From Aureococcus anophagefferens (lineage: Eukaryota > Sar > Pelagophyceae > Pelagomonadales > Pelagomonadaceae), in NCBI RefSeq assembly GCF_000186865.1, contig NW_008705563.1, forward strand, positions 1,662,876-1,726,812: a stretch of 63,937 nt of DNA. Direction: 5' to 3'. The translations under genes were made by a program, and so were the position numbers. Below are positions 1-63,937 of this stretch, piece after piece. Within the stretch, counting starts at the first letter, position 1; the number at the start of each line of letters is the position of its first letter. The notes under the pieces are model-generated. The model saw only the letters and a list, made by a program, of their open reading frames with translations. It was not told where the DNA came from and made no database searches.

Positions 1-301
1 GCGGCGCGAAGCCCGCGGCGGGCAGCTTGCACGCCGCCATCAGGAGCTTCGCGTCGCGCGCGCGCTCGCCCACGGGGCTGCCGGGCGCGCCGCCGCCGTT
101 GACGAGGCCGCCGAGGTCCGTGTCGCTCACGACGCGCGCGAGGCCCTCGGCGGCCTCGGCGAGCGCTGGGAAGCGCCGGGCCTGGGAGGTCGGGGGCGGC
201 GGCGGCGGGCCGTTCTCCCAAAAGTCCTCGCTCTCGAGCTCCTCGGACGTCGACGCCGCGCCGTAGCGCCGCATCTCCATCGTCGCCACGGGCTCGCCCA
301 T
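1..301 (-). CDS. Hypothetical protein, N-terminal part only (runs off left edge)
   Basis: Reading leftwards from an ATG at 301, the minus strand stays open to the window edge for about 100 codons. The protein begins MGEPVATMEMRRYG and continues through an acidic stretch, a Pro run and an Ala-rich helical segment ending near KLLMAACKLPAAGFAP. GC-rich third positions match the neighbouring genes. I recognise no family. The start is divergent from the reductase gene at 414, with 112 nt between the two ATGs, which suggests a shared promoter. The other strand also has a short open frame here, but its composition (Arg/Pro/Ser-rich) looks like a shadow. Function unknown; only the N terminus is visible. 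Confidence 0.5.
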   Translation of the reverse strand, partial: MGEPVATMEMRRYGAASTSEELESEDFWENGPPPPPPTSQARRFPALAEAAEGLARVVSDTDLGGLVNGGGAPGSPVGERARDAKLLMAACKLPAAGFAP

Positions 302-413
302 CGCGGACCGCGGACCGCGGGACGGGGCCCGGGCAGCGTCGATGTCGATTACAATGACAAACACACTCAAACACAACACACGTCAACGTTGACGGCGACG
401 TGAAGAGGGCAGC

Positions 414-1526
414 ATGGCAATGCACCATGGTCTCGCCGTGCGCGCGACGCGATGGCTCTCGCTGGCAGCGCTCTTCTGCGCCGTCGGCGCCGACCAGTTC
501 GACCGCGCGGCGGCTGACGAGTCGCACCGGTCCCTGCGCGCCGCGGCGTCGAGGGACCAGTTCGATCGGTTGAGATTGCAGCATCCCGGCCTGCGCCGCG
601 CCAAGCCGCGCACGCGCAGCGCCCACGGCATGAGCCCCGAGGCGGCGCTGGAGCTGAGGTCGAAGCCGACGCCGCGCGCGACCGTGGACCGGCGCGTCGC
701 GCTCGGCAATTCCACGATGCCGGCCGTCCTCTACGGCACCGCCTGGAAGAAGGCGAAGACCGCGGGCCTCGTCTTCGCCGCCGTCAAGGTCGGCTTCGCG
801 GGCATCGACACGGCGACGGCGAAGAAGCACTACAACGAGGCCGGCGTGGGCGACGGGCTCGCGGCCGCGGCCGAAACCGTGTGGACGCAGTCCAAGTTCA
901 CGTACCCGCGCGGCCACGACCCCGGCGAGGCGCCCTGGGGCGACGCGACGGACCCCGCGGAGCGCGTCGCGCGGAGCGTGCGGGCGGCGCTGGCGAACCT
1001 GAAGGTGAGCAAGCTCGACGCGTTCCTGCTGCACGGGCCGTCGACTGAGGCGCGCCGGTCCGGGAAAATGACGGAGGAGGACTTCGCGACGTGGGCGGCG
1101 ATCGCCCGGGCGAAGCGCGACGGCCTCGTGGGCGCCATCGGCGTGTCCAACGTCGACGCGACCCTGCTGCGCCAGTTCCTCGCGCTTCCGGATCCGCCGC
1201 AGATCGTCCAGAACCGCTGCTTCGCGAGCTCGGGCTGGGACTACGAGATCCGCGGGATCTGCCGCGAGCACCGCGTCGTCTACGAAGGCTTCTCGCTCCT
1301 GACGGCGAACCGCGACATCACGGCCGGCGGCGGCCCCGTCGCGGCCGCGGCCGCGCGCCTCGGCAAGACGCGGCAGCAGGTCGTCTTCCGGTTCGCGCTG
1401 GAGGTCGGCATGGTCCCGCTGACGGGCACGACGGACGAACGGCACATGGCCGAGGACCTCGGCGTCTTCGATTTCGAGCTGACGGGGGACGAGGTGGCGG
1501 CGATCGAGGGCGCGGGCGTTTTGTAA
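414..1526 (+). CDS. Aldo/keto reductase family protein with N-terminal signal sequence
   Basis: A 370-residue single-exon protein. The aldo/keto reductase barrel fold is indicated by the full catalytic tetrad: D132 (in GIDTA), Y140 (KKHY), K161 (TQSK) and H207 (FLLHGP). A C-terminal segment, VPLTGTTDERHMAEDL, corresponds to the NADPH-phosphate binding region. These enzymes reduce carbonyls with NADPH. Residues 1-26 are hydrophobic with a small-residue end (LFCAVGA), so the protein probably enters the ER; a further ~60 residues of basic linker precede the barrel. The family core is usually ~280-320 residues, so the length fits a core plus presequence. The ATG at 414 was chosen because it gives the signal sequence. 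Substrate cannot be predicted. Confidence 0.85.
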   Translation: MAMHHGLAVRATRWLSLAALFCAVGADQFDRAAADESHRSLRAAASRDQFDRLRLQHPGLRRAKPRTRSAHGMSPEAALELRSKPTPRATVDRRVALGNSTMPAVLYGTAWKKAKTAGLVFAAVKVGFAGIDTATAKKHYNEAGVGDGLAAAAETVWTQSKFTYPRGHDPGEAPWGDATDPAERVARSVRAALANLKVSKLDAFLLHGPSTEARRSGKMTEEDFATWAAIARAKRDGLVGAIGVSNVDATLLRQFLALPDPPQIVQNRCFASSGWDYEIRGICREHRVVYEGFSLLTANRDITAGGGPVAAAAARLGKTRQQVVFRFALEVGMVPLTGTTDERHMAEDLGVFDFELTGDEVAAIEGAGVL

Positions 1527-1569
1527 TTTTTGGTGGATGTCATTCGTGTGCGTTTTCAAAAAAAGGAAG

Positions 1570-1668
1570 TGCTCACTGCGGGGCTCGAACCCGCGACCGT
1601 CGGCACATACGCGGCGGACCAGATTTCTGATCCTAGACCGATACTCTGACCAACTGAGCTAAGCGAGC
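1570..1668 (-). tRNA. tRNA with 25-nt intron, anticodon tentatively AGG (Pro)
   Basis: The minus strand folds as a full cloverleaf: acceptor GCTCGCT/AGTGAGC, D-arm GCTC/GAGT with GG in the loop, anticodon stem TCGGT/GCCGA, five-base variable loop, T-arm GCGGG/CCCGC with TTCGAGC, and discriminator A. No CCA is encoded. An intron at the canonical site after position 37 would be 1606-1630. The anticodon would then be AGG (bases 1634-1632). The anticodon region pairs with the intron (GGATCAG/CTGGTCC, 7 bp), as in eukaryotic pre-tRNAs. A37 next to G36 is unusual for tRNA-Pro, so the identity is uncertain; the tRNA call itself is firm. Confidence 0.85.
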
Positions 1669-2202
1669 AAACGCGGGCGGTGTGGAGCGATCGAGATCGA
1701 ACCTCCAACATCAAAAAACAACATCGGCGCACTCGACCGGCTTCGCAAAATCGCGAGCGGCGAAGTCGCTAGCCACTAATGAGAGCGTGAGAGCGAAGCA
1801 CGCTTCGTCAAGTTTACACGACCTAAGCTGCTCTCGCTTTCAGTCCTCACGCCTCAAGAGGGTGTCGCCGGTGGCCGTCGTGATGATGGAGAAAGTGCTC
1901 GTGGCTTTTGGCGCATGGGCCGGGACGCACGCCCTGCAAAATCTCTTCGCCAAATCAAAGAACGCGTCGGAGGGGCTCATCACGCCCGCGGAGGCGGACG
2001 TCTGCTGAAAACCCCGACGGAGTCGAGACGCGAGCGCAGCTCGGCCGAAGACGTCGGCCGACGCGACGCCGTACCTTCTCCTGTCGAACGTCGTGAATTA
2101 GCCGACGCTCCGCGCGCGCGCCGAACGTCTCTGCGCCGGAAGCACGCGACGCTCGACCTGCTCGCGCCGCGCGCATACACCATAGACACCTGCCGCCGAC
2201 GC

Positions 2203-2292
2203 CCTGGGAACACAATGACGGTCGCGCGACGCGAAATCACTCGCCGTCGCCGACTCGACGCCCGAGGGATTCGCGGCCGCGGCGCGAGCGCG
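2203..2292 (+). repeat. Direct repeat copy 1 (partner at 3024-3107)
   Basis: This copy starts CCTGGGAACACAATGACGG and ends in GCGGCCGCGGCGCG. It matches 3024-3107 closely; the partner lacks a 6-bp GTCGCC and has a few substitutions. Weaker similarity extends on both sides, including ACACC(A/C)TA upstream and a TTTAGTGTG downstream, so a larger duplication of ~0.8 kb spacing has probably decayed. Confidence 0.75.
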
Positions 2293-3023
2293 CCCGACGA
2301 TCCAGATCCCGCCGTCCCATCCGTCGCAGTATCGTTACATTCATTTTAGTGTGCGTGTGCGGTTGGAGCAGCTCGTTCGTTCGCCCCCGCGGGATCTCGA
2401 GAGCCCGCGCCGAGAAGACGCGACGTCGCGAAAGTAGCACAGCCTATTATCGTGCAGCAGCAGTCGGCGGATCGAGGCCTGCCTACACGGAGGGGGGATC
2501 TAGGCCGGCGCCGCCGGGTCGCGGGTGGTAGTATCGAGCATCTCTCCGGACAGGTCTCAAGAACGCCTTCAAGAGCACCAGCCAAAAGTCCACAGGCAAA
2601 GCCACAGCCTTCGTCCAAGACCTACGACCGCTGTGTCGACGCCATCCAACGCTGCGTCTCTCACGCCGGCCTGCACGAATCGATCGCTAGCATGGGCGCC
2701 GCGAGCTCGACGAGCTCGAGAGAAACGACGAGTTGGAGCTGCATTGGCGCCAACCCTTTCGCCGCTCTTTTTGCCGAAGTACCGAAGGCGGACGTCTCGG
2801 AGACGAAACCGCCAGCGCCAGAGGCCGACGAGTGCAGCGACCGAGGTGGCTCGTAACGTCGAGACGTCAGAACGTCTCGGCTACGGCCGTCGCGCGCCGC
2901 GAGACCGCCGAGACTCGCGCGCCGAATCTCCGCGCGATGCGTCTCTCTGCGCCGGGATTGCACCTGTATGGATGTCCACGCCGCGCGGATGCCTCGCAAC
3001 AACACACCCTATACCGTTGAATC

Positions 3024-3107
3024 CCTGGGAACACCATGACGGTCGCGCGACGCGAAATCACTCGCCGACTCGACGCCCCACGGATTCGCGGCCGCGGCGC
3101 GCACGCG
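3024..3107 (+). repeat. Direct repeat copy 2 (partner at 2203-2292)
   Basis: Second copy of the intergenic repeat, about 820 bp from the first and just upstream (in window coordinates) of the helicase 3' end. It shares the core GTCGCGCGACGCGAAATCAC with copy 1. Confidence 0.75.
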
Positions 3108-3228
3108 TCCCGCACCCTAGCCCCGACAAGCGCGCCGCACGGTCAATTCAAAACATCTCCCCGCCTTATAAACGTGATGTGATACATTGAGACCGCTCTT
3201 TAGTGTGGCCAACTACGAGGAACGCCTC

Positions 3229-6200
3229 TTAGCAAAGCCCGTCGTGCAGCAGGAGCCGCCGGATCGCCCCGACGACGGGCGCCGCCGCGAGGTCCAGGCC
3301 CGGGTCGCGGGCCTTGGCCTCGAGGAGCTCGTCGAGGCGGTCCCGGAGCGCGGCGACGAGCGCGGCGACGCGCGCGTTCGCGGAGAACGTGATCCAGCCG
3401 TCGACGGCGATGGTGCCGTCGAGGGGCCGCGGCTCGAGCGCGCCGCCGAAGAGGAGGAGCGCGTAGGGCGCGGCCTCGGACGCGTCGCGGACGTAGATCT
3501 TGTGCGTGTCGACGCACTCGTTGTAGACGGCCCAGGGCGACGGCCACGACCGCTCCGCGAAGCACGCGCTCGACGGGTGGAGGAAGACGCGCTCGACGTG
3601 GCCCGTCGCCGGCGCCCGCCGGAGGAACTTGAGCTCGCGCGCGCGCGCGTCGACGGCGACGGCGCCCTCGGCGCTGTCCGCGTACCTGCGCGTCGCTCCG
3701 TCGCGCGCGCGCGGCGTTCGACCGTCGAGGAACGGACCCGCTCGCGTTCGACGCGGGCCGCGCGCCGCTGGCTCGGCTTCTCGATCTTCAGCACCTGCGG
3801 GTAGAGCGCCGCGGCGACCAAGGCGCGCGCGACGCGCCAGAGCGCCGCGCCCGCGAGCGGCGCGGCTCCGGCGGCGGCGAAGCCCCGGTCCGCGAGGGCG
3901 TCGTCGAACTGGCGCCGGAGCTGTTCCATGTCGTTGAGCGGGTCGTAGGCGAGCCCCTTCTCGTGGAGTAAAGGCCCCAGGGCCCGCTTCCGCTGCCAGG
4001 GCCCCCGCGGCGCGGCGGAGGCGTCGCGCGCGAACTCGTCGAACGCGAGCGCGACGAGCGCGTGGTCGCTCCGGCCGCACGCGTGCGTTTCCCGCAGTCG
4101 CCGCTTCGTCGCGGCGGCGCTGGCCCGGTCCGCCTCGCCGCTCTTCCAGGGCGACCGCACGCTCAGCCCCGCGGCGATGCTCAGCGCCTCGCGGCGGCAG
4201 CCGAGCGTCGCGCCCAGCACCAGAAGCTTCCCGAGCCGCGCGGCGCACGGCAGGGCCGCGAGGTGCCCCCCGAGCGCGCTGAGCGTCGGCGCGTCCGCGG
4301 CGGCGTCCAGCGCGCCCATGGACCGCAGGCCGTCGACGCTCGACGCGAGCGCGGGCCGCGCCGGCGGGTCGAGCAGCGTCGCCCCGAACGCAAAGGGGTC
4401 GAGCCCCATGGCCAGCACCTGGAGCGCCAGGTTCTCCAGGCTCACGCGCTTGATCTCCGGCGTCGAGTGCGCCGGCCGCGCCTCGAAGGCGCGCCGCGTC
4501 GCGAGGCGGTAGCAGCAGCCCGCGCGCACGCGGCCCGCGCGGCCCTTGCGCTGGTCCGCGGCGTCGCGGGCGATCCACACCTCTTTCAGGCACGGTAGGT
4601 TCCGCTCCGGGTCGAAGCCCGTCTCCTTGGCGACCAACGCGTCGACGACGGCCGTCACGTCGGGTATCGTGATGGACGTCTCCGCGACGTTCGTGCTGAC
4701 GACGACCTTGACCTTGCCCGCGGGCGCGGTCTTGAACGCGTCCTTCTGCTGCTGCGACGTGAGGGACCCGTGGAGCGGCACGCCCCAGATCCAGGCCTCG
4801 CGCTCCAGACCGCGCAGCACGGCGGAGATGTCGAAGGCGCCGGCGACGAAGACTAGAACCGCGCCGTCGCCCTTCTTCCGCTCGTCGGCGGCGACGGCCG
4901 CGGCCGCCGCGGCGACCAGCGCGTGGTCCAGGCGCCCCGGCTCGTCCGCCGCGCCCTGCTTCGCCGGCTTCTCCAGGACGTCCGCGTCGCGGCCGAGCAG
5001 ACCGTAGACCGCGTCGAGGTAGCGCACGTCGACGGGGAACGCGAAGCCCGGGATCGACACGACGGGGCACGCGCCGCGGTCGTAGGCCCGCGCGCTCGCG
5101 CCGTTGCGCAGGTCGCCGTAGTAGGCCGCGAAGCGGCTCGTGTCCATGGTCGCCGACATGAGGATGACCCGCAGGTCCGGCCGCGCGCGCAACGCGGGCC
5201 GCAGCAGCGCGAGGAGCAGGTCCGCGTCCAGGTGCCGCTCGTGGACCTCGTCGACGACGACGTGCGTCACGTTTTCCAGCGACCCGTCGACCTTGAGCCG
5301 CTGCAGTAGGACGCCCGTCGTGCAGAAGAGCGCCTGGGTCTCGTCGCCTAAACGCGCCTCGCCGCGCACGGCGACGCCTATTGTCCGGCCGACGTCCTCG
5401 CCGCGCTCGTCGGCGACGCGCGCGGACACGCCGACGGCCGCGAGGCGCCGCGGCTGGGCGACGACGACCTTGGCGCCGACGCCCCGGGCCCGCGCGTCGT
5501 CGAGGAGGAACTGGGGGACCTGCGTCGTCTTGCCGCAGCCCGTGCCGCCCTCGATCAAAAGCACCTGGAACTCGCGCAGGAGCCCCAATATCTCGTCGCG
5601 CGCGGCCGCCGCGGGCAGCTTCTCGCGCTGGAGCCGCACGAGCGTCGACGGCCGGCCCGCCGCCGGCGCCGCGGCGCTCGCCCGGTCCCACCAGCCGCCG
5701 CCGCGGCGCCGCCGCGCGGGCGCCGCGGCCGCGGCGCGCCGCGGCGCCGCCGCGGGCGCCGCGGCCCGGGGCGCCGGCGCCGGCCGCGCGTCGGCCGCGG
5801 GCGTCGTCTTCGCGAGGGCGAGCTCCGCGAGGTCGTAGAGCGACGCGCCGTCGAGCGCGCAGCGCGCGAGCGCCGCGTGCTCCGCGGGAGACTTGCCCGC
5901 CGCGAGCGCGACGGCGGCCGCGGCCGGGTAGGCCCGGGGCACGAGGACGTGGACGCCCCCGGGCAGGTCGACGCGGTCGCCCGATTCGCCGGACACGACG
6001 GCCGCGCCGTCGTAGGTCGCCTCGAGCGCCGCGATCTCGTCGGCCCGCGCGTCCGCGTCGTCGCTCGCCGCGTCGCCGGACAGCGCCGCGGCCGGGTCCC
6101 CCGGTTGCGCCGCCGTCAGCCAGAGGTCCCCGAAGGCCGCGTCGAGATCGAAGGCGAGGGCCGGCGCCCTGGCGGGGCCCTCGAAGACGACGACGTCGAG

Positions 6201-7278
6201 GTTCGCGCCCGAGGGGTCGAACGTCGCGGGCAGCTCGTCCTCGCCGAGGCGCAGCACGAGCCAGGACAGGGCCGCCTCGGCGCGCGCGACGGCCGTGTCC
6301 CCGGCCGACTGCTCGACGGCGTCGGCGACCCGGTGCGGCGCGAAGCCGAGGCCGACCAAGATGGAGCGCGGCGTCGCGCGCGTCCGGGCCAAAGTCGCCG
6401 ATGCGGTCGAGGCCGCCGCCCGGCCGCTCCGGCGGCGCCTCGAGGTCCAGGAGCGCGCAGACGTCGCGGCGCACGGCGGGCGCCATGTAGACCTTGGCGT
6501 CCGGGTTCGCGCGCTCGCGCGCCTCGCGCGCGTTCCGCTTCTTGTTCCGCTCCGCGTCGCGCTCGCGGCGCGCGCGGTCCGCCTCGGCGCGGCTCGCGTA
6601 CCTGGCGTCGGCCGTCGGCGCGACGGCGGCCGGCGGCGCGACGGCGGCCGGCGGCGCCGCGGCGTCCGGCGCGTCGCGCGGCCGCGCGCCGGCCTTGGCT
6701 TTCGGCGGCGCCGCGGTCAGCGCGAGCCACGCGGCCCGGTAGGGCTCCGGCAGCTTGCGCTCCAGGGGCAGCTCGGGCTGCGTGTGGTGCAAGGCGAGGA
6801 GCGCCGCCTGCTCCTTGGCGCCGGCCTCCGTGGGGAAGTGCTGCACGGGCACGAATCCTAAATCGTGCTCCGACCCGGGCTTCTTTTTGTCGGGCACGAC
6901 GACGCGGAGCCGGTAGCCCGACACTTTCGCCGCGCCGGGCTTGGGCCGCGCCGGGTGCCAGCGCGGCTTGGGCCGCTTCTCGCGCTGGCACCACTCGCCC
7001 AGCAGCTGGCTCGGCAGCCTCTGCCACGTCTCGATCGACACGCCCTTCACCTCCTTGGGCCCGCTGTCCGTGAGCTTCGCGGCGACGCGCGACTCCTTGG
7101 CGCCGCGCCCGACCCACTTCTGCGACTCCGGGTCCCACTTGTGGCCGTGCGACGGCCGCTCGGGCCGCACGCCGCACTCGCAGCGCCGCTCGCAGACGCA
7201 GCGCGGCGCCACGGGCTCGCACTTGCCCTTCTTGCCCTTCTTGTCCTTGGGCTGCGCCGGCGTCTTGTCGCGGCCCAT
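3229..7278 (-). CDS. DExH-box RNA helicase, DHX29/DHX57/YLR419W type, with two frame breaks
   Basis: An ATP-dependent RNA helicase of about 1,340 residues. From the N terminus: a Lys-rich start and Cys-rich segment; a dsRNA-binding-like domain (QLLGEWCQREKRPKPRW, then GYRLRVVVPDKKK); a UBA-like helix bundle (ILVGLGFAPHRVADAV); an RWD-like region (DEIAALEATYDG); the helicase core with GGTGCGKTT, DEVHERH, SATMDTS, NVAETSIT and QRKGRAGR; then HA2 and OB regions (ELKFLRR, VFLHPSS). Motif II reads DEVH rather than DEAH. The frame changes twice. Near 6360-6395 no GT-AG signal is visible, so a sequencing indel is likely. Near 3680-3770 a short intron ending GACGCGCAG, or another indel, would rejoin the C terminus. 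The start at 7278 (MGRDKTP) is the first ATG of the frame carrying the dsRNA-binding region. Confidence 0.85.
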   Translation of the reverse strand: MGRDKTPAQPKDKKGKKGKCEPVAPRCVCERRCECGVRPERPSHGHKWDPESQKWVGRGAKESRVAAKLTDSGPKEVKGVSIETWQRLPSQLLGEWCQREKRPKPRWHPARPKPGAAKVSGYRLRVVVPDKKKPGSEHDLGFVPVQHFPTEAGAKEQAALLALHHTQPELPLERKLPEPYRAAWLALTAAPPKAKAGARPRDAPDAAAPPAAVAPPAAVAPTADARYASRAEADRARRERDAERNKKRNAREARERANPDAKVYMAPAVRRDVCALLDLEAPPERPGGGLDRIGDFGPDARDAALHLGRPRLRAAPGRRRRRAVGRGHGRRARRGGPVLARAAPRRGRAARDVRPLGREPRRRRLRGPRQGAGPRLRSRRGLRGPLADGGATGGPGRGAVRRRGERRRGRAGRRDRGARGDLRRRGRRVRRIGRPRRPARGRPRPRAPGLPGRGRRRARGGQVSRGARGARALRARRRVALRPRGARPREDDARGRRAAGAGAPGRGARGGAAARRGRGARAAAPRRRLVGPGERRGAGGGPAVDARAAPAREAARGGRARRDIGAPARVPGAFDRGRHGLRQDDAGPPVPPRRRAGPGRRRQGRRRPAAAPRGRRRVRARRRRARRGRRPDNRRRRARRGAFRRRDPGALLHDGRPTAAAQGRRVAGKRDARRRRRGPRAAPGRGPAPRAAAARVARAAGPAGHPHVGDHGHEPLRGLLRRPAQRRERAGLRPRRVPRRVDPGLRVPRRRALPRRGLRSARPRRGRPGEAGEAGRGGRAGAPGPRAGRRGGRGRRRRRAEEGRRRGSSLRRRRLRHLRRAARSGARGLDLGRAAPRVPHVAAAEGRVQDRARGQGQGRRQHERRGDVHHDTRRDGRRRRVGRQGDGLRPGAEPTVPERGVDRPRRRGPAQGPRGPRARGLLLPPRDAARLRGAAGALDAGDQAREPGEPGAPGAGHGARPLCVRGDAARPAGAARARVERRRPAVHGRAGRRRGRADAQRARGAPRGPAVRRAAREASGAGRDARLPPRGAEHRRGAERAVALEERRGGPGQRRRDEAATAGNARVRPERPRARRARVRRVRARRLRRAAGALAAEAGPGAFTPREGARLRPAQRHGTAPAPVRRRPRGPGLRRRRSRAARGRGALARRARLGRRGALPAGAEDREAEPAARGPRRTRAGPFLDGRTPRARDGATRRYADSAEGAVAVDARARELKFLRRAPATGHVERVFLHPSSACFAERSWPSPWAVYNECVDTHKIYVRDASEAAPYALLLFGGALEPRPLDGTIAVDGWITFSANARVAALVAALRDRLDELLEAKARDPGLDLAAAPVVGAIRRLLLHDGLC

Positions 7279-7462
7279 GGTCCGAGTCGTGCAGCAAGGG
7301 TGGTGCGCCTAGCCGCGGCCGGGTCGGGTCTGGCAGTCGCCCATCACACTTGTGACGAGCTTCGAACTATGTTGCCGTCAAGAAGCCGTGTTGCTTCCCC
7401 TTAATTGAGAGGTGTTGAGGTTGGCGAAGTCCGCACGCGTCGGCGCTGGGTGCTGGCATGCA

Positions 7463-7528
7463 AAGGGACCTCGGCTTCGGAGGAACCATACATGTGTGAG
7501 CCGAGGGGTCGTGAGAGAGAGGTCCCTT
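7463..7528. repeat. Intergenic inverted repeat
   Basis: AAGGGACCTC (7463-7472) and GAGGTCCCTT (7519-7528) are perfect 10-bp inverted arms. A second, inner pair CCTCGGCT/AGCCGAGG overlaps the first, so two alternative hairpins are possible. It lies between the helicase start (7278) and the anoctamin stop (7553), and so in the anoctamin 3' UTR or helicase promoter. Confidence 0.6.
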
Positions 7529-7552
7529 AGCCCGCGGGGCGACGCGCCGTCC

Positions 7553-10500
7553 TCACATGAGGGCCGTGGAGGCGAGGGACTGGGACTTCTTGAACTCGCG
7601 CATCTCGAGGTTCTTCTCCTTGGCGTAGTTCTCGTAGCCCGGGTAGTCGAGGTAGACGACGGAGTCGTCCTTGTCGAAGATGGTGACGTCGGGCGCGTTG
7701 TCGTCGGCGTTGTCGGGCCCGTCCTCGTCGACCTCGATGACGTCGTCGATCTGCTGCTTGATGAGCTTGTCCTCCGTGAAGTTCTGGCGGTCGATCTGGA
7801 TCTGGACGTCCGCGGGGATGTCGTCGATGACGATGGCGAGGATGAGCTTGAAGACGATGAGCGCGTGGTAGAGCATGATGAAGACGACGAGGCGGTGCGA
7901 GTTCGGGTAGAAGTCGAGGAACTCGCCCGTGTAGACGATGATGATGGAGTTGGTGAAGACGGCGATGTAGGACATGAGCTCGATGATGTCGGCCCAGGAG
8001 CCGATGTCCTCGGCGTTGCTCGGCCACGGCCGCCGGGACCGGATGGAGATCTTCCACGCGTCCGCGCGGATCTGCGCGTAGGAGTTGACGAGGGCCATGA
8101 GCGGCGCGAGGGGGAAGGCCGCCACGAAGAGCACGGTGTAGCCGTAGATGATGATGAGGTCGCGGTAGTCGCCGAACGTGCCCATCATGACGTGGTACTC
8201 CTCGAGCGCGAGCTCGCGCTCCGCGGGCGACACCTCGCGGACGACGCGCTCCTCCTCGTGCTGCTCGCCGAGCATCTCCTCGGAGGCCTCCTTCTCCTCC
8301 GCGTCGGCCGCCGCGGCCATCTCGTCGAGGTCGCGGCGCCGCTTCTCCGCGATCTGCTCCCAGTTCCAGAAGACGTAGGGCACGGCGATGTCCTTGACGT
8401 TCGCGATGATGACCTTCGATAAAAAGATGGCCGCGAGCTGGATGCGCAGCTCGTTCATGCAGGACGTCACGCAGGAGTAGTTGCCCGGCCGCACGGGCTG
8501 GAACGTGATGGAGTTGGCCTGGAGCTGCTTGAAGAACGCGATGTAGAGGTAGGACGTGAACGAGTTGATGAACTGGAAGATGAAGATCTTCTCCGTGAGC
8601 TTGTCCGTGTAGGTCGTGTCCGTGCGGTGGCACTCGTAGTCGTTGAGCCAGACCGCGAGCTCGTTGAAGAACGACTCGAGCGCGAAGATCTGCACCGCGT
8701 TCGCGCCGGACGTGATCCAGCCGGCCATGGACGCGGACAGGTCCACGGCGAGCTTCGGGATGCCCCAGTTCTTGACGCAGTCGCGGCCCCGCCCGTGGTC
8801 GCAGTTCCAGTGCCGCGTGTTCAGCAGGTTGTTCTTCACGGCGAGGATGGACTTGAGGAAGAAGATGCCGACGACGGCGCAGATGACGGACGTCGACGAC
8901 GTGAGGATGATGGCCCAGGACGTGAGCGTGCGCTGGTTGTAGATCGCCGGCGGGAAGTACTTGACCTCCTCGCCGTCGATGGGCGAGTTGATGTCCACGA
9001 CGAGGTCCGAGTCGTAGAACGCGGGCCGCTCCTCCTCGGCCTCCTCGATGCCGACCATGCCCCACATCATCGCGTAGCGGCTCTGCTTGCGCTTCCAGAA
9101 CTCGATGAAGAACGTCGCCCACAAACTCATGAAGACGCAGAAGCCCGGGATCGCCGGCGAGTTCGGGTCCTGGACGATGGTGACGATGTAGAACGCGAAG
9201 CCGACGACCGCCGCGATGATCACCGCCGTCGTGTAGTGGCCCAAAAACACGAAGTAGAGGCCCACCTTCTCGCCGTAGTAGTCCTTGATGCGCACGAAGG
9301 GCTGCTCCCAGGGCCAGGCCCAATACACGAGCCACTTGGCCTGGAGCTGGCCGTTCTCGTTGGGGTCGTGGAGCGGGTACGCGGCCTCGATGATCTCGTT
9401 GTCGACGAGCTGCTCGAGCACCAAATTCGCGCCGTTGTCCGACGACGGGAACTTGATGATGGACATGATGAGCTTGACGCGGTCCACGGACCGGAAGATG
9501 GACGACGACCGCGGGTAGCGGTGGTAGAGCGTCTCGAGCTCCTCGCGGTCGTCGTACTGGCCGTACATGTACTCGTAGTACGCGTAGGGGCACTGCTCCT
9601 CCGTGTCGAAGATGGCCGTGTGCATGGGGATGCCCCGGTAGAGCCAGCCCTCCTTGCGCGGGTAGATCTGCCACTCCTCCGGGTTCAGCGGGTCCGGCAA
9701 CCCGTCGATGAGGCGCCGCTTCACCTCGTTCTCCGCGAGGCGCAGCCGCAAATCGAGCCGGTCCGCCTGCTCCATGAGCCGCTCCGCGGACGCGCGGACC
9801 TTGATGAAGATCTTGTCGAACTTGCGCGACTTGTACTGCTCCGTCTCCAGGTCCGCGTTCGTCAGCGCGGAGACGATGCGGAGCATCGTGTTCTTGCGCT
9901 GCATCGCGCCCTTGATCTCGTGGTCCTCGTTCTTGACGGACGTGACGATCACGAAGTCGTAGTTCCAGTTCTGGCCCGCCTCGACGCTCTGGAACTTGTC
10001 GCGCACGCGCCGGTACTCCGGCAGGTCCGAGATCTCGATGGCCGCCATGTCCAGGAGGAGCTTGAGCATGAACATGACGAAGATGATGGACCCGAACGTC
10101 ACGGCCATGCCGCTGAGCACCTCCGAGAACGACTGGCTGAAGTACTGCACTCTTAAGAACTCCTCGATGGTCGGCGCGAAGGTCACCGTAGGCGCGTCCG
10201 TCGGCGCGAAGGTCTGGCTCGGCGCCGGCGTGATCGACGGCGGTCGGCTGAGCGACGGCACGGGCGTCGGCCGCCGCGTCTTCGGCCCGCCGCCCTCGTC
10301 CGCCGTCGCCAGGGTTCGCGCGTCCGCCGCCTCGAGGAAGCGGCCGCCGTCGTCGGCCCACCAGGGCTGGCCGCGCACGAAGGCCGACGCCTCGGCGTAG
10401 AGCGCCTCGGCCGCGTGCTCGGGACCGTTCATGAACCCGGCGCCGAGGTTGAGGCGCGGCCGGTGCGGGACCAGGAAGTGGCCGACGCACGCGACGAGCG

Positions 10501-10630
10501 GGATGCCCCAGACCACCGCGTAGCAGGTCTTCCGGAGCCAGGCGGGCGCGCCGCGGTACGTGAACTCGCTCGGGAGCCGCCGCCGGTCCCGGAGGCCCGC
10601 GCGCGGCTTCCCCGGCGGCTTGCGGCCCAT
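7553..10630 (-). CDS. Anoctamin (TMEM16) family membrane protein
   Basis: A single-exon gene of 1,025 codons. Anoctamins are Ca2+-activated ion channels and/or lipid scramblases with ten membrane helices. The family core is clear: KDYYGEKVGLYFVFLGHYT before the first core helix, then the ELAVWLNDYECHRTDTTYTD block, FQFINSFTSYLYIAFFK in the pore region, and a hydrophobic C-terminal half with acidic residues near the last helices. An N-terminal hydrophobic segment (CYAVVWGIPLVACVGHFLV) and a Thr/Pro-rich linker (~residues 100-160) precede the cytosolic domain. The ATG at 10630 (MGRKPPGKP) follows GACC; the in-frame TTG further upstream is not a credible start. Channel versus scramblase activity cannot be assigned. 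Confidence 0.9.
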   Translation of the reverse strand: MGRKPPGKPRAGLRDRRRLPSEFTYRGAPAWLRKTCYAVVWGIPLVACVGHFLVPHRPRLNLGAGFMNGPEHAAEALYAEASAFVRGQPWWADDGGRFLEAADARTLATADEGGGPKTRRPTPVPSLSRPPSITPAPSQTFAPTDAPTVTFAPTIEEFLRVQYFSQSFSEVLSGMAVTFGSIIFVMFMLKLLLDMAAIEISDLPEYRRVRDKFQSVEAGQNWNYDFVIVTSVKNEDHEIKGAMQRKNTMLRIVSALTNADLETEQYKSRKFDKIFIKVRASAERLMEQADRLDLRLRLAENEVKRRLIDGLPDPLNPEEWQIYPRKEGWLYRGIPMHTAIFDTEEQCPYAYYEYMYGQYDDREELETLYHRYPRSSSIFRSVDRVKLIMSIIKFPSSDNGANLVLEQLVDNEIIEAAYPLHDPNENGQLQAKWLVYWAWPWEQPFVRIKDYYGEKVGLYFVFLGHYTTAVIIAAVVGFAFYIVTIVQDPNSPAIPGFCVFMSLWATFFIEFWKRKQSRYAMMWGMVGIEEAEEERPAFYDSDLVVDINSPIDGEEVKYFPPAIYNQRTLTSWAIILTSSTSVICAVVGIFFLKSILAVKNNLLNTRHWNCDHGRGRDCVKNWGIPKLAVDLSASMAGWITSGANAVQIFALESFFNELAVWLNDYECHRTDTTYTDKLTEKIFIFQFINSFTSYLYIAFFKQLQANSITFQPVRPGNYSCVTSCMNELRIQLAAIFLSKVIIANVKDIAVPYVFWNWEQIAEKRRRDLDEMAAAADAEEKEASEEMLGEQHEEERVVREVSPAERELALEEYHVMMGTFGDYRDLIIIYGYTVLFVAAFPLAPLMALVNSYAQIRADAWKISIRSRRPWPSNAEDIGSWADIIELMSYIAVFTNSIIIVYTGEFLDFYPNSHRLVVFIMLYHALIVFKLILAIVIDDIPADVQIQIDRQNFTEDKLIKQQIDDVIEVDEDGPDNADDNAPDVTIFDKDDSVVYLDYPGYENYAKEKNLEMREFKKSQSLASTALM

Positions 10631-11360
10631 GGTCAAGAGTGCGGCGCGCCCGGCGCCGCTGCTGCCGCGCCCGGGCGCGCGGCGCCGCGCCGATGAACGA
10701 TGGAAGGCCTGGGTGGGCGCTTATGAGTGCAAAGCTCCCCGCTCCATTGGCAAAATTGTGACACAAGCACAAGCCAAGGCCGGGGCAGCCCGGATTTTTC
10801 CTTCATTGAACCTGAATTGCCTTTTCGGATAGCATCGACTGCGTCTCCCCTATCGCGTCCTACGGCGGCGGTGGCGCGTGGGTTCTGCGCTTCTTCCACG
10901 GTGCCGCTCCGCGGGCGACGCCGTCATGGTCCTCCTCGCGTTCGTCGTCACGCTCTCCTGCATTTTCTGTTTCCAATTAAAAATCCTACGACGCAGTCGG
11001 TCGTGGTGAGCGCGGACCGCCGCGAGAGAGTGTTGAAATGGTCACCATGTTTTGGAACTCGTCGGACGCGGCGATATTTTCTCTCTCCGCGTGTGGAAAC
11101 ACTCCCGCCGTCGAGCGCGCCGCGCGCGGTTCGCCGCGACGGCGGGCGGGCGCCGAACCGGCCGTCGCGGCGCGAGCCCGGCCGTTCGGGCGCCTTCTTA
11201 TGCGCGCAGCACCGCGGGCGCGGCGCCGGCGGTGGCCCCGGGGCAGCGTGAGCCGCGACGGACCGGACTTGAGGGCTGCGAGCCGCGCGCCGCGGGCTTT
11301 TGGTTGAACTGAATTGAAGGTCAACGAGCACGCCCGCCGCTCGGCCGCCGCTGGGCCGCG
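10631..11360. promoter_or_regulatory. Divergent intergenic region between anoctamin and plastid-protein genes
   Basis: 730 bp separate the anoctamin ATG (10630, minus) from the ATG of the plastid-targeted gene (11361, plus). It should hold both promoters and 5' UTRs. I see no coding exon, RNA gene or clear TATA element. An AT-richer patch occurs at 10965-10990. Confidence 0.45.
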
Positions 11361-12107
11361 ATGCAGATGCGGCAAGCGCTGGTCCTGCTCCTCGCGGCGG
11401 CGCGCGCCGGCGCCTTCGTCGCGCCGCGCGGTCCGCGATCCCCACACCTGCGCGTCGCCTCGAGCCGGAACCCGGTGCCGCCCGAGGACAAGGACGACCG
11501 GCCGCCGTCCATCGACCCCTACGCCCTGCCCGACGCGTCGACGCCCGGCGGCATCGCGGCGCTGCTCGAGGTGACGTTCGTGCGCGCGTGCATGCAGCTG
11601 TCGTCGGGCTACGTGGACACGCTCAAGCTCTTCATCGCGGCTGCCTTCGCCGCCTACGAGCGCGGGTTCACGATCAACGCGCTCGGCCTCGAGCTCTCCA
11701 TGTCCACGACGCAGACGGCGGGGCGGCCCCTCATGGAGGACGAGGTCGAGCTGCGCCAGGTCTGGCTCGGCCTCGTCTTCCTGACGCTCGCGGACGTCGG
11801 CCACCCGTCCGCGGCGGCGCGCAAATGCGGCGAGTCGGTGCCCGAGGACGTCCGCGACAACTTCGAGCGCTTCGTGGGCGACGTCGTCGCCGCGAAGAGG
11901 AACGGCTTCACGCTCGAGACGCTCAAGCTCGAGGACCTCATCCGGCGCTCCGGGGAGGACGCGGAGCCCATGGGCCAGATGGAGCGCGCGATCCTCGGCC
12001 AGTCCATGCGCGTCGTCTACCTCACGCTCACGGTCCGCGACGAGGCCGCGGAGGCGGGCGACCTGCCGCCGCCGCGGAAGCCGGGGCCGAGCATCCCCGG
12101 GGTTTAA
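11361..12107 (+). CDS. Predicted plastid-targeted protein of unknown function
   Basis: A single-exon gene encoding 248 residues. It begins with a bipartite plastid presequence: a hydrophobic signal peptide (MQMRQALVLLLAAARAGA) followed by FVAPRGPR, with Phe at the cleavage site as in red-lineage complex plastids, then an Arg/Ser-rich transit-like stretch. The mature part is a helical protein with two similar-looking ~60-residue blocks, each holding a hydrophobic helix (YVDTLKLFIAAAFAAYERGF and the segment near QVWLGLVFLTLADVG), and ends in a Pro-rich tail. I do not recognise the family. The stop is only 13 nt from the stop of the convergent megasynthase gene, so their 3' UTRs must overlap unless polyadenylation is extremely tight. 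Confidence 0.75.
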   Translation: MQMRQALVLLLAAARAGAFVAPRGPRSPHLRVASSRNPVPPEDKDDRPPSIDPYALPDASTPGGIAALLEVTFVRACMQLSSGYVDTLKLFIAAAFAAYERGFTINALGLELSMSTTQTAGRPLMEDEVELRQVWLGLVFLTLADVGHPSAAARKCGESVPEDVRDNFERFVGDVVAAKRNGFTLETLKLEDLIRRSGEDAEPMGQMERAILGQSMRVVYLTLTVRDEAAEAGDLPPPRKPGPSIPGV

Positions 12108-12120
12108 AGATGCGTCCGCG

Positions 12121-15100
12121 TTACAGCCCCGCGACCCAGCGCGCGACCGCGTCGACGACGGCGTCGAGCGCGGCGTCGTCGGCGAGCATCGTCCAGTGGG
12201 AGCCGGGCACGCGGGCCGCGGTCCGCCTCGGGAGCAGCGACGCCCGGTCGCCGCGGCGCGGGTCCTCCGAGTCCGCGGGGAGCGCGTCGAGCGCCGGCAG
12301 GTCGAGCGGCGCGCGGTCGGACCCGTAGTAAGAGACCAAAAGCTCCGTCGCGGCCGCGAAGTGGGCCGCGGCCGCCGGCGACGCGTCGCCGAGGTCCGCG
12401 GAGGCCACGACGGCGCCGGCGACGGGCGCGTCGAAGAGCGCGACGCCCGCGACGGCGTCCCCCAGGAGCCGCGCGGCCTCGACGGCGACGACGCCGCCGT
12501 AGGACCAGCCGCCGAGGACGAGAGGGGCGTCACCAGCCAAACTCTTCGTTTCGGCCGCGGCGGCGCGCGCGGCCTCGGCGATGGACGCGTGCGCCAGGGC
12601 CGGCGCGCGGCCCGCGACGACGCCGTCGTCGAGGCCGACGACGCGCGCGCCCCGCGAGGCGCCGCGCGAGGGCCCCGTAGCACAGCGCCGTCGCGCCCGC
12701 CGGGTTGAGGAGCACGAGCGTCGGCTTGCCCGCGGACCCGTCGCCGAGCGGCAGGGCCTCGTAGGTCGCCGCGGGCCCCGCGAAGCCCGCGGCGCCCGCG
12801 GCGGCCGCGCGCGCGGCGATCGATCGCGGCGTCGCGTGCTCGAGGAGGTCGCGGACGCCGAGCGTCGCGGACGTCGCCGCCGTGAGGAGCCGCAGGCATT
12901 TCAGCGCCGCGAGCGACGTGCCCCCCAGCACGCGGAAGAAGTGGCCCGTGGCGGCGCAGATCGCGGCCGCGTCGACGCCGGAGGCGGCCGCGAACGCGGC
13001 GACGGCCGCGCGCTCGAGCGCCGTCGCCGGCGGCTCCGGCGGTGCGGCCTCGTCGGCCGCGGCGACGGCCGCGCGGCGGCGCAGGGGCGGGAGCCGCGAC
13101 CGGTCGACCTTGCCGTTGGGCGACAGCGGGAGCGCGGCGACCGCGCCGAACGCGCGGGGGACGGCGTACGTCGGCAGGCTCCTCGCGAGCGTCGCCCGGA
13201 GCGCCGCCTCGAGCTTGGCGTCGAGTCCGCCCGCCGTCCGCAGAACCACGTGGGCCTCGATGGCGCCGCCGCCGTCGACGACGGCGCAGGCCGCCGCGCG
13301 GACCTTCGGGTGCGCCGTCATCGCCGCCTCGATCTCGCCGAGCTCGACCCGAAAGCCCCGGACCTTGGCCTGGCCGTCCTCGCGCCCCAGGATCTCCAGC
13401 ACCCAGTCGCCACCGGACAAACGCATGCGCCCGAGGTCGCCCGTGCGGAAGAAGCGCCGGCCGTCGCGCGCGCGCGTCCGCAGCGACCGCTTGTTTTTCT
13501 CGTCGTCGCCGCGGTAGCCCGTCATCACGCCGACGCCGCCGATGTGGATGACGCCGACGACGTAGGGCGGCAGGGGCTCGAGCGTCGCGTCGCTCAGGAT
13601 ACACATGGTCTGGTTCGACATGGGCCGGCCGTAGGGCCAGCCGCCCCAGCCCGCCGGGAGGCGGCCCGGCCGCTCCACCGGGAACTCGTTGGACCAGATC
13701 GCGGCCTCCGTCGCGCCGCCCATGAGCACGACCCGCACCGTCGGCGACCGGTCGTAGGCCCGCGCCGGCAGGCCCGCGGGGACGACGTCGCCCGAGAGGA
13801 ACGCGACGCGCAGCGCGCGCGGCAGCGTCCCGTCGCGCAGCTCGAGGCCCGACACCGCCAGATCCAGCAGCGCGGGCACGCTGTTCCAGACCGTCACGCC
13901 CGCGCGGTCGCAGAGCCGCAGCCAGGCGTCCGGGTCCGGCGGCGACAGGTCCGCCGCGCGCGGCAGCGCGAGCGCCGCGCCGCAGAGCGCGCTCCCGAAG
14001 ACGTCGAAGACCGAGAGGTCGAACGCGAGGCTCGCCAGACCCAGCAGCACGTCGCGGTCCCCTAAACCCCAGCGCGCGCGCAGGTCCTCGATGGTGTTGA
14101 GCGCGCCGCGGTGGTGGCAGACGACGCCCTTGGGCAGGCCCGTGGAGCCCGACGTGTAGATCACGTACGCCGCGTCTTCGGGTTTCGCGCGCGCGGGCGC
14201 GGCCCGCGCCGCCCCGCGCGGCGGCCAGGCCGTCTCCGGCTCGTCGCGCTCGAAGTCCGTCACCGTCACGGCCGGCGCGCCGCCGAGGTCCGCCGGCGCG
14301 GCGCCGTCGACGAGGCACACGGCCGCGCCGGACCGGGAGACGACGGCGCGGACGCGGCCCGCGGGCCAGAGCGCCGCGTCGCAGGGCACGTAGGCGCCGG
14401 CCTCGAAGAGGATGGCGTGGACGGCGACGACCTGGCGCCAGCCCTTGGCCATGACGACGGCGCCGAGGAAGCCCGGCGCGAGGCCCAGGCCCCGCAGCAG
14501 CGACGCGCACGCGCGGCTCCGGCTGAGCACCTCCGCGAAGGAGAAGCGCCGCAGGGGCCGCGCCTCGTCGTCCTCGACGCAAAAAAGCGCTGTCTGCTCC
14601 GTGTCGCCGTCGCGGCGCTCCAGCGCGTCCTGGAGCAGCGTCCCCGCCGGCGGCTCGGGCGTAGCCGCGTACGGCGGCGCCGCGACCGGGTAGGCGCCGC
14701 TCAGCGCCGCGTCCGCGGCCGCCCAGACGTCGGCGTCCCAGTCGCCGCAGAGGGCCTCCCGGAGGAGGAAGGCGTAGGACCGCTTGAGCTCCGCGGCGAC
14801 GGCGCCGGGGAACGCGCCGTCGACGACGTCCAGGGAGCAGAAGAGCGCGGGCTCGTCGCCCGCGGGCGCGCCCGGCGCGTCCTTGACGGCGTTGACGCAG
14901 GCCGTGTGGGGCACGCGCTCGCTGAAGAAGGTCTCCTCGAAGCACCAGTCCCGCGCCGCGTCCTCGGCCCGCGGCAGCGACTTCTCGACGCCGACGGGCG
15001 TCGTGAAGACGAACGGCGCCGCGGCCTCGAACGTCGACGCGCGCTCCCGGTTCAGGAGCGCCATGACCTCGACGCCGCTCATTGCGCTGTGCTCCAGCGA

Positions 15101-16471
15101 CTCGGCGAGGGACGCGCGCAGCGCACCGCAGGCCTCGCCGAAGGTCCGCGCTTTTCGCAGGTCCACGTCGACGAGCACCGTCGACGAGCAGTTGCCGAGG
15201 CAGCGGAACGCGTCCTCGTCGACGTCGTAGCGCAGGCACAGGAGCACGTTCAGCAGGAAGCGCCGCCCGTTCGCTGACGCGTCCTCGACGTGGCGGCAGA
15301 GCGCGAGGCAGTACGTCGCTAGAAGCGCGACGGGCGCCGTGACGCCGCGCGCGCGGCACGCGGCCCGGCAGTCGGCCCAGGCCGCGCCGGACACCGTCGA
15401 CGTCTGGTTCACGAAGGCCGGCGACGCCGGCGTATGGGCCTCGACGTCGGCGCGCCGCGGGATCGCCGGGCCGCGCCGCGGGAAGGCCGGGTCCTCGAGC
15501 TTCTTCGCCCAGCGCCTTTTCGCGAGAAGATACGCGCGCGACTCGGGAAGCCCGGCGACGAGGCTCCGGCTGTAGTCCCCGAAGGCGAGCGCGGGCGCCG
15601 GCGTCGGGAAGACGACGGCGCCGCCTTTCCGTAAACACTCGTAGGCGCCGGAGAGCTCCGCGCGGAACGTCAGATCGGAAACCGCGTCCATGAGGAAGAG
15701 GCTCATGGCCACGTGGGCCGTCGCGCGGCCGCCGTCGAAGGACGCGCCCACGGCGAAGAGGGGCCACTCGTGGACGGAGCCGATGGCGTCGCCGGCGCCG
15801 CGGAAGTCCTCCCGGAAGGCCCCGCGCGCCGCGCCGACGCGCACCGCGACGCGTCCGGCGAACGTCGCCGCGTCGCGCCAGGACCGCATGGCGCCGTCGG
15901 CGCCGACGTGGGCCCGCAGCGTGCCGTGGCGCGCGACGAGGGCGTCCCAGGCCGATGCGAAGGCGTCCACGTCCAGCCCGCCGGGGAAGTCCCACTCCCA
16001 GTAGATCTGCGGCGACACGGGCGACCCCGTCACCGACGACGCGTGCAACCCCACGAAATGGGCCGCGCCGACGCCGAAGAGCGGGTAGACGTCGTAGTCC
16101 CCGGCGCGCGCCGACCGCAGGAGCGGGAAGGGCCCCCGGGCGTGGGCGATGACCCCCGCGCCGCCGAGCACGTCGAGGTCGACCGCGCCGCCCGCGTCCG
16201 CGTCCGCGGCGCCGGCCGCGCCGCGGACCGTCGCGGCCGCGAAGAGCACGCGGAGGGACAGGGACCGCGGCGCGCCGAGGGCGACGGCCCGGGCGACGGC
16301 GCGCATGGCGCCGAGGGAGTCGAGGCCCAGCGCGAAGACGTTCGCGCGGACGTCGACGTCGCCGGCCGCGCCGCCGACCTCGGCCGCGACCGCGGCCGCG
16401 AGCGCCGCCTCCGTCGGCGTCGCGGCGGCCGGCGACGCGTCGTCGACCGCCGCGGCGTCCTCCTCGTCTTC

Positions 16472-16506
<35 letters not shown>

Positions 16507-18916
16507 GCGCGGCCCGCGGCGCGGCCGCGAGGCGCACGAGCGCGACGGACGGGTCCGAGCCCGCGGACGCCGCGACGGCCTCGAGGACGCGCGCGAAGGC
16601 GCCCAGGAGCGGCCCCGGCGCCGCGGCGCCCTCGGAGACGACCGTGAGCACGTAGGCGCCGCCGGACCGCAGGCACCGCAAAGAGACGTCGACGCCCGCG
16701 CGGTCCTCCAGCGCGCCCCCGGACAGCAGCCCGCCCGCGGACGTCCAGGTGTCCTCGCCCCCCTGGTAGTCGAAGAGGACGTCGAGGGGCCGGCACAGCG
16801 TCGAGGCCGCCGCCTTGGCGGCGACGCGGCGGAGCGCCGCGAGGTTTTCCATGGAAGCGCGCGCGACGTCCCCCATCGTGCCCCGCACGTCGAGGCGCGT
16901 CGGCAGCGAAACCAGCGCGGGCCCGACGCAGTGGCGGCCGAAGTCGCGGCAGGCCACCGTCGCGCCGTAGGCGACGTCGTCGCCGCCGAGCGCGATCGCA
17001 AAGGACGCGTGGACGAGCGCCGCCGGCGGCACCCCGAGCGTCGACGCCGCCGCGTCGACGGCGCCGGCGACGGGGAGCGTCGTCGTTTTGCGCCGGGGTT
17101 TGGCGCGGCGCCGCCGCGGCGGTGCGGCGCCGGCGACCCAGCCGACGGCCGCCTCGTGGGCCGCGACGGCCAGAGGGTCCGCGGCGGCGAGCGCGCTCGC
17201 CGCGTACGCGGCCCAGGCGTCGACCTTCGGCGGCGGCGCGCCGGCGTAGGCCGCGGCGACGTCCTCGAGGAGGAGCTTCGTCGACGCGCCGTCGGTGACG
17301 AGGTGGTGGATCGCGACGACGCAGCGGCCGCCCGCGAGGCCCGCGCGGACGAGCGGCGCGCGGCCGCCGTCGAGCGCGGCCGCGACGCCCGCGGCGCCCG
17401 CCGCCGCGAGGGCCTCCTCGGTGTCGTCCTCGAGGAAGACGGCGTCGGCGTCGACGGCGTCGTGGACCGTCATCGTCGGCGCGGCGTCGCCGCCGAAGTC
17501 GAACGTCGAACGCAACGCGTCGCGGCGCGCGACCACCTCCCGCCACGCGCGGCGCCAGTCGTCCACACGCACGGTTTCCGCGACGTCGAAGCGGAAGACC
17601 TCGACGAAGTGGCGGCCGCCGGGGTCGCTGAGGTGGTGGAAGAGCATGCCGTGCTGCGCCGCGGTCGCGGCGAACGTCTTTTGAGGGGCCGCGACCTCCG
17701 GCGCCGCGAGCCCCTCGACGGCCGCGACGAGGCCCGGCAGCGTGGCGTGGTCGAGGAGGAGCGTCGTCGGCACGGTCCGGCCCAGCGCCTCCTCGAGGGT
17801 CGCCGCGAACTCCGCGCACGCGAGCGAGTCGGGCGCGAGCGCGGCCAGCGGCGGCAGCGCGCCCTCGACGCGGCACGCCCGGGCGAGCGCGGCGCGCACG
17901 GCGCCCTCCACGGTCGTCGTGGCGTCGGCGACGGCGGGGAGGCGCAGGACGTCCGTCGCCGGGCGGCGCGCCGCGGCGACGTCCGACGGGCACTTCGCGG
18001 CCCACGAGACGCACGCGACGGACACCTTGAAGCCCGCCCCGAAGGCGCAGAGCACGACGCGGTCCCCCGCCCGCAGATCGTCGGCGACGTTGGCGAGGAG
18101 GATCGCCGTCGACGCGGCGCCGCAGTTGGCGACGGCGCTCACGTGGCACGGGCACTGGTCCCGCCGCAGGCCCAGCGCCGCCGCGACCTCCTCGAGGATC
18201 CGCGCGTTCGCCTGGTGGAAGACGAATCTGGCCACGCCCGCGACGTCCCAGCCCGCGTCGTCCAGCGCCGCGCGCACGGCCGCGGGCGCGCGCCGCGTCG
18301 CGAGCGCGTAGACGGCCTTGCCGTCCATGCGCAGGGGTCCGCCGGCCGCGAGCGCGAGCGCGTCGCTCGCGTCCGTGGCGGCATACGTCGCGCGGAAGGC
18401 GCCCGTCGGCGACGCCGCGACGACGGCGGCGCCCGCGCCGTCGCCGAAGAGCACCGCCGTCGACCGGTCGCGCGCGTCGCAGCGGCCGCTCAGCGCGTCG
18501 CCGGCGACGACGACGCACCGCGTCGCGGCGCCGCCGCCGACGAGCGCGCGCGCGACGCCCAGCGCGTCGACGAAGCCGCAGCAGGCGCTGCGCACGTCGA
18601 GGCCGCCGCAGCCCGGCGCCGCGAGGCCCCGGGCCGCGAGCGCCGCGCCGACGGCCGCCGCGTCGCCGAAGTCGCTCGCGGGCGTCGTCGTCGCCACGAC
18701 CACGAAGTCGACGCCGCCGCCCGCGGCGCCGGCGGCGCGCGCCGCGGCGTCGACGCAGAGCTCGAGGAAGGACTCGTCGGCGCCGAGGACGAAGCGCTGG
18801 CGGATGCCCGTGCGCGACGCGATCCACGCATCGGACGTGTCCAGCGTCTGTGCGAGGTCGTCGTTCGTGACGCAGGTCGCCGGGAGCGCCGCGGCGACGC
18901 TGACGATGGCCGCCAT
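12121..18916 (-). CDS. KAS III-NRPS megasynthase: KSIII-ACP-C-PCP-Cy-A-PCP-TE
   Basis: An intronless ~2,264-residue megasynthase. Residues ~1-310 are a FabH-like ketoacyl-ACP synthase III with an intact triad: C112 (ACCGF), H234 (FHQANAR) and N264 (ANCGAAS). Then come an ACP (PDSL, S364), a condensation domain with HHLVTDG (H537-G543), a poly-Asp/Glu linker (~805-820), a carrier domain (GLDSLGAM, ~865), and a heterocyclization-type domain (~905-1370; SLFLMDAVS near 1075). Next are an adenylation domain (YTSGSTGLPKG ~1588, PLSPNGKVDR ~1933), a carrier (LGGTSLAAL ~1996) and a thioesterase (GGWSYGG ~2138, GSHW). Pocket residues resemble the cysteine code. The start at 18916 matches the FabH N terminus; an upstream TTG was rejected. 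One extra G in the GGGG run at 12650-12653 breaks the frame before the thioesterase. Likely product: an acylated thiazoline-type compound. Confidence 0.9.
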
Positions 18917-19272
18917 CGTGCTTGGTTTTGTGTACACACTGACGAAGACAGTGGGGGTTTCGACCAATTAGGGAGCTCTGGCTTTGGATGGAGTGGGGGC
19001 AGCATTCGTTCACCCGCGGGTGCAACACGCTCACTTTCAGACGTTTAAATTTGGCGCGCTTGAGATTCGTGCCGAGCCCGAAAACAAACCACGAAGAACC
19101 CCGAAGGAAGTGGACACGCCACGGTACGTGCGCGCGACGCCGGCCCTCGCGCGAGACCTTCCTCCCGCGCGCGCCCTTCGATCCCGCGCGCGCGTGTGGC
19201 TCGATATGACGTTTGATGCCCGCCTTGCTGAGCCGCTCGTCGATCTCGCAACGAACCGTATCTTCCCAAACA

Positions 19273-19328
19273 GCAACATCAAGTTGCAGTTCACTGAAGA
19301 TGAAGGTAGAAACCTCTCTATCTCTCTA
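19273..19328 (+). repeat. 56-bp repeat, copy 1
   Basis: GCAACATCAAGTTGCAGTTC begins a 56-bp unit that recurs at 19551-19606 with two mismatches. Both copies are open in the frame that would read NIKxQFTEDEGRNLSISL, although neither lies in a convincing gene. Confidence 0.8.
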
Positions 19329-19550
19329 CTCCCCCTGGATTGAAACTCCGTGTAAATCCCAAATGATAATAGACCCGGGCCGTGACTTCGACTTCATCGT
19401 ACAGAAGAGCGCTATGCACTCTGTGCCTGCTTGGCAGTCACTCCTTCAGTTCGCTGTCTATAAGACTTGAAACTGGATTAGAATGAATTAGGAAGGGAAG
19501 GGAAAACTAGCAGGATACGCAGTAGGAGCGCAGTGGGGTTAAAGTGCACT

Positions 19551-19606
19551 GCAACATCAAGATGCAGTTCACTGAAGATGAAGGTAGAAATCTCTCTATC
19601 TCTCTA
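19551..19606 (+). repeat. 56-bp repeat, copy 2
   Basis: Second copy, 278 bp downstream of the first. In the two copies the only differences are GTTG/GATG and AACC/AATC. An upstream ATG here is in frame with the small gene at 19802, but composition favours the later start. Confidence 0.8.
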
Positions 19607-19801
19607 CCAGCATCATCAAGCGAACGGAAAGAGCTCCGTTTGAGAACGACAAACAACAAGTCTTCCCTGGCCCCGACGCCACCAAAGGCAGCCCCGAGTT
19701 GCCGGGCGTCCAAACGACCGGTTCCCCCCACGCCCGCGCGCCGCACGCTGCCCCCCCGTCGACCCCGACCGCCTCCCGCCACCCACCGCCATCGAAACAC
19801 C

Positions 19802-20158
19802 ATGAGCTCCCGCTCGTCTTCGCCCATGCAGCTCTACGACGACGACGACCGGTCGTCGCAGACGTCCGTGAGCTCCATGAAGCGCAACCTGTCGCGCCTC
19901 GACTCGTGGGTGTCCCTGTCCCAGACGCCGAACAACCGGCGGCGGCCGAACCCCGACGACGAGGCCGCGCCGGCGCCGGTCGCGGCCGCGCCGGCCGCGC
20001 GGCGGCCGCCGTCGCTCGCGCGGCCGCCCTTCCCGAGCGAGTGCGGCTGGGGCCACTACTACGCGCCGAGCTTCGACGGGGACGACGAGCCCCTGTCTCC
20101 CGAGATCTTCGCGCGCTCCGGCTTCCACAGCCGGCCCTTCGCGCGGCCGCCGCGGTAA
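19802..20158 (+). CDS. Small Ser/Pro-rich protein of unknown function
   Basis: 118 codons from the ATG at 19802 (MSSRSSSPMQLYDDDDR) to a TAA at 20156-20158. The N-terminal half is Ser-rich and charged, with a short acidic run and a helix-like SSMKRNLSRLDSWVSLSQTP motif that has potential kinase sites. The middle is Ala/Pro-rich, and the C terminus has an aromatic patch (CGWGHYYAPSF). It appears intrinsically disordered and lacks a signal peptide. The frame extends upstream to 19544 through Pro/Arg-rich sequence that includes a repeat copy, but I chose 19802 because of its compositional change and CACC context. The stop is 37 nt from that of the convergent glycosyltransferase gene. No family recognised. 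Confidence 0.6.
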   Translation: MSSRSSSPMQLYDDDDRSSQTSVSSMKRNLSRLDSWVSLSQTPNNRRRPNPDDEAAPAPVAAAPAARRPPSLARPPFPSECGWGHYYAPSFDGDDEPLSPEIFARSGFHSRPFARPPR

Positions 20159-20195
20159 AAAAAAGAAAATCGGACGATCGAATAGGCGCGCCCCC

Positions 20196-22215
20196 CTACG
20201 CGGGGCGCGCGAAGGGGCTCGCGTGGGCCCCGTGGATGGCGCGGCGCCCCCGGCTCCGCTGGCCGCGCGTCGCCCAGAAGGGCCGCACGAGCGCGACGTC
20301 CGCGAAGGCGCGGAGGAGCGTGTCGTTGTAGCAGCTCAGGCGGGAAAAGTCCTCGAAATGGCGCCCGAAGAGCGCGACCGTCAGGTTCGTGCGCCGGAAG
20401 AGGGTCACGGCGAAGTAGCGCGCCGCCCAGTTGCCCTGGGCCACCGCGGCGCCCTCGAACCACGTGCCCCAGCGCACGCAGGAGAAAAAGTCGGACTTCG
20501 CGCAGCGCACGCCCTCGAGGTGCTTGCCCAGGGCGCAGCCCCGGGGCACCTTGACGCCCTGGCCCGCGTTGCCCGTCGTCAGCGTCTCGTAGAAGTTCTC
20601 GTGGTACCGCGGGTCGCGCGGCGCGTCGCAGAGCCCGACGGCCGCGCAGAGGCACGGGTAGACGCGCTGGGGCCGCAGGGCGTCGGCGAAGCGCGCGACC
20701 TGCTTCTTCGTCGCCACGTCGCGCGTGCCCGCCAGGAAGCGGCCGAAGTCGCGCGCGAGCGCCGGCGGCTCGTCGAACGCGTCGACGACGACGGCGACGG
20801 ACGGCGGCGCGCACTCGAGCCCCCGGTAGCCCATGGACTGGACGGACGTCATCACCGGCAGACCGTGGTCCAGGGCCTCGTAGATGACGCGCGGGTTGCG
20901 GTCGATGGTCGCGAGGTGGAGCAGGCCCCGCGCGGCCGTCAGGTTGTGCTTCACGCTCCGCGCGGGGACGCGCGACTCGTAGAAATCCAGCATGGCGTCC
21001 GGCGCGCCCGCGCTCCGCGCCGCGGCGATGGCGTCGACCAAACGCCCCGCCTCCATGCGCCGGTCCAGGGGCCGGTTCGTGTCGTTCGCGTCGAGCGAGT
21101 ACTCGAGGAAGAAGCGGAACGTCTTCGAGTCGTACGCCGCGAGCTCCTCCGCGACGTTGTTCAAAAAGTCCGCCTGGCCCTTGCCCCGGTCGAGGCGCGC
21201 GATGTACAGCAGCAGGTCCCGCTCGTCGGCGATGGGGTGGAGCTCGAGGCGGTCCGCCATCGGGATCTTCGCGCCCCAGCTCGACCTGGGCAGCAAAAGA
21301 GAGATTCAACGTCGCTTCAATGTGAGTGTTCCGCGCGCGCGCGTTCCGGAAAACACATCCATGCTTCGAGACCGTTCGGAGAGATGATCGCTCGTCCAAA
21401 AATCAGCCGAAACGAGTGGAAAATGGCCGAGATCGGAGCCTTTGAAGTTGGGAATTTCGCTCTCTTTTGCTGCCCCAGCTCGACGGCGGCGACGGCATCT
21501 TCGGCAGGTGGTAGTCGTTGAGCACGTGCCACTCGGAGCCGCCGCCGGCGGAGAAGATGCGCCCCCGCTCCCAGACGCCCCAGCTCGGGTCGCTGTTCTG
21601 CACCATGGGCAGCCAGAGCTTGACCGTCCGCGGCCCGAAGTTCATCTGCTTCAGGTAGGGCACGACGCCGTGGAACCCGTCGAGCGTCAGGTCCTCGTCG
21701 AGCGTGCAGATCGCGCCGCCCGCCGTGGCTCGCAACGCATAAGTCACGTTCGCCTTGGTCATCTTGTCCCGGCCGCCGAGGACGACGCCGCCGCAGCGAA
21801 AGTACGCGCTGTTGCCGCCGCCGACGACGACGCCCACGGCCACGTCGCGCTTCGCGACCTCGGCGCAGTCCACCGTGCTCAGCGTCGAGCACTCCGTGCA
21901 GACGCCGTTGTGGCCGTGCACGACGAAGACGTCCAGGCCCGTCATCGCGCCCAAACACTGCGGCAGCGACTCGCGCCAGTCGACGCGCCGCCCGATGCAC
22001 ATGGGCGTGCCCGTGAAGGTCTGCATGCGGAAGACGATGGCCTCGCGGCGCTTCACCATCTCGCGGCCCCGGGCCGTCAGGTTCGCCGGGGCGCACTCCA
22101 TGAGCTTCCGCGGCGCGCCCTGGGTCCGCCCCGCCGGCAGGTCGCAGAGCGGGCCGCAGATGGAGTCCGCGGGCCGCCAGCAGAGGGCCGCGAGGCCCAG
22201 GAGCGCCCGGGCCAT
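20196..22215 (-). CDS. GT4-like glycosyltransferase, secretory pathway, interrupted by an introner
   Basis: Two exons, 21485-22215 and 20196-21285 (606 residues), join exactly in frame across a 199-nt intron. The product has an N-terminal signal peptide (MARALLGLAALCWRPADS) and a Cys-rich region with CGPLCDLP and CTECSTL, so lumenal or extracellular placement is likely. The C-terminal half resembles the nucleotide-sugar-binding half of GT-B glycosyltransferases: LLLYIARLDRGKGQADFL, then DRNPRVIYEALDHGLPVMTS, the usual donor-binding region with its Glu. Donor and acceptor are unknown. The intron is a transposon-like introner (separate entry). The gene is divergent from the gene at 22420 (204 nt between ATGs). 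Confidence 0.75.
21286..21484 (-). mobile_element. Introner element forming a 199-nt intron (glycosyltransferase gene)
   Basis: On the minus strand the intron runs GTCGAGCTGG...GCTGCCCAG. Its ends carry 16-bp terminal inverted repeats, GGGCAGCAAAAGAGAG and CTCTCTTTTGCTGCCC. A direct repeat of the target (GTCGAGCTGG) lies on both sides. The splice donor GT is in the first copy of the target duplication; the acceptor AG is at the element end. Splicing restores the uninterrupted codons (PPSSWGAK). The interior shares TTTCGGCTGATTTTTGGACGA and CACATTGAAG with the two 211-nt introners at 42 and 44 kb. Confidence 0.85.
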
Positions 22216-22419
22216 CCGCGGCGACGCGTTAGCGGGACCGGCCAGCGCGAGCAGCAGCCATCGTCGTCATTCCATCGTCCATCGCGTTTTTTTGAGGTCT
22301 GTTTGAGGCTCAAGCTGCACAGCTGGTGCCTCGGCTTGAGCTGTGGTGAGCGCTCTGAACGTTCTCGCGCGTGACATTGTCGCGCCGCACGCGTGCCGCA
22401 GCGGTCCTAAGACGACGCG

Positions 22420-22941
22420 ATGCGCCGCTTCGGACTGCTCTGCTGGCTCGCGGCGCGCTGCGCGACGGCGAGACAGCAGCTCCTGCCGCACCGCATCGTC
22501 CAGAACATCGCGCTCCAACCGCTGCGTTTCACGGCGCGCGTGCGCGGACACGGGCGCGTCGAAGGGCTCGTCGTCCTCGACGCCGACGGCAGCTGCGAGC
22601 TCCTCGTCGAAGGCGCGCGCCCGCGTCCCGTCGCCGCGTCGCGCGCCGGCCGCCGCGCGCCGCGCGCTCCTCCGCCGACCCTATCGCCTCTAGGCTTCGC
22701 GATCGTCGGCTCCTGGACCATGCTGCCCGCGGGCCACGAGATCCTCGACCGGCTCTGGGACACGATCCGGCTCGAGGCGGCGGTCGGCGACGAGGTTTTC
22801 GAGTGCACGGCGAAGCTCTACGCGCGACATCCCCACCGCCGGGCCCTGACCTCGCACGGCACCGTGCTCGGCGGTGGACGCCGCTTCTTCCGGCCCGTCG
22901 TCGCCAGCTTCTCGCTGGCCCCCTTTGAGCCGCCGGACTAA
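22420..22941 (+). CDS. Hypothetical secreted or plastid-routed protein
   Basis: A 173-residue single-exon protein. It begins MRRFGLLCWLAARCATARQQL, a short signal-peptide-like sequence. Alternating hydrophobic strands follow (FTARVRGHGRVEGLVVLDADGS), then an Arg/Ala/Pro linker near residues 70-88, and a second half with LGFAIVGSWTMLPAGHEIL and ECTAKLYARHPHR. The pattern suggests a small beta-rich domain split by a low-complexity insert. I recognise no family. Third-position GC and a clean ATG-to-TAA frame support coding status. Divergent from the glycosyltransferase gene. Confidence 0.6.
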   Translation: MRRFGLLCWLAARCATARQQLLPHRIVQNIALQPLRFTARVRGHGRVEGLVVLDADGSCELLVEGARPRPVAASRAGRRAPRAPPPTLSPLGFAIVGSWTMLPAGHEILDRLWDTIRLEAAVGDEVFECTAKLYARHPHRRALTSHGTVLGGGRRFFRPVVASFSLAPFEPPD

Positions 22942-23292
22942 CGCGCGACGGCGACGGACTTTTCTTCCTCTTGGGTTGCTTCGTCCGTTTGCCGGGGTCG
23001 CGTGCGTTGTCGGCGTTCGCTCGCGAGCCGCTGGGCGACCGTGCCGCCGGTCGACGCGCGCCGCGACGCGTGCGGGGACGCCGCGCGCCGGGGCTAGGCG
23101 ACCAGCGTCGAAGGCGTTCGAGAGTCACACCGACCGGCACAAGAGGCACAACTCGAACGCGACCAGGTGCGCCGACCCGCTTTCGCTCCCGGCGGCGGGG
23201 CACCGCTGCTGCACGACCCGCGCGGCCGCAAACACCCGGGGCGCGCGTCGCGCAATCCCCCGACGCCGCCCGTCCCGCGCCTAGGTCCGACG
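22942..23292. other. Intergenic region upstream of the p47-like gene
   Basis: 351 bp with a pyrimidine-rich patch (TTTTCTTCCTCTTGGG) just after the preceding stop. The p47-like frame is open upstream to 23167 with Pro/Arg-rich codons that look like 5' UTR. Nothing else recognised. Confidence 0.4.
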
Positions 23293-24081
23293 ATGCCCAT
23301 CGCGACGCTCTTCGACGACAAGAAGGAGGAGAAGGAGGACGAGGATGGCGGCGGCAACGAGCTCTACACGGGCGGGAACCACAACCGGGGCGGCGGCGGC
23401 AGCGGCCTCGCCGTCGTGGGCCCCGGCGACGACGACGGCGACGGCGGCGGCGACGACGTGTCGAAGATGTTCGCGGCCGCGCAGCGCAACGCGGCGAGCG
23501 GCGTGGCGCCCGCCGAGGGCGCGGCGAAGACGGTGGTGACGGTCTACGCCAACGGCTTCACCGTCGGCGACGGGCCCTTCCGGCCGAGCGACGGCGACGC
23601 CGCGAACGCCGCGTTCCTCCGCGACGTGTCCCGGGGCCTCATCCCCCGGGAGCTCGAGGAGCAGGCGAGCGGCGACGGCGCCTTCAACCTCGAGCTCGTC
23701 GACAAGCGCGGCGACCAGTACGAGCCGCCGGCCTACGTCGCGTTCTCCGGCGGGGGGCAGACGCTCGCGGCGGCGGGCGAATCCGCGGGCGCGGAGTTCG
23801 GCGGCGGCGGCGGCGGCGCGCCCATCGAGAAGCCCGTCGTCGACGACGCCGCGCCCAAGACGACGCTCCAGATCCGCCTCGCCAACGGCAAGCGCATCCG
23901 CGCGACGCTGAACCTCTCGCACACCGTCGGCCACCTCGACGCGTACGTCCGCGAAGAGGGCGGCGCGGGCCAGGCCTACGTCCTCCTCGCGGGCTTCCCG
24001 CCCGCGCCCCTCGCCGACCCCAACGCGACCCTCGAGGCCGCCGGGCTCAAGGGCGCGTCCGTCACCCAGAAGCTCAAGTGA
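23293..24081 (+). CDS. p47/Shp1-type UBX-domain cofactor of Cdc48/p97
   Basis: 262 residues from MPIATLFDDKKEEKED. The N-terminal acidic/Gly-rich linker carries the typical p47 pattern ELYTGGNHNRGG with AVVGP. A SEP domain follows (~residues 75-145; VTVYANGFTVGDGPFRP, RDVSRGLIPRELE), then a C-terminal UBX domain (~188-262; TTLQIRLANGKRIRATLNL) with the p97-binding loop GFPPAPL. Such proteins recruit the Cdc48/p97 ATPase to ubiquitylated substrates and membrane fusion. The usual N-terminal UBA domain is absent from this frame; it may lie in an unseen upstream exon or be lost. The ATG at 23293 fits the family motif. The stop lies 58 nt from that of the convergent mutarotase gene. Confidence 0.85.
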   Translation: MPIATLFDDKKEEKEDEDGGGNELYTGGNHNRGGGGSGLAVVGPGDDDGDGGGDDVSKMFAAAQRNAASGVAPAEGAAKTVVTVYANGFTVGDGPFRPSDGDAANAAFLRDVSRGLIPRELEEQASGDGAFNLELVDKRGDQYEPPAYVAFSGGGQTLAAAGESAGAEFGGGGGGAPIEKPVVDDAAPKTTLQIRLANGKRIRATLNLSHTVGHLDAYVREEGGAGQAYVLLAGFPPAPLADPNATLEAAGLKGASVTQKLK

Positions 24082-24139
24082 GCGCGCGCGCGGCCGCCGC
24101 GCGGGACGCCGCGCTAACCAACACGTCTCTCGATATGGT

Positions 24140-24622
24140 TTACGACGCCCGGTCCGCCCCGAGGTAGAAATAGGGCTCGAAGGTCGCCGCGGCCTCGTCG
24201 GGCTTCTCGCCCGCGGGCGTGAATTGCGCCATTTCCCGCTGCCACCGCGCGTTGACCGGCTCGCGGGCCATCCTCGCGCAGCAGTCCTCGAACGTGGCGC
24301 CGCCGTCCGCCTCGAAGTAGCCGACGGCGCGGCCGTCGCGGCGCAGGAAGAGCGAGTAGTTGCGCCAGCCGCACCGCGTTAGCGCGTCCTGCATCTCGGG
24401 CCAGACGGCCTCGTGGCGCTTCGCGTACTCGTCGAGGCGATCGGGATCGAAGCGCATCTCGAAGCAGACGCGCCGGCGGCCCGCGGCGGTCAGGCCCCGA
24501 CCGCCGGTGTAGCGCTGGGGCGTCGGTGGCGTCCGCGGCCGCCGCCGCAGGGCAGCCCAGAGCGCAGCTGCTGCCCCGACGCCGCAGGCCACGCCGCAGA
24601 GGAAGCTCCTCGGGCTCTCCAT
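24140..24622 (-). CDS. L-rhamnose mutarotase-like protein with N-terminal membrane anchor
   Basis: 160 residues. After a hydrophobic N-terminal segment (FLCGVACGVGAAAALWAAL, probable anchor or signal) comes a small ferredoxin-like domain of the RhaM family. The RVCFEMRFDPDRLDEYAKRH segment carries the conserved Arg/Phe pattern and the catalytic-region His, followed by WPEMQDALTRCGWRNYSLFL and the C-terminal FEPYFYL. Family members interconvert alpha and beta anomers of L-rhamnose or related 6-deoxy sugars. The family is usually ~105 residues, so the extra length is the N-terminal extension. The ATG at 24622 gives the anchor; upstream extension runs into a repeat. Divergent from the J-protein gene. 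Confidence 0.8.
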   Translation of the reverse strand: MESPRSFLCGVACGVGAAAALWAALRRRPRTPPTPQRYTGGRGLTAAGRRRVCFEMRFDPDRLDEYAKRHEAVWPEMQDALTRCGWRNYSLFLRRDGRAVGYFEADGGATFEDCCARMAREPVNARWQREMAQFTPAGEKPDEAAATFEPYFYLGADRAS

Positions 24623-24645
24623 ATTTACGCTCGTCTGTGACGAAA

Positions 24646-24740
24646 GAAGCGACCACTCGGCGAAAGAAGCGACTAGGTGAGAATAAAGCTGCCCAGAAGC
24701 GACCACTCGGCGAAAGAGCTAGGCGAGAAAGAGGCTGCCC
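24646..24740 (+). repeat. Two-copy direct repeat in a divergent promoter
   Basis: GAAGCGACCACTCGGCGAAAG occurs in two adjacent units of ~50 and ~45 bp, each ending in GCTGCCCA. The repeat sits between the divergent ATGs at 24622 and 24838, so it occupies the shared promoter. Confidence 0.7.
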
Positions 24741-24837
24741 ATAAGTAAGCGAGGAAGCCTCGCTGAGGCCAAACTTGACGCACGAGAGCGCAAGCCATCC
24801 CTCGGGCAGCCTCACGCGCTGTCTTCTCCCCGCGGGC

Positions 24838-25567
24838 ATGGCGCAGAACGTGTACCTCGACGACTGGGCGATCCTGGGCGTGCCGCCGGGCAGCGACCAG
24901 GACGCCATCCGCAAGGCCTACCGGAAGCAGGCCCTGCTGCACCATCCGGACAAGGGCGGCGATCCGGCCAAGTTCCGCCAGGTCGCCGAGGCCTACGTGG
25001 CGCTCAGCGAGGCGTCGGGCGCGGCGACGCCGCGGTCGACGCGCACGGACTACGCGACGGCCGACCCCTACGAGATCTTCGCGCGCTTCTTCGGCGCCGC
25101 GCCCGCGTCCGGACCGCCGCGCGGCGCCGCGCCGGGACCGCCGCGACCGCAGGCCGCGAGCACAACGGCGTGTCCTTCGCGACGGTCGACGAGATCAACA
25201 ACGACGAGGACGCCGCCCTCTTCGGGTGCGTCGCCCCGCGCCCTCGGCTTTCGCGGAACCCGCGGCCCGCAGGCACCCGCTCATCAACCACGTGTCCCCG
25301 GAGAACCTCTTTTCGCCCGGCGTCCACGGGCCTGGCTGGGAGCCCTACGGCGAGGAGACGAAGGACCCGGACCGGGCGGCCGCGTCCCCCTGGGCCGACA
25401 TGCTCAACGCGGACGGCGTCGGCCCGGGCTCGAGCGCCGCGTGGGAGGAGCGGCGGAGCCGCCTCGTCGGGTCTTCCACGCCGCGCGCCACGCCCGCCCC
25501 CGCCCCGGAGGCGGGGAGCCTCGAGGCCGCCTGGCAGAAGGCGCGCGGGGGCGCGGAGGGGTCGTAA
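24838..25567 (+). CDS. J-domain (DnaJ/Hsp40) co-chaperone, three exons
   Basis: An N-terminal J domain starts MAQNVYLDDWAILGV and contains the HPD triad (LLHHPDKGGDPAKF), which stimulates Hsp70 ATPase activity. The frame shifts twice, consistent with two tiny introns. Intron 2 is 25226-25272 (47 nt, GTGCGT...CGCAG) and is well supported. Intron 1 is best placed at 25094-25152 (59 nt, GC donor GCGCCG, acceptor ACCGCAG). With exons 24838-25093, 25153-25225 and 25273-25567 the total is 624 nt, in frame, 207 residues. The joined protein continues as FFG-REHNGVSFATVDEINND and then HPLINHVSPENLF. No zinc-finger or DnaJ C-terminal domain is present, so it is a class III J protein. Client unknown. 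Confidence 0.75.
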
Positions 25568-25735
25568 AGTTTAATGTAAAGAACTGTTCAAGTTGTAGTG
25601 CAACTTGTGACTTCCATATATATATGCGTGAGTTGTGCGCGGGGGTTCCCCCGCCGTACGAAAATTAAATGGCTGTCGTCGCGCGAGCGGTGCAGAGGGA
25701 AGCATTGACACGGGAATGAGTGGCTCAGCTCGCGC

Positions 25736-26426
25736 GAGCGCGCCCGAAGGGCGCGCTCCACTGTGAAACACCGGATTTTTTCAGGAGCTGCGCGCGCGGG
25801 GAAGATGACCGAGTTTGAAGGGGCACCCCAGTTCGGGAAGTACGGGCTCGCGCCGAACTTAAAGGATCGCCAATAAAGGGGCGCCGACGACGGCGGGAAA
25901 CATGCGAAGTTGAGGTTTCATGTTCCGGAACCATGTTCCGCTAAATTTCGAGGGCAGGCGTCGCCGGAACAGCGTCTGGGGGCTGCACCGGTACGCCGGA
26001 ACGGCCGGAACGCGCCGGGAGTCGCGCGCTCCGGAACACAGCCTTCTGCCGGCGCACGCGCGCGGCGCGCGCCGGAACATGTCTGAGGAGTTCGTGCTGT
26101 CGGATTCGATCTCTGCGGCTGCGGTGTGCGCGTCCCGATTCGATTTTGGCAGCCCCGTATATATGCCGTNNNNNNNNNNNNNNNNNNNNNNNNNNNNNNN
26201 NNNNNNNNNNNNNNNNNNNGGAGAAGACAAATCGGACCGGAAATCTACCGGAACACCGGAACACGCCGGAACACGCCGGAACACGACCGGAGGACGCGAA
26301 CCGGAACACGCGACCGAGGGGCCCGGGAGAGCCGGAAGCCGGAACATCCGCGAGACCTCTACCGGAACATCAGGGCCGGAACATCAGCGCATTCGGTGTT
26401 TCACAATGGCGCGCTCTCGCCGCGCC
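25736..26426. mobile_element. Putative non-autonomous TIR element with dense CCGGAACA motifs
   Basis: The left end has a perfect 10-bp hairpin (25736-25758, GAGCGCGCCC-GAA-GGGCGCGCTC) leading into a terminal repeat ending CTGTGAAACACCG (25761-25773). The right end carries the inverse, CGGTGTTTCACAATGG (26394-26409), followed by a GGCGCG/CGCGCC hairpin. Between ~25917 and 26390 the motif CCGGAAC(A/G) recurs more than a dozen times, including a 10-bp tandem block near 26260-26285. No transposase frame is visible, and 50 Ns interrupt the interior. A target-site duplication is not obvious. It resembles a MITE or a satellite captured by one. Confidence 0.5.
26170..26219. other. Assembly gap (50 N)
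   Basis: A run of 50 Ns; true size unknown. It interrupts the repeat-rich element. Confidence 0.99.
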
Positions 26427-26513
26427 GCAGGCAAGCCCCCCCGGCAGGGGCAAGTAAGCCGTAGGCGTCTTGTCGAATCGAGTTTCCAATAGCACCACGA
26501 CTCGTCGAAGCCG

Positions 26514-27320
26514 ATGGGCTTCTTCTCGCGTGGAACGCTCGCGTTGCTGGCCGGCTGCGGCGGCGCCGCGAGTATCGCGCCGTCGCGCTTACAGATGCTC
26601 AAAGCCCTGGAATCGAGGTCGCCCTGGGTGCGCCTCGGAGCGCACGTGCGCCTCGAAAACGACGCCTACGGCGGCTGCGGCGTCGTCGTGCGCGGCGGCG
26701 CCGTCGCCGCGGGCACGGCGCTCGTGTCCGTCGACGCGCCCCTCTTCGCGCCCGGCGGCGCCGCGGGCGACGTCGGCGCGCGCGCGGCCGCGGCCGTCGG
26801 CGCCGGGCCGTCGGACGCGGACGTCTTCGCCATCTGCGCGGCGATGCGGGGCGCGGAGACCGACGACGAGGCGCGCTGGGCGCCCTACCGCGCCGCGCTC
26901 CCCTGGGCGTCCCTGCGCGAGTCGCACCCGCTCCACTGGTCCGACGCGGACATCGCGGCCGCGGCGCCCCCGGGCGGCGCCGCGCGCGTGGCGGCGCTCA
27001 AAGGCCTCGCGGACGCGCTGGAGGACGCGGCGGGGCGCGCGCCCCTCGCGACGGCCGTCGAGGCCGTGGCCTGCGGCGTGAGCCGCGCGATCCGCGCGCC
27101 GCGGTCGAAGCGCGTCTGCGCGGCGCCCTTCCTCGAGCTCATCAACCACGACGCCGCGGGCGCGAACTGCGCCTTCCGCGAGGACGATTCGGGGGCGCTC
27201 GTCGCCGTCGCGACGCGCGATTTGCGCGACGGCGAGAGCGTCCTCGTGGACTACGGCGACGACGAGCGCGGCGACCCGAAGACGCCGGACATCCTCTTCG
27301 CGGCCTACGGCATACGGTAG
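26514..27320 (+). CDS. SET-domain protein, SETD3/Rubisco-LSMT type (likely lysine or histidine methyltransferase)
   Basis: 268 residues, single exon. The C-terminal half carries the signature of the non-histone SET methyltransferases: PFLELINHDAAGANCAF, in which the NH motif contacts S-adenosylmethionine, followed by ATRDLRDGESVLVDYGDDE, where the Tyr is catalytic. The N-terminal portion has the split-SET opening (ENDAYGGCGVVVRGGAVAAGTALVSV, equivalent to the G.G..A...I..GE strand). The N terminus (MGFFSRGTLALLAGCGGAAS) is hydrophobic, so organelle or ER targeting is possible. It lacks the long C-terminal Rubisco-LSMT substrate-binding domain, which makes it unusually short. Substrate unknown. 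Confidence 0.75.
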   Translation: MGFFSRGTLALLAGCGGAASIAPSRLQMLKALESRSPWVRLGAHVRLENDAYGGCGVVVRGGAVAAGTALVSVDAPLFAPGGAAGDVGARAAAAVGAGPSDADVFAICAAMRGAETDDEARWAPYRAALPWASLRESHPLHWSDADIAAAAPPGGAARVAALKGLADALEDAAGRAPLATAVEAVACGVSRAIRAPRSKRVCAAPFLELINHDAAGANCAFREDDSGALVAVATRDLRDGESVLVDYGDDERGDPKTPDILFAAYGIR

Positions 27321-27505
27321 TCTGCGGTTTCTTTTTAAGGCCTATTGTTCATACTCGACCCCGGCCATCCGGAGCTTAATCCCGAGCTGTCGAAGGGCAA
27401 CGTTACAAGTTGAACATGATTGAGCTTGAGCTCGAGAGCTCGAGCCCACGTTCGAGCCCGGAGTGGCCTCGGCGCCGTAGACGACGTACCTCGGGAGACA
27501 CCACC

Positions 27506-28579
27506 ATGGTCGCCATGCGCACAATCGCCGGTCTGCTCGTCCTGTCCCAGGGCATCGACGCCTTCCAGGGCCTCCCGAGCGCGCGCCGCGCGCTCGCGCG
27601 GCCGCCGTCCGCGCCGCTCACGCCGGTTTCCGCGCCGCCAAGCCCGGCGTCCCGGGGCAAGCCCCTGTTCGATGCGATGCAGCAGCAGTTCAATCCGAGC
27701 ACGGACGGGTGGATCTCGGACCAGTGGCTGCGCAACCTGAAAAACATGCCGCGGTCGTTCATCCTGCAGCGCATCGCGGGGCACGTGCTCTTCAACGTCT
27801 TCGTCGCGACGGTCTTCGTGCGCATGCGCGCGCTGGGCGTCGTCACGTCGCTCCCCCCGGGCGCCCACGCGCTCACGGGCGCGTTCCTCGGCCTCCTCGT
27901 GACCTTCCGGACGAACACGTGCTACGGCAAGTACCACGAGGCGCGGCTCATCTGGGGCGGCATCATGAACGTCTGCCGCGACATCACGGTGGGCGTGTCG
28001 ACGTGGATCAAGCCGCGCAAGCCCATCGAGGCCAAGTGCCTCATCCAGGACCTCATGCGCTACCCGCAGCAGGTGGCGAAGCAGTGCCGCGACATGCCGC
28101 TCGCGCGCGGCGACACGCCGACGGACGTGACGCTCGCAATGCAGCAGTGGCTCCACCGCGCGGCGCTGCCCGAGTCCTGGGAGAAGCTCACGCTCTACGA
28201 GCTCGCCATCGACCGCCAGTCGAAGAACATCGAGCTGCTCACGGACGCGACGGGCGCGCTCAACCGCGTGATCAACACGCCCGTGCCCTTCTCGTACACG
28301 CGCCACACGTCGCGCGGGCTCTCCATCTGGTGCAGCACGCTGCCCTGCGCCCTCGGCCCCAACGTCGGCGCCGCCCCGACCATCTTCCTCGTCGCGCTCA
28401 TCTCCTGGTTCGTCCTCGGCATCGACGCGATCGGCCAGCTCCTCGAGCGCCCCTTCAGCCAGCCAGAGAACATGGGCGAGGGCTTCGACTTCGGCCTCCC
28501 CGCCGAGGTCCTCGGCCAGGGCATCGCCAACGAGGTCGAGCGCATCGGCACCACGCCGGAGGTCGGCGCGCTCGTCTAG
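27506..28579 (+). CDS. Bestrophin-like anion channel, predicted plastid-targeted
   Basis: 357 residues from the ATG at 27506 in a CCACCATGG context. The presequence MVAMRTIAGLLVLSQGIDA-FQG is a signal peptide with Phe at the cleavage site, followed by an Arg/Ser/Pro transit stretch: complex-plastid targeting. The mature protein has bestrophin/UPF0187 features: LGLLVTFRTNTCYGKYHEAR with its adjacent Trp-Gly, a PVPFSYTRHTSRGLSIWC segment, and the C-terminal IGQLLERPFSQPEN. Plastid bestrophins in algae are proposed to carry bicarbonate into the thylakoid lumen as part of the CO2-concentrating mechanism, so that is the likely role. Single exon; about 185 nt downstream of the SET gene on the same strand. 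Confidence 0.85.
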   Translation: MVAMRTIAGLLVLSQGIDAFQGLPSARRALARPPSAPLTPVSAPPSPASRGKPLFDAMQQQFNPSTDGWISDQWLRNLKNMPRSFILQRIAGHVLFNVFVATVFVRMRALGVVTSLPPGAHALTGAFLGLLVTFRTNTCYGKYHEARLIWGGIMNVCRDITVGVSTWIKPRKPIEAKCLIQDLMRYPQQVAKQCRDMPLARGDTPTDVTLAMQQWLHRAALPESWEKLTLYELAIDRQSKNIELLTDATGALNRVINTPVPFSYTRHTSRGLSIWCSTLPCALGPNVGAAPTIFLVALISWFVLGIDAIGQLLERPFSQPENMGEGFDFGLPAEVLGQGIANEVERIGTTPEVGALV

Positions 28580-28971
28580 GGGGCCGGCCGGAGCTCGCCC
28601 CCCCCCCCCCGCGAGGGGCGCTCTTCAAGGCGAGCGCCCCCGAGAACCCGAGATCCCCCCCCCCCTTTCCCCCGCGCCGGGAACCCCGAGTTCCGAGCTA
28701 GTAAGAGCCGGCGCGCGCGTCGTCGTCGCGGGTCGGGGGGCTCCGGGCCTATCCGGCGGTCGCGGTGCTCGCGAGCGCGCGCGCGCGGGCCCGCGGCGTC
28801 GGCCGTCGCCTCGGCGGCGGCGACCGCCGGGGGCCCGGCGGCGCGATGGGCGCATCCCGTCTTCATCCCGTCGGCGACCTTCTCCTTGACAAACTCAAGA
28901 TAACGCGGTCCGGCACGGCTCAACGTCTCGTCCGCTGGGTCGCGTTGGCCGCGGCCGGCGACCCCGCCGCC
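28580..28971. other. Intergenic region with poly-C tracts
   Basis: 392 bp between the bestrophin-like stop and the ankyrin gene ATG. Two long C runs occur near 28600 and 28655. The ankyrin frame is open upstream to 28765, but with Arg/Gly-rich codons that look like 5' UTR. Confidence 0.4.
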
Positions 28972-29685
28972 ATGGAGAGCAAGGACGAGCGGTGGTACAC
29001 GCCGCGCCAGTCGTCGGCGCGCGGCTCCAGCGAGGAGAGCGCCTGGTTCTCCCCGCGGTCGAGCGCGCGGTCCAACAGCGGCCACAACTCGGCGCGGTCC
29101 GACAGCGGCGACGACGCGAAGCACGCGTGGCACACGCCGCGCGAGGGCGCGTACGCGTCGGGCGGCGGCGCGCGGCCGTCCCTCTGGGAGCAGCGGCAGC
29201 CCGAGGCCAAGGGCCGCGGCGACGACCGCGGCGGCTCCGACGACCGGGGCAGCTACGGCGTCGACGGCCTCGCGCGGCCCGGCGCCGCGGAGGCCAAGCC
29301 CGGGCCGGCCTACGCGCCCGCGCCGCCGGCGCCGGAGCCGCACCCGGAGTACGACGCCGACGTCGACAACATCTTCAGCTTCGCGCGGCACAACCGCGTC
29401 GACGACGTCGAACGGCTGCTGCTCCGGGGCGTGCCGCCGAACGTCCGCGACGTCTACGGCAACACCGTGACGCTCGTCGCGGCGCAGAACGGCCACAAGC
29501 GCATCGTCAAGGGCGCCCTGCGCCGCGGCGCCGACATCAACGCGGCCAACTACCGCGGCAACACCGCGCTCCACTTCTGCTTCAGCTTCGGCTTCGACAA
29601 GCTCGGCGACTACATGATCTCCAAGGGCGCGGACCCGGGCATCCGGAACAACGCGGGCCTCTCCTGCTACGAGGGGCTCGGGTAA
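28972..29685 (+). CDS. Ankyrin-repeat protein with disordered Ser-rich N terminus
   Basis: 237 residues from MESKDERWYTPRQSS (ATG at 28972 after CCGCC). Residues 1-125 are low-complexity, rich in Ser, Arg, Asp and Gly, and contain repeated TPR(Q/E) and SARS motifs. The C-terminal ~110 residues form about three ankyrin repeats (NIFSFARHNRVDDVERLLLRG; YGNTVTLVAAQNGHKRIVKGALRRGAD; YRGNTALHFCFSFGFDKLGDYMISKGAD). Ankyrin repeats bind protein partners; no catalytic domain is present. The pattern of one ankyrin block ending in a NNAGLSCYEGLG tail is common in stramenopile proteins of unknown role. Single exon. Confidence 0.75.
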   Translation: MESKDERWYTPRQSSARGSSEESAWFSPRSSARSNSGHNSARSDSGDDAKHAWHTPREGAYASGGGARPSLWEQRQPEAKGRGDDRGGSDDRGSYGVDGLARPGAAEAKPGPAYAPAPPAPEPHPEYDADVDNIFSFARHNRVDDVERLLLRGVPPNVRDVYGNTVTLVAAQNGHKRIVKGALRRGADINAANYRGNTALHFCFSFGFDKLGDYMISKGADPGIRNNAGLSCYEGLG

Positions 29686-29809
29686 GTTTCGTGGTGGAGC
29701 GACAGCGGCTGGACTTCAACATCTCATGCTTGCAGTCCACATTGGCGAAACATTCACAATCGACTGGCCCAGCAGCTCGAGCGAGGCTGTTCTAGAATTT
29801 GGCAGCAGG

Positions 29810-30267
29810 ATGTCCGACGAAGAGCCGGTGTGCCCGCTGCCGGCCATGCGCAAGGTGCGCGTACCGCCGGTCTCGCCCGACGTCGTCGAACCGCGCGCGC
29901 GCAGGCCTGCGAGCCCAAGTGCACCGACGCCTACAAGGCCTACCTGTCCTGCGTGGACCGCATCGAGGCCAAGGGCGGCGGCGCGACGCGGCGCCGCAGC
30001 TCTCGCCCGGGGTCGCGGACGCCGCGCGCGCACCCGTGGGCGAGTCGTGTCGTCGCGCGCCGCCGAGGTCGACCGACGTCCGGCGCCGCCGGAGGCCGCG
30101 CCGCGGACCGGATTTCGCGGCCCCACTTCCATCATCCACCGAAGAAAGCGAACCGGATCGCCGACCATGGTCCCCCGCGCGCAGGCGACTGCGAGCCCTA
30201 CTACTTTGACTGGCTGAAATGCTTGGACAAGTGCGCGATGCCGCACATCATGCAGAAGCTCAAGTGA
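29810..30267 (+). CDS. UQCRH: Mitochondrial complex III hinge protein (QCR6/UQCRH)
   Basis: Three exons, 29810-29854, 29905-29980 and 30185-30267, give 67 residues: MSDEEPVCPLPAMRK, then ACEPKCTDAYKAYLSCVDRI, then DCEPYYFDWLKCLDKC with the tail MPHIMQKLK. The paired CxxxC-like cysteines of two helices and the C-terminal LK match the acidic hinge subunit that assists cytochrome c1-cytochrome c docking in the bc1 complex. Intron 1 is 50 nt (GTGCGC...GCGCAG). Intron 2 (204 nt) is inferred from family alignment; it begins GCGCGA (GC donor) and ends CGCGCAG. Intron 2 is a multiple of three with no stop, so retention would insert 68 residues. Confidence 0.8.
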
Positions 30268-30452
30268 CCGCGATCCAGAGGACGGGATGATAAGACGGTC
30301 GCTTACTAGCTATGGACAAGGAGTGCGGGTCCTCGCGCCGCGGGGCGTGTCGAGTGGCCGCGGATCTCGTCGTGGCGGCGCGCGGCGCGGCCGGCGCGTC
30401 ACCGCGTCCGGCCGGGCGCCGCCGGGGCGGGGGAGCGGGGGCGGCGGCGGGG

Positions 30453-32100
30453 TCAGGCGATGACGCAGGTGGAGTGGCTCGAGGAGGGCTTCTTGGACGA
30501 GCGCGACACGAGGGCGGGCCACTTCTGCGCGCAGGCGAGGTCGTCGGCCCACGACGGCGCGGCGGCCGCGCGGTTCGACTTCCTCGCGGGCGCCGTCTTC
30601 GAGCCGTGGGCGCCGCCGTGGGCGAGGGAGGGGGAGGCGTTGAAGGCGAGGGTGGAGATGGAGGCGTGGGTCGGGTGGTGGTCGCCGGGCCCGCCGCGGC
30701 TCGCCCGGCGGTCGCTCTCGCGGTCGGCCGCGCGGTCGGCCGCGCGCTGGCCGGACGCGTGCTGCGCGCCCGCGGGGCCCGGCTTGAGGACCTTGACCCA
30801 GAGGAAGAGGTGGTGGCCCCGGTGCACGGACCAGGACGTCGGGTAGCGGTCCGCGAAGCTCCGGTTCGCCTCGAGCTGGCGGAAGGGGAACGGCTGGCCG
30901 GGCAGCTGCCAGACCTTGCGGAGGTCGAGGTACGTGAGCACGCGCGCGCCGTCGCGCGCCGCGTCCAGGAGCACGCTAAACTCGGAGAAGGCGTCGCTCG
31001 GGATCTCCGTCTCGAGCATGATGATGTTCGCGCGCTCGATGTCGCGCGTCTGCATCAGGTTGCCGTGGACGACGTGGAGGATCTGCTGCGTGGCCACGTT
31101 CTTCACGGCGATGGACGTGCCCGGCGCGTGGGAGTGGACCGCCAGCGCCCGCGCGTCCGTCGACGCGAGCTTGAGGCACGCGCGCTCCGCGACCTTGTAG
31201 CGCGCCAGGGACAGCTCGACGCCGTAGACGCGCTTCAGGTTCGGGAACTGCAAAAAGGCCTGCATGGCGACCTTGCCCGTGCCCATGCCCAGGTCGAAGA
31301 GGCAGGACGCGCGCTGGGCGTCGAGGTGGCGGCCGTCGAGCGCCTTGTTGACGCCCCGGGGCAACAGCTCGCCGTAGAGGAGCGACCCGTGCGACTCGGA
31401 CGCGGACCGCTTGTCCTCCTCCGTGACGCAGATGTGGCCCAGCGTCTTGTGGCCCGTCTCCTGGGTCCGCCCGCCGTAGCACTCGTGCATCGTCGACTGG
31501 GCCCGCGCGAAGGCCGTGGACAGGTCCTCGCTGTACGTCCACGGCTCCGGCGGCGCTTTACTGGACGACGGCCCGACGCCGTCGGGCTCCTTCGTCTCCT
31601 CGCCGGAGGCGCCGCGGTCGACGATGTAGAAGGCCGTGCGGAGCATCATGAGCCAGCGCCGCGCGCCGCTGTGCCGGAACTCGACGCAGTGCTTGCCGCT
31701 CGACCGGTGGTACTGCGTCACTAACCCCTCGGACCACTCGCGGTTCTCGAGCAGGACCTGCGGCGCCGAGGGTCGAGCAGCGAGCGGGGAAGGGAGATCC
31801 GGACGCTGCTTCCGCGCCGACACGCGGCAGCCGACGAGGCTCGAGTTGCTCCACGCGGTCTGCGGGGGCGGCGGGTCGCGCGGAGAAAATTCCCCCCCGG
31901 CGGGGGCCGCGCGCGCGCCGCGGGCGGGGCGGGGCGGGGCGGGGGGCCCTCCGGGCCCGGCGCGGGGGCCCGGGCGGGCGGGGCGGGGCCGGCGAGGGGG
32001 CGGCTGCGCGCGCCTTGGATTTGAGGTGCCTCTGGAGCTCCTCCAGGTCATTGAACTCGAGGCCGTCCTCGTGGCAGATGTAGGTCCCGCTCTGCGACAT
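30453..32100 (-). CDS. Tudor-like plus DOT1-like SAM-dependent methyltransferase
   Basis: Two exons, 32014-32100 and 30453-31757, encode 463 residues. Exon 1 (MSQSGTYICHEDGLEF) ends at LKSK; the 256-nt intron would start GCGCGC and end GCCGCAG. The protein then has a Tudor-like module (NREWSEGLVTQYHRSSGKHC) and a class I methyltransferase domain with motif I FDLGMGTGKVAMQAF and GVELSLARYKVAERA, preceded by YGELLPRGVNK. That arrangement resembles DOT1-type histone H3 methyltransferases, so chromatin methylation is a reasonable inference. The C terminus is Ser/Ala-rich and basic, ending in CVIA, a CaaX-like tetrapeptide of uncertain meaning. The substrate is not proven by sequence. Confidence 0.7.
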
Positions 32101-32336
32101 GGCCACCGCCAACGTCGCGGGGCGGTCCCCGGCGGCCGCGGCGCTGGGCCTCACGCCGCCAGGGTCGACGACAGCCGGGTCGCCCCCCGCTTTCCACACT
32201 CGTCGTCTGCGGCAGAGCGGAGCTCTTTGTGGACTCGAGCTGTTCGACTAAGATTCGGCATCGTGAGATATCCTCATGATGTTGCCGCGCTCTCCATAAG
32301 CTGCCCCGCGGCCACCACCCACGGCAGCCCGAAAAC

Positions 32337-35330
32337 ATGGACGAGCTCGTGGACCTGCTCGCGGGCCTGGGCCTCGAGGCCTACGCCGAGCGGCTCGACG
32401 ACTTTGGCATCGCGTCCGTCGGCGATCTCGGCGACGAGGAGCTCATCACGGACGAGGATTTGATGTCGGACGACATCGGCATGAAGAAGGCGCACGTGCG
32501 CAAGCTGCGGCGCCGGCTCGGCGGCGGTGGCGCGTCGCCGGCGCGCGCGACGCCCACGCTCAAGGTGCTGAGCCGCGACGAGCTGCAGCGCGTCGACGAG
32601 GACGCGCCGACGCCGCCGCCGAGCCGCCGCCGCCGGCCCGCGCCGCGCCTCGACGTCGACGAGCCGGAGATCACGGCGGCGCCGCCGCCGCCGCGCATCG
32701 AGCCCCGGGCTTTGCGCGTCCGCGGCTTCAGCGACCAGGACGAGGCGGACCAGCCCGGCGGCCCCGCGAGCCCGCTCGGCGACGTGCCGCCGACCCCGAA
32801 GATGATCAACCGCCAGCAGTGGAGCCACCTGTCGACGGAGATCAAGCAGGAGATCTACGGGAACACGGAGTACACGCACGTCCACGTGCCGCCGCGCCTC
32901 TGGAAGGCGAAGACGCTCAAGGGCCGCGCGAAGGAGCTCCTGTCCTCGTTCACGACGGAGCAGGTCGCGCTCGGCGTCATCGCTTTGGCGCTCGCCGTGG
33001 GCCTGGGCACGGGGCTGCGTCTGGTGGGGAGCGGCCTGCGCCGGAGCTTCTGGTTCGGGTCGACGCTCGTGCCCCTGGGCGCGGAGCGGTGCCAGCGGCT
33101 CTACGGCCCCGTCGGCGCGTCCGACGCGGTCATGACGAACTTTGGCGCGCTGGTCATCTCCGAGTCGGACTTTTTGAGCGCCGAGTTCATGGGGAAGGCG
33201 GAGGGCGGCGGGCCGAGCGAGACCATCGACGGCAACCTGTGGGCCATGGACCAAATTTTGAAGCCGCGGCCGCGGATCTACCGCCTCGACACGCCGCTGC
33301 CGGACGGCGTCGCGCTCCACGCGCAGGGCCTGGGCCTCTTCGAGGACGTGTTATTCGTCGTGAACCACGCCTACGGCGCCGGCGGCGACCGCGTCGAGCG
33401 CTTCCGCGTGTCCGCGGGCACGCCGAAGACGGTCCTGGATCCGCCGCTCGCGCTCGAGTACCTGTCGAGCATCGAGGCGTCCTGGGCGTCGGGCCTCTTC
33501 ATCAACGACGTCGCGCCCATCGGCACGTCCGAGTTCTTCGTGACGGCGGGGCTGCGCGTCTCGGAGATCCTGGCGAGGCCCTACGGCTTCGCGTCGCTCC
33601 TCCCGCAGATCGTCGCGCCCAAGCTCCGCGAGAGCCGCCTCTTCCACTGCGTCGACGACCTCGACAATTTCACGACCTGCGGCCCCGTGGGCCCCAGGGC
33701 CGTGTCCTGGAGCGGCGCCGTCACGTCGCCGTCGGGCGCGCTGCTCTACGCGAACGACGCGTTCCGGAAGCGAGTCGTCGCGTTCGAGGTCACGCGGGAG
33801 ACGGAGGGCATGGAGCTCGTCGAGCGCGGCGCCCTCCAGCTCCCCCACGTCGTCGAGACCATCTCGCTGGACCCGACGGGCCACTGGCTCTGGGCGGGCT
33901 TCAGCCCGAACGTCCGGGACCTGGGCGTCTTCGTCGACAAGGTCCGGGCCAAGGCCGCGAAGAACTACGGCGGCCACCGGGCCGAGCACGGCTACCAGAG
34001 GCGCTTCAAGGACGCCTACATCTTCAAGCCCGAGAACGCGACCCAGAAGCGCCTCGACAAGGAGAAGGCCGAGCGCGAGGCGAAGCAGCCGTCGCGGAGC
34101 CCGAGCCGGCGCCGCGGCCGCCACGGCCGCGACGAGCCCATGCCCTCCTACGTCGAGCAGCTCATGCGCGACCAGATCCAGATGCAGCGCAACATGGAGG
34201 AGTGGTTCGGCATGGGCGGCAAGCCCTCGAAGTGCCCCTGCCCGGCGAACGCGACGAACGGCACCGCCGCGGCGAACGGCACCGCCGCCGCCGCCGCGAA
34301 CGGCGCGGCCGCGAACGCGACGAACGCGACGGAGCCCCTCTGCGACTGCCCGCCCGAGGAGCCGGCGCCCCAGTCGCGGCGCGGCCGGCGGCGGCGCGGC
34401 GGCCCGCCGCCGGAGCCCGCCCCCGCGCCCGCGCCCTCCGTCGTCCCTGCCAAGGTGCCCGCGAGGGTGCCCGCGGCCAAGGCCGAGCCCGCGGCGACGC
34501 CCGCGGCGGACCCGCCGCCGGACACGGCCGCGGCGCGCGCCGCCAAGCTCCTCGAGCGGCTCAAGAAGAAGGCGCCTGCCGCCGAGGAGGCGGCGGCGGA
34601 AGCGGCGCGCGTCGAGGAGGCCGCGAAGGCCGCCGAGGCCGAGGCAGCGGCCGCGAAGGCCACCGAGGAGGAGGCAGCGCGCGTCGAGGCCGAGGCAGCG
34701 GCCGCGAAGGCCACCGAGGAGGAGGCAGCGCGCGTCGAGGCCGAGGCAGCGGCCGCGAAGGCCACCGAGGAGGAGGCAGCGCGCGTCGAGGCCGAGGCAG
34801 CGGCCGCGAAGGCCGCCGAGGAGGAGGCAGCGCGCGTCGAGGCCGAGGCAGCGGCCGCGAAGGCCGCCGAGGAGGAAGCGGCGCCCGTCGAAGCCGCGCC
34901 GGAGCCGGCCGCGGAGGAGGCCCCGGTCGAGGCGGCGGCCGAGGCGGCGGCCGCGGAGGCGACGGCGCCGCCGGCGCCGCCGCCGCCGGACGACGCGGCG
35001 CCCGCGGCGCCCGCGGAGCCCGCGGAGCAGACGGAGCCGGGCCCGCAGCCGCCGCGCGTCCACGAGGCGCTCCGGCCCGCGGCGACGCGGACGAGCTGCC
35101 GCGACTCCTACGCGTCGGACAATTTGGGCCACGGCGCGCGGCAGTGCGGCCCGCCGACGCCGAGCCTCCAGTCGGGCCTCCTCAAGGTGTCGCTCAAGAC
35201 CGGCGAGGCGACGCCCGTGCTCGTCCAGACGGACCGCCTCGCGGGCGTGTCCTGGGGCCTCGCCGGCGGCATGCGCGTCATGTTCGGCAGCTCCTTCGAC
35301 GAGGGCGTCGTCGTCTGCGACAACGTCTAG
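32337..35330 (+). CDS. SAM-TM-paraoxonase-like fusion with Ala/Glu repeat insertion
   Basis: 997 residues, single exon. Residues 1-62 are a SAM domain (LVDLLAGLGLEAYAERLDDF, ending HVRKLRRRL). A Pro-rich linker and a transmembrane helix (~residues 215-238, VALGVIALALAVGLGTGLRL) follow. Residues ~240-580 match the paraoxonase/arylesterase beta-propeller (LGLFEDVLFVVNHAYG; SGAVTSPSGALLYANDAF). The propeller is then interrupted by ~330 low-complexity residues: Asn/Ala/Thr glycosylation-like NATN repeats and a 17-residue Ala/Glu unit in tandem. It closes with LLKVSLKTGEATPVL and MVFGSS-type strands at the C terminus. Paraoxonases hydrolyse lactones and esters with Ca2+. SAM cytosolic, propeller lumenal is the likely topology. 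Confidence 0.75.
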   Translation: MDELVDLLAGLGLEAYAERLDDFGIASVGDLGDEELITDEDLMSDDIGMKKAHVRKLRRRLGGGGASPARATPTLKVLSRDELQRVDEDAPTPPPSRRRRPAPRLDVDEPEITAAPPPPRIEPRALRVRGFSDQDEADQPGGPASPLGDVPPTPKMINRQQWSHLSTEIKQEIYGNTEYTHVHVPPRLWKAKTLKGRAKELLSSFTTEQVALGVIALALAVGLGTGLRLVGSGLRRSFWFGSTLVPLGAERCQRLYGPVGASDAVMTNFGALVISESDFLSAEFMGKAEGGGPSETIDGNLWAMDQILKPRPRIYRLDTPLPDGVALHAQGLGLFEDVLFVVNHAYGAGGDRVERFRVSAGTPKTVLDPPLALEYLSSIEASWASGLFINDVAPIGTSEFFVTAGLRVSEILARPYGFASLLPQIVAPKLRESRLFHCVDDLDNFTTCGPVGPRAVSWSGAVTSPSGALLYANDAFRKRVVAFEVTRETEGMELVERGALQLPHVVETISLDPTGHWLWAGFSPNVRDLGVFVDKVRAKAAKNYGGHRAEHGYQRRFKDAYIFKPENATQKRLDKEKAEREAKQPSRSPSRRRGRHGRDEPMPSYVEQLMRDQIQMQRNMEEWFGMGGKPSKCPCPANATNGTAAANGTAAAAANGAAANATNATEPLCDCPPEEPAPQSRRGRRRRGGPPPEPAPAPAPSVVPAKVPARVPAAKAEPAATPAADPPPDTAAARAAKLLERLKKKAPAAEEAAAEAARVEEAAKAAEAEAAAAKATEEEAARVEAEAAAAKATEEEAARVEAEAAAAKATEEEAARVEAEAAAAKAAEEEAARVEAEAAAAKAAEEEAAPVEAAPEPAAEEAPVEAAAEAAAAEATAPPAPPPPDDAAPAAPAEPAEQTEPGPQPPRVHEALRPAATRTSCRDSYASDNLGHGARQCGPPTPSLQSGLLKVSLKTGEATPVLVQTDRLAGVSWGLAGGMRVMFGSSFDEGVVVCDNV
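34650..34880 (+). repeat. 51-bp in-frame tandem repeat (Ala/Glu-rich)
   Basis: About four to five copies of a 17-residue unit ATEEEAARVEAEAAAAK, with late copies reading AAEEE. It lies inside the paraoxonase-like gene and probably forms a helical rod or coiled coil. Near-identity of units at DNA level indicates recent expansion. Confidence 0.85.
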
Positions 35331-35417
35331 CTAGCGTGTTTAACTTTCGATCGCCCGTTGTCGAGGCCCCGGTCTTTCTTGCTTGTTTACGACGATCACG
35401 GGGCGAAGCGGGCGGGG

Positions 35418-36962
35418 CTACTCGTCCTTCGACTTCTTCTTCTTCTTCTTGGGCTTCTCCTCGTCGCCCTCGCTCTCGCGCTTGGCCTTCTTCGCGGCCT
35501 TCTTGGCCTTCTTCGCCGCCGCGGCCTCGTCGTCGTCGTCGTCGTCGTCGGCCTCGGCCTTCTTCCGCTTCTTCTTCTCCTTCTTGGCCTTCTTGTCGTC
35601 GAGGACCATGTCCGACGCGGCCGAGTAGCCCGCGGCGCCCGCGGCCGCGTCGAGGACCTCGACGAGCTTCTTCGGCGCGCCGTTCGTCGCCGGCGCGACG
35701 GCGCCGTTGCCGCCCTCGAGCTGGCGGAGGCGCGCCTCGACCTTGGCGCGCGCGTCGAAGCCGATCGTCGCGTCGTCGTCCTCGCCGAGCGCGTCGACGC
35801 GGACCGCGAGCGCGCACTTGGCCGCCAGCACCCGGGCGATCTTGCCCTTGTGCTTCGGCGCCGCCTGGCCGATGAGGGACGCGTGGTAGATGAGGCCGTA
35901 CTTGGGCGTGTCGTGCTTCGTCTTCAGCGCCCGGAAGAGCGCCTTCTCCGCCCCGAGGATCTGGATCGTCGACGCCGGGTGCTTCGCGAGGTTCATGATG
36001 GACCCCGCGTGCTGCACCAAACGCGCCCCCACGAGCTCGCCCACGAGCGTCGTCAGGTTCGGCGCGATGGCCTGCATGCGGCTCCGCAGGTAGTCCGCGA
36101 GCCGCTGGCGGTACGCCGAGAGCTCGACGACCTGGACCGCGAGGTTGCAGATGTGTTCCATGTCGCTCTCGTCGACCTCCGTGCCCATGCTGATCTCCGC
36201 CGTGGCCACGAGCGTCTTCGCCGCGACCTCGTCGTCGAGGATCTCCGTCAACTCGTCGACCTTGTCCTTCGCGGCCGTCCTAGCCCTCACCTCGCGGACG
36301 ATCTTCGCGTAGTGGACGTTGTCGTTGACGAGCTTGGCCATCTCGGGGAAGTGCCAGCCGTACCACTCCTTGACGCGCATGGCGTAGGTGTTCACCTCCT
36401 TGTCCAGGTCGTCGAGCAGGCCCACGGCCTGGACGACCATCGTGTCGACCTTGTCGGGCGAGAACTTGAGCTTGTAGCGGCTCAGGGAATGAGATAAACC
36501 GAGCTGCATGGCGCGCACCTCCTTGGGCCCCGCGACGGCGATCTCGCCGAGCTCGGCCTCGTCGCCCAACACGCCCGGCGTCGCGACGGAGCGCACGCCG
36601 CGCAGGCACTCGTTGACGAACGCGTTCGCCGCGCAGGGGATGCCGAGCTTGTCCTTGATGAGGCTCCCGAGCTTGGCGTCGGCGACGCCGAGCTCGACGC
36701 TCAAGGCCTTGTCGCCGACGTGCTTCTTCAGGAACTTCTTCAGGGGCTTGCCGAGCTTGCTCTCGACGTGCTCCGTCGCCGCGGCGACCGCCTCCGCGGT
36801 GTCCCTGAAGGGCGCGAAGGCCTTGAGGGCCAGGTTCTTCTCGCAGCCCGCCTCCGTCGCGAACTTCTCCCCGACCTTGGCGATGTCGAGGCCCTGGAGC
36901 TTCGCCGCGTTCTTGAGCTCGTAGAGCGCGTGGCCCGCCGCCGTCTCGAAGAGGAGGAGCAT
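35418..36962 (-). CDS. NOP58: NOP58, box C/D snoRNP core protein
   Basis: 514 residues, single exon. It has the N-terminal NOP5 domain (MLLLFETAAGHALYELK), the coiled-coil (NOSIC) region, and the highly diagnostic Nop domain (APNLTTLVGELVGARLVQHAG, GAEKALFRALKTKHDTPKYG, SLIGQAAPKHKGKIAR). The tail is long and charged, with KKEKKKRKK, an Asp run and KKKKKKSKDE, typical of nucleolar NOP58 rather than NOP56. The protein pairs with fibrillarin, NOP56 and SNU13 to guide rRNA 2'-O-methylation. The ATG at 36962 matches the family start. Divergent from the ubiquitin protease gene (299 nt between ATGs); the stop is 87 nt from the convergent paraoxonase-like gene. Confidence 0.95.
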   Translation of the reverse strand: MLLLFETAAGHALYELKNAAKLQGLDIAKVGEKFATEAGCEKNLALKAFAPFRDTAEAVAAATEHVESKLGKPLKKFLKKHVGDKALSVELGVADAKLGSLIKDKLGIPCAANAFVNECLRGVRSVATPGVLGDEAELGEIAVAGPKEVRAMQLGLSHSLSRYKLKFSPDKVDTMVVQAVGLLDDLDKEVNTYAMRVKEWYGWHFPEMAKLVNDNVHYAKIVREVRARTAAKDKVDELTEILDDEVAAKTLVATAEISMGTEVDESDMEHICNLAVQVVELSAYRQRLADYLRSRMQAIAPNLTTLVGELVGARLVQHAGSIMNLAKHPASTIQILGAEKALFRALKTKHDTPKYGLIYHASLIGQAAPKHKGKIARVLAAKCALAVRVDALGEDDDATIGFDARAKVEARLRQLEGGNGAVAPATNGAPKKLVEVLDAAAGAAGYSAASDMVLDDKKAKKEKKKRKKAEADDDDDDDEAAAAKKAKKAAKKAKRESEGDEEKPKKKKKKSKDE

Positions 36963-37261
36963 TTTCGGTAGGTTCGGCGCGCCGCTCGGCGGCCGCCTGT
37001 TTCACGCCCGGGGGTCTAGTCGACACGCGCGAGCCGCACGGGGGTCGGAAACGTCGTGTGGCACGAGACGGGCTCAATCGCCCAGCCAGCTCGGAGGCCC
37101 GACCCTCGACCCCCGGCCAGACGACCCCCGGCCAGTGCTCTCCGGCCGACGTTTCGGATACCGCGCAGTCTCAGCGCCGCTCTCCATCACTGTCGAGAGC
37201 CCCCACGAGGGAGGAGGCTGCCGTCGCCTGCGCCGCCGCCGCGCGCGGTCGCCGTTGCAGG

Positions 37262-38785
37262 ATGCTGCGGGCGTCGCCGTACGCGAAGCGGTCCCTGCCG
37301 CTCGTGAAGAGCGGCGGCGACGACGACAAGGCGGCGCCGCCGGCGCGCGCCGCGGCGCCGCGGCGGCCGAGCCGCGGCGCGAGCTCGGCCGCGCGGTCCT
37401 ACGGCAGCGTGCACGCGCCGACGCTGCCGGACTACGGCGCGCCGGCGCCCGGCGAGCGGCGGCTCCCGCACCTCGGCCAGGGCGGCGACGCCGGGGCCGG
37501 GCTGCCCGGGTCGTCGGGCGCTTCGTCGTCGTCGGCCGCGTCGGCGCGGCCCGCGCAGGCCGCCGGGCGGCCGCCGGCGGCCAAGGGCGGCGCCGGCGCC
37601 TCGGCGAGCCGCTACGGCGCCCGCGTGGGCGCGGCACCCGCCGAGCGGCCGAAGCACCGGGGGACGCTCGTCGGGCTCACGAACCTGGGCAACACGTGTT
37701 TCCTCAACGCGCCGCTCCAGTGCCTGCTGGGCGTGGCGCCCCTCGTCGAGGTCTTCCTCGACGGCTCCTACGCCGCCATGGTCAACGGCGCGTCGCCGTC
37801 CAAGGGCGCCATCGCGCACGCGTTCGCGGAGCTCGTGCGCGACGTCTACGCGGCGGAGCCCCACTCGGCCGTGAGCCCGGCGAAGCTCAAGCGCGTCATC
37901 GGCCAGCACGCGCCCCAGTTCCAGGGCCACAGCCAGCACGACTGCCAGGAGCTCTTCCGCTACCTGCTCGACGGCCTCGCGGAGGACCTGAAGCTGCCGC
38001 CGCCGCCGCCGCCGCGGCCCCCGGAGCCGGGCCCGGAGACGGAGGACGACGAGCCCGCGGCGGACGACGCGGGCGAGAGCTCCTGGGCGGCCTACCGGCG
38101 GAACAACCGGTCCCTGGTCACGGACACGTTCTGCGGCCAGCTGCGGAGCTCCGTGGAGTGCTGCTCGTGCCACCACGTGTCGACGTGCTTCGACCCCTAT
38201 TTGGACATCTCGCTGCCCATCCCCGCGGCCGCGGCCGGCGGCAACGAGGCGGGGCCCGACGGCCGGCCGCGGAACGCGGCGGGCAAGGGCAACCCGCGCG
38301 GCGCGCGGTCGCGGCTGCCGAACGCGTGCACGCTCGAGGAGTGCCTCGAGACGTTCACGGAGCCCGAGGTGTTGGAGGGGGGGAACAAGGTCACCTGCGA
38401 GCGCTGCGGCAAGCTGCGCAAGTGCGTCAAGTGGCTCACGATCCACTCCTGGCCCAAGATCCTCGTGCTCCACGTGAAGCGCTTCGCGTACACGAGCGTG
38501 CGGCGCGAGAAGCTCGCGACGCTCGTCACGTTCCCGGTCAAGGGCCTCGACCTCGGCAACTTCATCTCCAAGGAGCGCGACGGCGCCGCGGTGAAGCCCG
38601 TCTACGACCTCTTCGCGACGTCGGACCACCTCGGCGACCGGGAGACGAGCGGCCACTACGTCGCGAACTGCGCCGTCGGCGACGCGTGGCACCAGTTCAA
38701 CGACGCGCGCGTCTCGCCGGTGACCCAGGAGGAGCTCCAGGGAGCGGCGAGCTACGTGCTTTTTTATCGGCGACGAGACGGCTAG
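37262..38785 (+). CDS. Ubiquitin-specific protease (peptidase C19 family)
   Basis: 507 residues from MLRASPYAKRS. After a ~125-residue Ala/Pro/Ser-rich N terminus comes the USP catalytic domain: Cys box GLTNLGNTCFLNAPLQCLL, QHDCQELFRYLLDGL, zinc-finger pairs CCSCHH and CERCGK, ILVLHVKRFAYTS, and His box SGHYVANCAVGDAWHQFND. All triad residues (Cys, His, Asn/Asp) are present, so it should be active on ubiquitin conjugates. The catalytic region has an acidic Pro-rich insert (PPPPPPRPPEPGPETEDDE). The frame is open upstream to 37058, but the ATG at 37262 leaves a normal divergent promoter. Single exon. Confidence 0.9.
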   Translation: MLRASPYAKRSLPLVKSGGDDDKAAPPARAAAPRRPSRGASSAARSYGSVHAPTLPDYGAPAPGERRLPHLGQGGDAGAGLPGSSGASSSSAASARPAQAAGRPPAAKGGAGASASRYGARVGAAPAERPKHRGTLVGLTNLGNTCFLNAPLQCLLGVAPLVEVFLDGSYAAMVNGASPSKGAIAHAFAELVRDVYAAEPHSAVSPAKLKRVIGQHAPQFQGHSQHDCQELFRYLLDGLAEDLKLPPPPPPRPPEPGPETEDDEPAADDAGESSWAAYRRNNRSLVTDTFCGQLRSSVECCSCHHVSTCFDPYLDISLPIPAAAAGGNEAGPDGRPRNAAGKGNPRGARSRLPNACTLEECLETFTEPEVLEGGNKVTCERCGKLRKCVKWLTIHSWPKILVLHVKRFAYTSVRREKLATLVTFPVKGLDLGNFISKERDGAAVKPVYDLFATSDHLGDRETSGHYVANCAVGDAWHQFNDARVSPVTQEELQGAASYVLFYRRRDG

Positions 38786-39032
38786 GGCCGACGTTCCTAA
38801 TATGCGTGTGTCCTAGGAGGCCTGCATGCCCGTCGAAATTTAGGTGCACCTTGGGGGAAACATCATCGATGCAGTCCCGTCAAATCGCATTAGTTCGAGC
38901 TGAGAGCGTCTCAACCGACTGAGCCTCGCTTTGCGCCCCCGCCCACGTGCCGCTCGCGACCGTCGGCTTCGCATCGACGCCGCGCGCCGCGCCCGACCTA
39001 CGAGTGGCTGCTGATAGAGCGCGTGGCCGGGC

Positions 39033-39755
39033 ATGGAGGCGTTGGTGCAGGATGCGATAGCTGCGATTCAGGCAAACGACGGAGTCGCGCTGCGCGACGC
39101 GATACGCCGCGGCGCCGACGTGAACGGGATGGTTGCTTGCAAAGAGGGAACCACGGGAGCGCACGGCCTTTGCTCCTTGCTGTTTGTCGCCACGTCCATG
39201 GGGCTTGCGGGGATTTGCGAAGTACTGTTGGCCGAAGGAGCAGATGCGGACATACCTACCACAATAGACTCCTCTGTCCCCCTCCATACCGCTACTCTCC
39301 AAGGCTTCACTGCCTGCCTGCATGTTCTTCTGCGAGCGGGTGCGGATGTGAACGCTCAAGGTTACGATGGCTTGACTGCGCTTCACCAGGCGTGTCACTC
39401 TGGAAACGTTGATGCCGCCAAACTCATCATCGCCGCGGGTGCGAATTTGGAAGCGAGGACTCGGAGTCGACAGGGTACCACCCCGCTGCGTTCTGCCATC
39501 TTTATCGGTCACCGCGAGGTCGCCCTGACGCTGCTCCGCGCCGGCGCGGCCATCACGGCCTTGCGTAGAGCCGAGATTACGCCAGAGAACGGAGCCCTCC
39601 ACGACTTCATGTTCGACATCATCCACGACGGCGGCTGGAACGCGCGCGTCGAGCGCCACCGCCGCCCGCTCATGAGCATCCTGTCCAACCTCGCGCTCCC
39701 GCACGACGCGCTCTGCGTCATCCTCTCCTTCTGGTCCCCGCCGGGCGGCCGCTAA
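39033..39755 (+). CDS. Ankyrin-repeat protein with atypically low-GC coding sequence
   Basis: 240 residues, MEALVQDAIAAIQANDG onward. Four or five ankyrin repeats cover residues ~15-180 (GADVNGMVACKEG; SVPLHTATLQGFTACLHVLLRAGADVNAQ; YDGLTALHQACHSGNVDAAKLIIAAGANLEART; TTPLRSAIFIGHREVALTLLRAGAAI). The C terminus ends SILSNLALPHDALCVILSFWSP, reminiscent of an F-box or SOCS-like tail but not diagnostic. The first ~550 nt use codons such as TTT, ACA and GTT far more than the neighbouring genes, whereas the last 150 nt are GC-rich like the rest of the window. That mosaic suggests acquisition or a young gene fused to a native end. Confidence 0.75.
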   Translation: MEALVQDAIAAIQANDGVALRDAIRRGADVNGMVACKEGTTGAHGLCSLLFVATSMGLAGICEVLLAEGADADIPTTIDSSVPLHTATLQGFTACLHVLLRAGADVNAQGYDGLTALHQACHSGNVDAAKLIIAAGANLEARTRSRQGTTPLRSAIFIGHREVALTLLRAGAAITALRRAEITPENGALHDFMFDIIHDGGWNARVERHRRPLMSILSNLALPHDALCVILSFWSPPGGR

Positions 39756-39902
39756 GCTCGGCTCATGTGCTTAGGGGGGACCTCGGGTACTTCTCGCGCG
39801 CATGCCACCAGGCCGTGCAGGCCTTTCTTTAAGCCTTCCTGGAGCGCGGCCTGGGGAAAGAAGCAGTTCAACGTGAAGGAGATTTTTGCGCTGCCCCAAA
39901 CG

Positions 39903-41756
39903 ATGATCACCATCGCGCTGCTCGCGCTGGGCGTCGCGGGCGACGACGCGTCGTACCGCTACGGCCTCGAGCGCGCGCGGAACGCGGACCTCTCCGGCGC
40001 CCGGAACGCCTTCGCGAAGGTCCGCAGCGCCGAGGCCCTGCACGCGGCGGCGACGTTGAAGCTCATCGCCGGGGACCTCGAGGGCTGCGTCGCCGCGCGG
40101 CGCGAGGCCAAGGCGCTGGACGCGTCGGCGCTGCCGCCGCTCGCCGTGCTGTTCCAGAACGGCGACGACTGCGGCGGCCTCGGCGACGTCTACTGGAGCT
40201 GCGCGTTCGTCGCCAAGGCGCTCCACGAAACCGCGGACGGCGGCGACGCGGCCGCGTGGGCGTCGGCCGCCGCCGACGCCCACGCGCAGCTCAGCGTCGC
40301 CCTCGAGGACTCGGGCGCCCTCGCCGAGGCGACGGCGCACGTGGCCAAGGCCGTCGCGCTGCGNNNNNNNNNNNNNNNNNNNNNNNNNNNNNNNNNNNNN
40401 NNNNNNNNNNNNNTAGCGCGGCTCGAGCGCAACGTCGCGGCCCTGCGGGGCAGCCGCCTGGCGGCGCTCGACGCGACGTCCATGCCGGGGACCTTTTACG
40501 TCGTCTACCTCGGCTTCGCCGACGCGGCGCTGATGGCCGCGATCGCGGACGCGTACCGCGCGGCCCACCCGGCGCTGGGCGCCGTGCTCCACGAGCCGGC
40601 GCCCGGCGACGCGGTGCGCGTGGGCTTCGTCTCCAGCTACTGGAAGCGGCACAGCGTCTGCAAATTGCTGGGCGGCGTCGTCCGGGGGCTCGCGGCGACG
40701 CCGGGCTTCGCGGTGACGCTCTTCAGCGCCGCGGAGGAGGAGGACGACTGGACGGCCTGGGTGCTGGAGACGGGCGCGGCGCGCGTGCGCCTCGAGCGCG
40801 GCGTCTTGCTGAGCAACCGCGACCTGGCCAAGAGCCTCGACGTCCTCGTCTTCGCGGATTTGGGCATGGACGCGAAAACGACGACCTGGGCCTTCGGGCG
40901 CCTCGCGAGGACCCAGGTCCTCTTCTGGGGCCACCCGCACACGTCGGGCCTCCCGGACACGATCGACTACTTCATCACGTCCGACGCGTTCGAGCCGCGG
41001 AACGACTTCTTGGCCGAAAGGTACGCGGAGCAACCCGCGCGCTTCGACACGCTGGGCTTCTACTTCCGCGCGCCCCAGGGCGTCTACGCGCCGACGCTCG
41101 CCGAGACCGACGCGCGCGCTCCGGCGCTCGCGGGCGAGCTGGGCCTCGGCGACTACGACGCGCTCTACGTCTGCCCGCAGAGCCTGCCCAAGTTCCACCC
41201 GGACTTCGACGAGGTGCTCGTGCGCCTCGCCTTCGCCATCAGCCGCCGCGGCGGCCAGAAGGAGGCCATCGTCATCACCTACGACCCGAAGAAGCTGCTG
41301 TGGCTCCGCGCGCTCGAGCGGCGCCTCGAGGCGTCCATCGCGAAGTACGCGGCGCGGCCGGGGCCCGTGCTCGCGCGCTTCGTCTTCCTGCCCCTCGTCG
41401 CGGGCCCCGACTTCTTCGCGCTGCTGCGCCTGGCGACGGTGCTCCTCGACCCCTTCCCCTTCGGGGGCGGCGTGACGACGCTCGAGGCCTTCTCCGCGTG
41501 CCGCGCGGTCGTCACGGCGCCGCGGCGCCAGAGCGTCGTCGCGCTCGCGCGCGGCATGTACCGGCGCATGAACGTGCCGGGGGCGCCCGTCGCGGCGACG
41601 CCCGCGGCCTACGTGGCCAACGCGACGGCCCTCGCCGACGACGCGCCGCGGCGCCGCGCGCTCGAGGCCGCGATCTGCGCCGCGAGAGGCGCGCTCTTCG
41701 AGCGCGACGACGCCGTCGACGAGTGGGCGCGCTTCCTCGCGCGGGCGTCGAGGTGA
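39903..41756 (+). CDS. GT41-like (OGT/SPINDLY) glycosyltransferase, secretory pathway
   Basis: About 617 residues plus a gap. The N terminus MITIALLALGVAGDDASY is a signal peptide; TPR-like helices (residues ~15-155) follow. After the 50-N gap come the catalytic blocks: RVGFVSSYWKRHSVCKLLGG, QVLFWGHPHTSGLPDTIDYF, SDAFEPRNDFLAERY, LYVCPQSLPKFHPDFDEVL, and the UDP-binding DPFPFGGGVTTLEAF. These correspond to both Rossmann-like halves of O-GlcNAc/O-fucosyl transferases. The signal peptide suggests secreted or lumenal action, unlike cytosolic OGT and SPY. Donor sugar is unknown. The stop is 26 nt from that of the convergent phosphatase gene. Confidence 0.85.
   Translation: MITIALLALGVAGDDASYRYGLERARNADLSGARNAFAKVRSAEALHAAATLKLIAGDLEGCVAARREAKALDASALPPLAVLFQNGDDCGGLGDVYWSCAFVAKALHETADGGDAAAWASAAADAHAQLSVALEDSGALAEATAHVAKAVALXXXXXXXXXXXXXXXXXXARLERNVAALRGSRLAALDATSMPGTFYVVYLGFADAALMAAIADAYRAAHPALGAVLHEPAPGDAVRVGFVSSYWKRHSVCKLLGGVVRGLAATPGFAVTLFSAAEEEDDWTAWVLETGAARVRLERGVLLSNRDLAKSLDVLVFADLGMDAKTTTWAFGRLARTQVLFWGHPHTSGLPDTIDYFITSDAFEPRNDFLAERYAEQPARFDTLGFYFRAPQGVYAPTLAETDARAPALAGELGLGDYDALYVCPQSLPKFHPDFDEVLVRLAFAISRRGGQKEAIVITYDPKKLLWLRALERRLEASIAKYAARPGPVLARFVFLPLVAGPDFFALLRLATVLLDPFPFGGGVTTLEAFSACRAVVTAPRRQSVVALARGMYRRMNVPGAPVAATPAAYVANATALADDAPRRRALEAAICAARGALFERDDAVDEWARFLARASR
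40364..40413. other. Assembly gap (50 N) inside the GT41-like gene
   Basis: Fifty Ns of unknown true size. The gap hides the join between the TPR-like region and the catalytic domain. An intron could lie within it. Confidence 0.99.
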
Positions 41757-41782
41757 CGGGGGAGGGCGGCGGGACGACAGTC

Positions 41783-43313
41783 TTACATGACCGCGCAGAC
41801 CTGGCTCTGGTGCTGGCCGAGCGTCGCCTCCTTGGCCGTGGCCGCGTCGACGGCGAGGGACAGCGTCGCCGCGACGGGCCGGTGGTCGCTGGACCGGAGG
41901 TCGGCGACGGAGCCGTAGTCGACGATGCGCGCCGCGGCGGCGTCGCGCGACGCGACGAGGACGCGGTCCGTGTAGGACGGCACGCGGCGCTTCGGCGACG
42001 TGTCGTAGACGTCGAGCGCGCCGTCGGCCGCGGCGTCGAACTTGTAGGTCGGCGGGAAGGCCACGGGCGCCTCGGCGTAGCCCGCCCAGGCCGCGCCCGA
42101 CGCCAGGGCGCCCGCCAGCTGGTCCGCGGCGAGGAGGCCCGCGAAGTCGCGCGCGGCGATCAAGTCGTCCGCGGCGTCGCGCGGCAGGTCGACGCGGTAG
42201 TTGAGGTCCCCGGACCAGGCGACGACGTCGAAGGCGCCGCGCAGCGGGTCGGCGCCGTCGTCGGGCGGCGGTGCGCCCGGCGCGAGGAGCTTCGCGAGCT
42301 CCGCGCTGATCTTGTGGAACTCGCGGTTCCGCCTGCGTGGAATTCAAATCTTCAACCCGACTTCAATGTGCGCGTATGCGACAGTTTCGACGCAAGCTCT
42401 TCGACTGTGCTTCGAGAACTCGACGAGAGCGATCGATTCGTCCAAAAATCAGCCGAATCGGCTTCGATTTGATCGAGCTAGAGAGGGTTGACGTTTTTGC
42501 GGGACGGGGCGTTCCGCCGGTTGATTTCCACACGGGGTTCCGCTCCGCGGACTTCTTCTGGTGCGCCGTGAGGTGCGACGCGACGAAGCAGACCCTGGCG
42601 CCGCCGACGTCGAGTGCGAGGCCGACGCCGCCCTTGTTCCCGAGGCGCGCGTCGCCCGCGCCGAGGCCCGTCGCGACAGCGCCGCTCCGGACGTCGCCGA
42701 GGAGCGGCCGCGCGGACCGGTGGCAGAAGAGGATCGCGTGCGTCGCCTGGAGCGTGTGGCTCGCGACGACCTCGTAGTTCGGGCCGAGGGCGGCGACGAG
42801 CGTCGCCGTCCACGCGGCCTTGGACTGGACGAGCAGCGACGCGGCGATGGACCGCTCGCACTCCTGCGTGCCCACGTGGACGAGGTGGTAGCGGTCGAGG
42901 GGCAGCAGCGCCGCGCGGAGCGCGGCCGGCGCCGCCGTCGCCTGGGCCATGAGGTTCCACGTCACGCAGCGCACGCGCACGCGCGACGTCTCCCGCAGCT
43001 CCGCCGCGAGCGCGTCGTCCGCGTCCCCCGCGGCCGCCGCGGCCGCCGCGGCCGCCGCCTCGGGCTCCGGCGCGGCCTCCGGCGCGGCGGCGCCCGCGGG
43101 CAGCCGTAGCGCGCCGGCCTCGTCGACGAAGAGCGACGCCGACACGGCGGCGAGGCTCAGGCTCGGGTCCAAGGCGACGCGGTGCTCGCGGCCCGAGGCG
43201 AGCTCCTTGCCGTGGACGAAGCGCTGGCCGGCCTCGGCGTCCTCGACGACCGTGACGACCATCTCGCTGCCGTCGCCGGCCGTGAAGACGAACTGCTCGA
43301 GGAGCGTGCCCAT
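41783..43313 (-). CDS. Inositol polyphosphate 5-phosphatase, interrupted by an introner
   Basis: Two exons, 42544-43313 and 41783-42332, encode 439 residues. The IPPc catalytic motifs are present: TWNLMAQ near the start of the domain, GTQECERS, LGNKGGVGL, FVASHLTAHQKK, WSGDLNYRVDLP (metal binding), FPPTYKFD, RVPSYTDRVL (variant of the P-x-W-C-D-R motif, with Tyr-Thr for Trp-Cys) and SSDHRPV. The enzyme should remove the 5-phosphate of inositol phosphates or phosphoinositides. The N-terminal ~110 residues lack a recognised domain and include an Ala/Pro/Glu linker. The 211-nt introner has a GC donor; removing it restores AERN-REFHKI, a match to the family block. The ATG at 43313 is divergent from KAP3, 200 nt apart. 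Confidence 0.85.
42333..42543 (-). mobile_element. Introner element forming a 211-nt GC-AG intron (phosphatase gene)
   Basis: The element (minus strand) has ends GTGTGGAAATC and GAATTCCACGCAG, imperfect inverted repeats. The 8-bp target duplication GCGGAACC is on both sides. The only splice that restores the conserved reading frame starts at the first duplication copy (GCGGAACC, a GC donor) and ends at the element's CAG. The interior is closely related to the 44-kb introner, including TTCGGCTGATTTTTGGAC, GTTCTCGAAGCACAG and CACATTGAAGTCGGGTTGAA. Confidence 0.85.
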
Positions 43314-43513
43314 CGTTCTTCCTAGAGGGATGCGGATCTGCTGGGCTGCCCCATCGTGCGACCGGCAACGAATGAAAATGCACCTTGAGTTCATCCTCCC
43401 CTGCATCTGGCGGGTGGGCTGCGCCTCCCGCGAGCTGCCCGCGTCGTCGAGCGTCGGCGCCCCCGGCGCTTCGGCCGTCCCCGCGGCTCGCGCCGCCCCG
43501 CCGCCGGCCCACG

Positions 43514-46073
43514 ATGCCCGCCGAGGAGGAGAAGAAGAAGAAGAAGGTCCATCCGGGCCTCATCGAGGCCGACAAGGAGGAGTGCGCCATCGTCGTGCAC
43601 TACGAGACGTCGGAGCCGCCGAGCGGCGAGCGGACGCCGCACACGCGGCGGCTGCGGCTCAAGACGCTCAACGAGCGCTCGGACCCCGCGAAGATCGCCG
43701 ACGACGTGCTGCGCAAGTGCAAGTACATCCCGAGCAGCAAGCGGCGCGTCGTCGAGATGCTCGTCGCGAACCTCCAGGAGCACGTGGCCGGCGACCCCGA
43801 CGCGGCGAAGAACGCGGCGGCGCAGCGCAGCGAGCGCCGCCGCCGGAAGCGCGAGGACGACCGCGACGACGTCGTCGCGGACATGGACAGCGTCGACGAG
43901 TACATCGAGATGCTCTACGAGGGCAACGAGGACATGAAGGAGAAGGTCCGCGGCACGGAGAAGATCCTCAAGCTGTGCAGCTTCGTCGGCAACCTCGAGC
44001 ACCTCGTCCAGCACCACACGCTCATGGGCGCGCTGAGCCGCGTGCTCGCGGAGGACTACCGGCGGTCGTCGGACCTCGCCTACAACATCGTGCGCGTCTT
44101 CCTGAGCTTCTCCAACTTCGTGGAGATGCACGCCATCCTGGCCCAGTACCGCGTCGGGTCCATCTGCGTCGAGCTCGTCGAGTTCGAGGTGAAGCGGACG
44201 GAGCACCGCCACGAGGAGGCGCGGCGCCGCGCGGGCGAGGTCCGCGAGGCGAAGCTCGGGCTTTCGGACAGCCGCGAGGGCATCCGCGAGCACGAGCGGC
44301 GCGTCGAGGAGCTCGAGCGCGCCGCGGAGAAGGAGGACCAGCGGAGCCGGCTCGTGCAGCGGAAGCAGGACAAGACGCTCTACGTCTGCCTCCACGTGCT
44401 CATCAGTGTGGAAACCAACCGCTGGTTCAGGGGGTCCTGACCAAACTTGAGAATTCTCTAGCTCGGTCAAATCGAAGTCGATTCGGCTGATTTTTGGACA
44501 GATCGATTGCTCTCGTCGAGTTCTCGAAGCACAGCGAAAGAGTCTGGTCCAAATCGTTCGATTACGCTCACATTGAAGTCGGGTTGAAGATTTGGTTTCC
44601 ACACAGGTGCTCATCAACCTCGCCGAGGACGTGCTCGTGGAGCACAAGATGGTCAAGCGCCACCTCGTCGAGTACCTCGTCGCCGTCTTCTCCCACTCCG
44701 CGTCCGCGCCGCTCCTCATCTTGGCGGCCGTGTTCCTGAAGAAGCTCACGCTCTTCGAGGAGAACAAGGACGCCATGCTCCGGAGCAACCTCGTGGGCCG
44801 CCTCGCGCGCTTCGCGCCCTGCTCGTCGCCGGAGCTCATCATCGCGATGCTCCGGCTCCTCTTCAACCTGTCCTTCGACGCGGGCGTCCGCGACCAGATG
44901 GTGCGGAACTCCTTCATCCCGAAGCTCGTGGGCCTGCTCAAGGAGAACCACAAGTTCCGGGAGGTGTCGCTGCGCGTGCTCTACCACCTCAGCGTCGACG
45001 ACCGGTGCAAGTCCATGTTCACGTACACGGAGGCGATCCCCATCGTCATGCAGCTCGTCATCAAGTTCCCGCCGAACCGGAAGATCACGCGCGAGCTCGC
45101 GGCGCTCGCGGGCAACCTCAGCCTCAACAAGCACAACGCGGAGCTCATGTGCGCGAACAAGGGCCTGTCGGCCCTCGTGGCCCGCGTCGAGCGGACGCGC
45201 GACCCGCTGCTGATGAAGGTCGTGCGGAACCTGTCGCTCTGGACCTTCGACGTCCAGCAGGACCTGGAGGACCCGGCCAAGGAGTACCTGCAGCGCGGCC
45301 TGTGGAGCCGCCACGTGACCCAGATCCTGGGCTTCGCGATCGAGACGGAGTCGCACGACCTCCTCGTCGAGGTTCTGGGCACGTTGGGCAACCTCACGCG
45401 CCACGACCTCCTCCGCGGCGCGACCTGGGCCAAGTACATCGAGGAATTCTCCCTCACGGGCTACCTCTCGAAGCTCCTCGTGCCGGGCATGGCCCAGCAC
45501 GACGTCGTCCTCGAGGCCGTCGTCTTCGCGGGCGTCCTGGCGACGGAGCGCGACGCCGCGAACGCCATCGCGAGCTCGAGCCTCGCGCGGTCCCTCGAGG
45601 AGGTCTGGCGGGACAAGAGCGACGACGCCGAGATCACGCTCCAGCTCCTCTTCACGTTCCAGCACCTTTTGGCGCACCGCGAGACGCACGACGAGATCCT
45701 CTACAACAGCCGCGTGCTCCTGGACGTGCTCGACTGCCTCGGCAACGGCAACGAGGCCGTCGTCTCCTACGCGAACGCCTGCCTCGACCTCGTCATGGAG
45801 CACGACCGCGACGAGACCGGCGCGCTCGGCGAGCTCGGCGCGCAGGTCCGGCGCCGCCGCTTCTACAGCCACAACCGCGAGTGGCTCGAGATCGTCGAGC
45901 AGGAGGGCGCGGGCGCGCCGACGATGAGCCGCACGAACTACCCGAGCCCGACGGCCTCCGACGAGGAGTCCGGCTCGCCGAACTCGGGCGTCAACGCGGA
46001 CGTCGGCGTGCTCTCCGGCGGCTCCGGCGAGTGGAACACGGGCCGCGACGACGGCTACGGCCAGTGGGACTGA
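43514..46073 (+). CDS. KAP3: Kinesin-associated protein 3 (KAP3), heterotrimeric kinesin-II subunit
   Basis: Two exons, 43514-44395 and 44607-46073, join in frame (782 residues). The N terminus MPAEEEKKKKK is followed by the KAP family start (IVVHYETSE, RLRLKTLNE). ARM repeats then run through most of the protein, with the diagnostic ILKLCSFVGNLEHLVQHHTL, SDLAYNIVRVFLSFSNF, LLFNLSFDAGVRDQMV and NREWLEIVEQ. KAP3 links kinesin-II motors to anterograde intraflagellar-transport cargo. A charged coiled coil (~residues 240-285) sits before the intron. The C terminus is Ser/Gly-rich. The 211-nt intron is an introner (separate entry). This is evidence that the lineage builds or once built cilia. Confidence 0.95.
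44396..44606 (+). mobile_element. Introner element forming a 211-nt intron (KAP3 gene)
   Basis: The intron runs GTGCTCATCAGTGTGG...CCACACAG. Element ends GTGTGGAAACC and GGTTTCCACAC are perfect inverted repeats. The target GTGCTCATCA is duplicated on both sides. The GT donor belongs to the first duplication copy, and the AG acceptor to the element. Splicing restores CLH-VLINLAED. A likely branch site CTCACATTGAAG lies ~40 nt from the acceptor. It has the same length as the introner in the neighbouring phosphatase gene. Confidence 0.9.
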
Positions 46074-46285
46074 CGCGGCGACGGCCGGCGCGCCGAACGC
46101 CCCCCCGCCCCGCGCGGCCTGGAGGCGCGGCGGATAGGGGACCTTTAATTGAAGGTTCAATCAAATCAAGTTTCCTTCATTTTCGATCCCCATTGAAATT
46201 TCAACAACTGCACGTTCGAGGTTCGAAAATCTCTTCGGTGCCCGCCCACCGGGCAGCATGGTACGCAGCCCTTCGCCGTAGGACG

Positions 46286-49200
46286 ATGCGTGGTGCGCTC
46301 CGCGGCGCCGTCGCCTGCGCCTTGGTGGCGCGCGTCGCCGCCGCCGTCGCGGACGGACGCGCCGCGGCCGCGGGCGGCGCGGACCGCGCCGCCGGGTCGC
46401 TCGAGCAGCGCCGCAGGTTGCAACCCAGACAGCAAATCATCGGCGCACTACTGAGCGGCAACAGCACGAACAGCACGAACGGCACGTACAGCACGAACGG
46501 CACCTTCCCCTCCTCCTCCTTCTCCTACAGCTACGACGGCTCGTACTCCTACTCGTACTCCTACGGCGCCAGCTACTCGTACGCGAGCTCGTACTCCTAC
46601 GACACGTGCGACGTCGCCGACGTCGACGGCGTGACGGCCGCGGGCCAGTCCGGGTACTACTACGACGCGGCGGTCGATTACTCGGCGGCCGCGACGCTCG
46701 ACGGCGACGCGGACACCGTCGCGTCCGGCGTCCCGCGGCCGCGACGACGTTCGAGAGATGTCGACCGGAAAAACGACGAAAAATCGTTACCGCTGCATTT
46801 GGTAGGTCACGTTCAACGGGGGGTGGTGGAGTGCCGAGGACGACGTCGATTCCAACTGGCTCGCCTACGACTTGGTCTCCGGCGGCTCCGAATGCCGGGC
46901 CTACTCGGACTGCAGCTGCTCGGACGGCCAGTTCTGCAACTTCGACTACGACACCTACGGCGGGTGCGAGTCCTGCGACAACCACGCCGACGAGTCGTCG
47001 TGCTACAGCGACGGCCTCCCCTCCGACGGCGAGGAGGACTGCGTCAATTGCTGCTTCGGCGACACGTCCTCCGAGGTCACGGTGGCCTCCGTGTGCTTGA
47101 TCTGGAAGGAGTACAACGGCGCCGCGGCGGGCGCCGCGCTCGTGCGCCTCGACTCGTCGACGGACGGCGCCAACTGGGTCGAGGGCGCCGAATACGGCGA
47201 GGCCGACGGCGTCGTCAAGGCGAACATCGACACGTCGGAGCTCGCCGCGCTCGACTTCGCCGACACGTGCTTCGACGTCGAGCCCGTGACGAGCCGCTAC
47301 GTGCGGCTCTACCTCTCGAGCCCGCACCTCTCGCAGTACGTCGCCGTCGCGGAGGTCGCGTTCCAGGAGTGCGAGGAAGCCTCCAGCTACTCCTACTCCT
47401 ACGCCGCCTCCTACAGCTACGACGACGACGGCACGTGCGAGACCGCGCTCGCCGACTCCTCTTGCTCCGACTACTGCAGCGGGGAAGACGGCATGAGCTA
47501 TTCCAACTCGAACGGCGCGGAAGAGTGCACGTGTGGCTCCGGGAAGTGCTGCTCCGACGCGAACCCGGAAGACTGCGTCTCGAACGACGGCGACGGCTCC
47601 TACAGCTACTCCTACAGCCACGCCAAGTCCTACTCGTACGCGAGCTCGTACTCCTACGACACGTGCGACGTCGCCGACGTCGACGGCGTGACGGCCGCGG
47701 GCCAGTCCGGGTACTACTACGACGCGGCGGTCGATTACTCGGCGGCCGCGACGCTCGACGGCGACGCGGACACCGTCGCGTCCGGCGTCCCGCGGCCGCG
47801 ACGACGTTCGAGAGATGTTGACCGGAAAAACAACGAAACCGCTGCATTTGGTAGGTCGCGTTCAACGGGGGGTGGTGGAGTGCCGAGGACGACGTCGATT
47901 CCAACTGGCTCGCCTACGACTTGGTCTCCGGCGGCTCCGAATGCCGGGCCTACTCGGACTGCAGCTGCTCGGACGGCCAGTTCTGCAACTTCGACTACGA
48001 CACCTACGGCGGGTGCGAGTCCTGCGACAACCACGCCGACGAGTCGTCGTGCTACAGCGACGGCCTCCCCTCCGACGGCGAGGAGGACTGCGTCAATTGC
48101 TGCTTCGGCGACACGTCCTCCGAGGTCACGGTGGCCTCCGTGTGCTTGATCTGGAAGGAGTACAACGGCGCCGCGGCGGGCGCCGCGCTCGTGCGCCTCG
48201 ACTCGTCGACGGACGGCGCCAACTGGGTCGAGGGCGCCGAATACGGCGAGGCCGACGGCGTCGTCAAGGCGAACATCGACACGTCGGAGCTCGCCGCGCT
48301 CGACTTCGCCGACACGTGCTTCGACGTCGAGCCCGTGACGAGCCGCTACGTGCGGCTCTACCTCTCGAGCCCAAACCTCGCGCAGTACGTCGCCGTCGCG
48401 GAGGTCGCGTTCCAGGAGTGCGAGGAGGCCTCCAGCTACTCCTACTCCTACTCGTACGACGACAGCTACTCCTACTCCTACTCGTACGACGACAGCTACT
48501 CCTACTCATCGGCGGAGTACACGAGCGTCGGCACGGTGCGTCGCCCGACCCGCCGCCGCGCGCGCCGCCCGCGGCCGCCACCTCGCCCGACCCGGCCGCG
48601 CGCGCCGCTCGCGCCCGCCACCTCGCGCGCGCGTGCGCGCCGCGCGTGCACGCGCCCGCGCCGCGCGCAGGGCATCTGCGAGAACGCCGACGACAGCGAG
48701 TCCTTTCTCGTTTCCTATTTGGACGAGAACTTCGGATCTCTCCCCGACACGTACTCGACGACGGGGAGCGAGGACTGGTACGACAACGGCCCGACGTGGC
48801 CGAGCGCCTTCTGCCATTGCCAGTCCGTGGCCAACTGCTACGCCGTCTGCGCCGCCATCCCGGACTGCGCCTACTTCTCCGTGTCGGAGACGTACGACTG
48901 CTACGGATGCTTCATCGGTAAGACGTGCGCGACGCGGGTGGAATCTTATACCGACTTCGAGAGCTACCAGATGACGACGCCGACGACGCCGCAGCCGACG
49001 GTGACGACGCCGCGGCCGACGGTGACGCCGCTGCCGACGTCGAACTTCTTCGAGGGCACGCTCGTCGCGCACTACTCCTTCGACGACGGCACGGCCGCCG
49101 AGGCGAGCAACAGCAGCCTCGACGGGACGCTCGCCGGCGCGAGCCCCCCTGGATACACGGGTCCGATCCCGACGACGGGTCCCGACGGAAGCGGCGCGCT

Positions 49201-52200
49201 CCTCTTCAACGGCGACGACTCCGTCGTGTTCCCGGCGGCGGTGACGGCGGACATCCTCGGGAACAGCACGCGGACGCTGTGCTTGTGGGCATTGATCGAC
49301 GAGTGGGACGGCGGCACGCTTTTCTCGTACGACTCGAACTTCGATTCGAAACGATTCGCCTTCATGACCGAAACGACGGCCGGCGAGTTCGGGCTGCTCG
49401 GGTGGGGCGACTACTACGACTTCCGGGACGTCGCGGTGTCCGGCTCCGACGACGGCGACTGGCACCACTACTGCCACACGTACAACGGAACGGACTGGCT
49501 GCTGTACTTCGATGCGACGCTGGTTCACACGGAGACCGTGGCCCTGGACACTGGCCCCCAGAACCCTTTGACGCTCGGAGTGCGGGTAAACAGCAACTCC
49601 TACAGCGGCTACCTCAGCGGCTCCATCGACGAGGTCTACATCTACGCGAGCGCGCTCGACGCGGCGTCGATCGAGGTGCTCTACGACGACGCCGTGACGC
49701 TGCAGCCGACGGTGACGCCGCTGCCGACGCACGTGTCGCACTCGACGCTCGTCGCGTACTACTCCTTCGACAACGGGACGGCCGCGGACGACTACGGGAG
49801 CCTCGACGGGACGCTCAGCGGCGCTATCCCGACGACGGGTCGCGACGGAAGCGGCGCGCTCCTCTTCGACGGGAACCAAAACGTCGAGTTCCCGGCGGCG
49901 GTGACGGCGGACATCCTCGGGAGCAGCGCGCGGACACTGTGCTTGTGGGCATTGATCGACGAGTGGGACGGCGGCGCGCTCTTCTCGTACAACTCGAACG
50001 ACGCTGCGCAACGATTCGCCTTCGCGACGGAGACGACGGCCGGCGAGTTCGTGCTGAAGGGGGGCAGCGTGAGCTACGAGTTCGGGGACATCGCGGCATC
50101 CGGGTCCGACGACGGCGACTGGCACCACTACTGCCACACGTACGACGGATCGGCGTGGACGCTGTACTTTGACGCGACGCTGGTTCACACCGAGACCGTG
50201 GCCCTCGACACCGGCTCAGACAACCCGTTGACGCTCGGAGTACGCATAGGGACGGCAGGCTACGCCGACTACCTCAGCGGCTCCATCGACGAGCTCTACA
50301 TCTACGCGAGCGCGCTCGACGATGCGTCGATCCAGGTGCTCTACGACGCCGTGACGCTGCTGCCGACGGTGACGCCGCTGCCGACGCACGTGTCGCACTC
50401 GACGCTCGTCGCGTACTACTCCTTCGACGACGGCACGGCCGCCGAGGACAGCGACGGCAGCCTCGACGGGACGCTCGCCGGCGCGATCCCGACGACGGGC
50501 CCCGACGGGAGCGCCGCGCTCCTCTTCGACGGCGACGACTCCGTCGAGTTCCCGGCGGCGGTGACGGCGGACATCCTCGGGAGCAGCGCGCGGACACTGT
50601 GCTTGTGGGCATTGATCGACGAGTGGGACGGCGGCACGCTCTTCTCGTACAACTCGAACGCGGATTCGAAACGATTCGCCTTCGCGACGGAGACCACGGC
50701 CGGCGAGTTCGTGCTGATGGGGTACGGCGCGAGCTACGAGTTCGGGGACATCGCGGCATCCGGGTCCGACGACGGCGACTGGCACCACTACTGCCACACG
50801 TACGACGGATCGGCGTGGACGCTGTACTTTGACGCGACGCTGGTTCACACCGAGACCGTGGCCCTCGACACCGGCTCCGACAACCCGCTGACGCTCGGAG
50901 TACGCTTAGGGGCGGCAGGCTACGCCGGCTACCTCAGCGGCTCCATCGACGAGCTCTACATCTACGCGAGCGCGCTCGACGATGCGTCGATCCAGGTGCT
51001 CTACGACGCTGTGACGCCGCAGCCGACGCCGGCGCCGCCGACGCCTCGGCCGACGCACGTCTCCTCCTCCACGCTGGTCTCGTACTACTCCTTCGACGAC
51101 GGCACGGCCGCCGACGACTACGGCGCCTACGACGGGACGATCAGCGGCGCGACGGCGACGACGGGCTGGAGCGGAAGAGCGCTGGCCTTCGACGGGACGG
51201 ACGACAAGGTCGAGTTCGCCGCCGCGCTCACCGGCGGGCTCGGCGGCGCCGCGCCGCGGTCCGTGTGCCTCTGGGCGCGCGTCGACGCGTACGCCGGCTA
51301 CCTCTTCACCTACGGCACCTGGTACGAAGCGATGGAGTTCGGCCTCACGCCGGTGGCCGACGGCACCACCCAGACGGTCTTCTACGGCAACGAGTTCACC
51401 GTCGGCACGCCGGGCAACGGCGACGGCGAGTGGCACCACTACTGCCTGACCTACGACGGGTCCGACTGGGCCCTGTTCTACGACGGGGACGAGGTCGACG
51501 GCGGGACGCTCGCTCTGTCTACCGGCGCCGACATCCCGTTCACGATCGGGGCCCGCTCCGCGCAGCAGTACCTCACGGGCGCCGTCGACGAGGTCTACGT
51601 CTACTCGAGCGCGCTCGACCTAGCCGAGGTCCAGGTCCTCTCCGGCGCCGCGGCCCTCTCGTACTCCTACGCCGAGTCCTACAGCTACTCGTACGCCCTC
51701 TCGTACTCCTACGCGGAGTCCTACAGCTACTCGTACGCCCTCTCGTACTCCTACGCCGGGTCCTACAGCTACGCCGACGCCGGGTCCTACAGCTACTCCT
51801 ACTCCTACGACTCCTACAGCTACTCCTACTCCTACGACTCCTCCAGCTACTCCTACTCCTACAGCTACGCGCCGGCGTCCTACAGCTACTCGTACAGCGA
51901 CTCGTACAGCTACTCGTACGACGGCAGCTACTCGTACTCGGCGGGCGCCGAGGACGGCGACGAGGACGAGGACGGCGAGAAAGCGACGGCGGCGCCGACG
52001 CCCACGCGCACGCGCGCGACGGTGTCGTCGTCGGTCTACTTTTCGGGCCTCGCGCCCGCGGACGTCAACGGGGACGACGACGTGCGCGCGGCCATCGCGG
52101 GGGCGATCCACTACGGGTCGTCGCAGCTCTTCGAGGAGGTGTCGGACGTCGCCGCCGTCGACGACGACGACGACGACGGCGAGGGCGCCTGCCTCTGCGG

Positions 52201-55200
52201 CGCCGGCGTCAGCTTCGACGCGGACTTGCAGGTCTGGGACGATGGCCGCACCTGCGGCAGCGAGGTCGACTGGGCGTGTAGCGGCGACCTCGACGACGCG
52301 GATCAGGCCGGAGCCGACTACATGGCGTCGGTCTGCTGCGGCAACGAGGACGAGGACGGTCAGGACCGCCGCCGGCTCGAGGACTCGGGCGACTACGCCG
52401 AGGTGTCGTTCTCCGCGGCCGTCGTCGCGGCGGACGCGGCCGCCGCCGAGGCCGCCGCGGCCGACGCGCTCGCGGCGCTCGAGGACGCCGTGGAGAGCGG
52501 CGCGTTCGACGAGTACCTCGCCTCCATCGCCGCGAAGCTCTCCGACGCCGCCGCGGCGGCCGTGGCGGCCGCGTCGGTCGACGGAGACGCGACGAAGGCC
52601 GCGCTCGAGGCCGCGAAGATCGGCGTGGCCTACCTGTCGCCCGCGCCGACGGCGACCGCCGCGCCGACGGTCCAGTGCGCCGGCGGGACGCTCTACGGGT
52701 CCTACGCGACGCTCTTCGAGGTCGCCGAGGGCTCGCTCCTCGTCGCGGCCGGCGACGTCGACGGCGACGGCGACGACGACGTCGTCGGCGGCGACGACGA
52801 CTCCATGGCCGTCTTCTGGCTCGAGAACGACGGCGCCTACGCCCGCGGGGGCGCGGCCGTCGCCTACGTGACGACGGTGGCGGCGGGCGACGACCTCGTC
52901 GCCGTCGCCGTCGACGGCGGCGGCGACGGCGGCGCCGTCGTCCTCGCCGGCGTCGCCGGGTCGTCGGACGCGATCGCCTACGTCGAGGGCGCGGCGACGA
53001 CCGACGCCATCGCCTGGAGCGCGAGCGACGTCGGGTCCGTCGCGGGCGTGCCCGAGTCGCTCGTCGCCGTCGACGTCGACGGCGACGGCGACGTCGACGT
53101 GCTCGCCGCGGAGTGCGCCGCGGGCGTCGCCTACTACGAGGCGACGGGCGCCGGTTCGACGGGCCAGCGCCAGTTCGTCCGGACGGCCGTGGACGCGCGC
53201 GAGGGCTACTGCGCCCGGGCCGTCGCCGCGGGCGAGCTCGACGGCGCCGTCGCGGGCGCGCTCGCGTCCTTCGAGCTCGAGGTCGGCGACGACGGCACCG
53301 ACGGCGTCTCGGACGTCGCCGCGTACTACGTTCTGGAGGACGGCGCCTTCGGCGCGCCGGCCGTGCTCTTCGAGGACGGCGGCGGCCTCGGCGACGTCGG
53401 CCTCCACGACGTCGACGGCGACGGCGACCTCGACGCCGTCTTCGTCGAGGTCTACGCGGGCGCGCTCAGCGTCGTACCGGGGCCCCTCGCCGCGGGCGCG
53501 ACGCGGAGCTACGTCGCGTCGGGCCTCGGCTGGCCCGCGCGCTTCGACGCGCGCGACGTCGACGGCGACGGGAGCCTGGACCTCGTGCTCGCGCGCTACG
53601 AGGGCGCGGTCTCCTACTTTGCGAACGTCGACGGCGACGGCTCGGCCTGGACCGAGGTCGCCGTCGGCGACGGCGGCACGCGCGTCGTCGCGCGCGACTT
53701 CGACGGCGACGGCGTCGCGGACGTCGTCGCCGCGGCGGAGGGCGCGGGCTATTTGTACTACGGCGGCGAGGCCTGCGTGTCGGACTCGAAGGCGCCGACG
53801 CCGGTCCCGAGCCCCGCGCCGAGCGGCTGCGCGACGGGCTGCGCCGACGAGAAGGACCAGAGCGACTACCGCGGGGCCGTCGCCGAGACCGCCGCGGGCG
53901 TCAAGTGCCAGTACTGGACGTCGCAGGAGCCCACCAAGCACGCCTACTCCCCCGACGACTACCCGGACGCGGGCCTCGGCGACCACAACTTCTGCCGCAA
54001 CCCCGACGGCGACGGCGGCGGGGCCTGGTGCGTCAACGGCGAGGGCACGCAGCCGGAATGGGACTACTGCGACGTGCCCTACTGCGAGGAGGTCGGCGGC
54101 GCGCTCTGCCCGCCGACGGCCGCGCCGTCGACGGCCGCGCCGTCGCCGCGGCCGACGCCGCGGCCGTCGCCGGCGCCGTCGCTGTCGCCCGCGCCGACGG
54201 CCGCCTGCGCGGCGGCCGCGACCTTCGGGTCGCCGCGGCTCCTCGACGGCGCGCTCAACGGGTCCTACGCCGTCGCCGTCGCGGACCTCGACGGCGACGC
54301 GGACCTCGACGTCGTCGCGGGCGGCACCGAGCCCCCCGGCGACCTCGCCTGGTACGCGAACGACGGCGCCGTCTACGACGCGTGCGGGGTGCCGCCGGAG
54401 GCCTGCGTCTTCCCCTTCGTCTACGCGAAGACGTCCTACGAGGCCTGCACGTACGACTACGCGGACGCGAACGGCCTCGCGTGGTGCGCGACGGCCGTCG
54501 ACGCCGACGGCGCCTTCGTCGAGGGCTCGGGCGACTACGCCTACTGCTACGCGGACTGCGCCGCCGCGAAGACGATCATCGGGTCCTACGAGGACCTCGT
54601 CGCCGTCGCGGCCGCGGACGTCGACGGCGACGGCGCCGCGGACCTCGCCGGCGCCGCGAAACTCCTCGAGAAGACCGACGACGTCGTCGCCTACGCGACG
54701 GGCCCCTTCGGCGGCGACGAAACGACCTTTGTCACCATCGCCTCCGGCGCGAAGGCCGAGGACCTCGCGGTCGTCGACGTCGACGGCGACGCGGACCTCG
54801 ACGTCCTCGCGGCCAACTGCGGCGACTCGGCGGACTCGGGGGGCGTCGGCGTCTCCTACTACGAGCAGATCGCCGGGACGGCCGGCGGCGCGCCGGCCTT
54901 CGAGAGGACCGACTTCGGCGAGGCGTCCATCCGCGGCGCCTACTTCGCCTGCGCGTTCCGCCTCACGGCCGCCGACGCCGACGGCGACGGCGACGTCGAC
55001 GTCGCCGTCGTCTACCGCGTCATCTACGGGGACGAGGGCGCCGACGGCTCCGTCGAGACCTACGAGGACGACGCCATGTTCGGCTACTTCTTCGCCAACG
55101 GCACCTTCTCCGGCGGGCTCGTGGCGTCGGGCCTCGGCACGGTCTGGGCCCTCGCGTCGGGCGACGTCGACGGCGACGGCGACGTCGACATCGTCTACGC

Positions 55201-58200
55201 GAACGCGGACACGGGCGACGTCGCCTACGTCGCGAACAACGGCAGCCAGTTCGCCTACGGCGGCGTCGTCGCCTCGGGGCTCGACCTGCCCTACGCCGTC
55301 GACGTCGCGGACCTCGACGGCGACGGCGACGGCGACGTGCTCGTCGGCGTCTACGGGACGGCGACGGCCTGGTACGAGTCCGACGCGGGCGTCGCCTGGG
55401 AGCGCCACGACGTCGAGACGACCTACGGCGGGCGCGCCGTCGCCGGGGACCTCGACGGCGACGGCGACCTCGACGTCGCCCTGACGGCGCACGCCTGGAG
55501 CGGCGTCGCCGTCGTCGAGGCGGCGCCCTGCCAGGAGGAGCCCACCGCGGCGCCGTCGTCGTCTCCGAGCGCGGCGCCCTCCTCGTCGCCGAGCGCCCTT
55601 CCGACGATCGCGCCGACGGCCTCCTACCTGCAAATCACGAGCATGGGCGGCGAAGCGTCGACGTGCGTCGCCTACGTCGAGTGCGAGCTTCTCTGGGTGT
55701 ACCGCGGCGACCCGAGCGCGTGCGAGACCCTGACCGCCGTCGTGGCCAACCTCAACGGGACCGTCATCGCCACGGACACCCAGGACAACACCGGCGAAGC
55801 CCTGCGGCCGTTTCCGGGCGACGCGGACGTGAACGAGTACACCCTGACGCTCACGTGCGACGGGGACGCCTCCGTGACCGATTCCATCTTTTTCCAGGTG
55901 TCGTACTCGCCCGCGCCGACGACGTCGCCGACGATCGCGCCGACGCCCGCGCCGTCGCCGTCGCCGTCGACGGCCCCGACGCCCGCGCCGAGCCTCGCGC
56001 CGTCGACCGCCGCCCCGACGGTCGCGCCGACGGCCTCCTACATAGAGATCACGAGCATGGGCGGCGAAGCGTCGACGTGCGTCCACTACGTCGAGTGCGA
56101 GCTTCTCTGGGTGTACCGCGGCGACCCGAGCGCGTGCAAGACCCTGACCGCCGTCGTGGCCACCCTCAACGGGACCGTCATCGCCACGGACACCCAGGAC
56201 AACACCGGCGAAGCCCTGCGGCCGTTTCCGGGCGACGCGGACGTGAACGAGTACACCCTGACGCTCACGTGCGACGGGGACGCCTCCGTGACCGATTCCA
56301 TCTTTTTCCAGGTGTCGTACTCGCCCGCGCCGACGACGTCGCCGACGATCGCGCCGACGCCCGCGCCGTCGCCGTCGCCGTCGACGGCGCCGACGCCCGC
56401 GCCGACGCCCGCGCCGACGTGGTGGGGCGCGAACTGCTCCGACTCGGAGAGCTGGCACAAGAAGGGCGCGCCGTCGAAGCACTGCGCCTGGGTCGCGGCG
56501 CTGCCGTCGCGGTGCGCCGTCGTCGGCGAGGACGACTCGCTCGCGTGGGAGGCCTGCGCGCGGTCCTGCGGCTGCAGCGACGCGCCCTCCAAGGCCCCGA
56601 CGCCCGCGCCGAGCCTCGCGCCGTCGACCGCCGCCCCGACGGTCGCGCCGACGGCCTCCTACATAGAGATCACGAGCCTGGGCGGCGAAGCGTCGACGTG
56701 CGTCCACTACGTCGAGTGCGAGCTTCTCTGGGTGTACCGCGGCGACCCGAGCGCGTGCGAGACCCTGACCGCCGTCGTGGCCGACCTGGACGGGAACATC
56801 ATCGGCGTGGTCGCCCAGGACAACACCGGCGAAACCCTCCAGCAGTTTCCGGGCGACGCGGACGTGAACGAGTACACCCTGACGCTCACGTGCGACGACG
56901 ACGCCTCCGTGACCGATTCCTTCTATTTCCAGGTGTCGTACACGCCCGCGCCGACGGCCGTGCCGACGACGAAGCCGAGCGCGGCGCCGACCACGGCCGC
57001 GCCGTCGGCGACGCCGTCGCTGGAGCCGTCGCCCTACCCGACGATGCTGCCGAGCCCCGCGCCGAGCGAGCTGCCCGCGCCCGCGCCGACGGCCTCCTAC
57101 ATAGAGATCACGAGCATGGGCGGCGGTTCGTCGACGTGCGTTCACTACGTCGAGTGCGAGCTTCTCTGGGTGTACCGTGGCGACCCGAGCGCGTGCGAGA
57201 CCCTGAGCGGCATCGTGGCCGACCTGGACGGGAACGTCATCGGCGCGGTCGTCGTGGACAACACTGGCGAAACCCTACAGCAGTTTCCGGGCGACGCGGA
57301 CGTGAACGAGTACACCCTGACGCTCTCGTGCAAAGACGACGCCTCCGTGACCGATTCCTTCTATTTCCAGGTGTCGTACACGCCCGCGCCGACGGCGACG
57401 CCGACGACGGCCGCGCCGTCGGCCGCGCCGACCGCGCGGCCGTCGACGCCGTCCCCGACGGCGACGCCGTCGACGCCGTCGCCGACGCCGACGCCGACGT
57501 CCGCCGCGCCGACGCGGACGCCGACGACGGGCCTCCCCGTGCCCGCGCCCACCGCGACCTTCGCGCCGAGCCACTTCTACGGCGCCAAGGTGTCGTCCGC
57601 GATCGTCCTCGCGGGCATGTCCGCGTCCGACTTCAGCATCGACCACGTCAAGGCCTTCAAGCGCGTCCTCGCGAGCGGCATCCTCTCGATGATCGACAGC
57701 GTCGGCGACATCCCCTCGGTCACGGCCGAGGACGCGCGGCGGCGGCGCCTCGCGGCGCTCGCGCGGCGCCGCGTCGGCGACGTGCGACACCGGCGCCTCG
57801 ACGAGTCCTCCGTGACCGTGCACTTCGACGTCGACGTCGACGTCGACGGCGACACGGACGTCGACACCGTCGTCGACGACTTCAGCAGCGAGCTCACGGA
57901 GGTCACGACCGCCGGCGACGACGGCACGTCGACCTTCGGCGCCGCGCTCGCCAACGAGGGCAACTTCAGCGCGGCGTCCGTGGACCAGGACGCGAGCCAC
58001 GAGGCCATCTCGATCCACACGGGCGGCTACCAGACGACGCACGCGCCGACGACGGCCGCGCCGTCGCTCGCGCCGACGACGCACGCGCCGTCGACGGCCG
58101 CGCCGACGACTGCGCGCCCGAGCCCGGGCCCGTCGCCGGCGCCGACGCCGGCGCCGAGTACGGCGGCGCCGTCGCCGGCCCCGTCGCCGCGGCCGTCCGC

Positions 58201-61200
58201 GGGCCCGACGCCCGCGCCGACGCCCGCGCCGGAGCCCGCGCCGAGCCCGCGGCCGACGCACATGCCCACGGTGCTCCCGGGCAACCCGACGCGCGTGCCC
58301 GTCCCCGCGCCGAGCCCCCTGCCGACGACGGCGCGGCCGACCTTCAAGCCGTCGTCCGCGCCGACGCCCGCGCCGTCGCGCGCGCCGACGGCCACGCCGA
58401 CGTCCGCGCCGACGATCACGCCGTGCTGGAAGCTCGACGTCCCGCCGCCGCCGGCCGTGGCGGCGGCGACGTTCACGTCCTCCGGCGCCGTCGTCCTCGT
58501 GGACCTCGACGCGAGGAGCGACCAGGGCGACGTCGCCGCGGGCGTCACCTTCGCCTGCGAGGACGTGCTTGACTTCCCGGACGTCGCGCTCGCGGAGTGC
58601 TTCTGGGTGAGCTCGGCGCAGCTCAGCGCCGAGGTGAACACGGCCCTGGCCATGCTGCCCGGGTCGAACCTGACGCTCCTCGAGGGGGCGCTGAAGCTCA
58701 AGTGCGAGGAGGGCGCGCGCTGCGACTGCTACAAGGCCAACAACGCGTCCACCGTCGCCGTCGACCCGCCCGAGGACCCCGACGCGCCCGTCGCCGTCTT
58801 CCAGGGCACCACGGTCGCCCCGGTCTGCGAGGCCGCGGGCCTCGACGTCGCCATGGACCAGTCGACGGGCTCCGGCGGCCGCGACTGGACGGGGCTCCAG
58901 TGGAACGTGTCCCTCGTCCCCAGCCGCGACGAGTCGCTGAACGTCACGGCGGCCCAGCGCGCCGCGGCGCTCGCGGCGCGCGAGGCCATGGAAACGCGGT
59001 CGAACGCGGAGGCTTGGGCGGGCATTTCGACGACGTTCCACGCGGACCAGGAGGAGCTCGAGGCGCTGACGACGGGCGGCTTCGACGGCCTCGGCCTCAC
59101 GCTCTTCCTCCGAAACTTCCTCTACGGCTCCTCGACGAGCGACGTCTATTCCGTCGCCCTGTCGTCCGAGACGCTGCCGTCCATCGTCGTCATCGGCGGG
59201 TACACGTCGACGGTGGCCGCGTCCAACGAACTCGCCGTGGAGGCCCAGGGCTACGCGACGTCCTGCGACGGGCGGTCCCTCGTGGACCGCAAGGTCTCCT
59301 ACAGCTGGGCGCTCTACGCCGTCGACGACGCCGGGGGGCTGACGCCGGAGACGGGCGCGAACTTCGCGAACAACCCGCGCTACTACAAGCGGGAGGCGTA
59401 CTGGGCGCCGGGCGGCGCGAGCTACGTCGCGCTCGTCACGGTCACGGACGAGCAGATCGGCTCCAACGCGACGGCGTCCGTGTCCATCGACGTCTCCCGC
59501 GGCGGCGTCCAGGCGCTCATCGAGGGCGGCGACCGGCTCCTGAGCGCGACGGAGGTCTTCGCGGTCGACGGCTCCGCGTCCTACGACGAGGACCTGCCCC
59601 AGGGCGACTGCGACGACGTCGCGGGCAGCTGCGGCACGGGCGCGGCCGTGGGCCTCGCCTTCGCCTGGAACTGCACGGCGCTCGAGGGCGCGTCCCCGGA
59701 CTGCGGCGTCGACCTGCCGCCGGACGAGGTGTTGAGCGTCGACGGCGCCGCGCTCGGCGCGGGCACCTACGAGTTCGCCCTCGTCGTGTCGAGCGGCGGG
59801 CGCCGCGACGGCACGTCCGTGACGCTGGAGGTCGTCGCCGCGGACCCCGCGCGCGTCGTCGTTTCCGGCTTCGCGACGAAGGTCAACAGCGCCGTGAAGC
59901 AGACGATCCTAGGCATCATCGAGCCCCCGGACGGCGTCGGCAGCATCGGCACGCTGAACACGACCTGGACCGTCGTCGAGGGCGAGCTCGCCGGCGGCGT
60001 GGCCCTCGGCGACGCCGCGGCGACGGCCGTGGCCATTCAAGGCGACCTCGCGGCCGCGCGGTACCACGACCTCGTGCTCGTCGCCGAGTCGCTCGTCGCC
60101 GGCGCGACCTACAAGTTCATGCTCGAGGCGACGGCGTCGGGCGACGCGCCGGCGGCCTGGTCGTCGCGCGGCTTCTCGACGGTCACCGTCGAGGTCGCGC
60201 GGCCGCCCTCGGGCGGCGTCATCGCCGGCGGGCCGACGTCGGGCGTCGCGCTGGAGACGACGTTCAGCTTCGAGGCGCGCTACTGGGTCGGCGACAATCT
60301 ACCGCTGCGCTACGGCTTCGCGACGCCCAAGGAGATTTTGAAGATCGCGTCCGCGGACACGAAGCTCCAGGCGACCGTGCTCGCGGAGAGCGTCAACGAC
60401 GACCCGAGCCTGCGGGACTACGGCACGAACCACACGACGGTCGCCGTCGTCGCCGTCGACGCCGTCGGCGCGCGCAACGGCAACTTCATGACCGTGGAGG
60501 TCCGCGCGTCGTCGCTGAGCGGCGAGGCGCTCGCGAACGTCACGGACCGGCTCCTGGCCGAGGCCTTCGCGTCCGACGACCTGAGCGCGATCTGCAGCGC
60601 CGTGTCCGCGACGTCGGGCGCCGCGGCCAACGACACGGCGCTCCTGGACACGCTCGTCGGGTCTTTGGCGTCCGCGACGGCGTCCTACCTCGACGCGGAC
60701 GAGACGCTCATCGAGCAGACGGCCGCCGCGCTCGTCGGCCCCGTGGCCAACGCCAAGGCCCTGAGCGGCGACACGGCCTTCGAGGCGCTGGACCTCGCGG
60801 CGACGCTCGTGAGCTCGCTCGTGGCCGCGGGCTTGGGCGGCGGCGCGTCGACGACGACGCAGTCCTTCGGCGCCGTCGTGTCGTCCATGCTCTCGAGCTC
60901 GCTCTTCAAGTCGCCGGCGGCGGCGGCGGGCACGGGCAACGCGACGCGGCGCGCGGCGACGGCCGCGCCGGGCTCGACGGCCGCGCCGACGGCCGCGCCG
61001 ACGGCCGCGCCCAAGTCGGCGTCGCAGACGATCATGGCCATCGTCGACGACTTGGGGGTCGCGCAGCTCGACACGCTCATCGCCAACGAGGCCGCCGTCG
61101 GCGTCACCGCCGACGACTACAGCTCCGCGAACCAGGTCGCGTCGACGGCCGACGGCGACGCCGCGACGCTCGACCTCGGGCCGTCCCTGGGCCTGGCCTC

Positions 61201-63937
61201 CGGCGCGGCGCTGAACCCGAGCGACGGCGTCGAGTACACGACCGCGCTCTCGGAGTTCGCCGTGAACCCGCACGGCGACAGCGCCGGCGGCCTCGCGGCG
61301 ACGTCCGACACCGTGCGCTTCGACCTGGGCACGGACGACGGCTCGGGGGACGCGGCGTCGGCCGCGCGGCGGCGCCACCGGCGGCGGCGGCGGCGCCTCG
61401 CGAACTCGACGGCGACGCTGCGGAACGCGAACGAGAGCGTCGCCGTCGCGCCCAACGGCACGGCCGCGGCGAACGCGACGGAGCTCACGAACGTGACCCT
61501 CACGATCCCCGGGACCGTGCCGTCGCCGCCCAAGTTCCCGCCGTGGATGCTCGTCAAGAACGTGTCGTGCCTCTGCGGCGTCGTCGAGAACATCACGGTG
61601 ACGTGCCCGGACAACTCGACGGAGGTGCTGGCGTGCGACGGCACCAAGGGCGAGCACCAGCTGCGCTGCGGCAGCGAGGAGACGGCGTGCTCCGTCTGGG
61701 ACAGCGCGCTCGCGGGCTGGGTCGTGCCCGCGGGCTGCGCGATGGTCGAGGGCGACGAGGGCGAGTCGGTCTGCGAGTGCGGCCTCGAGGCCGGGAGCGC
61801 CGACTTCTCGACGAAGGACGAGGCGACGCCGAGCTACGGGGCCTACGTCGCCGGCTTCACGACCGTGCCGGACCTAAGCCGCGCGCTCATGATGATCATG
61901 TCGCTCGCGGGCGTGCTCGCCGTCGTGCTCCTCTTCGCGGCCTGGGGCGCCCACCGGGACCGGCGCGACGAGAAGCGCGAGGCGGACCCGGACCTGCTCG
62001 TGACCGCGGACCTCGTGATCCCCGAGGACGCGGAGGCCGACGTGCCCCTCGGCGAGTACGCCGCGGCCGCGCTCGACCGGCGCACGGAGGTCGTCTTCCT
62101 GCGCAAGGACTGGGCCCACTACCGCAACGTGCTCGCGCTGGGCCACCCCGTGCTCAACATCATCTACTCCCACGAGGACGTGGCCCGGTCGTCGCGCGCG
62201 CTCGCCTTCGGCTTCGAGCTCCTGGGCTTCATGGTCGCGATCGCGCTCGAGGTCCAGTTCTCGTACCCGGAGGTGCCCTGCGACACGTTCGCGGACCGCG
62301 CGCGGTGCCTCCAGGACAAGACGCTCTTCGGCAACGAGCTCTGCGAGTGGGACCCCTGCGCGTCCCTCGAGGGCGCGTGCTACGTCATCGAGCCCGAGGG
62401 CGACACGCACTCGCCGGAGCACTACGTCATGCTGCTCGTGGTCATGACGCTGCTCCTGCCGCTCATCGCGGGCTTCGAGTACGTCACGGAGGAGTACCTC
62501 TTCAAGCCCGTGCCCGAGGAGTTCAAGCGCTTCGCGGCGTGCTGCGGCTGGAAGTCCAAGGCCTCCGCGAAGCCCGCGTCGCCCTCCGCGAAGTCGTGGC
62601 GGTTCTCGACGGTGCCGATGTCCCGCCCGTCCTTCGCCTGGGGCAAGAAGGCGCCGCCCCTGGCCAAGGCCGAAGCGGACGGCGGCGAGCCGGAGGTCGA
62701 CGAGGCCGAGGCGCTGCCCCTCGACGGCGGCGACGACGCGGGCGCCGCCGCGGCGGCGCCCGAGCCGCCCGTCGAGAACTGCGCCTACTGCGGCGCCGAC
62801 GGCGCGCCGCTCCGGTGCTCGCGGTGCCTCCGCGTCCGCTACTGCGGCCCCGCGTGCCAGTCGGCCCACTGGGGCGCGCATCGGAAGCAGTGCAGCGCGC
62901 CAGCCGCGGCGGACGCGGGCGGCGCGCCGCCGGCGCCCGACGACGAGGCGGCGCCCCGCAAGAAGAAGAAGCAGAAGGACGGCGACGAGTCGGCGCCCGA
63001 GGAGGACGACGAGGAGAAGAAGCGGCGCCGGCGCGAGCGGAGGGAGCGGAAGCAGGCGGAAGCCGAGTCGGCGCCGGAGGACGACGAGGAGAAGCAACGG
63101 CGCCGGCGCGAGCGGAGGGAGCGGAAGCAGGCGGAAGCCGAGTCGGCGCCCGAGGAGGACGAGGAGGAGAAGAAGCGGCGCCGGCGCGAGCGGAGGGAGC
63201 GGAAGCAGGCGGAGGCCGAGTCGGCGCCCGAGGAGGACGACGAGGAGAAGCAGCGGCGGCGGCGCGAGCGGAGGGAGCGGAAGAAGCGCGAGCAAGAGGG
63301 CGCGGCGGCGAGCCCGACGAGCGACGACGGCGCCGGCGACTTCGCCGAGCCCCAGCCCGGGTGCGACGACCTCTTCTCCGGCGACCACGCGGCGCGCGAG
63401 GACGCCGACGAGCGCGCGGTCTGCGTCGGCGGCGCCTGCGGCCTCGTCGACTTCAACGACGCGACGACCGCGGCGCCGGAGCCCGACGACGACGGCGGGG
63501 AGCCCGCGCCGCCGGCGGCCTTCGCCGAGGGGCCCGGCGCGGACCGCGGGCCCGAGGAGGACGACGCGTTCTCCGGCGCGGCCCACGGCCCGAGCGACGA
63601 CGCCGGCGACGCCGACGAGCGCCCCGCCTGCGGCTGGGGGGCCTGCGGCGTCGGGTCGGCCTTCGGCGACGCGCCCGAGCCCGAGCCCGAGGGCGTCCTC
63701 GTCGTCGACGACGACCGCGGCGTCGCGGAGCTCGCCAAGGCCGCCGAGGCCGAGGAGGCCGACGAGCCGGCGCCGCTGGCGGCCCCGCCGCCGCCGCCGG
63801 CGGCGCCGGAGCCCGCGAGGCCGCCGAAGCCGCCGGGCTTCTTCGCGCGGCTCCGGCGCCGCGTCGGCCGCGGCCACTCCAAGGTCGAGGTCGCCGACTT
63901 CGAGCCGACGGTCGCGCCGCCGCCCGCGTCGCCCTGC
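46286..63937 (+). CDS. Giant polycystin-1-like multidomain membrane protein (partial, runs off right edge)
   Basis: Exons 46286-46729, 46806-47786, 47855-48535 and 48671 to the edge give at least 5,790 codons. The order of nucleotide blocks is: signal peptide; Ser-Tyr-rich linker; two galactose-binding-like modules with Cys-rich inserts (46600-48430); PAN-like Cys module (48671-48960); four LamG domains (49058-51640); Ser-Tyr-rich tract; VCBS/FG-GAP repeats with DVDGDGD motifs (52690-55540) surrounding a kringle (53827-54100) and a fibronectin-II module (~54375-54570); four similar beta-domains with a ShK-like module (55613-57385); SEA-like domain (57580-58020); REJ-like region (58425-60300); GPS-like Cys motif (61560-61800); three membrane spans (61885, 62197, 62425); and a MYND finger (62779-62895). 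Single frame throughout exon 4. Likely a surface receptor or channel relative. Confidence 0.8.
46571..47396 (+). repeat. Tandem duplicated module, copy 1
   Basis: Copy 1 of a ~0.8-kb coding duplication in the giant gene. It spans an SY-rich start, intron 46730-46805 (76 nt) and the galactose-binding-like domain. The distance to copy 2 is 1,057 bp before the intron and 1,049 bp after it, because the introns differ by 8 nt. Confidence 0.9.
47628..48431 (+). repeat. Tandem duplicated module, copy 2
   Basis: Copy 2 of the module, nearly identical to copy 1. Its intron is 47787-47854 (68 nt). Differences between the copies are concentrated in the intron; coding changes are few, e.g. HLSQ versus NLAQ near the end. 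Confidence 0.9.
49058..51640 (+). repeat. Four tandem LamG-encoding repeats
   Basis: Units start at 49058, 49743, 50398 and 51066, each opening STLV(A/S)(H/Y)YSFD and containing DGDWHHYC(H/L)TY or DGEWHHYCLTY with a closing DE(V/L)Y(I/V)Y(A/S)SALD. Units 1-3 are very similar at DNA level; unit 4 is more diverged. They encode laminin-G-like jelly rolls. Confidence 0.9.
51655..51945 (+). repeat. Ser-Tyr-rich coding microsatellite
   Basis: TCCTACAGCTACTCGTAC-like units encode SYSYSYA(E/L/G)S repeats after the fourth LamG domain. Shorter tracts occur at 46520-46600, 47385-47420 and 48430-48515. A Tyr-rich linker could be crosslinked or adhesive; that is inference. Confidence 0.85.
62985..63290 (+). 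repeat. ~78-bp in-frame tandem repeat (charged)
   Basis: Four units of about 25 residues, with the core EEKxRRRRERRERKQAEAESAP, follow the MYND finger. They probably form a charged helical rod on the cytosolic side. Confidence 0.85.

What the first reader, a model, noticed from the sequence alone, without database searches (positions are those of the whole stretch)
12121..18916. KAS III-primed NRPS: KSIII-ACP-C-PCP-Cy-A-PCP-TE in one algal gene
A FabH-type synthase with an intact Cys112-His234-Asn264 triad is fused in one frame to an ACP and a nonribosomal peptide assembly line. KAS III enzymes are normally free-standing. Here the domain would make or transfer an acyl (possibly beta-ketoacyl) starter onto the adjacent ACP. 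The condensation domain would then pass it downstream. I do not know a described eukaryotic enzyme with this order.
Basis: partly seen in the sequence, partly recalled or inferred. Interest (0 to 1): 0.92.

Follow-up and report, generated by a model that had tools for sequence, protein, structure and literature searches.

The report
Chloroplast-type starter enzyme fused to NRPS
A marine alga, likely the brown-tide species Aureococcus, encodes one giant enzyme in which a fatty-acid-starting enzyme of chloroplast/cyanobacterial type is joined to a peptide-building assembly line, so it would likely begin a small, probably cysteine-containing product with an acyl unit it makes itself; related algae share the arrangement, and no bacterium sampled here showed it.

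Summary
Minus-strand 12121-18916 encodes KASIII-ACP-C-PCP-Cy-A-PCP-TE. One frame runs from KASIII into the TE; the rest of the TE is in the next frame. The KASIII triad Cys112-His234-Asn264 is intact. The same full order occurs in Chrysophaeum taylorii (2167 aa) and an unnamed 2340-aa protein; three partial relatives agree as far as they go. Searches of a 5.8-billion-protein set and 119 bacterial genomes showed no other KASIII joined to condensation domains, but the protein searches are capped and each region search missed known family members. Trees place the KASIII with cyanobacterial/plastid FabH; the nearest named adenylation domains outside the family are bacterial.

One correction adds interest. 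The "Cy" domain has the heterocyclization fold but lost the Thr-Asp ring-closing pair (Thr to Leu, Asp to Asn, 5 of 5) and the first Asp of DxxxxD (to Ser, 6 of 6). It is predicted to join without closing a ring.

Most likely KASIII makes a short beta-ketoacyl group on its own ACP, C passes it to PCP1, the Cy-like domain to PCP2 (amino acid probably cysteine), and TE releases it. No step has been assayed. New variant of a known kind.

The parts
18002..18916 (-). KAS III (FabH-type) domain, residues 1-305; Cys112, His234, Asn264; Trp31, Arg35, Arg151, Phe83 conserved
   Evidence: Pfam PF08545/PF08541; PDB FabH matches; alignment with E. coli FabH; 6 of 6 invariant; KASIII-family structures at ranks 1-50
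17717..17896 (-). ACP, Pfam match residues 341-400, phosphopantetheine Ser364 (DSL)
   Evidence: PF00550 28.7 bits alone; Ser364 in 6 of 6; modelled at low confidence
16547..17689 (-). Condensation domain C1, residues ~410-790 (end estimated), HHLVTDG at 537-543; Pfam matches the N-terminal lobe only (412-564)
   Evidence: PF00668; PvdL C domains in PDB; H537, H538, D542 in 6 of 6
16214..16405 (-). PCP1, residues 838-901, Ser867; no A domain precedes it in the protein
   Evidence: PF00550 28.4 bits alone; Ser867 in 6 of 6
14597..16099 (-). Cy-derived condensation domain, residues 940-1440: S1072LFLMD1077AVS, Leu for the catalytic Thr (LLNVLLCLRY, 1221-1230), Asn for the catalytic Asp (LGNCSST, 1240-1246)
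   Evidence: PDB matches all from Cy-containing synthetases; motif table; Cy domains rank first by fold; Pfam PF00668 alone 30.0 bits, just under the cut-off 30.6
13109..14560 (-). Adenylation domain, residues 1453-1936, signature DLFNFSMIWK (nearest to the cysteine type)
   Evidence: PF00501 and PF13193; code table, corrected
12809..13003 (-). PCP2, residues 1972-2036, Ser in GGTSL
   Evidence: PF00550 31.5 bits alone; Ser in 3 of 3 members that reach it
12650..12727 (-). TE, N-terminal piece, in the frame of the main ORF (residues 2064-2089)
   Evidence: KPTLVLLNPAGATALCYG aligns with the TE of P0005 and P0124
12121..12645 (-). TE, rest, in the next frame: GGWSYGG nucleophile, LFDAP, SHWTML; stop at 12121
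   Evidence: PF00975 29.8 bits, cut-off 26.4

Best explanation
This is a one-gene assembly line of pelagophyte algae in which a FabH-type (KAS III) domain that groups with cyanobacterial/plastid FabH, together with its adjacent ACP, is predicted to make a short beta-ketoacyl starter for a peptide synthetase whose heterocyclization-type domain has lost its ring-closing residues and would therefore join without cyclizing. Step by step (all chemistry inferred): KASIII takes an acyl-CoA (Trp31, Arg35 and Arg151 at CoA-site positions of E. coli FabH; Phe83 at Phe87, which suggests a short acyl; these roles are recalled), condenses it with malonyl on ACP Ser364 and leaves a beta-ketoacyl-ACP. Malonyl must come from a partner enzyme, since no AT domain is present. 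C1 passes the acyl to an aminoacyl group on PCP1. As the protein has one A domain and two PCPs, that A domain (nearest to the cysteine type) most likely loads both. The Cy-derived domain joins this to the aminoacyl-PCP2 with the side chain left open, and TE releases the product. No leader precedes KASIII, so the enzyme would work in the cytosol, apart from the plastid-type FabH that the same genome keeps. Shown: order, residues, conservation, tree position. Inferred: every reaction, the substrates and the product.
For: Domains and residues. Same full order in P0005 (C. taylorii, 2167 aa) and P0124 (2340 aa); P0123, P0094 and P0053 agree as far as they reach. The C. taylorii gene set was made with RNA-seq and protein-homology evidence (PMC10366177, section 6). 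Tree: six fused KASIIIs form one clade (100/90; 99/94), on the side of 22 of 26 rows from the cyanobacterial phylum and the own plastid-type FabH against the other bacteria (98/90). Cy changes in 5 of 5 and 6 of 6 members against 0 of 13 relatives outside the family (10 from named bacteria, 3 unnamed) and 0 of 2 solved domains. Precedent for a Cy domain with both residues changed that joins without a ring: AzsO (PMC10445470, abstract and passages). Leader absent by eye in 6 of 6, an N-terminal extension present in L001. Five PPTase-type matches in the genome.
Against: No transcript, protein or product of this gene was seen. Nothing here shows what loads malonyl on the ACP, or which amino acid PCP1 carries. 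The A code departs from the common cysteine codes at two positions (Phe and Met for Leu and Leu), and such codes can mislead: AzsO was predicted cysteine but uses serine. Loss of the first Asp of DxxxxD could also impair condensation; in AzsO both Asp residues were needed. The Cy-type region alone is just under the Pfam cut-off. The TE is split between two frames in this assembly. Some family rows of the trees have skewed composition, and only one algal plastid-type FabH was available.
Confidence: 0.48

Rival explanations
1. KASIII only transfers an acyl group from CoA to the ACP (or to another acceptor) and makes no carbon-carbon bond; the NRPS then simply N-acylates.
For: No malonyl-loading AT domain in the protein. 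KASIII-fold acyltransferases exist among polyketide loaders (recalled).
Against: The full Cys-His-Asn triad needed for decarboxylative condensation is invariant in 6 of 6; plain acyl transfer would not need to keep it (recalled).
Confidence: 0.22
2. The Cy-derived domain makes an ester or thioester through the side chain of Ser/Cys, as AzsO does in azaserine synthesis, rather than an amide.
For: Asp to Asn at the same catalytic position as AzsO, and the catalytic Thr also replaced. AzsO's A domain too was predicted as cysteine type.
Against: AzsO keeps both Asp residues of DxxxxD and has Asn, not Leu, at the Thr position, and all four residues matter there; here the first Asp is Ser and the Thr is Leu.
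Confidence: 0.18
3. The Cy-derived domain is dead, and only acylation at PCP1 or trans-acting steps matter.
For: All three hallmark positions are changed.
Against: The changed motifs are themselves conserved (SLFLMDA in 6 of 6, [LI]GN[CA]SST in 5 of 5), and the Cy-A-PCP-TE order is kept in P0005 and P0124, the two relatives that reach the end, which argues for selection on a function.
Confidence: 0.12
4. An artefact: two neighbouring genes read through in a GC-rich genome, a misassembly, or bacterial contamination.
For: GC-rich DNA gives very long stop-free frames; the TE changes frame.
Against: The same order is predicted in C. taylorii and in P0124, a 2340-aa protein on an 8.1-kb contig; Aureococcus proteins P0003 and P0004 span the same fusion although their models are broken; two of the six neighbouring ORFs scanned are anoctamin and SEP/UBX genes; the family KASIIIs form a clade of their own.
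Confidence: 0.04

Closest known systems
FabH / beta-ketoacyl-ACP synthase III (plastid and bacterial)
   Same: Fold, Cys-His-Asn triad and CoA-site residues; grouped with cyanobacterial and plastid-type FabH
   Different: Not free-standing, no leader, fused to its own ACP and an NRPS
Cysteine-incorporating Cy-A-PCP modules of bacterial NRPSs (BmdB, HMWP2/Irp2, PchE, MbtB-like proteins)
   Same: Cy fold and an A code of nearly the same type; the best-scoring named relatives outside the family are bacterial
   Different: Thr-Asp ring-closing pair and first Asp of DxxxxD lost; A code differs at two positions; starter predicted to be made by KASIII
AzsO, an ester-forming Cy domain (azaserine; PMC10445470, abstract and passages)
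   Same: Catalytic Thr and Asp both replaced, the Asp also by Asn; Cy-A-CP order; A predicted as cysteine type
   Different: AzsO keeps both Asp residues of DxxxxD, has Asn at the Thr position, and no KASIII is described in it
TAS1, fungal NRPS-PKS for tenuazonic acid (recalled; only a search listing seen)
   Same: Eukaryotic synthetase that joins an acetoacetyl unit to one amino acid and holds a ketosynthase domain
   Different: Its KS is of the PKS type, sits at the end and releases the product; it is thought to use ready-made acetoacetyl-CoA (recalled)
Other multidomain KASIII proteins: P0125 (the green alga Pseudoscourfieldia marina) and P0126 (unnamed)
   Same: KASIII fused in large proteins; joined to the NRPS KASIII clade in the tree (100/86; 99/94)
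   Different: Joined to KR/SDR, hexapeptide-repeat and, in P0126, AT-like domains; no C or A domain found by Pfam

Membership tests
FabH / KAS III | ACP_syn_III and ACP_syn_III_C profiles over cut-off | tested here: met
   62.0 and 73.4 bits against 24 and 26.6
FabH / KAS III | Cys-His-Asn catalytic triad | tested here: met
   C112, H234, N264 align with E. coli FabH; 6 of 6 invariant
FabH / KAS III | Condenses acyl-CoA with malonyl-ACP | not testable with these tools
   Needs an enzyme assay
Nonribosomal peptide synthetase | C, A and PCP domains with intact core motifs | tested here: met
   HHLVTDG, SGSTGLPKG and Ser in all three carriers
Functional heterocyclization (Cy) domain | Cy fold and sequence relationship | tested here: met
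Functional heterocyclization (Cy) domain | Catalytic Thr-Asp pair | tested here: not met
   Thr to Leu and Asp to Asn in 5 of 5 members that reach the site; kept in 13 of 13 relatives outside the family and 2 of 2 PDB rows
Functional heterocyclization (Cy) domain | DxxxxD motif | tested here: not met
   First Asp is Ser in 6 of 6; second Asp kept
AzsO-type ester-forming Cy | Asn at both catalytic positions with DxxxxD kept | tested here: not met
   Leu/Asn and SxxxxD (AzsO pattern from PMC10445470)
Cysteine-activating A domain | DLYNLSLIWK-like specificity code | tested here: inconclusive
   DLFNFSMIWK (family DLFN[FM]SM[IV]WK): 8 of 10 positions agree with DLFNLSLIWK, the commonest code of the 54 compared A domains outside the family (5 of 54), 7 of 10 with DLYNLSLIWK. 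The meaning of the codes is recalled; substrate not assayed
Type I thioesterase release domain | Ser-Asp-His in one continuous domain | tested here: inconclusive
   The motifs are present but the domain is split over two frames here; continuous in P0005 and P0124

The most novel reading that the evidence does not exclude
Pelagophyte algae took the chloroplast's fatty-acid-starting enzyme, moved it to the cytosol and welded it to a bacterial-type cysteine module, founding a eukaryote-only class of assembly line that makes its own beta-ketoacyl primer and uses a heterocyclization domain rebuilt as a non-cyclizing joining enzyme, giving a thiol-bearing beta-ketoacyl-cysteine product of unknown ecological role.
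Probability: 0.3. Interest if true: 0.8.

Novelty: new variant of a known kind. Interest (0 to 1): 0.66.

Why it matters
Hybrid acyl-peptide assembly lines usually borrow a ready-made starter through a starter C domain, an acyl ligase or a PKS module (recalled). A built-in KASIII would be a different way to start, and would tie primary fatty-acid chemistry of the plastid type to secondary metabolism in one gene. The Cy-derived domain is a natural set of changes (Leu, Asn, Ser) that bears on what Thr, Asp and the first Asp of DxxxxD each contribute to condensation and to ring closure. The relatives lie in Aureococcus, which forms brown tides, and in Chrysophaeum, which accumulates antibiotics (PMC10366177, abstract); no product of this gene is known to me.

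Tried and rejected
Bacterial contamination: rejected (two eukaryotic-family neighbours; KASIII tree). A functional Cy and a thiazoline product: rejected as the default reading because. A biosynthetic cluster around the gene: six neighbouring ORFs scanned; two match anoctamin and SEP/UBX, one a DUF below cut-off, three nothing. Clustering is also reported as weak in C. taylorii. A viral relative: the one relative found in viral contigs (L087) is a free-standing FabH of 349 aa that groups with Bacillota in the tree. The algal survey PMC4661987 (passages) counts one Aureococcus NRPS, 460 kDa with three C domains; this gene is much smaller. PMC10756674 (passages) gave nothing on NRPSs. KASIII fused to condensation domains in bacteria: none seen, but this absence is soft. 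The protein searches need shared 5-residue words and were capped at about 8000 candidates; one search missed the family member P0053, one search missed P0053 and P0124, and 604 of the 724 hits were not listed. One search kept 80 of at least 591 loci. The genome searches looked at open-frame length only, and Myxococcota were not sampled on purpose. P0127's KASIII falls away from the family on a long branch and was left out. Papers: searches are searches (listings); of the papers I saw only the parts cited, and no supplements. The library is open-licence only, so 'not in print' is not shown.
Full report
What is there. The window is part of contig C3 of a 49-Mb genome; the window itself is about 64-79% GC. 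Its closest named proteins are from Aureococcus anophagefferens: P0003 is given as 100% identical to the Cy-type region where it aligns. On the minus strand a single open frame runs from Met at 18916 to 12533. Pfam, PDB sequence searches and alignment give, in order: KASIII (residues 1-305), ACP (341-400), C (~410-790), PCP1 (838-901), a Cy-type domain (940-1440), A (1453-1936), PCP2 (1972-2036) and the start of a TE (from 2064). The TE continues in the next frame to the stop at 12121. By eye no GT-AG intron fits there; a real frame change in this strain and an assembly error are both possible. TEs of P0005 and P0124 are continuous.

Is it more than chance? Open-frame length is weak evidence here, because the window has stop-free stretches of up to 5361 codons. 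The support is homology: profile matches over curated cut-offs (the Cy-type region taken alone is just under its cut-off, 30.0 against 30.6 bits) and a conserved family.

The family. One search gave 724 proteins, 120 listed. Of those 120, four are listed with a KASIII Pfam domain together with a condensation domain: P0004 (Aureococcus), P0005 (C. taylorii), P0053 (Pelagophyceae CCMP2097, 1286 aa) and P0094 (unnamed). P0003 (Aureococcus) also begins with the KASIII but its deposited model is broken. Restricting the search to residues 1-415 gave six hits, each listed with a condensation domain: P0003, P0004, P0005, P0094 and two more unnamed ones, P0123 and P0124. Searching with P0123 residues 1-420 gave eight: five of this family and three KASIII proteins listed without condensation domains (P0125, P0126, P0127). 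Both region searches missed known members (P0053 in both, P0124), so absence from them is soft. P0005 and P0124 are full-length with the same order; P0123, P0094 and P0053 agree as far as they reach. The C. taylorii gene set was built with RNA-seq and homology evidence, and its paper reports nine NRPS genes; the main text has no word beginning with 'KAS' (PMC10366177, term search and section 6; supplements not seen).

KASIII. Cys112, His234 and Asn264, and Trp31, Arg35, Arg151 and Phe83, are invariant in 6 of 6 and match E. coli FabH positions. That Trp32, Arg36 and Arg151 contact CoA and Phe87 limits acyl length in E. coli is recalled, not taken from a call. The KASIII-ACP model (mean pLDDT 73.0, the ACP part low) matches KASIII-family structures at ranks 1 to 50. 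By eye none of the six proteins has a leader before the domain. The genome also encodes a separate FabH, L001, whose N-terminal extension looks like a plastid leader.

Ancestry. In a tree of 92 KASIII sequences the six fused domains form one clade (100/90). They join P0125 and P0126 (100/86), then a Cyanobium FabH and the own plastid-type FabH (100/99); P0127 falls elsewhere on a long branch. With 26 rows from the cyanobacterial phylum (62 rows in all, P0127 left out), a split supported at 98/90 puts the fused domains on the side of 22 of those 26 and the plastid-type FabH. The other 4 of the 26 fall with the remaining bacteria. Some family rows have skewed composition and only one algal plastid-type FabH was available, so plastid origin and direct cyanobacterial transfer are not separated. 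By contrast, the best-scoring A domains outside the family are bacterial where an organism is named.

How unusual is the fusion? The 80 bacterial loci kept (of at least 591) each gave a KASIII ORF of at most 480 aa. In 59 genomes of the cyanobacterial phylum (59 of 59 with a match) and 60 genomes of the phylum of a Thermoleophilia MAG, presumably Actinomycetota (48 of 60 with a match), no listed match lies in an open frame longer than 830 and 919 aa respectively, too short for this architecture.

Substrate. The A-domain signature is DLFNFSMIWK (DLFN[FM]SM[IV]WK in the family, which corrects one position). It agrees at 8 of 10 positions with DLFNLSLIWK, the commonest code among the 54 compared A domains outside the family (5 of 54), and at 7 of 10 with DLYNLSLIWK; both are cysteine codes as I recall. 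Cysteine is therefore likely but not firm, and serine is possible, as in AzsO. One A domain faces two PCPs, so loading of both by the same A is the simplest scheme, as recalled for the yersiniabactin synthetase.

Mechanism and its limits. The chain start, C transfer, Cy-type joining and TE release are inferred from order and residues. The supply of malonyl is unexplained: no AT is fused. Five PPTase-type matches exist in the genome.

Verdict. Its reading is right in outline and wrong about cyclization. It is a conserved algal variant of hybrid acyl-peptide assembly lines, not a wholly new kind of system.

Noticed in passing
P0125 (Pseudoscourfieldia marina, 1109 aa) and P0126 (unnamed, 1191 aa): Other multidomain proteins with KASIII: KASIII-KR-hexapeptide repeat, and hexapeptide repeat-(sub-threshold carrier)-KASIII-SDR-(sub-threshold AT); joined to the NRPS KASIII clade.
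   Followed up: partly
P0127 (unnamed, 1169 aa): Listed Pfam domains combine dehydrogenase/transketolase (PF00676, PF02779, PF02780), PF00364 (lipoyl-type, recalled) and KASIII, as if a keto-acid dehydrogenase fed acyl-CoA straight to KASIII.
   Followed up: no
G000:C2:1355752-1363938: A second large NRPS (4378-aa open frame, four condensation matches), probably the 460-kDa Aureococcus NRPS of PMC4661987.
   Followed up: no
G000:C37:160768-162039 and G000:C41:114305-115639: Strong condensation-domain matches (E 5e-55 and 3e-52) with 10 and 20 in-frame stops: decayed genes, introns or another code.
   Followed up: no
G000:C39:251941-252405: A further condensation match in a 1992-aa open frame, not examined.
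   Followed up: no
window 11361-12107 (+): Tail-to-tail neighbour, 13 bases between its end and the TE stop; 248 aa with a leader that by eye looks plastid-directed and only a sub-threshold DUF7876 match.
   Followed up: partly
P0003 and P0004: Deposited Aureococcus models of this gene are broken and named 'acyl carrier protein' and 'methyltransferase'.
   Followed up: partly
window 12121-12727: The thioesterase changes reading frame once in this assembly; relatives have a continuous one.
   Followed up: partly
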